From an uncultured Aeromicrobium sp. (lineage in GTDB: Bacteria > Actinomycetota > Actinomycetes > Propionibacteriales > Nocardioidaceae), in assembly GCA_937873005.1 (NCBI GenBank), contig CALMUY010000053.1:1-33258 (forward strand): a stretch of 33,258 bases of DNA, given 5' to 3'. Numbering within the stretch: position 1 is the stretch's first letter; each line of letters begins with the position of its first letter. Made by a program: the position numbers and the translations under genes. Below the pieces are notes generated by a model. The model did no database searches, was not told the DNA's origin, and saw nothing but the letters and a program-made list of their open reading frames with translations. Shown here one piece after another: positions 1 through 33,258 of this stretch.

Positions 1-501
1 CAAGCGGCGTTAGACGCAGCACAAGTTGTTGACGCGGAACGCAAATGGAAGAGCGCCGAGAGCGTGACCCTTGCCGCCGCTGCTGCGGCCGCAGCAGCTG
101 GAGCGAGCCCGATTCCGTTCTCTGACGCCGCGATCCTCGTGCCCATTCAAATGGGCATGATGGCCAAGATTTCCAACATCTACGGCATGTCGGCCACCGA
201 CTCGAAACTAGCTGCCACCGCCGCCACTGCGGCTGCCACCAACCTTGGCCGGACGGTCGTTTTGAACTTGGTGAAGTTCGTGCCGGGTGCGAATGTGGGG
301 GCCCTCGCGATCAGCGCCACCGTTGCGGCCACTCTCACGACAGCGATGGGCTACGCCTGGGCGAGTGTCTGCGTGAAGTTGACGAACGACGAAGTGACCG
401 CAAAAGACACCAAAGCGATTCGCGAAATGTTCCTCACTGAACTGAAGAAGCAAGTCAAGATAGTCCGCAAAGACAAGCCTTCAGCCGCCAGGCAAACTTG
501 A
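1..501 (+). CDS. C-terminal part of a DUF697-type (YcjF-like) GTPase, cut by the window edge
   Basis: The frame is open from base 1 to the TGA at 499-501, so about 166 C-terminal residues are visible and the start lies outside the window. A GTG at 64 is an internal codon, not a credible start. An Ala-rich stretch leads into a segment reading GASPIPFSDAAILVPIQ and then MGMMAKISNIYGM, the hallmark of the DUF697 domain found at the C-terminus of Era/HflX-like small GTPases. Two hydrophobic helical stretches follow (around VGALAISATVAATLTTAMGY), consistent with membrane association. The C-terminus is basic (KKQVKIVRKDK). The GTPase domain itself would be upstream and is not seen, so the GTPase label is inferred from the family. 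It is separated from the next gene by 77 nt. Confidence 0.7.
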   Translation, partial: QAALDAAQVVDAERKWKSAESVTLAAAAAAAAAGASPIPFSDAAILVPIQMGMMAKISNIYGMSATDSKLAATAATAAATNLGRTVVLNLVKFVPGANVGALAISATVAATLTTAMGYAWASVCVKLTNDEVTAKDTKAIREMFLTELKKQVKIVRKDKPSAARQT

Positions 502-578
502 TGTAAACGCGGCCTGAAGTCAAAGTTCGAGAGCAATTCACGGCCCGTTCACTTTCTCGCTTCCGACTTGTCACTTAG

Positions 579-2207
579 GTGGCTCACTGTTCATTCGTGG
601 CAGTTTTATACACGCAAGTTTCGCGTTCCTTGTCGACAGCGCCGAAAGCGCTTCTGCTCGACTTTGGCGGCGTCATCTTTCAAACCTCAAAGCACCCCGA
701 CGGCCGCGACCGTTTCGCCGAATCGATCGTCGATCAGCTGGAACGCGCCGGGCAGTCCGTCGATTTTGAGCACGTTCGGGTCTCGCTGGATTCGGGACTA
801 GCCGCGCTCAAACACTGGAAGCACGCCTCGAGTCGGCGACTGACTCCTCGCGAAATGCACCATCGCGAAATCGTGCGTGATTTCATCGCCTCGGACTTTC
901 CGGCAGCAGCACGTGAAGTACTGGTTGCTGAAGCCAGCGAACTCCTTGACGTCATGAACACGACTCTTTCGTCACACACCGTGCGTCCGGGCATCCCTGA
1001 GGTGCTTGAGGAAGCACGTCGTCGTGGTATTGCACTCGGGATCGTGTCGAATGCACATTCGGGCCGCAGCCACCGCAGACTCATGGCCGAACACCGTTTC
1101 GACGAGTACTTTGGCGTCCAGGTGTATTCCGACGAAGTTGGCATCCGTAAGCCACATCCGCGCATGATCGAGTTGGCGGCGACTGCCTTGGGCGTAACCC
1201 CGTCAGAGTCTTGGTATGTGGGAGACACCCTCGATCGCGACGTGGTCGCGGGTCGTCGGGCTGGCGTTGGCGCAGTGATCGTGACCAAGGCGCAGCACAC
1301 AGATTCGCCTCCCTTCGCGGTCCTCGAAACACCCGATGCGATGTTCCCGACGCCAGAAGGTCTCGCCGAGGCGCTGGCCTTGGCGGTCGACCGGAGCGAA
1401 CGCATCAATGTGCCACCACACGCGAGCGAACAGCGCACTGGAACACAGACGGTTCTGTTTATTGATCACGGCGGCGTGATTTCCTCGGCGATCAAAGATC
1501 GAGCACCGGTAGCCGAATTTGCAACGGCCCTCGCCCGGCAGTTGTCAGCCCCCGGTGAAGACCTCCCCGCCGACGATGTCCTCGATCTGATCGCCGCTGC
1601 ACGCGAACGGTACTCGCGGTTCAAGACCGACCGCACGGCAGCACAACCCGGCGAAATCACGCCCCACATTTTCTGGGTCGAATATTTCGGGAAAACACTT
1701 TCTGACCGCCAACGCGCGCTCTTAGAAGCAGAAGCGTTTGACCTGATGGTGAAATATGCGCGTGTCAAAAGTCAACGCTCCTTGCGCCCCGGAATCACCG
1801 AACTGTTGACGTGGTGCCGAACACATGAAGTTCCCGTTGTCGTCGTGTCGAACACGATGAGCGGCCGCGTCGTGCGCGAAGAATGTGCTCGCCACGGACT
1901 CAACGAACTGATTGGCGCCTATGTGTGTTCTGACGAAGTCAGTGCGCGTAAGCCAGAGCGCAGCATCGTTGACGCGGCAATCGCGCTGTCAGGAGCAGAT
2001 CCGACGCGGAGTTGGTTCTTCGGGGACAAGCCCCAAAATGATGCGGTCTCAGCACGCGCCGCAGGTATCGCCCGTCGTGTCATGGTGCAGGGCGGCAGTA
2101 CCGACCGGGAAGCCCTTTTCGATTCGTTGACCAATGAGCTCGCCACCCACGTCGTGACAGATGCGCACGAGCTTTTGTCCCTGATGGAACGAACTCACTC
2201 CACCTAA
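579..2207 (+). CDS. Tandem HAD-superfamily hydrolase (two fused HAD domains)
   Basis: Two complete HAD-IA-like phosphohydrolase domains sit in one 542-residue chain. Domain 1 has motif I LLLDFGGVIF (nucleophile Asp28), motif II SNA at 157-159, motif III Lys in RKPHP at 190-194 and motif IV GDTLDRD from 215. Domain 2 repeats this: LFIDHGGVI (Asp296), VVSNT at 422-426, ARKPE at 456-460 and FGDKPQND from 481. In both, the second Asp of the classical DxD is Gly, as in YihX-type HAD proteins. Both domains keep all four motifs, so both may be active. The gene ends 14 nt before an ECF transporter S component and is probably co-transcribed with it; a role in dephosphorylating or processing the imported compound is inference. 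The GTG at 579 has little ribosome-binding site; GTG 597 and TTG 630 are alternatives, and the latter starts just before the conserved domain. Confidence 0.85.
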   Translation: MAHCSFVAVLYTQVSRSLSTAPKALLLDFGGVIFQTSKHPDGRDRFAESIVDQLERAGQSVDFEHVRVSLDSGLAALKHWKHASSRRLTPREMHHREIVRDFIASDFPAAAREVLVAEASELLDVMNTTLSSHTVRPGIPEVLEEARRRGIALGIVSNAHSGRSHRRLMAEHRFDEYFGVQVYSDEVGIRKPHPRMIELAATALGVTPSESWYVGDTLDRDVVAGRRAGVGAVIVTKAQHTDSPPFAVLETPDAMFPTPEGLAEALALAVDRSERINVPPHASEQRTGTQTVLFIDHGGVISSAIKDRAPVAEFATALARQLSAPGEDLPADDVLDLIAAARERYSRFKTDRTAAQPGEITPHIFWVEYFGKTLSDRQRALLEAEAFDLMVKYARVKSQRSLRPGITELLTWCRTHEVPVVVVSNTMSGRVVREECARHGLNELIGAYVCSDEVSARKPERSIVDAAIALSGADPTRSWFFGDKPQNDAVSARAAGIARRVMVQGGSTDREALFDSLTNELATHVVTDAHELLSLMERTHST

Positions 2208-2221
2208 AAGAAGGAAAACGC

Positions 2222-3103
2222 ATGACAACCACGGTTCGCACTGGAGAACTGCGCGGGAACTCATTCAACGGCAAAGATTTGTCGACTCCGCAGAAACTCA
2301 TGATTTTTGTGCTCTCGATGTCCCTTTTCGGGCTCTCAAATATCTTGGTCGAGGTCATTCCCGAATTCACAATCGGTCCAGTAGAAATTGCCTTGGCCTA
2401 TTTCGTGTTCATCCCACTCGTGCTTGCCGCACTGTTCAACCCTTTCTGGGTGGCACTAGGCGCACCGCTGGGCGAGATCATCTTCACCGACTTGTTGCTC
2501 GGTGACTTCTCAGGCATCGGTGAAATCGAAGGCTTCATCCAAATGTTCCTTGCGATCTACATCGCAGGTTCACTTATTCGTAATCCGCTCAGCAAAGCCC
2601 AGGTGGCGTTCGGTGCGATCATGATCGTTGTCATCGACAAGTTCCTGTCGGCCATCGTGGACCTTTCTAAAGTGTGGTTCGGCCTTGAAGATGCAGAGTT
2701 CGTTGAGGGTCTGCCCGAATCGATGCTGCTGATTGAAGTGATTGGCTTCGGCGTGGACATCCTGCTCTCGGGCATTGTATTCGGTGTCATTCCGGCGCTG
2801 TGGCTCGTACCTAAGTTGTACGGACGCATCGAACCGCTTATGGGCATGCAGCCACGCCAACCGGGTAAGCCCATCCAAGGCTCCACGCCAGGAATCGGCA
2901 TCACAGTTGCGCTCGTGTTCGTGCTCGGCGCGGCGTCCGCAGTGTTCGCCTTCCTTGAAGCGTGGGGTGCTGACTTTGGCGCAGCCGAATGGGAATGGCT
3001 CGACACGTATGGTCCGGCGATCTTGCTGGTGCCGGCGGCCATTTTCGTTGTTCTTTTGGCGGGCGTTTTCGTGTTCGCAGGCAAACAGCGCAAACAACCA
3101 TGA
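2222..3103 (+). CDS. ECF transporter S component (substrate-binding membrane subunit), substrate unknown
   Basis: This is a 293-residue integral membrane protein with a short polar N-terminus and six or more hydrophobic segments (about residues 25-45, 52-80, 105-120, 128-148, 170-195, 225-245 and 265-287). The early stretch FIPLVLAALFNPFWVALGAPLGE resembles the S-component fold, in which a substrate-capturing membrane protein docks on EcfT. Assignment rests mainly on context: it is followed with ATGA overlaps by a fused ATPase pair and EcfT, the complete ECF (group I, dedicated) architecture. The C-terminal third, with an extra pair of membrane helices after the Pro-rich linker at about 208-222, is longer than in most S components of about 200 residues. 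The ATG at 2222 has a good AAGGA ribosome-binding site at about 2212. The neighbouring HAD enzyme hints at a phosphorylated metabolite or a vitamin, but no substrate motif is recognised. Confidence 0.7.
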   Translation: MTTTVRTGELRGNSFNGKDLSTPQKLMIFVLSMSLFGLSNILVEVIPEFTIGPVEIALAYFVFIPLVLAALFNPFWVALGAPLGEIIFTDLLLGDFSGIGEIEGFIQMFLAIYIAGSLIRNPLSKAQVAFGAIMIVVIDKFLSAIVDLSKVWFGLEDAEFVEGLPESMLLIEVIGFGVDILLSGIVFGVIPALWLVPKLYGRIEPLMGMQPRQPGKPIQGSTPGIGITVALVFVLGAASAVFAFLEAWGADFGAAEWEWLDTYGPAILLVPAAIFVVLLAGVFVFAGKQRKQP

Positions 3104-4803
3104 GCACGCCGATCATCGAAGTACGCGACCTGAGTTTTTGCTACCCGGGCGCAGACACCGACACGCTTCGCAACGTCAACCTCACGATCGAGCGCGGTGA
3201 CTTCGTCGCGGTCGTGGGTGGGAACGGTTCAGGCAAGACCACGTTGTGTAAGACGTTCAACGGGCTAGTGCCGCATTACTGGCAAGGCGAATTTGCCGGG
3301 TCCGTCCATGTAGATGGAATCGACACCTGGAACTCGAGCGTTTCAGAACTGTCTACCCGAGTCGGTTACGTCTACCAGGACTTCCAGAACCAACTCGTGC
3401 GCCCAACTGTGCGCGATGAGGTGGCGTTCGCGCCACTGAACTTTGGGCTCGCGGACTACGATGATAGGACCTCAGATGCCCTCGACGCGTTAGGGATTGA
3501 AGCACTTGCGGAACGGTTTATTTGGCAACTTTCTGGTGGGCAAGCCCACTTGACCGCTTTGGCGTCAGTGCTAGCGATGCGGCCGTCCGTCGTGATCGTG
3601 GACGAGCCAGTTGCCGAGCTCGATCCAGCGAGGGCGCATGAAGTATATCGACGCCTCACCGAACTGAACGCCCACGGCATTACGGTGATTGCCATCGAAC
3701 ATCACGCCGAATTTATCGCCGAATACGCACGCAGCGTGGTCTTGATGTCCGAGGGAACCCCGGTTTGGCACCTGCCGGTTGAAGATGCTGTTAACCGTAC
3801 TGAAGAACTCGAAGGTCACGGAATTCCTGCGCCTGAAGTGATCGTGGCGTGTCGAGCGCTCGGTGCAAAGAAAGCGCCACGAAGTGTTCAAGCAGCCGCC
3901 GACTTCATCCGGGAGAACACGCGCGAAGACGCCTGGAAGCAATCAATTCGAGTTCCGGCCACGCAGCGTGATACTTCCGAAGTCGTGCTCAGCGCACGCG
4001 AAGTGAACCATTCGCGCAAGGGCGTCGGCGGCAAAGCTCAGCCGATCCTGCGAGGGCTCAACGTCGATCTGTATCAAGGCGATCGTGTTGCGCTGGTGGG
4101 AGGAAACGGTGCCGGCAAGACGACACTCTTGCGGATCTTGGCGGGATTAGATGTGCCACGGTCAGGCACGATTGAAGTCGCCGGCGTGAACACGCGCTCG
4201 CGTTCGGCCGCACGAATGGCTAACCTCGTTTCGTACTTGTACCAAACGCCGTCCAAGATGTTCTTGCGCGATTCCATCGAAGCCGACATTCGACTATTCC
4301 CCGCAGGTCGCAAAGCTGACGATGTCGACGAGTTGGTGGAGAAAGTGCTCACGCGAGTGCGGCTCAACGAGTTCGCCGATAGGGATGGGCGCACGCTCTC
4401 GGGCGGACAACAGCGCAGGGCCGCGTTGGCGATTGGCTTGGCAATGCGGCCGTCAGTTTTGTTGCTGGATGAGCCCACGTCGAGCCTCGACATTGCGAGT
4501 CGAGACGATGTTACAGATCTGCTCAACGAGTTGAGTGACTCGATCGCCTGTTCAGTGGTTGCAACGCACGATATGCATTTGGTTTCCGATTGGGCCAGTC
4601 GTGTTCTGGTACTCGCAGACGGTCACATCACGGCCGATTTGACGCCGGCAGACCTGTTCGCTGACACCGAACTGTTAGCCCGCACGAATCTCGTGCCACC
4701 ACAGATCGTGCGACTCGGATCAGCGCTCGGGCTCGACCCGCCGCCTTTAAACGTGGCTGACCTCGTGAAGGCTGTTCGAACGAGCGCGGTGGTGGAAGCA
4801 TGA
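3100..4803 (+). CDS. ECF transporter ATP-binding protein, two ABC domains fused (EcfA-EcfA')
   Basis: This is a 567-residue cytoplasmic energising subunit with two ATPase domains in one chain. Domain 1 has Walker A GGNGSGKTT (40-48), signature LSGGQ (144-148), Walker B VVIVDEP (164-170) and switch His201. Domain 2 has GGNGAGKTT (334-342), LSGGQQRR (433-440), VLLLDEP (453-459) and switch His490. All catalytic residues are present in both, so both sites should hydrolyse ATP. The start is the ATG at 3100, whose last two bases are shared with the upstream TGA (ATGA). The open frame extends further upstream, but that would overlap the S component. The stop overlaps the next ATG in the same way at 4800-4803, indicating tight translational coupling. 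Fused EcfA pairs are known in actinobacterial ECF systems. Confidence 0.92.
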   Translation: MSTPIIEVRDLSFCYPGADTDTLRNVNLTIERGDFVAVVGGNGSGKTTLCKTFNGLVPHYWQGEFAGSVHVDGIDTWNSSVSELSTRVGYVYQDFQNQLVRPTVRDEVAFAPLNFGLADYDDRTSDALDALGIEALAERFIWQLSGGQAHLTALASVLAMRPSVVIVDEPVAELDPARAHEVYRRLTELNAHGITVIAIEHHAEFIAEYARSVVLMSEGTPVWHLPVEDAVNRTEELEGHGIPAPEVIVACRALGAKKAPRSVQAAADFIRENTREDAWKQSIRVPATQRDTSEVVLSAREVNHSRKGVGGKAQPILRGLNVDLYQGDRVALVGGNGAGKTTLLRILAGLDVPRSGTIEVAGVNTRSRSAARMANLVSYLYQTPSKMFLRDSIEADIRLFPAGRKADDVDELVEKVLTRVRLNEFADRDGRTLSGGQQRRAALAIGLAMRPSVLLLDEPTSSLDIASRDDVTDLLNELSDSIACSVVATHDMHLVSDWASRVLVLADGHITADLTPADLFADTELLARTNLVPPQIVRLGSALGLDPPPLNVADLVKAVRTSAVVEA

Positions 4804-5627
4804 GTGAACGCAAGACACACGATGTGCTCTCGATGGAGTGGATCAAGCTCGAACTCATTCGCACCGCATATGCGACGCGAGGTGGACTCTTCGCCAAGAT
4901 GGATCCGCGCGTGGTTTTGCTGTGGTACCTGCTCCTTGGTGGTGCGCCGTGGTTCACCCACAACATCACCGTCCTGGCGATCCTGTTTGGGCTTGGCGTC
5001 ATTTCAGTGATTGCGGCACGTGTGGGCCCGCTGGTACTGGGTCTTTTCGTTTTGAGTCTCGTCGTTGAGGTCATCAACGTATTCGTTGTCGCCTGGTTTG
5101 TTGGCGGTGACGTGGGCACGCTCCTCGCGCTTTCGGAACTCTCGCTCAAACTTGGGGCCGTTTCCCTCGCCAGTATGGCGGCGTTCGTTTCTCTCGATCC
5201 CGAGAAACTTTCATCGGCGCTCTTGGCGCTCAAAGCGCCCGTGATGTTGGCGTTCAGCGTCAGCTATGGCTTCCGCATTTTGCCGATCTTGATTGACGAG
5301 TTCAGCATCGTGATGGAGGGATACCAACTCAGGGGCGCGCCAGCGAAAGCCCCCGGATTCCTGGGCTGGAGATCGGTGAGCAGATGGGGAAAACACGCGG
5401 TGTTGGCTTTCTATCCGATCTTCTTGAATGTCGCCACCAGCGTCCGGACGACCGTTGAGGCCCTCGAAACTCGCGGACTGAACCACTCGGTTACTCATCC
5501 CGAAGGACGTCGTTTGCGACTCAGTCACCTGCAAACGGGGACGCTTGATTGGATCGTGGTCGCGGTGACATTCGTGGGGATCGTTTTCGCGTTCTGGGTT
5601 GGCGCCGTCGCGCCGATCCATCGGTAG
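4800..5627 (+). CDS. ECF transporter transmembrane coupling protein EcfT
   Basis: This 275-residue integral membrane protein bridges the ATPase pair and the S component. The family pattern is clear: an N-terminal KMDPRVVLLWYL segment near residue 33, four or five hydrophobic helices between 35 and 165, then two cytoplasmic coupling motifs, QLRGA (176-180) and LETRG (222-226), matching the paired Ala/Arg-Gly motifs that contact the two ATPases, and a last helix at about 250-270. Length is normal for EcfT. It starts within the ATGA overlap with the ATPase gene and is the last gene of the HAD-S-AA'-T operon. Its TAG stop lies inside the left arm of a hairpin that probably ends the transcript. 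Confidence 0.88.
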   Translation: MSERKTHDVLSMEWIKLELIRTAYATRGGLFAKMDPRVVLLWYLLLGGAPWFTHNITVLAILFGLGVISVIAARVGPLVLGLFVLSLVVEVINVFVVAWFVGGDVGTLLALSELSLKLGAVSLASMAAFVSLDPEKLSSALLALKAPVMLAFSVSYGFRILPILIDEFSIVMEGYQLRGAPAKAPGFLGWRSVSRWGKHAVLAFYPIFLNVATSVRTTVEALETRGLNHSVTHPEGRRLRLSHLQTGTLDWIVVAVTFVGIVFAFWVGAVAPIHR

Positions 5628-5654
5628 GTGGCCACGTGCTGACCACCTACCGAT
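5620..5654. terminator. Hairpin between convergent genes, probable bidirectional terminator
   Basis: A perfect 12-bp inverted repeat, ATCGGTAGGTGG at 5620-5631 and its complement at 5643-5654, has an 11-nt loop. It overlaps the ecfT stop codon and lies 42 nt from the end of the convergent gene at 5697. No T-run follows on either strand, so Rho-independent termination is less certain than the stem suggests. Confidence 0.55.
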
Positions 5655-5696
5655 ACTCGAACAACCTGAAATATTAGGTTCTGGATCGGCCAACTG

Positions 5697-6719
5697 TCAG
5701 GTCAGCGCGAACCGCAAATGCGCGACCACAGGACCGTTCCAGTCTGGCTGATCAGATCCACGAACCGCGACCGCACGACCGCCTTTGGCTACCACTAGCG
5801 TGGCGATTTGTCCGAACAGTTCGCCCACACCTGGTGTGAACGCTCCCGAATCATCTGGTGCGTAACTGATCTCGCCCGTTTCCGGATTCAGCGTGCCCCA
5901 GACGTCTTGAGTCATATCGAACCACATGGCCTCAACCGAACCTTGTGCCGCAAGGTGAGCAATTGCGGCCAAATCGTGTTCGACTCGGCTCTGATCAATC
6001 TCACCCAAGTTCGCCAATTCGGCTGCGGTAATTGTGGTGTTGACCTCGGCCAACCGGCCACGAATTTCCTCATCGATTTCGGCAGCAGTGAGTCGATCGG
6101 CGGCTCCTCGCACGAGTTCAAGGTGGCGTCCCTCTTTCCGCACGTCAAAACGTCCCAACAGTTGTTCTTCAGCAAAAACGAACAACGGGATATTGCCAGC
6201 GGGGTTGATTGCAGCCAATTCCGTTTGAGCTGCATCGGCAACTCGTTTCGCGTACAAGTCGTAGGGGTCTCCGCTGAGGCGATCATCGCCCCGTCCGGCT
6301 GAGCCACGGTTCGTCGCGTCTGATGCGCTGTCCGGATAGTCGCCGGAAATGGCGAGTTCGGTCGCGCGAGCGGTCGGCGTGGCGTGCCAGAGCTTCCATT
6401 CGTTCGCCGACAGTGTGAGTGCAAAAGCTTCTTGGATTTGGGTGACGCTGCGCCACAACAAGCCGAGAGAGAATGTAGTTCCGGCATCGAAATGGTCTTC
6501 GATTCTGTTTGGCAACACGAACACTTCGCTGAACCCCGGTGCTACGAACACCGCAAGTGAACGCGACAGTTTGTGCCAAATATCGGAATCGAGAATTTCC
6601 TCGCGCGACTGAGCGATTTCGGTGCGCACCGGGTGGCTGATGCCCGCATCTTCCAGTTGATTGAGTGCATCATCAAAGGCGCTCTTAAACGCAACCTTTG
6701 CTCGGTCGGCGTCGGCCAC
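5697..6719 (-). CDS. baeRF-like protein (bacterial archaeo-eukaryotic release factor family), start disrupted
   Basis: The pattern matches the bacterial eRF1-like (baeRF) families, which are thought to act at stalled ribosomes. Visible points are an N-terminal helical part, a middle domain with ALTLSANEWKLWHATP, a segment RFDVRKEGRHLELVRGAADR, and a C-terminal domain with SVEAMWFDMTQDVWGTLNPETG. The annotated GTG at 6719 is too late: the frame continues upstream for 31 sense codons, including the expected strand IAVTVYVETAPN. It reaches an ATG at 6816-6818 with a good GAGGT ribosome site, but the very next codon is TAA (6813-6815). A run of ten G lies in this extension at 6789-6798. The natural start is therefore probably 6818 and codon 2 is mutated or misread. 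If the sequence is right, the protein lacks its first strand or uses a rare start. Downstream it converges on ecfT. Confidence 0.62.
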   Translation of the reverse strand: MADADRAKVAFKSAFDDALNQLEDAGISHPVRTEIAQSREEILDSDIWHKLSRSLAVFVAPGFSEVFVLPNRIEDHFDAGTTFSLGLLWRSVTQIQEAFALTLSANEWKLWHATPTARATELAISGDYPDSASDATNRGSAGRGDDRLSGDPYDLYAKRVADAAQTELAAINPAGNIPLFVFAEEQLLGRFDVRKEGRHLELVRGAADRLTAAEIDEEIRGRLAEVNTTITAAELANLGEIDQSRVEHDLAAIAHLAAQGSVEAMWFDMTQDVWGTLNPETGEISYAPDDSGAFTPGVGELFGQIATLVVAKGGRAVAVRGSDQPDWNGPVVAHLRFALT

Positions 6720-7046
6720 GTTCGGGGCCGTCTCGACATAAACCGTTACCGCGATGTCCTGTGGTTTAGCCAGAACTTCGAAATCGGCGGGGGGGGGGAG
6801 GGTGTAGTGGATTTACATTATTACCTCAGTTAATTGAGTGCGAATGGAACCTCTTACAGTCTCTCGCAAGCGCCGGGTCACTTTCCGTGAAAAATCACTT
6901 TTCCCTTGAAAAACTGGCAGAAGTGCTCTTAGGGGTAGGGGAGAATGCCTAGGCAGGGCAACGGCGCCGACAAGCCACACGCCGAACTAAGAAAGCGTGT
7001 CAAAACCGCTCGCCAAGACAAGACTGGCGCCAGATATCAGGACGGA

Positions 7047-7562
7047 CTACGCGTCGGTGCTTTCGTCTGCTTCAGACGCATCTTCATGGACATCGTCGTC
7101 TGCGACCTGATCGACGCGATAGTGGTACACGACTTTCGTTGCGAGTGGGATATCGTGCAGCGACCGCGAACCAGGTGTAATTGCACAGGTGAAGAGGCCG
7201 ATCGGGAAGACAGTAACGAACCCGGCGCGCAATCCCGCGCGCACAAAATCGAGTTTGCCGCCCGAAACCGAGACGACGCGCGTACCCAAAAGCACCGAAC
7301 CGACGGTTTTACCTCGAGTCGCCCAACTGAACCACAAGTACAAGAACATCAACACGAAGCCACTGATTGCGAACCAACTCACATGGAACGACGGCCACGA
7401 GAAGCGACGAGGATCCGTAAGAAAACCCAAAACCGCGAAACCGACGTAGCCCAAGCCGATGGTCGACCAAATGAGTGCGTAATCAACCGCCCCCGCCATA
7501 GTTCGCGTCACCACGCCGGCGGGCTTACCTTGCAATTCGAGCATCGTGTGAGTTTTGGCCAT
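7047..7562 (-). CDS. RDD-family membrane protein
   Basis: This 171-residue protein has the RDD-domain outline: an N-terminal GVVTRTMAGAVDYALIW segment (Arg and Asp in the first helix), a second hydrophobic region around 65-85, the conserved linker WFSWATRGKTVGSVLLGTRVV, and a last helix around 105-125. The C-terminal tail is strongly acidic. Function of the family is poorly defined; some members are implicated in ion transport. The ATG at 7562 shares one base with the TGA of the upstream gene (TGATG), so the two are translationally coupled. Pairing of an RDD protein with a VD-repeat protein suggests a shared envelope role, but this is inference. Confidence 0.85.
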   Translation of the reverse strand: MAKTHTMLELQGKPAGVVTRTMAGAVDYALIWSTIGLGYVGFAVLGFLTDPRRFSWPSFHVSWFAISGFVLMFLYLWFSWATRGKTVGSVLLGTRVVSVSGGKLDFVRAGLRAGFVTVFPIGLFTCAITPGSRSLHDIPLATKVVYHYRVDQVADDDVHEDASEADESTDA

Positions 7563-8332
7563 CAGTCGTTTCTCCTGCCGCGGAAGAAGTTTGCGATAGC
7601 TTCGTCGGCAGATGCTGCCGACGCGCGGGTCCCGCGCACGACTTCTGTTGCGACACCGGACGTGGATTCACGGATGATGCCTGGCAAGTCGATTTCGTCG
7701 ATCACGTCATTCGTGATGCCAGCCAAATCGAGCCTCTCGACAACATCATTAGTCAACGCCATCAGATCGACATTCTCTTGAACAATCGCCGTCAAGTCTA
7801 CGTTGGCGAGCGCCGCAGTCATGACTGGTGGCAGGGCAAGTGCAATGAGTTTCTCGATCATCACTGGGTCAAGATGCTCTTCGGTCAAGGCCACCGGATC
7901 AATCTGGGCGAGCGTCGCCGAAATAAGTTCTGGCGTGAGAACTTGACCCACAACCTCAGCAACATCAACCTGCGAAATCAGCGCATCAACAGTGTCTTTT
8001 GTAACTGTCTTGCGCACTAACTCAGGAATGTCGAGCCGATCAACTGTGGCGGTGACCAAGATCGGCACGAGTGCGTCAAACAATTGAATGGAGCCATCGA
8101 GAACTACTGCCGTTTGCTGAAGGCGCGCACCGCGGCCGCGGTCTTCGAGGTTGTGCACAATCGTCGCCAACGCATGCCGCTCTGGAACTAACGGTGGTTT
8201 GCGCACAAGTCGCCACGTGATCACCGCAGGGATCGCGGCGACGGTTGCGATCCGTTTGGCGTGGGGAGCTGCCGTAAGCGCCGCGCCCAAAGCCAGATCG
8301 GCTGCGCGTTGCAGACTGTTCGCCGGTTCCAT
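7562..8332 (-). CDS. Conserved actinobacterial protein with VD-type tandem repeats
   Basis: No enzyme motif is recognised in these 256 residues. The N-terminus has a weak hydrophobic stretch (about residues 12-42) ending in a basic segment, possibly a membrane anchor. From about residue 85 to 220 the chain is a series of degenerate repeats with period about 12-15 of the form hydrophobic-Asp-(Leu/Val)-x-x-hydrophobic-hydrophobic, for example VDRLDIPELVRK, ISQVDVAEVVGQ, ANVDLTAIVQE, NVDLMALTND, RLDLAGITND and EIDLPGIIRE. Such repeats probably form a stacked helical solenoid. The C-terminus is basic (FFRGRRND). It is the first gene of a two-gene unit with the RDD protein (1-nt overlap). The ATG at 8332 is the only good start; upstream is a 58-nt gap. 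Confidence 0.7.
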   Translation of the reverse strand: MEPANSLQRAADLALGAALTAAPHAKRIATVAAIPAVITWRLVRKPPLVPERHALATIVHNLEDRGRGARLQQTAVVLDGSIQLFDALVPILVTATVDRLDIPELVRKTVTKDTVDALISQVDVAEVVGQVLTPELISATLAQIDPVALTEEHLDPVMIEKLIALALPPVMTAALANVDLTAIVQENVDLMALTNDVVERLDLAGITNDVIDEIDLPGIIRESTSGVATEVVRGTRASAASADEAIANFFRGRRND

Positions 8333-8390
8333 GAACTAAGAATGCACCCTGGCTCGTGGGGTTACTACCGGAGTCTCAAGAAACAACGAA

Positions 8391-9485
8391 TTAGGTGGTT
8401 CGTGAAGCATCTGAAGCAGCAAGACGAACGACTTCGAAACGGTCGAGTCCGATCGTGGCAGGAACGGTACAGTCGGCGCCCAAAACTAAACGGTCGCGAC
8501 CCGCCTCGGCGATCGTGGCGTGCGTGGCATCCACGACCTCGGCTGGCGTGCCCGACGCCAAAAGTGTGCCGACGTTGTTGTCAAAGCCGCCGATCACAAC
8601 GCCATCGAAAATCTCCTTGCCCGCAGCCAACGAGACGCCTTCGGTGTGAACAGCCCAGTTGTAGGCGCTCGCGGGGTAAGCGGCTTAGTACTCGAGGTCG
8701 TTTTGGTAGTGCTCATAGCCGCACACATGCAGGATGTTGTGCGGCCACAACTCGTTGATCCGATTCAAGACGCGAATATCTGACGGCTTAATCCATTCAT
8801 CGTGATGACTGCGGTCGCATTCAGCGCGTTGGGCCGATTGCACGGAATAGAACATGCCATCGATTCGAGTTTCAGCCTTGAGTGCTTCGAGCAGCACGAT
8901 GGTGTCGTCGGCAATGATGTCGGCCGCGCGTGCGACGGCTTCCTAATGTTCAAGCAGCATTGTTTGAAAACCGTCAACATCTTTGATGATGTATTCGATG
9001 AAAAGTCGGAACTGTTGAATCGGCGCGAAGACCGTGTAAAAGGCCATCACTTCGTTGTTGTAAAACTCAACAAGATTCTTGACCAGTTCGACCTGCTTGC
9101 GGATCCACGGATGGGAGGGCTCGATCCGCTTGATTGTAGAGAGGTCTTCGACCGAAGAGACTTTGTTGTCAACGATTGAGGGATGGCTGAAGAAACCATC
9201 AGACATGATCTTGACGAAGTCGGGCTTCAGCGCAGCGTAGTCGCGTTTGTGGCCAGCGAGGTTGTTCGCAAAAATCTTCGGACTGTCATAGCCCTTGAAC
9301 GGATTGTTCGGCAAGAGCTTCCAAATGACTTCGGGCGGGACCTTCGAGGGCCCTTTCATCTTGCTTTGGATGTACTGCAGGGGAGCAGGCACGGAATAGT
9401 AGTGCCACCAAAACCCGACGGGCACACGAGAAACGGGCTTGCCGTCAAGCAAGTCGAGCATGAGTTGTCGCCGGTCGTCGATCAT
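8391..9485 (-). pseudogene. Uroporphyrinogen-decarboxylase-family (URO-D/MtaA-like) gene interrupted by two in-frame stops
   Basis: From the ATG at 9485 to the TAA at 8391 one reading frame encodes a normal-length (about 364 codons) URO-D-fold protein. The N-terminus reads RRQLMLDLLDGKPVSRVPVG and the C-terminal part includes GKEIFDGVVIGGFDNN and RLVLGADCTVP. There is no frameshift, but codons at 8943-8945 (TAG, after MLLEH) and 8685-8687 (TAA, after NDLEY) are stops, giving three pieces. Conservation looks even across all three, including between the stops (HDEWIKPSDIRVLNRINELWPHN), so inactivation is very recent, an error, or recoded. Relatives act as heme-pathway decarboxylases or as methyl-transferases for corrinoid proteins; the exact role is unknown. 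A TAGACT box 8 nt before the ATG could be a -10 for a leaderless transcript. The gene is divergent from aqpZ. Confidence 0.75.
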
Positions 9486-9678
9486 GAGGGAGAGTCTAAG
9501 TGGTGGCCAGACCGGGGGAGCGGGATAAAGACGCGATGGCTGCGCTGCGCGGTCAGCAACTCCGTGAAAAATCACCAACGTATAGCGAAAGGTGACGAGA
9601 TCGCGGATTGAACCGACGTAGTGTGAACGAGCAACCGTCGCTCGGACGATTGCGTTCAGGTTTGAAAGGAACCGGATC

Positions 9679-10395
9679 ATGCCTACGCTCATTCAAAAGC
9701 TCGGTGCTGAATTTCTGGGCACCTTCGTACTCGTCTTTGGTGGTTGTGGTGCAGCTGTACTCGCTGCTGGTTTCATGTCGGGTGACACACACCTCGGCAT
9801 TGGATTCTTGGGAGTCGCACTCGCCTTCGGCTTGACCGTCGTCGTGATGGCCTACGCAGTCGGACACATCTCCGGAGGCCACTTCAACCCGGCCGTCACT
9901 TTGGGTTTGGCTACCGCAAAGCGCATCGATTGGCGCGACGTTTTCCCCTACATTGCAGTTCAGGTTGCTGGTGCTATTGCGGCTGCAGGCGTCTTGTATG
10001 TTGTGGCAAGCGGTCAAGCGGGGTTCTCGGCAGTTGAAAGCGGATTCGCAACAAACGGCTTCGGTGAACATTCGCCGGGAGGATATTCGCTCGCGGCTGC
10101 AATCGTTGTCGAGTTCGTGCTGACAGCGATCTTCCTTTTTGTCATTCTTGGGGTCACGGATGCGAAAGCTCCTGCTGGATTCGCGCCCCTCGCCATCGGT
10201 TTGAGCTTGACGCTTATCCACCTCGTCGCCATTCCGGTCACGAACACCTCGGTCAACCCCGCACGGTCGATTGGTCCGGCATTGTTCGTCGGTGGAGATG
10301 CGATCACCCAATTGTGGGTGTTCATTCTCGTGCCGATCGCAGGTGCGGTTGCCGCTGGAGTCATTCACAACGCGTTGTTCGCCACGAAAGACTGA
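9679..10395 (+). CDS. aqpZ: Aquaporin Z, water channel
   Basis: This 238-residue channel has six membrane helices and both half-helix motifs, HFNPAV (Asn70-Pro-Ala) and SVNPAR (Asn193-Pro-Ala-Arg196). The selectivity-filter residues expected for a water-specific channel are present: an aromatic in the helix-2 AFGLTV segment (Phe50), His181, Thr190 and Arg196. Small residues around the first NPA fit AqpZ rather than a glycerol facilitator. The start ATG at 9679 has a GAAAGGA ribosome site 8 nt upstream; the upstream frame in this direction is not conserved. It is a single gene with divergent and convergent neighbours and a strong terminator, so it is likely transcribed alone. Confidence 0.95.
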
Positions 10396-10428
10396 GCGGA
10401 ATTTACTCGCAAAATCAGTGCCAAAAAC

Positions 10429-10472
10429 AAAGCGTGGGGCTGCGGAGATTTTTCTTCGCAGCCCCACGCTTT
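10429..10472. terminator. Strong bidirectional terminator between aqpZ and the PadR gene
   Basis: A perfect 16-bp stem, AAAGCGTGGGGCTGCG at 10429-10444 and its complement at 10457-10472, has a 12-nt loop. On the minus strand the stem is followed by TTTGTTTTTGG, a usable U-tract; on the plus strand the tail is TTAGTTTC. It lies 33 nt after aqpZ and 28 nt after the end of the convergent gene, so it can serve both. Confidence 0.88.
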
Positions 10473-10500
10473 AGTTTCATGTACTGAAGGGCGCCGTGCG

Positions 10501-11025
10501 CTACGGCTCCATTGAAGCGAGCACGTCGTCGATCCATTTGACTGTCGCGCGTGCCGTGGTGATGCCGTATTCGACAGTCGCGAGCCGAAAAGAATCGACG
10601 CCGGAAGCGACCATCACTCGCTGTGCGGCCTTGTATTCACGAACCAGTGCGGCTTGATTCTGGCGCTGTTCGTTCAGAATTCCAGTGAGGACGTCGGGAT
10701 CGATATGGCGACCAAGCGATACGAAAAGCAGGAGCGGCAACCGGACAGTCGCCGCATCGGGGCCTTTCGCGACCCACTCGGCAAACGCTTGCCGCCCGGC
10801 GACGGTGATTTCATAAGGCCGCGCATCACGTTTTCCGCTCGTGCCTTCACAGGCGAACCCCAATTCAGCTAAGCGTCGGAGTTCGCGATGAACTTGGCTG
10901 CGCGAGATCGACCAGAATCCACCGAGTTGCGCCTGCACGGCCGCAGTCAGTTCCCAGCCTGACTGCGGCGCATCGTGCAGGAACCCGAGAAGGGATGCTG
11001 CTGTGGGGTTTAAGTCGCTACTCAT
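10501..11025 (-). CDS. PadR-family transcriptional regulator
   Basis: This 174-residue protein has an N-terminal winged helix (about residues 5-85: TAASLLGFLHDAPQSGWELTA, then SISRSQVHRELRRLAELGF as recognition helix and wing) and a C-terminal all-helical dimerisation domain of the Vir_act_alpha_C type. The start is the ATG at 11025, which overlaps the TGA of the upstream gene as ATGA; the longer open frame to 11172 is antisense-like sequence inside that gene. Overlap with the DinB-like gene means the two proteins are made together, so it probably controls its own operon, perhaps through the inverted repeat at 11912-11932. Its inducer is unknown; PadR proteins often sense small hydrophobic compounds. 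Confidence 0.85.
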   Translation of the reverse strand: MSSDLNPTAASLLGFLHDAPQSGWELTAAVQAQLGGFWSISRSQVHRELRRLAELGFACEGTSGKRDARPYEITVAGRQAFAEWVAKGPDAATVRLPLLLFVSLGRHIDPDVLTGILNEQRQNQAALVREYKAAQRVMVASGVDSFRLATVEYGITTARATVKWIDDVLASMEP

Positions 11026-11876
11026 GCACTCATAAAGATCTTCTGGAACTTGAAAGCCAACCAGGGTTTGTCGCCAGCGGCCATCGTATGACCGCCGATG
11101 ATTCCCTTCCACAGCGGTACGCGACGGAATCCAGTGAGGAGCCCATAACGGGGGTTCATGGTGATGATGCAATCGACTGGTTCACCGGCTGCTTCGGCGA
11201 CAGCTTTCCCGTCAGCGATACGCAATACGAAGGGGGTGGCTTCGTGGATGCGGATTTCGTACGAGGCCTTGAAACCGTCAGGCAGGTTCGGATTCACGAG
11301 GATTGGGAGCATTTGGCTCATCACCGTGGGAAACGCGGCGCGGGCTTCTTCGACCGTGAACTCGCCGTCGATCTTGAACGCACGCGCCATATCCCAGCCA
11401 TGCACGAGTGTTTCTGTAACCGACAGCGCCAACAAGGTTCCAACTGTGCGCGTTTGCTCAGGGCCGTACCAGGACGTGGGTACGGCCGCTTCGAGATCGG
11501 GGCTTGACGCGATGACCTTCTTGAGTGCTTCGTATGCCTGTTCGAGTCCTTCGGCGACATCTTCCATGGAGCGTTCGCCGCTCGCACTCAGCGCTTGGTC
11601 GTTGATGACGGCTAGATAGTCACGCATGTTGTTGTCCCACGAGACCTCTGGGAATCCGGCGTTGAGAGGTTCGCCAGAAATGGCTCCAGCGAAAGCGAAA
11701 AGCGCCCACATGAGGTGGGTGCCTGTTTCGGAAGCATTCCAGTTCAGACTCGGAACGGGGGCTTTTGGATCGCCGCCTGAGCGGGCGATAGCGATCGTGC
11801 GCTGCATCGCAGATTCGAGTGCGACGCGCAGTTCAGCGAGATCAGGAACAACGGGCATGGAAGTCGAATTGGTCAT
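11022..11876 (-). CDS. Maleylpyruvate-isomerase/DinB-like metal-binding protein with SCP2-like C-terminal domain
   Basis: This 284-residue protein is of the TIGR03083 type, common in actinomycetes. The N-terminal four-helix DinB-like domain (about 12-185) carries the expected metal triad His54 (in TGTHLMW) and Glu155/His159 (in TETLVHGWDMA), matching the ligands of mycothiol-dependent maleylpyruvate isomerase. The C-terminal 90 residues (FVLRIADGKAV to FKFQKIFMSA) resemble the SCP2/MDMPI C-terminal domain. Mycothiol-dependent chemistry is plausible in this phylum but not shown. The ATG at 11876 lies only 5 nt after a TAGATA -10 box, so the mRNA is probably leaderless. It is the first gene of an operon with the PadR regulator. 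Confidence 0.82.
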   Translation of the reverse strand: MTNSTSMPVVPDLAELRVALESAMQRTIAIARSGGDPKAPVPSLNWNASETGTHLMWALFAFAGAISGEPLNAGFPEVSWDNNMRDYLAVINDQALSASGERSMEDVAEGLEQAYEALKKVIASSPDLEAAVPTSWYGPEQTRTVGTLLALSVTETLVHGWDMARAFKIDGEFTVEEARAAFPTVMSQMLPILVNPNLPDGFKASYEIRIHEATPFVLRIADGKAVAEAAGEPVDCIITMNPRYGLLTGFRRVPLWKGIIGGHTMAAGDKPWLAFKFQKIFMSA

Positions 11877-11881
11877 GAGAG

Positions 11882-11911
11882 TATCTATTCACACTGAAAA
11901 CGTAGTGTCAA
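11882..11911 (-). promoter_or_regulatory. Promoter of the DinB-like/PadR operon, probably leaderless
   Basis: On the minus strand a consensus -35 TTGACA (11906-11911) is followed after 18 nt by TAGATA (11882-11887), only 5 nt before the ATG at 11876. Transcription would begin at or next to the start codon, giving a leaderless mRNA, which is common in actinomycetes. Confidence 0.6.
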
Positions 11912-11932
11912 GACCGTTCTAAATAGACGGTC
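11912..11932. promoter_or_regulatory. Operator-like inverted repeat abutting the -35 box
   Basis: Arms GACCGT (11912-11917) and ACGGTC (11927-11932) flank a 9-nt A/T-rich spacer. The site directly touches the upstream edge of the TTGACA box, a position where a bound regulator would affect RNA polymerase. The arm sequence resembles TetR-family operators with a GACGGTC or GACCGTC half-site; the PadR protein of the operon is the other candidate. Confidence 0.5.
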
Positions 11933-12203
11933 AATTATTCTTGAAACGTCTCCACATTGTTCAAGATGCGTTAATCTTCAGCGCAGTAAGAGTGTGATTT
12001 CGGATTTACCCGTGATGAAAACAATCGCATTTGCGGGCTTCAAAGTGCCAGCGGGTGGCACCTGGGTCGTGTTGAAAATGTGCCGACTTTTCAACTCGAA
12101 ATACGACTTGAGTTAGCCTCAGAAAGGCGTAGCGTTGAACGTGAAATTCGGAGTTCGCGTGTCATACGAGGGCTCTTACACAGACTCGAAGGATTGATCA
12201 CGA

Positions 12204-12410
12204 ATGAAGTTGAGCGCTCGCAATATTCTCACCGGAACCGTCGTCGAAGTCGTGCGTGGTGCTACGACTGCACACGTCAAACTTGACGTGGATGGCACCA
12301 TCATCACTTCATCCATCACCAATGAAGCGGCTGACGATCTGGCACTCGAAGTTGGCCAAAAAGCCCATGCCGTTGTCAAGGCATCCGACGTTCTCATCGC
12401 CGTCGACTGA
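12204..12410 (+). CDS. mop: Molbindin, single TOBE-domain molybdate-binding protein
   Basis: This 68-residue protein spans the Mop/TOBE domain exactly: MKLSARNILTGTVVEVVRG, then a TTAHVKLDVDG strand, the SITNEAADDLAL segment and the C-terminal KASDVLIAVD. This is the pattern of small molybdate/tungstate storage proteins that assemble as hexamers in the cytoplasm. The ATG at 12204 follows a weak GAAGGA ribosome site about 10 nt upstream. No molybdate transporter or molybdenum-cofactor gene is in the window, so it is an isolated member. It converges on the monooxygenase gene with a gap of 55 nt. Confidence 0.92.
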   Translation: MKLSARNILTGTVVEVVRGATTAHVKLDVDGTIITSSITNEAADDLALEVGQKAHAVVKASDVLIAVD

Positions 12411-12465
12411 CGCAATCGCGTTCCAAACAAGTATGAGAGGCAGTCCGGACCGGGCTTCTGCAGCG

Positions 12466-13836
12466 CTAGGCGGAAACGCGAGCTCGGCCTGCCGTGCGTT
12501 CCTGCTTTAGATCCCAGATGAAGTGATCGAAGTCGACCTCCATCGTGTGACGGGGCGACGAATAGAACTGACGCTTGTTGCGTTCGTGGTCGGCGTTCAT
12601 GCGAGCGCGAATCTGGTGTGTAGACGGTGGCGTGTAGGTGCCACTGATGATCTCAGCAACCCATTCGCTCTGCGCTTCGGCGAGCGGCATCACAGCACCG
12701 ACAGGCTGCAACAGGCCAATGAAGTACAGGCCCGGCAGATCGGGATGAATCGTGCGCTTCCACAACGGCAGATCGTTGTCTTTCGCGGTCAAGAACTCTC
12801 CATCGAAGAACGGGAACGTCACCTTGTAGCCGGTCGCCCAAACGATCAGATCGGCTGAAACGCGTGAACCGTCAGTGAAAACAACGCCGTCGCCGTCGAG
12901 TCGCTCAATACCAGGGCGCACATCAATCGCGCCCGCCTTGAGGCGCTGTCGAATCTGTTCAGATTGGACGGGGTGCGACTGGCCTGGTGCGTGAGGTGGC
13001 TTGGGGAGTCCGTACTTGGTCATGTCTCCTGAGACGATCGCGCCGAATCGTAGGCGCGCTGCTGTGGCCCACCAAGGCAACCAGCCAGGTAACGCCACCT
13101 GATCGCTCGCGCGACCCAGAAGCATCTTGCGCAGTACCCACTGGCCTCGCCGCACCGACCAGTACGTCGACTTGGCTCCGAACGAGGCCTCAACTGAAAT
13201 GTCCATCGCTGAGTTGCCGGCGCCCACCACGACAACCTCGCGGCCTTCCAGCTGTTCGCCAGAACGGTAGGAATGCGCGTGGATTTGTTCGCCGTCGAAG
13301 GTGCCGGGGTAGGCAGGTTCTGGCCAGCGAGGATCCCAGTGGTGTCCGTTTGCTACGAGCACTGAATCGTAGTGGTTGGTGGTTATGCCATCGGGTCCGT
13401 CAATGGTGACGAGCCAGCCTCCTTCAGGGTCAGGTTTCACCGAAGTGACCGTTGTGTGAAAAGTGATCTTGTCGCGGAAGCCGAAGTGGTCGAGATACGA
13501 CTCGAAATAGGCAGCGACCTGATGGTGCTTGGCGTATGGTGGATAGTTCTTGGGCATCGGGAAATCAGAGAACGCCATCCGCGGACAGGACGTATTGATT
13601 TCGAGTGTTTCGTAGCAGGCAGACTGGCCATTCGAATTGTCGAAAACCCAGTTTCCGCCGATTGCGCCGCCCTTTTCGAAGCAATCGAAATCGATGCCGG
13701 CTAGGTAGAGGTTCTTGGCGGCCGCCAAACCAGAAGAACCCGCGCCAATAATGCACGCACGATGGTTCGGGACCCGAACTGGTACCGGCTGAGTAATGGC
13801 GGGAGCCTTGTCAGATTGCTTTACGCAATAGATCAC
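12466..13836 (-). CDS. Flavin-containing monooxygenase (FMO-type, NADPH/FAD)
   Basis: This 456-residue flavoprotein has the classical order of motifs: FAD-binding GAGSSG (31-36), the FMO fingerprint F-x-G-x3-H-x3-Y (Phe180, Gly182, His186, Tyr190), NADPH-binding GAGNSA (205-210), and ATGYK (334-338). Length and motif spacing are those of bacterial FMOs, which oxygenate soft nucleophiles (N or S) of small organic molecules; Baeyer-Villiger activity cannot be excluded because the fingerprint differs only slightly. The GTG at 13836 is the only start before the first Rossmann motif. It is a single gene, separated by 78 nt from the SRPBCC gene on the same strand. No substrate can be named. Confidence 0.88.
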   Translation of the reverse strand: MIYCVKQSDKAPAITQPVPVRVPNHRACIIGAGSSGLAAAKNLYLAGIDFDCFEKGGAIGGNWVFDNSNGQSACYETLEINTSCPRMAFSDFPMPKNYPPYAKHHQVAAYFESYLDHFGFRDKITFHTTVTSVKPDPEGGWLVTIDGPDGITTNHYDSVLVANGHHWDPRWPEPAYPGTFDGEQIHAHSYRSGEQLEGREVVVVGAGNSAMDISVEASFGAKSTYWSVRRGQWVLRKMLLGRASDQVALPGWLPWWATAARLRFGAIVSGDMTKYGLPKPPHAPGQSHPVQSEQIRQRLKAGAIDVRPGIERLDGDGVVFTDGSRVSADLIVWATGYKVTFPFFDGEFLTAKDNDLPLWKRTIHPDLPGLYFIGLLQPVGAVMPLAEAQSEWVAEIISGTYTPPSTHQIRARMNADHERNKRQFYSSPRHTMEVDFDHFIWDLKQERTAGRARVSA

Positions 13837-13914
13837 TTGTTGATCTTGCCAACGGATCGTTCACGCTTCAATCATTTCGCACGTATTTCTCGACAATTCT
13901 GTTTGATTTAGCCG

Positions 13915-14907
13915 TCACATCGTGTCAATGCGAGATTCCAGTCGGTCAAAACTGACTTCCATGCCGTCGACCATGCCGGTAGCGAGGATCTCGGCGCGAG
14001 TATCGGTGTCGGGATACGTGATGACGTATGTCAGCAGGGTTCCGCTTGAGCACGAGTTGAGCGTGAGTTCATTGAGTGTTTCGGGACTGGATTCGCCCTG
14101 TGGGTCGTCAGGCGTGCAGAAGCGTTCTGTTGACACGAGGCGGTGCGGAGTCTCGACTTCGATTACCTCTCCGACAAACCCGAAGGTCTCACCTGATTCG
14201 TCGTTTCGGAACGTGTACTTCACCGAGGTGCCTTCAGTTGCGCTCATCTCGCATTCGGGCATGCTCCAGCCGTCGGGACCTGTCTGCCATTGGCGGAGCA
14301 GTTCCGGTTCGGTATGCGCGCGCCAAACCGCATCGATCGGGCCACGAACAATGCGCGAAATTCGAGCCTGGTTGGTTCCGAGAAGTTGCAGTTCGGTGTC
14401 CCACACACCGACCAGTTCGGCAAGGTCGGCAAGCACTGCGTCGATTTGAGACATCGCTGAACGTAGGCCCTCTTCCATGCCCATACCGATGATTTTTTCG
14501 ATTTCTTCGACCGAATTGAAATGGGTAGTCGTGGTTACACGAGACCCTAATGCGGTCTCAGCGAACTCGAAAACCATTCGCATCTCTGGCATTGCGTCGT
14601 TCGGAGTGCCGTCCTCGAGCGCGAAACCATCGAGTACCTCGAATCGACTGGGTTCTGCTACGGCGGTCCATTTCCAGTAGCCGCGACTCGTGTCGCCGTT
14701 CGGGCCCGTCATGCAGTAGTTGCTGAGGCCACCGACGAATCCGTCGTGCCGGAAAAAGGTGGCCGGATACTCGACGGGCCCCCAAAACTGTTCGATTGAA
14801 CGCGGGTTGAGATAGGCATCCCAAAGGCGTTCGACAGGTGCCGTGAAATCCGCGACCACCGTCATAGTCAGTGATTCAATGTCGCTCGTAAAGCTTGTGA
14901 TTGGCAT
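13915..14907 (-). CDS. Double SRPBCC (AHSA1-like) domain protein
   Basis: Two AHSA1/START-like domains are fused in 330 residues. Domain 1 (about 10-155) has DFTAPVERLWDAYLNPRSIEQFWGP; domain 2 (about 170-325) has RIVRGPIDAVWRAHTEPELLRQWQTGPDGW. These are the typical first helix and ligand-cavity entry of the family. Such proteins bind hydrophobic ligands in a helix-grip fold; no catalytic residue is evident. The start is the ATG at 14907 with a GGAAGG ribosome site, 31 nt after the ArsR gene; the longer open frame to 15105 is a shadow inside that gene. ArsR-SRPBCC pairs are a recurrent operon type, where the regulator represses both. Most partners have one domain, so the fusion is less usual. 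Confidence 0.85.
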   Translation of the reverse strand: MPITSFTSDIESLTMTVVADFTAPVERLWDAYLNPRSIEQFWGPVEYPATFFRHDGFVGGLSNYCMTGPNGDTSRGYWKWTAVAEPSRFEVLDGFALEDGTPNDAMPEMRMVFEFAETALGSRVTTTTHFNSVEEIEKIIGMGMEEGLRSAMSQIDAVLADLAELVGVWDTELQLLGTNQARISRIVRGPIDAVWRAHTEPELLRQWQTGPDGWSMPECEMSATEGTSVKYTFRNDESGETFGFVGEVIEVETPHRLVSTERFCTPDDPQGESSPETLNELTLNSCSSGTLLTYVITYPDTDTRAEILATGMVDGMEVSFDRLESRIDTM

Positions 14908-14938
14908 GATGAGCCTTCCGTATATTGGGCCAGACGCG

Positions 14939-15268
14939 TTATTCGGCGAGGAACGCATCGAGGCGGTCAATGCGGTCTCGCCATAGGTGTTCAAATTGCG
15001 CAAGTAGTTCTTGTGCTTTGCGGATAGTGGTGGGGTTCCCCTTGACGATGCGCTCGCGCCCGTTGGGAAACTTTCGGACGAGATCTGCGGCCTCGAGCAC
15101 AGCAACGTGCTTTTGAACTGCGGCGAAACTCATGTCGTATTCGTGGGCAAGTTCAGAGACTGAATACGTCGAGGCAAGTGTTCGGCGCACGATGTCTCGG
15201 CGGGTCGAGTCCGCAAGAGCTCGGAAGATCCGGTCAATGTTTTCATCAGCACGAGTATCTACAACCAT
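14939..15268 (-). CDS. ArsR-family helix-turn-helix repressor
   Basis: This 109-residue winged-helix regulator starts with IDRIFRALADSTRRDIVRRTL, the family signature, followed by the recognition helix region SVSELAHEYDMSFAAVQKHVAVLEAADLV and a wing KFPNGRERIVKGNP. There is no Cys-rich metal motif, in line with the SRPBCC-linked branch rather than the arsenic-sensing one. The first codons (ATGGTTGTAGAT) lie inside a long palindrome, so the repressor probably controls its own translation start region. It is the first gene of an operon with the double-SRPBCC gene. Confidence 0.9.
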   Translation of the reverse strand: MVVDTRADENIDRIFRALADSTRRDIVRRTLASTYSVSELAHEYDMSFAAVQKHVAVLEAADLVRKFPNGRERIVKGNPTTIRKAQELLAQFEHLWRDRIDRLDAFLAE

Positions 15269-15280
15269 TTGGTTGTAGAT
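15257..15280. promoter_or_regulatory. Palindromic operator over the arsR start codon
   Basis: Arms ATCTACAACCA (15257-15267) and TGGTTGTAGAT (15270-15280) are perfect complements over 11 bp with a 2-nt centre. The minus-strand ATG at 15266-15268 is part of it. Size, symmetry and position fit an ArsR-dimer site that represses the arsR-SRPBCC operon. Confidence 0.75.
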
Positions 15281-15369
15281 TACGGCTCGTTCGACTCTGC
15301 GTCAAGAGTTTGGAGAAGTTTGCAGGGCGGCTATGCGCAACTGTTTGGCTTGTACAGATAATGCTTGAT

Positions 15370-15828
15370 ATGGGAAACGAACCGACTGCTGCGAGCGATG
15401 CGCATAACTCGCCAAAGCCAGTTCGCGATTGGGTACGGGCGCACCCTGCCGATATTGTCGACGTATTCGTCTATGTCGTGGTCTTGAATCTCGCCGTCGA
15501 ATACGTGCCGAGCGTGATTAGTGAGACGTTTACTCACTCGCTTGTGACTGCTGTTCTGCTCAAGATCGTGCTTGAAATCGTGTTGCTTTTGAAGAAAGCA
15601 GTCGTGGCGCGGTTTCGGGCCAACACATCGAAAGTGGGGAAGTCGTTTTTCGGGCTCGTCTTGTGGGGGATCATGATCGGCAGCAAGATTCTGATACTTG
15701 AACTCATCGCCCTGGTTTTTGATGGGGACGTGGTTTTGGGTGGTTTTGTGTCAGTGACCTTGCTTGCGGTAACTCTGCTGTTGTCTCGCAACGCCGTGCG
15801 TAAACTGATCGACGACCCACTCTCCTGA
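15370..15828 (+). CDS. Small four-helix membrane protein of unknown function
   Basis: No family is recognised. A polar N-terminus of about 25 residues is followed by four hydrophobic segments: VDVFVYVVVLNLAVEYV, LVTAVLLKIVLEIVLLL, FFGLVLWGIMIGSKILILEL and a last one around VTLLAVTLLLS, with a basic loop (KKAVVARFRANTSKVGKS) between the second and third. The predicted chain is 152 residues. The ATG at 15361 (3 codons earlier) is an alternative; I prefer 15370 because a GATAAT box at 15357-15362 would give a leaderless transcript starting there, and neither start has a ribosome-binding site. The much longer open frame from 15178 overlaps the ArsR gene antisense and is not believable. It converges on the GyrI-like gene with a 30-nt gap. 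Confidence 0.6.
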   Translation: MGNEPTAASDAHNSPKPVRDWVRAHPADIVDVFVYVVVLNLAVEYVPSVISETFTHSLVTAVLLKIVLEIVLLLKKAVVARFRANTSKVGKSFFGLVLWGIMIGSKILILELIALVFDGDVVLGGFVSVTLLAVTLLLSRNAVRKLIDDPLS

Positions 15829-15858
15829 GTAACTAGACGAACCCACTCGGGTCAAGAC

Positions 15859-16515
15859 TTAAGGGGTTTTCGCCGGCCCATCGAACCTGCGAGTGACGGG
15901 CTGACGCAAAATCGTTCGAAGCTTTTGAGGCGCAACGCGACGAGGATCGCTCAAGTAGATTTCGTGGTGCTTTCCCGTCATGGTGAGCCCCTGGGATGTC
16001 ATGAAGTCGTTGTGCATTCGTTGCAAAACGGGGCCCTCGTCGTCGTAAGAGCCAAGGTGGAGGGTCTGTACGCACAACCCTTCGGTCAAGGTTTCGAAAC
16101 GGACGGAATCGAGTGCCCTGGGTGGCTGCTTCTTTTCCGCCGAGCGTCGAGCAGTATCGACATCATCAGCCGTCAACCAATCGGGAACGTAAAGCATCAT
16201 CGTCCACTGCCAAGCATTCTTGTTGCGGTCAGACGTGAACGAAGACATGTCCTCAGCCCACCACAGTCCTTCCAGTGGTGGCACGACGTAGTCGCGTTCT
16301 AGTTCACGTTTGCTGTGGAATTTGAGTGCGTACGAGAACGGATAGAGCCCCTCGAGTGCGTCGACGTATGCAGGTGACGTGTTGGGGTCGCCTGCGCCGT
16401 CGACCATGAGGAAGCGCTGGATTGGCACCTCAACGATGTCGAAGACACCGACCTTCGCACGATAGGTACTAAACGTTTTCTTGAAATCGATCTTTTCTGA
16501 CACGGTGACGCCCAT
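15859..16515 (-). CDS. GyrI-like small-molecule-binding domain protein
   Basis: This is a stand-alone GyrI-like/SHS2-fold domain protein of about 218 residues. Visible signatures are DIVEVPIQRFLMVDGAGDPN near the N-terminus (about 25-45), YPFSYALKFHSKRE, GLWWAEDM, and near the C-terminus LHLGSYDDEGPVLQRMHNDF followed by KHHEIYLSDPRRVAPQKLRTILRQPV. The last part is the typical end of this branch. These proteins bind, and some may hydrolyse, small hydrophobic molecules; the exact ligand is unknown. I chose the ATG at 16515; a TTG at 16521 and a GTG at 16503 are possible. The ribosome site is weak. Confidence 0.82.
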   Translation of the reverse strand: MGVTVSEKIDFKKTFSTYRAKVGVFDIVEVPIQRFLMVDGAGDPNTSPAYVDALEGLYPFSYALKFHSKRELERDYVVPPLEGLWWAEDMSSFTSDRNKNAWQWTMMLYVPDWLTADDVDTARRSAEKKQPPRALDSVRFETLTEGLCVQTLHLGSYDDEGPVLQRMHNDFMTSQGLTMTGKHHEIYLSDPRRVAPQKLRTILRQPVTRRFDGPAKTP

Positions 16516-16590
16516 CTGCAACGAATCCGTTGCGGTTCACATTGGCTCGCAGTGCGTCGTAATCTCGCGCAGTGAAACCGAATGCGAGTT

Positions 16591-17025
16591 TCATTCAGCA
16601 GTGGCAGCGTCGGCAGGGCAAAGTTCGTCGAACTTCTCACCTGACTTTTGAATCTTCGCACCGATATCGGCGAGTTTCGCAGTGGCCGCTTCGACCTTCT
16701 TTGCGTCTTTGCCGGCTGCGGCAACATCTTCGTAAATCTCGACGAGATCCTCGTACGGGTCGGTGATTCCCTCGAACGCGGCCTTGACTTCTTCGTTCTC
16801 GAGCTTGTCTTCGATCCGATTGAGATCCGTGCTGAATTGCTTCATCGCCTTCGCGGTCGCTTTTGGATCAGATTGATCGAAGTCAGAGAGTTTGTCGGCA
16901 GACTTCTTCGACTCGGTGTTCACGATCTTGCAGGCTTCTTCAACCGTCTGACTGCTTCCGCAAGCGGCCAGACTAAACGTGAGCGTGGTGGCTGCCAACG
17001 CGGCGGCAATCTTGCGAACGGTCAT
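16591..17025 (-). CDS. Secreted lipoprotein with helical domain
   Basis: This is a 144-residue precursor with a lipoprotein signal peptide: basic start (MTVRK), hydrophobic core and lipobox LAAC with Cys22 as the lipidation site. The mature part is mostly charged alpha-helix (residues 30-135), likely a coiled bundle, with two further Cys (in EEACKIV and DELCPAD) that could form a disulfide joining its ends. No family is recognised beyond lipoprotein. The ATG at 17025 has a GGGAGA ribosome site 10 nt upstream. It lies 100 nt downstream of the secreted nuclease-like gene on the same strand. Confidence 0.75.
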   Translation of the reverse strand: MTVRKIAAALAATTLTFSLAACGSSQTVEEACKIVNTESKKSADKLSDFDQSDPKATAKAMKQFSTDLNRIEDKLENEEVKAAFEGITDPYEDLVEIYEDVAAAGKDAKKVEAATAKLADIGAKIQKSGEKFDELCPADAATAE

Positions 17026-17125
17026 GACTAGATCTCCCTAAAAGTTTGAAACTCGGGCCAGCATACCTGTGGTGCCAAGAGAAACAGGTTCAACGCGAGC
17101 GAATCGCGACAAGGCCCGACTTGTC

Positions 17126-18430
17126 TTAGTCAAGCCACACATTGACGCGAACGAGATTGTGGTCTGACGGATGTGGAGTTGCATAGTTGCTGCCACTGAA
17201 TTTAGCCATCGATTGCCAATGGCTCGCACCGAAGTTTGCGGGCGCGAAAATACCGTCGACGTGATCGCCGTACAGTGTGCCGATTCGAGGCGTCTTGTCC
17301 CAGCCGTTATAGGAGTTGTATCGCGCATTCTTGTAGGACGACGACCGCTGGTAGGTGTCTGTAATTCCATACCTGGCAAACTCAATGCGCGGCGCATCCG
17401 TCGCCCGACGGCGTTCCGATTGAAGCCCGCCGCAAAACCCACCCCGCCTGCCCGTATCCACGGGGAGCGCGAATGTGACGAGGTTGCGTGTTTCTGCCGC
17501 CCGCGCACGATCATTCGCAGCGGACTTGCCGCTCGAGACGTGGGCCGACACGAATGTGTACGTCTTGCCTGTCGGCTTGTAGCGGAGCGTTGCCCACGTG
17601 GCTGTGGCGTTGCCGCCCAAACGGAAATCTCCGGCTAGTGGTTGCTCCACTGGTACGCCGGCGCGGACTTTGCGTTCCCACGCGCCGGTGGACGGGTTCC
17701 ACTCCCAAAAGTAGTTGGCATTCTCATCCCAGTGAAAGACATCTTCAGTGGACCAGCCACTCGAGTCACCGTCAAATGTCAGAGTTTCCCAGTCGCCAAC
17801 ATTCTCGATAACTGTGTGCGTTTCGGGCTCGAACGAGTTCGTCCGGTAAAAGACCGCTTCGGTTCCACTCGAGGAGGCCAAAGCGAAACCGAGCGGCTCT
17901 AGTCGCGCTTCGAGCACGCCAATTCGGCGGGATCCTTCTTGGATGGTGACGATGTGTGAGGCGGATTCAGCGATTCGTTGGACGACGAGATTCTCGCGGC
18001 TTGCCGTCCACGCTGCGCAACCGGATGCCACACTGCAGATGTTGAACGTCGAAACTCCGATGGGCGCAGCGGTCGACTTGTTTGCGTGAGCCATCGTGCT
18101 GTGGCAATACCGAGGCGACCTGCTTGATCCGGACTTCTTCGCCACCTGGAAGCAATACATCGTGTTGGCTTTGAGCCCCGAAACTGTCCCGGCCGAACCC
18201 TTGACCACTTTGGATTTTGCTTTCTTCGAAGTCACTCCACTAAACGACGTCGAGTAGTAAATGCGGTATTTCGAAACGCCCTTCTTAGTGGCCCAATCAA
18301 GCGTGAGCGACGTCGGCGTGGAGGCAACAACCCAAGGGGTCCCGACTGGTGCCGCCTGTGCGGGGGCAGCCAGCGCGCCAAACAAGATCAGTGAGGAAGT
18401 CAATGTGACGAGAGCCCGAGTTATTCGCAT
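17126..18430 (-). CDS. Secreted FN3 + endonuclease/exonuclease/phosphatase (EEP) protein, catalytic GDFN motif disrupted
   Basis: A Sec signal peptide (cleavage near AQA-AP, residue 27) is followed by a fibronectin-III domain (about 28-115) and an EEP/DNase-I-like domain (about 120-434). EEP landmarks seen are Asn130 in STFNICS, Glu165 in VTIQEG, the His of FVSAHVSSG, DHVDGIFAP and the final SDHNLV (422-427). The expected GDFN motif is missing from the translated frame, which reads VDTGRRGGFCGGLQSERRRATDAPR there. In the neighbouring frame the same bases (17404-17448) read GGVGFAAGFNRNAVG, close to the motif but without the Asp. Two compensating small indels would explain this. If real, the enzyme is probably inactive; otherwise it is a consensus error. 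The substrate (nucleic acid or a phosphoester) is unknown. Confidence 0.78.
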   Translation of the reverse strand: MRITRALVTLTSSLILFGALAAPAQAAPVGTPWVVASTPTSLTLDWATKKGVSKYRIYYSTSFSGVTSKKAKSKVVKGSAGTVSGLKANTMYCFQVAKKSGSSRSPRYCHSTMAHANKSTAAPIGVSTFNICSVASGCAAWTASRENLVVQRIAESASHIVTIQEGSRRIGVLEARLEPLGFALASSSGTEAVFYRTNSFEPETHTVIENVGDWETLTFDGDSSGWSTEDVFHWDENANYFWEWNPSTGAWERKVRAGVPVEQPLAGDFRLGGNATATWATLRYKPTGKTYTFVSAHVSSGKSAANDRARAAETRNLVTFALPVDTGRRGGFCGGLQSERRRATDAPRIEFARYGITDTYQRSSSYKNARYNSYNGWDKTPRIGTLYGDHVDGIFAPANFGASHWQSMAKFSGSNYATPHPSDHNLVRVNVWLD

Positions 18431-18549
18431 GAGGAGAGTGTAGACGACACGGTGTGTCGATTTCCTGACGAATCATGACCAATTTGTGACCATGTGGGTC
18501 ATCGCCGCGCGGAAACTGCCCACGCAGCGCCGAAGATAAAGCGTCCGCG

Positions 18550-19875
18550 TTACCCCAACGCCTCAATGAGATCGGCTGTCAGTTTCGTGGTCCTGATGTC
18601 GTCGACACCGGGGGAGAACCCCATGCGCACGACAACGAGTTGCTCCGATGGCACCACCAGAATCCGTTGGCCATCGTGGCCCTGGGCGAAGTAAGCGTCT
18701 GCAGGCAAGTCCGCGTACTCGAGAGCACCGCCGGGGCCCTCATTTGGCCACCAAGCACTCGCGTAGGGGGAATCTTCATGCGACTTCACATCGACGGCCT
18801 GCGTTGATTCGGCCATCCAATTCTCGGGAAGAAGTTGTTTACCGTTCCAAGCGCCACCTTGGAGGGCGAACTGCCCGACTGCCGCCCAATCGCGCGGGGT
18901 CGCCCACATGTATGAACTACACACGGGCGTACCGCTGCCGTCGGTCTCCATGACCGCGCTCGACAATCCCAGCGGTGCGAAGATTTGTTCGCGGGGAAGG
19001 TTCGCTCCTCCAGACATTTCGGCAAGTACCGAACACAGCAAGGTAATGCTGCCACTCGAATACTGGAGATAAGTTCCGGGCTTGTGCGCCGACTTGAACG
19101 AAGCAACGAAACTACCCATGTCTGGCTCCATGAACAGCATCCGGGTGATGGCGGTGTTCAGGGCATAGGTTTCGTCCCATTCCAGGCCGCTTGTCATGTT
19201 GAGCAACTGGCGAATCGTGATGTCGCGCCGGTCATCGTCCCATTCTTCGCGAAGCTCAGATTCATCAAGCGTCACAACATCTTGAGCCACTAGGCGGCCA
19301 ACAATGAGGTTCGTGACACTCTTTGACATCGACCAACCCAGTTGGGGGGTGTCTTTCGTGAAACCTTCGGCGTAACGTTCCGCGACGAGTTCACCGTCTT
19401 TGATCACGAGCACCGCGCGGGTGCCCAGTTTCGAGCGATCCGTCGCGTTCAACTCAGTTCCGAACGCCACATCCAAAGCAGCCTCCACCTCGGCTGACTC
19501 AGAGGGTTCGGCAGCGTCAGTGAACGGGTTCGCCCCTGCGGAAACGGTTGTCGGTTCGGGAAGTTTTGGTGCCTGTTCTGCGACCGCGCAACCGAACCCT
19601 TCGGTGAAAAACGCGCGTTGCTTGCCGAGTGCCCCAAGAACGCTCGCAGTGGTGACATTCTCGCTTGTTGATGTGCGCAGCACAGGTACCAGAGGATTTG
19701 GAGGCAAATCCGCAGCAGCGTTGTCCCTGCCCGCAACGAACTCAACGGCGCAGGCGTTGTGCGCGGCATACCCCGTTCCGGTTAAGACCATAGGTCGCTG
19801 CCACCAGTAGCCCGCGATGCCGGCAACGAGAACAACGACCACAAGCGTGACAAGGACACGTCGAAAAATCCGCAT
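18550..19875 (-). CDS. Membrane-anchored serine hydrolase, beta-lactamase/NylB-like family
   Basis: This 441-residue protein has an uncleaved N-terminal membrane segment (residues 5-25) and an extracytoplasmic class C beta-lactamase fold. The active-site triplets are clear: Ser182-x-x-Lys185 in GWSMSKS, Tyr272-Ser-Ser in YLQYSSGS, and GHDGQ (399-403) in place of KTG. This resembles NylB and other esterase/peptidase branches rather than true antibiotic-hydrolysing enzymes. The N-terminal 130 residues before the catalytic domain are low-complexity and contain Cys pairs. The substrate is unknown. The ATG at 19875 is the only reasonable start. It is followed on the same strand by the FN3-EEP gene 119 nt later. 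Confidence 0.85.
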   Translation of the reverse strand: MRIFRRVLVTLVVVVLVAGIAGYWWQRPMVLTGTGYAAHNACAVEFVAGRDNAAADLPPNPLVPVLRTSTSENVTTASVLGALGKQRAFFTEGFGCAVAEQAPKLPEPTTVSAGANPFTDAAEPSESAEVEAALDVAFGTELNATDRSKLGTRAVLVIKDGELVAERYAEGFTKDTPQLGWSMSKSVTNLIVGRLVAQDVVTLDESELREEWDDDRRDITIRQLLNMTSGLEWDETYALNTAITRMLFMEPDMGSFVASFKSAHKPGTYLQYSSGSITLLCSVLAEMSGGANLPREQIFAPLGLSSAVMETDGSGTPVCSSYMWATPRDWAAVGQFALQGGAWNGKQLLPENWMAESTQAVDVKSHEDSPYASAWWPNEGPGGALEYADLPADAYFAQGHDGQRILVVPSEQLVVVRMGFSPGVDDIRTTKLTADLIEALG

Positions 19876-20064
19876 GGCGCTAGCGTCTCACAGGCTGTGA
19901 GACAGGTCACGGTGTTGAGAGGCGCTTCATGTGCGTGGCGTGAAGCTCAAAGGGCACATCTGCTTGCGCGTGCCACGGTCTGCATAAACAGGTGAAGTCG
20001 TACAGTATCGATAGCGGCGCGACGTCGGGCCCACTTCGAATCAGGTGAGACTCAGGAGGCTGAG

Positions 20065-21081
20065 ATGAGCATCGTAGACAACGCTGTTTACGTTGATGGC
20101 GGTCGCGTTGAAACCCCGCCTTCGCTTGACCTCACATTCGAGACAATGCAACGCACGGGCGGAATCGGTTGGATTGGCCTCTACCGGCCAACGCTTGACG
20201 AGATCGAAACCGTTGCCGAAGAACTCGAAGTTCACTCGCTCGTCGTGGAAGATGCGGTGGCCGCCCACCAGCGCCCGAAGATCGAACGCTACGGCGACAT
20301 CCTTTTCACAGTCTTGCGGCCCGCGCGATACATCGATGACGAAGAACGTGTTGAGTTCGGCGAACTGCATGTCCTAACTGGGCCGCGTTTCGTCGTCACC
20401 AGTAGATATGCCGAAACGCCAGACCTCAGTAAAGTGCGCACGCGACTTGAGGCTGATGCTGACTTGTTAGCCCTAGGTCCAGAGGCGATTTTGTACGCCA
20501 TTTTGGATCAGGTTGTAGATGAATATGTGCCCGTTGTGGCGGGCCTTGAAAACGATATCGATGAGATCGAGTTTCAAGTGTTCGACGGCGATCCGAGCGT
20601 CTCAAAGCGTATCTACACACTCCTGCGAGAAGTCATCGAGTTTCAGCGTGCCACGCGACCGTTACTTGACATGATTGCCGCACTTCGCGAGGGATTCGAT
20701 AAGTATCACGTCGCCGAGGAACTGCGGCGCCGGTTGCGTGACGTTCAAGACCACGTCATAAAAATTGCCGACCGAGTTGATGGGTTCCGGGCGCTGCTCG
20801 AAAACATATTGAACGTCAATGCGGCACTCGTCGCGCAACGGCAAAACGAAGAAATGCAAAAGATGACCGAAACGTCGATCGCCCAAAACGAGGAAGTCAA
20901 AAAGATCTCCTCGTGGGCGGCAATTTTCTTCGCACCAACCCTCGTCGGGTCGATATATGGCATGAACTTCGACCACATGCCAGAACTGCTTTGGCGCTAC
21001 GGCTACGCCTTCTCACTCGGGCTCATGCTGGCCGGTTCCGTCGTCCTCTACATCATCTTCAAACGCAAGGGTTGGCTGTGA
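20065..21081 (+). CDS. corA: CorA-family Mg2+/Co2+ transporter
   Basis: This 338-residue protein has the CorA layout: a large N-terminal cytoplasmic domain (1-280), long stalk helices (about 180-280), and two C-terminal membrane helices (about 283-300 and 314-332). The signature YGMNFDHMPE, with GMN at 299-301, ends the pore helix. The opening SIVDNAVYVDGGR is the usual start of actinobacterial CorA proteins. The ATG at 20065 has an AGGAGG ribosome site. The transcript is probably monocistronic and converges on kdpE with 16 nt between stops. No Mg2+-responsive leader was recognised in the 190 nt upstream. Confidence 0.93.
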   Translation: MSIVDNAVYVDGGRVETPPSLDLTFETMQRTGGIGWIGLYRPTLDEIETVAEELEVHSLVVEDAVAAHQRPKIERYGDILFTVLRPARYIDDEERVEFGELHVLTGPRFVVTSRYAETPDLSKVRTRLEADADLLALGPEAILYAILDQVVDEYVPVVAGLENDIDEIEFQVFDGDPSVSKRIYTLLREVIEFQRATRPLLDMIAALREGFDKYHVAEELRRRLRDVQDHVIKIADRVDGFRALLENILNVNAALVAQRQNEEMQKMTETSIAQNEEVKKISSWAAIFFAPTLVGSIYGMNFDHMPELLWRYGYAFSLGLMLAGSVVLYIIFKRKGWL

Positions 21082-21097
21082 CTGAGCAGCGAGGCGT

Positions 21098-21769
21098 TCA
21101 CACCATTCGATAGCCGATGCCAGGTTCGGTGACAAAGAGGACAGGATTCGCTGCATCCTTTTCGAGTTTGCGCCGGATGCTTGCCATATGTACGCGTAAA
21201 TAGTTCGTTTGCCGGTCATAACCGGGGCCCCACACGGCTTGAAGCAAGTCGCCTTGGCGCACAAGATGGCCGCGTTTGAGCGCAAGCGTTTCGACGATTT
21301 TCCATTCGATTGGGGTGAGGTGAATCGGTTCGCCATCGCGTTCGGCTTTCGATTCGGTGATGTCGAGTACTAGCCCGCCGAAGTCGAAAGCCAGTGGTGG
21401 GCCGTCGATCATCGTTCGTCGAGTTGACACTCGAATACGCGCCATGAGTTCGTCCATCGAAAAAGGCTTCGTGATGAAGTCGTCTGCGCCAAGATCGAGT
21501 GCTTCAACTTTGTCATCCGGTTCGGTGCGAGCCGAAACGACGATAATCGGCACGTGACTGAATTCGCGCACTCGAGTCAACACCGTCACCCCGTCCACAT
21601 CTGGCAGACCCAGGTCTAGCAAGATCACGTCCGGTATGCGTTCGTTGATCAATTGAAGTGCGGTACGTCCATCGTTGGCTGTCTCGACCTCATAATCACG
21701 AGCCCGCAAGTTGATCGAAAGCGTCCGAAGGATCGCTGGATCGTCGTCGACAGCAAGCACGTACGTCAT
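21098..21769 (-). CDS. kdpE: KdpE response regulator
   Basis: This 223-residue OmpR-family regulator has a receiver domain (1-120) with acidic pocket Asp8/Asp9, phosphorylation site Asp52 in LLDLGLP, Ser79 and Lys101 (ITKPF), and a C-terminal winged helix (about 130-223) ending in NYLRVHMASIRRKLEKD and GIGYRMV. It accepts phosphate from KdpD and activates kdpF-A-B-C when potassium is low or osmolarity high. It starts within an ATGA overlap with kdpD. As an OmpR-type protein it should bind tandem direct repeats such as the pair upstream of kdpF. Confidence 0.95.
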   Translation of the reverse strand: MTYVLAVDDDPAILRTLSINLRARDYEVETANDGRTALQLINERIPDVILLDLGLPDVDGVTVLTRVREFSHVPIIVVSARTEPDDKVEALDLGADDFITKPFSMDELMARIRVSTRRTMIDGPPLAFDFGGLVLDITESKAERDGEPIHLTPIEWKIVETLALKRGHLVRQGDLLQAVWGPGYDRQTNYLRVHMASIRRKLEKDAANPVLFVTEPGIGYRMV

Positions 21770-24264
21770 GAAACCTCCTGATACCGGGGAAGTTCAAGGA
21801 CGAACGTTAGTCCTCCTCCGGGGGTGTCTTCCGAACTGATCTTGCCACCCATTGCCTCAGTTAGACCGTGGGCAACAGCGAGACCCAGTCCGACGCCGTC
21901 GCCTTGTGGGACATCGCCAAGTCGTTGAAACGGCGCGAAAAGGCGTTCGCGATCGTGATCGTTGACACCTGGCCCCGTATCTGCCACGCGGATCACTGTC
22001 AGGTCAGGTGTCAGGGCTGCATCAATCCGGATGGGGGTATCGGCGGGCGTGTATTTGATGGAGTTCTCGCAAATGTTCGCCAACACTCGATCGAAAAGGC
22101 CCGGATCGGCGAGCGTAATCATGTCCTGATCAACGTTCACGAGGAATCGTTCGCGCGAACCGAGCGGCGCAATTGCCCGCTCGATTGCGAGGAGAACGTT
22201 GACTTCGGTGATATTCACAGAGACCGCCTGTGTTGCGATGCGGCTCATGTCGAGCAAATTCGTCACGAGCAAGTTGAGTCGGTCGGACGAGTCTTCAATC
22301 GTTTCAAGAAGCGCGTCCTCGTCCTCTTTGGAAAACGACACGGCAGGATCACGCAAACTCGAAACTGACGCTTTGACAGCGGCCAAGGGTGAACGCAAAT
22401 CATGCGAAACTGCAGCGAGGAGGGCAGTGCGAGTCCGGTCTACCTCAAACAACCGCGCGCGCTCGATTTCGGCACCAATCGCCTGTTGGCGTTCGGCCAT
22501 GACCTTGGCGTAGGCCGCATACGCGTTCAACAAGCCGCGCTCGGATGCACCTTGATTTCCACCCTTGAGGACGAGGAACGTCGTCTCGTCCAGTTCGGTC
22601 GAAATGTCGGCGCCTTCAAGCGAAAGCGGAGCATCGCCCGCTTGTGCGATCACCGTGTTCGGGCCCGTGTCGTCGAGTTGAATGACGGCAGCACCCTGAG
22701 CCGAAAACATGTCACACGCCGAAAGCAGCAAACCATTAAGGTCATGGCCCGAGTTCAACAAACTGTGCGACAACACGGTGAGAGCGTTCGCCTGAGCACG
22801 AGCCTTGCGTGCGTCAGATGTTCGTCGGGCTGATCGGTCAACCACAAGAGCCACCGAAATACCCATCACCACGAAGATCAGGATCGCAACCGCGTTTCCG
22901 GGGTCGGAAATGGCGAGCGTGTGAAGCGGCGTCGTAAACAACAAGTTGAGCAAGGTTCCACTCAACAGGGCCGCGACGATCGCAGGGAACAGACCGCCAA
23001 TGAGCGCTGTGATCACCACGACTGCGAGAAGCGCCATCGATTCGGGCATCGTTTCGTGGAGGCTCGAAACTTGCTTCATGAGAAGGCCCACAGAGACCGG
23101 AGCTACGAATGCGAAACCAAATCCCCACAGCTTGCGCTGCTTGCTGAGTTTGGCTTGGGGAGCCGCAGGCCGCAGCGTTTGGCTCCGAGCATCATCGTGT
23201 GTCACGATATGGACGTCGATGTCACCTGCGTCTGCGACGACTCGTTCACCAATACCGGGGCGCAAGACCGTCGAAAGTCGCGAACGGCGGCTCGTCCCGA
23301 TAATGATTTGATCGGCATTCTCGGCGTGCGCAAAGTCCAAGATGGCTTCGGCTGGATCATCGCCCATGGTGGTGTGGAAAGTGCCGCCGAGTGCTTCGGC
23401 TTTTGCGCGAATGTCAGCCAAGCGTTCGGCGGAAATTCCGCTGAGACCGTCTTGGCGAGTTACGTAGAGTGCCATCCATTTGCCGCCGGCACGGCGAGAA
23501 GCGATGCGAGCGGCTCGCCGCATGAGCGTGAGCGAATCTTTGCCGCCCGTGACGGCAGCGACGATGCGTTCGCGGGTAGCCCACGTGCCCTTGATGTCGT
23601 GCTGGTCTCGATACCGGTCGAGGCCTTCATCGACTCGATCAGCGAGCCATAAGAGTGCGAGTTCGCGAAGCGCTGTCAGGTTGCCTTCGCGAAAGTAGTT
23701 CGACAATGCGGCGTCGACTTTGTCGGCCCCGTACACATTCCCGTGTGCCATTCTTCGTCGCAGCGATTGGGGACTCATATCGACGAGTTCGATTTGATCG
23801 GCGCCCCGCACAACCGCGTCCGGAACTGTCTCGCGTTGGCGAATTCCAGTAATAGATTCGGCTACATCGTTGAGCGATTCTAAGTGCTGGATGTTGACCG
23901 TCGTGATGACTTCGATTCCGGCATCGCGAATGAGTTCAACATCTTGCCAACGCTTCTCGTTCAGGCTCCCTGGAATATTGGTGTGGGCGAGTTCATCGAC
24001 GAGGACGACCTCTGGTTTGCGTGCGATGATCGCATCAAGGTCCATCTCCTCATGGACGGAATTTTTGTAGTGGATCGTACGTCGTGGGAGTATCTCGAGG
24101 TCGCCGATCGCTTTGATGGTGTTTGGTCGCCCGTGGGTTTCGATGAGTCCGACAACGACATCGGTGCCTCGTTCGTGGCGCCGTTGGGCTTCGTCGAGCA
24201 TCGCGAACGTCTTACCCACGCCTGGCGCGGCGCCTAGATAGACGCGAAGTCGTCCTCGTTCCAT
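21766..24264 (-). CDS. kdpD: KdpD sensor histidine kinase
   Basis: This 832-residue membrane sensor has the full order of domains: N-terminal KdpD domain with Walker A GAAPGVGKT (11-19) and Walker B VVLVDELAHTN (86-96); a universal-stress-protein domain (about 230-355, with IIIGTSRRSRL); four membrane helices (about 380-480); a GAF-like region (490-600); and a kinase core with His621 in SHDLRSP, N box CENSIKYTP (732-740), DTGPG (762-766) and GDGVGLGL (788-795). All catalytic residues are present. It senses K+ limitation and phosphorylates KdpE. The ATG at 24264 follows kdpC by 29 nt with a GGGAG ribosome site, and the stop overlaps kdpE. Confidence 0.95.
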   Translation of the reverse strand: MERGRLRVYLGAAPGVGKTFAMLDEAQRRHERGTDVVVGLIETHGRPNTIKAIGDLEILPRRTIHYKNSVHEEMDLDAIIARKPEVVLVDELAHTNIPGSLNEKRWQDVELIRDAGIEVITTVNIQHLESLNDVAESITGIRQRETVPDAVVRGADQIELVDMSPQSLRRRMAHGNVYGADKVDAALSNYFREGNLTALRELALLWLADRVDEGLDRYRDQHDIKGTWATRERIVAAVTGGKDSLTLMRRAARIASRRAGGKWMALYVTRQDGLSGISAERLADIRAKAEALGGTFHTTMGDDPAEAILDFAHAENADQIIIGTSRRSRLSTVLRPGIGERVVADAGDIDVHIVTHDDARSQTLRPAAPQAKLSKQRKLWGFGFAFVAPVSVGLLMKQVSSLHETMPESMALLAVVVITALIGGLFPAIVAALLSGTLLNLLFTTPLHTLAISDPGNAVAILIFVVMGISVALVVDRSARRTSDARKARAQANALTVLSHSLLNSGHDLNGLLLSACDMFSAQGAAVIQLDDTGPNTVIAQAGDAPLSLEGADISTELDETTFLVLKGGNQGASERGLLNAYAAYAKVMAERQQAIGAEIERARLFEVDRTRTALLAAVSHDLRSPLAAVKASVSSLRDPAVSFSKEDEDALLETIEDSSDRLNLLVTNLLDMSRIATQAVSVNITEVNVLLAIERAIAPLGSRERFLVNVDQDMITLADPGLFDRVLANICENSIKYTPADTPIRIDAALTPDLTVIRVADTGPGVNDHDRERLFAPFQRLGDVPQGDGVGLGLAVAHGLTEAMGGKISSEDTPGGGLTFVLELPRYQEVS

Positions 24265-24293
24265 AGACCTAGTTTCTCCCTCGAGTGTGTGAA

Positions 24294-24881
24294 TTACTGG
24301 GTAGCCGCGGCAATATCGACGTTCAGTTTGACCACGTTGACTCCGGGTTCGCCCAAAAAGCCAAGAACGCGGCCGTCGGTGTTCTTGGTGATGAGCTTCT
24401 CGACCCGGCGAATGTCGAGTCCGTTCGTTGCTGCGACGCGCGGAGCTTGAAGTTCGGCGTAGTCGATTGAAATGTGCGGGTCGAGACCTGAACCGGAGGC
24501 GGTCACTGCATCAGCCGGGACATGACCTGCCAATGTTGATTCCACGTTGGCGATCTCGCTGCGTCGGGCCTTGATTTGTTTCAGCAGTTCCGGGCTTGAC
24601 GGCCCGAGATTACTCGGGGCTGACTTGAGTGTGTCGTATTCGGCTGCCGATGGTCGGGAATGGAACCAACGGCTGCCCTCGAAGTTTTGGCCGAGGAGTG
24701 CAGAACCGACAACGTGACCTTGCGCCGTGACGGGTTGGCCGTCGGCTCTGTCACCAAAAAGTTGCCCGATACCCCACACCGTAACTGGGTAGGCGATGCC
24801 GAGGATGACGGTGAACACGAGCAAGGTTCGCAATGAAGCGAATGCCTGGCGAGAGAAATCCGTAAGCGTATTGATGAACAT
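24294..24881 (-). CDS. kdpC: Potassium-transporting ATPase subunit KdpC
   Basis: This 195-residue single-pass protein has a membrane helix at residues 17-38 (LRTLLVFTVILGIAYPVTVW) and an extracytoplasmic domain with the family motifs VGSALLGQNFEGSRWFHSRPSAA and SNLGPSS, then DPHISIDYAELQAPRVA. Length is typical. KdpC stabilises the complex and assists high-affinity ATP use by KdpB. It starts 5 nt after the kdpB stop, in line with the operon. Confidence 0.95.
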   Translation of the reverse strand: MFINTLTDFSRQAFASLRTLLVFTVILGIAYPVTVWGIGQLFGDRADGQPVTAQGHVVGSALLGQNFEGSRWFHSRPSAAEYDTLKSAPSNLGPSSPELLKQIKARRSEIANVESTLAGHVPADAVTASGSGLDPHISIDYAELQAPRVAATNGLDIRRVEKLITKNTDGRVLGFLGEPGVNVVKLNVDIAAATQ

Positions 24882-24886
24882 GTTGA

Positions 24887-26957
24887 TTAACCAATTCCAA
24901 GAAGTGACGAGACGATGAGGTCAATAATTTTGATGCCAAGGAACGGCACAATGAGGCCGCCGAGGCCAAACACCAACAGGTTGCGGCGCAAGATGCTACT
25001 GGCAGATCCGGCGCGGAACTTTACGCCTCGCAGCGCGATCGGAATGAGCGCGACAATGATGAGCGCATTGAAAATGACAGCCGACAAGATCGCAGACTCG
25101 GGAGTTGCCAACCCCATCAGGTTAATGCGATCGAGTTGTGGGTAAGCCGCTATAAACATCGCAGGGACGATGGCAAAGTACTTCGCGACATCGTTTGCGA
25201 TCGAGAACGTCGTCAGTGCTCCGCGGGTGATGAGCAATTGTTTACCGATTTCAACGATGTCGATGAGTTTGGTGGGATCGGAATCAAGATCGACCATATT
25301 GCCGGCCTCTTTGGCGGCAGCAGTTCCACTGTTCATTGCCACGCCGACGTCTGCAGCAGCGAGTGCTGGCGCATCGTTGGTGCCGTCGCCCGTCATGGCG
25401 ACGAGGCGTCCACCAGCCTGTTCAGAACGGATGTAGTCCATCTTGTCTTCAGGGGTTGCTTCAGCGAGGAAGTCGTCAACCCCTGCCTCGGCAGCGATTG
25501 CTTGAGCGGTGAGCGCGTTGTCGCCAGTGATCATTACGGTTCGGATGCCCATGGCGCGAAGCTCGGCAAAGCGTTCAACCATGCCGTCTTTGACGACGTC
25601 TTTGAGGTGCACTACCCCGAGCGCGTGTCCGGGCTGGCCGGGTACACGCCGCGCAATGACCAACGGTGTTCCACCGGAGGTAGATATTTCGGCAATGATG
25701 TCTGAAATTGCGGTAGGAAGAGTTTCCTCGAGCCAGGCTGCCACGGCTGAACCTGCACCCTTACGAATCTCGGTTCCATCGGGCAAGTCCACGCCCGACA
25801 TGCGGGTCTGAGCCGTGAATTCAATAAACGTCGCGCCCGCAGGCTCGTCCAGATGACTTGCACCCAGTTGGTTTGCCAAATCCACGATCGACTTTCCTTC
25901 TGGAGTCTGATCGGCCAAGCTTGAGAGCCGCGCCGCGTCCCGTAGTTCGCTGTCTTGGACGCAGGGAGCCGGAACGAAGCGTGATGCTTGGCGGTTGCCG
26001 TAGGTGATCGTGCCGGTCTTGTCGAGCAAGAGGGTACTGACGTCGCCGGCGGCTTCTACTGCACGACCTGAAAGCGCAAGCACATTTACCCGAACAAGCC
26101 GATCCATGCCAGCGATGCCAATGGCCGACAGCAGGGCGCTGATGGTCGTCGGAATCAGGCACACCAACAGGGCAATCAGCATGACTGTCTCTTGCGGGGC
26201 ACCGGCGTAGTTCGCCATCGGTGGCAAGGTCGCGACAGCAGCCAAGAACACGAGCGTCAAACTCGTCAACAAGATCGACAGCGCAATTTCGTTGGGAGTT
26301 TTGCGTCGAGACGTGCCCTCGACGAGGGTGATCATTTTGTCGAGGAAGGTCTCACCGGCAGCTGCCGTGATCTGAATGACAATGCGGTCCGACAGCACCT
26401 TGGTGCCGCCTGTTACTGCACTACGGTCGCCACCGGCTTCGCGAATAACTGGTGCCGATTCACCAGTAATCGCTGACTCGTCGACGGTTGCGATGCCTTC
26501 GACGACGTCACCATCGCCAGGAATCACGTCGCCAGCCTCAGCAATCACGCGACCGCCAACTTTGAGTTCGGTGCCAGGAATAAGTGTCTCGTGGCGGGAG
26601 GCGGCAAGAAGTCTGGCCATCCTGTCGGTCCGGGCAGCGCGAAGGGATGAAGCCTGCGCCCTGCCCCGGCCCTCTGCCACCCACTCTGCCAAGGTTTCCG
26701 AAGATGACGGTCAACCACAGCCAGACGGTAATCGAAATCGTCACGACACTGGGATTGGCGATGGCGGCAATCGTGGTGGCTGCGGAACCGAGCCACACCA
26801 AGAACATGACGGGGGAGCGCCACATGTGTCGCGGATCAAGCTTACGGGTTGCGGTGGGGAACTCTTTGATCATGTGCGAGAAGAGTGATCCAGACGAAGC
26901 GGACGTATCGCGCTTGTGGCTGTGTTCAGTCTCGGGTAGAACGGTGTCGGTGTTCAT
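24887..26957 (-). pseudogene. kdpB: Potassium-transporting ATPase subunit KdpB, split by a +1 frameshift
   Basis: The gene is full length once one base is removed (690 codons). It starts at ATG 26957, inside an ATGA overlap with kdpA, and reads MNTDTVLPETEH to WLTVIFGNL in one frame (N-terminal domain and first two helices). After the CTTGG at about 26689-26693 the family sequence continues as [21 protein letters not shown] in another frame to the stop at 24887. The second part alone forms an open frame from a TTG at 26692 that lacks about 88 residues. P-type ATPase motifs are intact: TGES, the phosphorylation motif DKTGT (about residue 310 after repair), and [11 protein letters not shown]. 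Either it is a real null mutation or a one-base insertion error; the excellent conservation on both sides favours a recent event or an error. Other kdp genes are intact. Confidence 0.88.
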
Positions 26958-28612
26958 GCGAGTGCCTCTGCAATCGGTCCAAGGGCAAGTGCCGGGAAGA
27001 ACGTCAAGCCTGTGATCAACACGATGATGCCGATAAGCAAGCCGACGAAGAGGGGAGTGTGGGTAGGGAGAGTGCCAGCCGTAACGGGGACTTTGCCTTG
27101 CTCGGCTAGCGAGCCTGCCAGCATGAGTACCAACACGATGGGAACTAGGCGTCCGAACAGCATCGCCAGAGCGATCGAGACTTGGAAGAAGGTCGACGTC
27201 ACGGTTAGGCCACCAAAGGCGCTGCCATTGTTGTTCGCGCCGGAGGTGTAGGCGTAAAGAACTTCCGTGAATCCGTGACCGCCCGGGTTTGCCATGGCGT
27301 CTTGAGTACTGGGAAGTGACATTGCGATTCCCGTTCCCAGAAGTACGAGAACTGGAACTGTCAACGTGTACAAGGCGACGTACGTCATCTGGCGTGAACT
27401 GATCTTCTTGCCCAAGAATTCTGGCGTTCGGCCCACCATGAGACCCGCAATAAAGACAGTCAAGATTGCCATCACCAAGATGCCGTAGAGGCCAGATCCG
27501 ACTCCGCCTGGTGCTACTTCGCCGAGCATCATGTTGGCCAGAACGGCACCACCGCCGAGGGGCGTCATGGAGTCGTGTGCGGCGTTGATCGCGCCGGTCG
27601 ACGTACCTGTTGTGGCCGTGGCAAATAGAGCCGATCCCCACGCACCAATGCGAGTTTCTTTACCTTCCAACGCACCGCCCGCCGCTTGGGCTGCCGCACT
27701 CATGTGGCGAACTTCCGCGGTCGTAACAATCGCGAGGACACCAGCCCACAGCGTCGCCATTGCAGCCAATACCGCGAGGCCTTGGCGATGGCTTCCCAAC
27801 ATGGTGCCGAGCGTGCGCGTGAGGGCAACTGGAATGAGCAAGATCAAGAAGACCTGCAACAGGTTCGTGAGACCGTTGGGGTTTTCGAAGGGGTGAGCCG
27901 AGTTCGCATTGAAGAATCCGCCGCCGTTGGTGCCGAGGAGTTTGATGGCTTCTTGGCTAGCCACGGGGCCGCCAGGCAAGACCTGCTTAGCGCCAGTGAC
28001 CGAATTGATGGTGGTGTCAGCGAAGTTCTGAATGACGCCATTCGCTATAAGAACCAGCGCGCCTATAAACGCTATAGGCAACAGGATTCGGATTGTGCCG
28101 CGCACCAGATCGACCCAAAGGTTGCCCAGCGAGGTCGAGTTGACGCGCACAAAACCGCGGATGAACGCGATGGCGACGGCCATGCCCACAGCGGCTGAGA
28201 CAAAGTTCTGAACCGCGAGACCCGCCATTTGGGCCGTGAAGCCGAGAGTGGATTCGCCGCCGTAGGACTGCCAGTTCGTGTTGGCCACGAACGAAACCGC
28301 AGTGTTGAACGCCATCGCGAGTCCCATGTCAGCCATATCGCGATCCATCGGCAACCACGACTGTGTCATTAAGAGCGTCATGAGGACAAGAACGCCCACC
28401 GCAGAAAGACTCACGATGCTCATGGCATACGCCTTGGGGCTCTGTTCGGAATCAGGGTTGACGCCCATCAGCCGGTACACGAACTTTTCAAACCGAGTGT
28501 GAGAAGTGCAGGAGTAGGTGCGTGCCATGTAGTCGCCCAGTGGTACGTAGGCCGCTGCGAGCAACATGACAAGCACCCCAATGGTCAGCAAGCCGCTGAG
28601 AGTCTCGGTCAT
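26954..28612 (-). CDS. kdpA: Potassium-transporting ATPase subunit KdpA
   Basis: This 552-residue channel-like subunit is built from four repeats, each with a selectivity-filter loop. Visible loops are NTNWQSYGGE (111-120), GTNGGGFFNANSAHPFENP (227-245), ATTGTSTGAIN (about 333-343) and TSGANNNGSAFGG near 440. These match the family and form the K+-binding filter. Around ten membrane segments are seen and length is normal. It shares one base with the kdpF stop (TGATG) and its own stop overlaps the kdpB start, so it is tightly coupled. Confidence 0.96.
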   Translation of the reverse strand: MTETLSGLLTIGVLVMLLAAAYVPLGDYMARTYSCTSHTRFEKFVYRLMGVNPDSEQSPKAYAMSIVSLSAVGVLVLMTLLMTQSWLPMDRDMADMGLAMAFNTAVSFVANTNWQSYGGESTLGFTAQMAGLAVQNFVSAAVGMAVAIAFIRGFVRVNSTSLGNLWVDLVRGTIRILLPIAFIGALVLIANGVIQNFADTTINSVTGAKQVLPGGPVASQEAIKLLGTNGGGFFNANSAHPFENPNGLTNLLQVFLILLIPVALTRTLGTMLGSHRQGLAVLAAMATLWAGVLAIVTTAEVRHMSAAAQAAGGALEGKETRIGAWGSALFATATTGTSTGAINAAHDSMTPLGGGAVLANMMLGEVAPGGVGSGLYGILVMAILTVFIAGLMVGRTPEFLGKKISSRQMTYVALYTLTVPVLVLLGTGIAMSLPSTQDAMANPGGHGFTEVLYAYTSGANNNGSAFGGLTVTSTFFQVSIALAMLFGRLVPIVLVLMLAGSLAEQGKVPVTAGTLPTHTPLFVGLLIGIIVLITGLTFFPALALGPIAEALA

Positions 28613-28701
28613 CAGAAGCGCTCCGGGAAAATCAGCGCAGCGATTAAGTACACGGCAATTGAGACAACTCCGGAAAGGAGAAGCGTGTTTTCGACGTTCA
28701 T
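28612..28701 (-). CDS. kdpF: KdpF, small membrane subunit of the K+-transporting ATPase
   Basis: This is a 29-residue peptide, MNVENTLLLSGV to LIFPERF, with one hydrophobic helix and the C-terminal FPERF typical of KdpF. It was found by reading the bases between kdpA and the divergent gene. The stop overlaps the kdpA start (TGATG). There is no Shine-Dalgarno site; the transcript may start close to the ATG at 28701. In other bacteria KdpF stabilises the complex. Confidence 0.88.
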   Translation of the reverse strand: MNVENTLLLSGVVSIAVYLIAALIFPERF

Positions 28702-28752
28702 ATGGCTAGCCAACTAGGTCCAGCGCGCGCGTGGAAGGGGCTTGACGCGTTC

Positions 28753-28770
28753 TTAACGCGCGTTAACGCG
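28753..28770. promoter_or_regulatory. Candidate KdpE-binding direct repeat upstream of kdpF
   Basis: Two copies of TTAACGCG (28753-28760 and 28763-28770) start 10 bp apart, a helical turn, as OmpR/PhoB-type regulators prefer. The same bases contain the 14-bp palindrome TTAACGCGCGTTAA. The site is about 50 bp from the kdpF ATG; a possible -10 TAGTTG on the minus strand at 28711-28716 lacks a good -35, as expected for an activated promoter. KdpE as the binder is inferred from position and family. Confidence 0.55.
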
Positions 28771-28834
28771 GACTTGTTTTCGTTATCGGATAGCCAACCA
28801 AGCTCGCCGCCGTGAATATTCGGCCGATACTGAT

Positions 28835-28863
28835 TTGGCCACGAACCTTTTGCGTCGTACGGT
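28835..28863 (+). promoter_or_regulatory. Possible promoter of the Abhydrolase_9 gene
   Basis: TTGGCC (28835-28840) and TACGGT (28858-28863) are separated by 17 nt, about 80 nt before the ATG at 28944. The match to consensus is modest. Confidence 0.3.
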
Positions 28864-28943
28864 CATATCGCGAAGAACAAGCGTACGATCAACTAGTTCT
28901 GCTTTGCGAGGTGCGAAGCGCGCAGTGAAAGTGAGTAGCCCCC

Positions 28944-30659
28944 ATGTACGCTCCACGCCCTTGGCGCCCAGACCGGATGAATGTGTTTGCGGCCAGTGCT
29001 GCCGTGATCGCTGGTTGGATTGCTCTCACGCCCGCGCTTTTGCCGCGCCCCGCAGTATTCCAAGGACTCGTGTGTGCTCTCGTTGCCTTGATCGGCTACG
29101 GAATCGGCTCGTTCATCGCGTGGGTTGTCAGTGAGTGGGGTACAGAGATTACCGAAGGGAAGCGCAAGAAGGCGTGGCTCGCGTTCTTCGTCGTTTCTTT
29201 TATTGGCACTGTGGTTGTCCTTTGGCGTCACGTACGTTGGCAGAACCGACTGCGCGACCTCATCGGCATGGAGTCGCTCAACTTCGGACACCTCACGATC
29301 ACGGTATTGGTCTCGCTGGCGCTCTTCGCGACCTTCCTGTTTGTCGCCCGATCGGTTCGAGCCGGTGGTCGATTCTTGGCTCGCAAAGTCAGTGGCTTTA
29401 TGCCGCCTCGAGTCGCGGCAGTTTCTGGCGCGCTTATCGTGGCGATCTTGAGTTTCTTTGTCTTCGACAGAGTCATCTTGAACAAGATTGTTGAGGTCGT
29501 CGACTCCTCGTTTGCGGTGATCAACAAAGAGTTCACGACCGAACTTCCCGCCCCAACGAGCCCGCACCTTTCGGCGGGCAAGGGTTCCGACGTTTCGTGG
29601 GAAGACCTCGGGCGTCAAGGCCGCCTGTTCATCGCCAACGCGCCAACCCCAGAGCAGATCAAGGCGTTTTCGGGTCGACCCGCGCTGCAACCAGTGCGGG
29701 CTTATGTTGGTGTCGGTACCGACGGGCACATCGACCTTGAAAACGAAGCTAAAATCGCTGTTGAGGAACTCGTTCGCACTGGCGGTTTCGACCGCGCTGT
29801 GCTCAACGTATCGACCGGAACTGGCCGTGGATGGGTCAACGAAAACTCGGCACAAGCACTCGAATACATGTGGAACGGCGACACGGCCACGGTCAGCATG
29901 CAGTACTCGTACCTGCCGAGTTGGGCGTCTTTCTTGGTCGATGGTCAACGTGCCCAAGAAGCCGGTCGACACCTCTTTGATGCTGTCTATGCGCATTGGT
30001 TGAGTTTGCCCCAAGATGAACGCCCATTACTGGTGGTCAGTGGGGAAAGCCTTGGCACGTTCGGTGGGGAAGCCGCGTTCAGCGGAGCGCAAGACATGGC
30101 GAACCGAGTCGATGGCGCACTGTTTGTAGGCCCGACTGGAAACAACACGTTGTGGCAACGATTTACCGATGATCGAGATGCTGGGTCGAGCGAGATCGCT
30201 CCTGTGTACCGCAACGGACAGGTGGTTCGTTTCTCGCGAGACGGGAAGACATGGCCGGGTGGCGAGGAATGGATGGGCACTCGGATCGGCTACTTGCAGC
30301 ATGACAACGACCCGATCACGTGGTGGACGGCCGATCTCGCCTTCCACAAGCCAGATTGGCTACGTGAGCCCAGAGGCGACTACGTTCTCGATCAAGTTCG
30401 TTGGTACCCGATCGCGACGATGCTTCAGGCCGGCGTCGACCAGTTCGTTGCCAATAGCGTTCCGGTCGGCCAAGGACACTTATTTGGTCAGGCTCCCGTA
30501 TACGCATGGGCGACGATTCTTGCGCCCGAAGGCTGGAGCGAGGAGCAAACGAAAGCACTCGCCAAAGTGATTAAGACTCGAGTCAAAGCCACCGAAACCA
30601 ATACAGAAGATGCTCAAGGGTCCGGTTCTGAATCCTCGAGTGGGTCATCAGCAGACTAG
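28944..30659 (+). CDS. Alpha/beta-hydrolase membrane protein (Abhydrolase_9 family)
   Basis: This 571-residue protein has five hydrophobic segments in the first 180 residues (about 14-35, 38-60, 80-98, 118-138 and 158-178; Abhydrolase_9 N-terminal domain) and a C-terminal hydrolase domain from about 235. The candidate nucleophile is the Ser of VVSGESLGTFGGE in a GxSxG-like elbow (about residues 368-380). The region LQPVRAYVGVGTDGHIDLENEAKIAVEELVRTGGFDRAVLNVSTGTG is the usual start of the hydrolase part. Function in actinomycetes is unknown; a lipid or envelope substrate is a guess. The C-terminus is a low-complexity Ser/Glu tail. The ATG at 28944 has a GAAAGTGAG ribosome site; an internal ATG at 28977 is possible. 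It is divergent from kdpF and convergent with the acyl-CoA dehydrogenase gene. Confidence 0.85.
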   Translation: MYAPRPWRPDRMNVFAASAAVIAGWIALTPALLPRPAVFQGLVCALVALIGYGIGSFIAWVVSEWGTEITEGKRKKAWLAFFVVSFIGTVVVLWRHVRWQNRLRDLIGMESLNFGHLTITVLVSLALFATFLFVARSVRAGGRFLARKVSGFMPPRVAAVSGALIVAILSFFVFDRVILNKIVEVVDSSFAVINKEFTTELPAPTSPHLSAGKGSDVSWEDLGRQGRLFIANAPTPEQIKAFSGRPALQPVRAYVGVGTDGHIDLENEAKIAVEELVRTGGFDRAVLNVSTGTGRGWVNENSAQALEYMWNGDTATVSMQYSYLPSWASFLVDGQRAQEAGRHLFDAVYAHWLSLPQDERPLLVVSGESLGTFGGEAAFSGAQDMANRVDGALFVGPTGNNTLWQRFTDDRDAGSSEIAPVYRNGQVVRFSRDGKTWPGGEEWMGTRIGYLQHDNDPITWWTADLAFHKPDWLREPRGDYVLDQVRWYPIATMLQAGVDQFVANSVPVGQGHLFGQAPVYAWATILAPEGWSEEQTKALAKVIKTRVKATETNTEDAQGSGSESSSGSSAD

Positions 30660-30680
30660 ACCGCGACATCGCCAGCAGCG

Positions 30681-31838
30681 TCAACGCGATGCGGCTGAGC
30701 CGATTCCGATGGGGTTGACTGCGTCGGCTGCATCGAAACTGCGCATACCGATAATCCAGTCTTCAAAATACGTGATTAGTTCGGCATCTTCGCTCCGGTG
30801 ATGCTTTAAGTAGTTGTTCGCTTCGCGCGAGATGCTGAGCGCGAGACTATGCGCTTCCTCGGCGGCATGTGAGATCTCGGCATTGCACGGCATCTTTGCC
30901 GAGGGGTTGTCCAGCCGGGCCGCGAGCGCAAGAATGCGATCTTGAACGGCGTCGATGACTAGCGCACATTGGCGCAGCCAGGCCGAGGCCTGCTCGTGCG
31001 GATCATCTTGATGCGCCACGTTTGATAGCGCACGATCAGCCATACCGAGGGATCGCATGGCTCGATTGATTCGACCTAAACGCAACCGAGAGCCAAGAAC
31101 GCGTGCGCCATCGCCAACGGCACCGAGTACGTTCGCGTGGCTCACGCTCACGTCGCTCAGCGTGACGCGCGACAAGCGCAACTGAGGAAGATAGTCACGC
31201 GCATCGATGTCGGTCTCGATTGCTACGCCGGCGGCGGGAATCGGCACAAAAAAGGCTGCGAGTTCGGGGCCCGTCCCGTTTGCCGGGGCCGTTTGAGCCA
31301 AGAATACCATAAACCAACCAGGGTCATCGGCGATGCCCGCTACAAAGTTGAGATGCCCATTGAGGAGGTACTCTTCGCCACGGGAGGTTGCGGTTACGGC
31401 GCCAGGCGTCCGTTCAGCGAGCCGTTCAGCGGGCTCGGTCATGGCCCATGCTGATCGTGTTGCACCATCGAGAAGCGGTTCAAGCCACGTCTGGCTCTGG
31501 AACTCGCTGGCATACACCTCGAGTACGTTCATGTTCCCGTAGTCAGGGTCTTGACTGTTGATTGATTCGGGAGCCAAAAGCGGTGACCAACCCGTAATTC
31601 GCGCGATCATGGCTGACTCGACGTGCGTGATGCCGGCAGCTTGGGGTTGCAGAAGATTCCACAAGCCTCGACGCGAAGATTTACGACGCAATTCGTCGAC
31701 GATTGGTAGCGAGCAATCAAGCCCGAGTTCATCGCGTTGAACTGCCCATCGTTGCTCAGCGGGGATGATCTGCGTATTCATGAAATCCCGCATGATATCG
31801 GCAAGTTCCTGGATTTCTGGTTCGAAATCCGGACTCAT
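30681..31838 (-). CDS. Divergent acyl-CoA dehydrogenase-like protein
   Basis: This 385-residue protein has the fold markers of the family: an N-terminal helical domain, the FAD-contact motif WAMTEP (131-136), a middle beta domain with LLNGHLNFVAGI, and a C-terminal helical domain from about 240. It departs from typical members: the loop after TEP is AERLAERTPGA rather than the usual Ser/Asp-rich turn, and the C-terminal GGxG region with the catalytic Glu environment is not recognisable (it ends EDWIIGMRSFDAADAVNPI). Activity on acyl-CoA is therefore uncertain. The ATG at 31838 has an excellent AAGGAGATC ribosome site. It is divergent from the reductase gene; the shared region carries an inverted repeat. 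Confidence 0.75.
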   Translation of the reverse strand: MSPDFEPEIQELADIMRDFMNTQIIPAEQRWAVQRDELGLDCSLPIVDELRRKSSRRGLWNLLQPQAAGITHVESAMIARITGWSPLLAPESINSQDPDYGNMNVLEVYASEFQSQTWLEPLLDGATRSAWAMTEPAERLAERTPGAVTATSRGEEYLLNGHLNFVAGIADDPGWFMVFLAQTAPANGTGPELAAFFVPIPAAGVAIETDIDARDYLPQLRLSRVTLSDVSVSHANVLGAVGDGARVLGSRLRLGRINRAMRSLGMADRALSNVAHQDDPHEQASAWLRQCALVIDAVQDRILALAARLDNPSAKMPCNAEISHAAEEAHSLALSISREANNYLKHHRSEDAELITYFEDWIIGMRSFDAADAVNPIGIGSAASR

Positions 31839-31935
31839 GGTGATCTCCTTGGAGGATATTTGCGGGACGAGCGGGACAGGGCGAGCACAGTTGCTGCTTG
31901 TTTCTATGGTGCCGGTTTACTTGGGTCATGCGTCA

Positions 31936-31968
31936 CTCCATTTCGCATCGTGGCACAGTGAAATGGAG
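31936..31968. promoter_or_regulatory. Inverted repeat in the divergent intergenic region
   Basis: CTCCATTTC (31936-31944) and GAAATGGAG (31960-31968) are perfect 9-bp arms with a 15-nt spacer, 35 nt before the reductase ATG. The arms are 24 bp apart start to start, so it could be a regulator site for both divergent genes or a hairpin in the reductase leader. Confidence 0.5.
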
Positions 31969-32002
31969 AGTTTGCTCGAATTCTGACGGTCAGGATGCAG
32001 CT

Positions 32003-33226
32003 ATGGAAGAACCGCTCGACACGCGTGGCGTCATCATTGTTGGTGGCGGTGTCGCTGGTGTCACGGCCGCATTTGAGTTGCGCAAGGGCGGTTTTCGCGG
32101 TCGAATCACGCTTCTCGACGCTGGTACTTTCCCTCACGACCGACCACCGCTGACCAAAGACTTTCTCTGGGGACATGCAGGCGATGACGAGGTTGCGTTG
32201 TATTCGCCTGCTGCATTTGAAGAGCAGGCCATTGACTTGTCCACCCATTCGCTGGTCACCTCGATCGACCTTCGGGACCTTGGGGTCGTGTGCGAGGACG
32301 GATCTCGGTTCGAAGGCGATTTCATCGTGCTGGCGACAGGCGGTTTGGCCCGAATTCCGGCCGAGAGCATTTCTTTGCATGAAAACGTTCACCGTATTCG
32401 AACGATCGATGATGCGCGTCGGTTGAAGCGAGAGTTGACTCCCGGCCGCAGGCTGCTCGTGATCGGTGGTGGCCTGCTCGGTGTTGAGCTGTCTTATACC
32501 GCACGACTCGTGGGTGTGGACGTCACGATTGTGGAGCCGCAACTGTGGCCATTGACGCCGATCGTAGGCGACCGGCTTGCTCACTGGCTTCATGATCACG
32601 CACAAGAGGCCCACATCGCTCAACATCAGGCCCACGTTGTTTCCCTCGCGAAAAGCGATGACAACTTTCGCGCGGAACTGAGTGACGAAACTGTTGTTGA
32701 ATGTGACGTCATTGTTGCTGCGATCGGTTTCGAGCCGGCTGTTCACCTTGCTGTGCAGGCTGGATTAGACGTTGGTGTAGGCATCGAGGTTGACGCCTGC
32801 CAACGGACTTCAGACGAACGCGTTTTTGCGATTGGCGATTGCGCTGAGCGCCACGAAACCGATCGGGTTCTTCGTGGCGGCCACTGGGAAGCCGCGAAAA
32901 TCGACGGCGAACGCGTCGCGCGATCAATCCTCGGCGAGTCTGTCTCGCCAGACGGTGCAGCGTGGTTCTGGACTGATCGGGGGGACCTGCATCTCGACGT
33001 CGTCGGACGAATGGACGATTGTGACGAAACCGTGGTTCGCGGTGAATTCGGTTCGACAGCCTTCAGCGTTATTGGAATGAACAGCGGCCGAGTCGCGGCG
33101 GCAGCCTGCGTGAACGATCCGAAGACAGCCCGGCAGCTTCGAAAGATTATTGATGCTGAGATCGAATGCACGCCCGATGAACTGCGCGACCCCGCAACGG
33201 ACCTGCGTCGGATTCTGAAGCGTTAG
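32003..33226 (+). CDS. FAD-dependent ferredoxin/rubredoxin reductase-like oxidoreductase
   Basis: This 407-residue flavoprotein is of the AIFM3/ThcD (oxygenase-coupled NAD(P)H ferredoxin reductase) type. Motifs in order are FAD-binding GGGVAG (14-19), DRPPLTKDFL (46-55), ATGG (111-114), NAD(P)H-binding GGGLLG (155-160), the second FAD motif RVFAIGDCAE (273-282), and a C-terminal domain typical of this branch (from about 310). It would pass electrons from NAD(P)H to a ferredoxin; no ferredoxin, P450 or oxygenase is visible before the window ends. I chose ATG 32003 because it has an AGGA site and begins just before the Rossmann motif; the open frame extends back to 31898 through the inverted repeat region. 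Regulation shared with the divergent gene is possible. Confidence 0.85.
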   Translation: MEEPLDTRGVIIVGGGVAGVTAAFELRKGGFRGRITLLDAGTFPHDRPPLTKDFLWGHAGDDEVALYSPAAFEEQAIDLSTHSLVTSIDLRDLGVVCEDGSRFEGDFIVLATGGLARIPAESISLHENVHRIRTIDDARRLKRELTPGRRLLVIGGGLLGVELSYTARLVGVDVTIVEPQLWPLTPIVGDRLAHWLHDHAQEAHIAQHQAHVVSLAKSDDNFRAELSDETVVECDVIVAAIGFEPAVHLAVQAGLDVGVGIEVDACQRTSDERVFAIGDCAERHETDRVLRGGHWEAAKIDGERVARSILGESVSPDGAAWFWTDRGDLHLDVVGRMDDCDETVVRGEFGSTAFSVIGMNSGRVAAAACVNDPKTARQLRKIIDAEIECTPDELRDPATDLRRILKR

Positions 33227-33258
33227 GCGTCAACGTATGTGGCCAAATGTTGGCCCGT

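What the first reader, a model, noticed from the sequence alone, without database searches (positions are those of the whole stretch)
8391..9485. Full-length URO-D-family gene with two in-frame stops and no frameshift
The frame is continuous for 364 codons, with family-like sequence before, between and after a TAG (8943-8945) and a TAA (8685-8687). A decaying gene would usually also show indels. Recent nonsense mutations are the simplest reading; consensus errors or stop-codon readthrough are alternatives. Two different stop codons argue against a single suppressor tRNA. The residue before the TAA (NDLEY) suggests a Tyr or similar codon was lost.
Basis: partly seen in the sequence, partly recalled or inferred. 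Interest (0 to 1): 0.6.

Follow-up and report, generated by a model that had tools for sequence, protein, structure and literature searches.

The report
Recently broken borrowed methyltransferase-like gene
An Aeromicrobium bacterium carries an acquired enzyme gene that was switched off by two recent stop mutations; this is ordinary gene decay and not a case of ribosomes reading through stop codons.

Summary
On the minus strand (9485 to 8391) there is one full-length frame of 364 codons of the URO-D family, with TAG at codon 181 and TAA at codon 267, and no frameshift. The best reading is a young nonsense pseudogene of a horizontally acquired gene. Among 49 Aeromicrobium genomes only the window's and G001 carry it. 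The G001 copy has the same TAA, lacks the TAG, and has lost the ATG start. The shared TAA is not independent evidence: G001 is a sharp mosaic, and its piece with the TAA is nearly identical to the window. Codons 1-237, which differ by 6%, evolved under purifying selection, so inactivation is recent. Codon 267 is Tyr/Phe in 25 of 25 relatives; codon 181 is variable. Truncation removes a conserved His-x-Cys...Cys set. One coincidence was followed up: the only tRNA-Tyr-like gene in this genome has anticodon TTA, which could read both stops. It carries 7 substitutions and misfolds, and G001 has the TAA with a normal tRNA-Tyr, so suppression is not supported. No reads could be examined; a consensus error at the TAG remains possible. 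Interest is low.

The parts
8391..9485 (-). URO-D/MtaA-like gene, 364 codons plus terminal TAA, broken by two in-frame stops
9483..9485 (-). likely start codon ATG (codon 1); no Shine-Dalgarno-like sequence directly upstream by eye; the G001 copy reads CTG here after a 1-base deletion just upstream
8943..8945 (-). in-frame TAG, codon 181, only in the window copy; variable position in the family (Lys, Arg, Pro, Ala and others)
8685..8687 (-). in-frame TAA, codon 267, also in the G001 copy; Tyr or Phe in 25 of 25 relatives
8050..8774 (.). tract nearly identical to G001 (4 mismatches over 8050-8749) that carries the shared TAA; G001 switches here from G017-like to window-like sequence
7562..8332 (-). 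downstream neighbour, 256-aa protein without Pfam match, conserved in G001 and G017
9679..10395 (+). divergent upstream neighbour, aquaporin Z

Best explanation
The locus is a young pseudogene. A small-genome Aeromicrobium lineage acquired a solitary URO-D-fold, MtaA-like gene. It was maintained under purifying selection in at least two lineages and then inactivated recently. In the window lineage, nonsense mutations arose at codons 267 (TAA) and 181 (TAG). The G001 copy carries the same TAA on a window-type segment (by recombination between sister lineages, or by mixed assembly) and has its own start-codon loss. Translation would end after 180 residues, before the conserved H253, C255 and C339, leaving half a barrel without the presumed zinc site. 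Shown: frame, stops, distribution, mosaic, selection signature. Inferred: the order of the mutations, absence of product, and zinc binding (motif recalled from MtaA).
For: Frame and stops. 25 of 25 non-Aeromicrobium relatives are uninterrupted; three Megasphaera rows only ran past their own terminal stop. Present in 2 of 49 genus genomes. 45 of 46 invariant positions kept. Codons 1-237 against G001: 43 differences, codon positions 12/2/29, dN/dS 0.18; 24 synonymous codons against 8-11 expected under neutrality, 0 of 2000 simulations at each of four kappa values. No ATG/GTG/TTG at the start of the G001 copy. The G001 segment with the TAA is window-type. 7 TAA and 6 TAG among the stops of 25 window genes chosen by me, so both are ordinary terminators here.
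Against: The gene still looks conserved, including beyond both stops, as a translated gene would. The TAG is in a single assembly, so it may be a consensus error. Two nonsense lesions are less typical than one (32 of 378 Salmonella pseudogenes have more than one lesion). No reads, transcripts or peptides could be examined.
Confidence: 0.83

Rival explanations
1. One or both stops are consensus or assembly errors in a fragmented, mosaic MAG, and the real gene is intact.
For: The assembly has 250 contigs and abrupt identity switches against G001. The TAG is seen in one assembly only. Assembly errors create internal stops in public genomes (PMC11017572, abstract and passages). The genome's only tRNA-Tyr-like gene is implausibly degenerate.
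Against: None of the 16 other window genes compared in frame shows an internal stop in the window. The other 37 tRNA hits were all called by ARAGORN, and their bit scores largely match G001. The TAA stands in two assemblies. The G001 copy has another lesion at its start.
Confidence: 0.12
2. The stops are read through by an ochre-suppressor tRNA-Tyr (anticodon UUA), giving a full-length enzyme.
For: The only tRNA-Tyr-like gene found in the assembly has anticodon TTA, which by wobble would read UAA and UAG (recalled), and codon 267 is Tyr or Phe in 25 of 25 relatives.
Against: That tRNA has 7 substitutions relative to G001, scores 29.5 bits against 54.3, is not called by ARAGORN and does not fold as a cloverleaf. 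As the only tRNA-Tyr it could not read Tyr codons, so a normal copy must be missing from the assembly. G001 has the TAA but a normal GTA tRNA-Tyr. TAA and TAG end 13 of 25 window genes.
Confidence: 0.02
3. Constitutive low-level readthrough or programmed recoding keeps a small amount of full-length enzyme under selection.
For: Purifying selection in codons 1-237 and conservation of 45 of 46 invariant residues.
Against: The shared TAA lies in a segment with no synonymous divergence, so no selection after the TAA can be shown; two successive stops would multiply the loss; no other relative has a stop at either position.
Confidence: 0.03

Closest known systems
Nonsense pseudogenes in bacteria, including failed horizontal transfers (PMC2916853 abstract and section 7; PMC522871 passages)
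   Same: Patchily distributed acquired gene, point lesions, remainder of the frame intact, and in the sister copy a start-codon change; premature stops and start-codon changes are both recorded there.
   Different: Two stops rather than one, and one of them is shared between two assemblies through a mosaic segment.
URO-D superfamily: HemE and MtaA/MtbA/CmuA methyltransferases (Pfam PF01208)
   Same: Pfam hit above cut-off. The model read through the stops matches PDB URO-D (2eja, 1j93) and the M. mazei methyltransferase (4ay8, 4ay7) with E 9e-12 to 3e-10 and TM 0.64-0.69. H253, C255 and C339 are invariant.
   Different: About 14% identity to those structures; far below the NCBIfam cut-off for MtbA (21.2 of 600 bits); no corrinoid protein gene recognised next to it; 27-residue insert (32-58) shared, among the relatives examined, only with G001 and L005.
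Type 1 mlp gene clusters (PMC10418091, abstract and passages)
   Same: Bacterial homologues of soluble coenzyme M methyltransferases; some distant relatives here lie near amino-acid transport genes.
   Different: The window gene is solitary; membership was not tested.

Membership tests
Bacterial pseudogene | homologous to an intact gene in relatives | tested here: met
   25 of 25 other relatives intact; L005 at 66% identity
Bacterial pseudogene | disabling lesion removing a large part of the product | tested here: met
   TAG leaves 180 of 364 codons, TAA 266 of 364
Bacterial pseudogene | loss of constraint after the lesion | tested here: inconclusive
   5' part constrained (dN/dS 0.18); the part with the shared TAA has 1 difference only
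Bacterial pseudogene | lesions present in reads and no functional product | not testable with these tools
   no reads, transcripts or peptides
URO-D superfamily (PF01208) | Pfam score above the curated cut-off | tested here: met
   37.2 against 23.9 bits
URO-D superfamily (PF01208) | URO-D fold | tested here: met
   model pLDDT 88.7, best PDB match URO-D 2eja E 8.7e-12; model made with Lys and Tyr at the stops
MtaA/MtbA coenzyme M methyltransferase | NCBIfam score above cut-off | tested here: not met
   MtbA 21.2 of 600 bits, PRK06252 18.8 of 244
MtaA/MtbA coenzyme M methyltransferase | His-x-Cys...Cys zinc ligands (motif recalled) | tested here: met
   H253, C255, C339 present and invariant in the alignment
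Stop-codon suppression by tRNA | functional tRNA with anticodon CUA or UUA | tested here: not met
   37 of 38 tRNA hits are sense; the one TTA gene is degenerate and misfolds

The most novel reading that the evidence does not exclude
The lineage carries a tRNA-Tyr-derived ochre suppressor (anticodon UUA) that reads both UAA and UAG, and the URO-D-like gene is a natural double-stop gene decoded by it, with Tyr at the position where the family has Tyr or Phe.
Probability: 0.02. Interest if true: 0.75.

Novelty: new member of a known kind. Interest (0 to 1): 0.12.

Why it matters
It matters mainly as a caution. An apparently conserved internal stop in two species was traced to a mosaic segment, and a tempting suppressor tRNA in the same assembly turned out to be a degenerate gene. 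If the suppressor reading were true, it would be a natural tRNA-Tyr ochre suppressor in a free-living actinobacterium, which would be surprising.

Tried and rejected
Suppressor tRNA: followed up and rejected. The halves of tRNA-Tyr were sought in G000 with up to 3 mismatches to find a second copy: the 3' half gave only the degenerate copy, the 5' half nothing.

Code reassignment: rejected, since TAA and TAG end 13 of 25 window genes. The 25 gene frames were my own choice.

Pyrrolysine: not searched. The family carries no such residue to my knowledge (recalled), and it would not explain a TAA.

Overlapping gene on the plus strand instead of this frame: the plus-strand ORFs here were not searched against family libraries. 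The minus-strand reading is the one with homologues.

Conserved TAA as proof of readthrough: rejected after the mosaic was found.

Rows: the row 13915-14900 was cut out of frame, and its stops and dN/dS are meaningless; it was dropped, leaving 16 other genes besides the three rows of the gene itself. The PadR row (10501-11100) is in frame but begins inside the ORF; its two listed stops are in G001 only and lie ahead of a likely later start; not followed up. The single G001 stop listed for 17126-18430 comes from gaps in my mapping; tblastn gave one continuous frame.

No viral contig holds a relative. phmmer of the L005 protein found no PDB sequence at E <= 1e-5. The PF01208 search of the own genome returned nothing, although the protein query found this gene, so that family search is not sensitive here.

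Full report
What is there. The window lies in a 250-contig, 2.17 Mb assembly. Its sister G001 carries a 21,422-base contig that matches the record titled Aeromicrobium sp. isolate Bin_31_2 in length and in this gene. On the minus strand, 9485 to 8391, there is a 364-codon frame with TAG at codon 181 and TAA at codon 267. Read with X at the stops it is a URO-D family protein (37.2 bits, cut-off 23.9). The nearest intact relative is a Solirubrobacterales MAG gene at 66% identity.

Which residues stand at the stops. I aligned the window and the 26 loci. One of the 26, L004, is the G001 copy. The other 25 are all uninterrupted; three Megasphaera rows showed a stop only because the match ran past their own end. 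Several of the 25 are near duplicates, so they are not independent. Codon 267 is Tyr or Phe in 25 of 25. Codon 181 is variable; G001 has Lys there. Of 46 positions invariant in the 25, the window keeps 45; 28 of the 46 lie after codon 181. H253, C255 and C339 are among them; I recall His-x-Cys...Cys as the zinc site of MtaA-type methyltransferases. A product ending at codon 180 would lack all three. The structure model, made with Lys and Tyr at the stops, has pLDDT 88.7 and matches PDB URO-D and the M. mazei methyltransferase.

Distribution. The gene occurs in 2 of 49 Aeromicrobium genomes. In an even draw of 394 genomes of the class, 2 matched at E <= 1e-40: the window's own and G040, at 36% identity. 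The pattern fits horizontal acquisition. G017, close to G001 over the downstream neighbours, has no copy; its homology to the window ends at 8348, and beyond that it has transposase-like and phosphoesterase-like ORFs (those two names are my reading of the translations).

How old are the lesions. Against G001 the gene has 44 base differences and no gap. Codons 1-237 differ at 43 bases with codon positions 12/2/29, and dN/dS is 0.18. Under neutral simulation 8-11 synonymous codons were expected against 24 seen, and none of 2000 runs reached this for any of four kappa values. So most of this divergence accumulated while the gene was working. Codons 238-364 differ at one base. That part belongs to a tract, about 8050-8774, that is nearly identical in the two genomes inside an 89% background. 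G001 differs from G017 by about 0.8% over G001:C94 895-3194 and by about 22% directly after, exactly where it becomes window-like. The TAA in G001 therefore sits on window-type DNA, by recombination or by mixed assembly, and does not show a long-lived stop. G001 has in addition lost the ATG: it reads CTG there after a one-base deletion, with no in-frame ATG, GTG or TTG upstream before a stop. No Shine-Dalgarno-like sequence is seen by eye upstream in the window, and no sigma-70-like promoter was found in 8200-9800.

Suppressor lead. An RNA-family search of the own genome gave 38 tRNA hits. ARAGORN names 37 of them, none with a stop anticodon. The 38th, G000:C185:308-389, is tRNA-Tyr-like with anticodon TTA. 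A pattern for the tRNA-Tyr anticodon arm matched 51 places in 49 genus genomes; 50 read GTA and only the window's genome reads TTA. Such an anticodon would read both UAA and UAG (recalled), and the residue it would insert fits codon 267, so this was tested with care. The gene has 7 substitutions in 82 bases relative to G001, scores 29.5 bits against 54.3 in G001 and 54.1 in G017, is not found by ARAGORN and does not fold as a cloverleaf, while the G001 and G017 copies do. It lies 14 bases from the point where alignment to G001 begins, near a contig end. As the only tRNA-Tyr it could not serve the cell, so the normal gene must be missing from the assembly. G001 has the TAA with a normal tRNA-Tyr. 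I conclude that this is a degenerate tRNA copy or a faulty stretch of assembly.

Against my reading. The assembly is fragmentary and mosaic, the TAG is in one assembly only, and assembly errors are a known source of internal stops (PMC11017572, abstract and passages). None of this could be settled without reads.

Literature seen. PMC2916853: abstract and section 7: 346 of 378 Salmonella pseudogenes have one lesion; 131 of those 346 are premature stops and two are start-codon changes. PMC522871: passages: pseudogenes are enriched for horizontally acquired genes. PMC10418091: abstract and passages. Other papers were seen in search listings only.

Verdict. This is an ordinary young pseudogene of an acquired URO-D/MtaA-like gene, probability about 0.83.

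Noticed in passing
G000:C185:308-389 (L111): Only tRNA-Tyr-like gene of the window's genome; anticodon TTA, 7 substitutions relative to G001, beside a stretch (C185 1-293; C202 from about 31489 to its end) that does not align to G001 and could be an integrated element or faulty contig ends.
   Followed up: partly
window 1-26246 against G001:C94: Fine-scale mosaic: ten runs of 150 or more identical bases (up to 584) in the main 20.7 kb alignment at 89% identity, plus one more in 1-544. One tract in the ribosome-hibernation-factor-like gene (5697-6719) is nearly identical in G000, G001 and G017.
   Followed up: partly
G000 whole genome: A PF01208 search of the own genome found no hit at E <= 0.001, so no hemE was detected; but the same search also missed the gene studied here, so this is weak.
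   Followed up: no
G001:C74:26355-26444: A tRNA of the sister genome scores only 35.8 bits; possibly a second degraded tRNA in this group of MAGs.
   Followed up: no
L009, L007, L025 downstream of the URO-D-like genes: Relatives in Streptococcus, Trichococcus and a gamma-proteobacterium MAG lie next to family-3 solute-binding proteins, in the first two with further ABC transporter permease genes, hinting at a methylated amino-acid or sulfur substrate.
   Followed up: no
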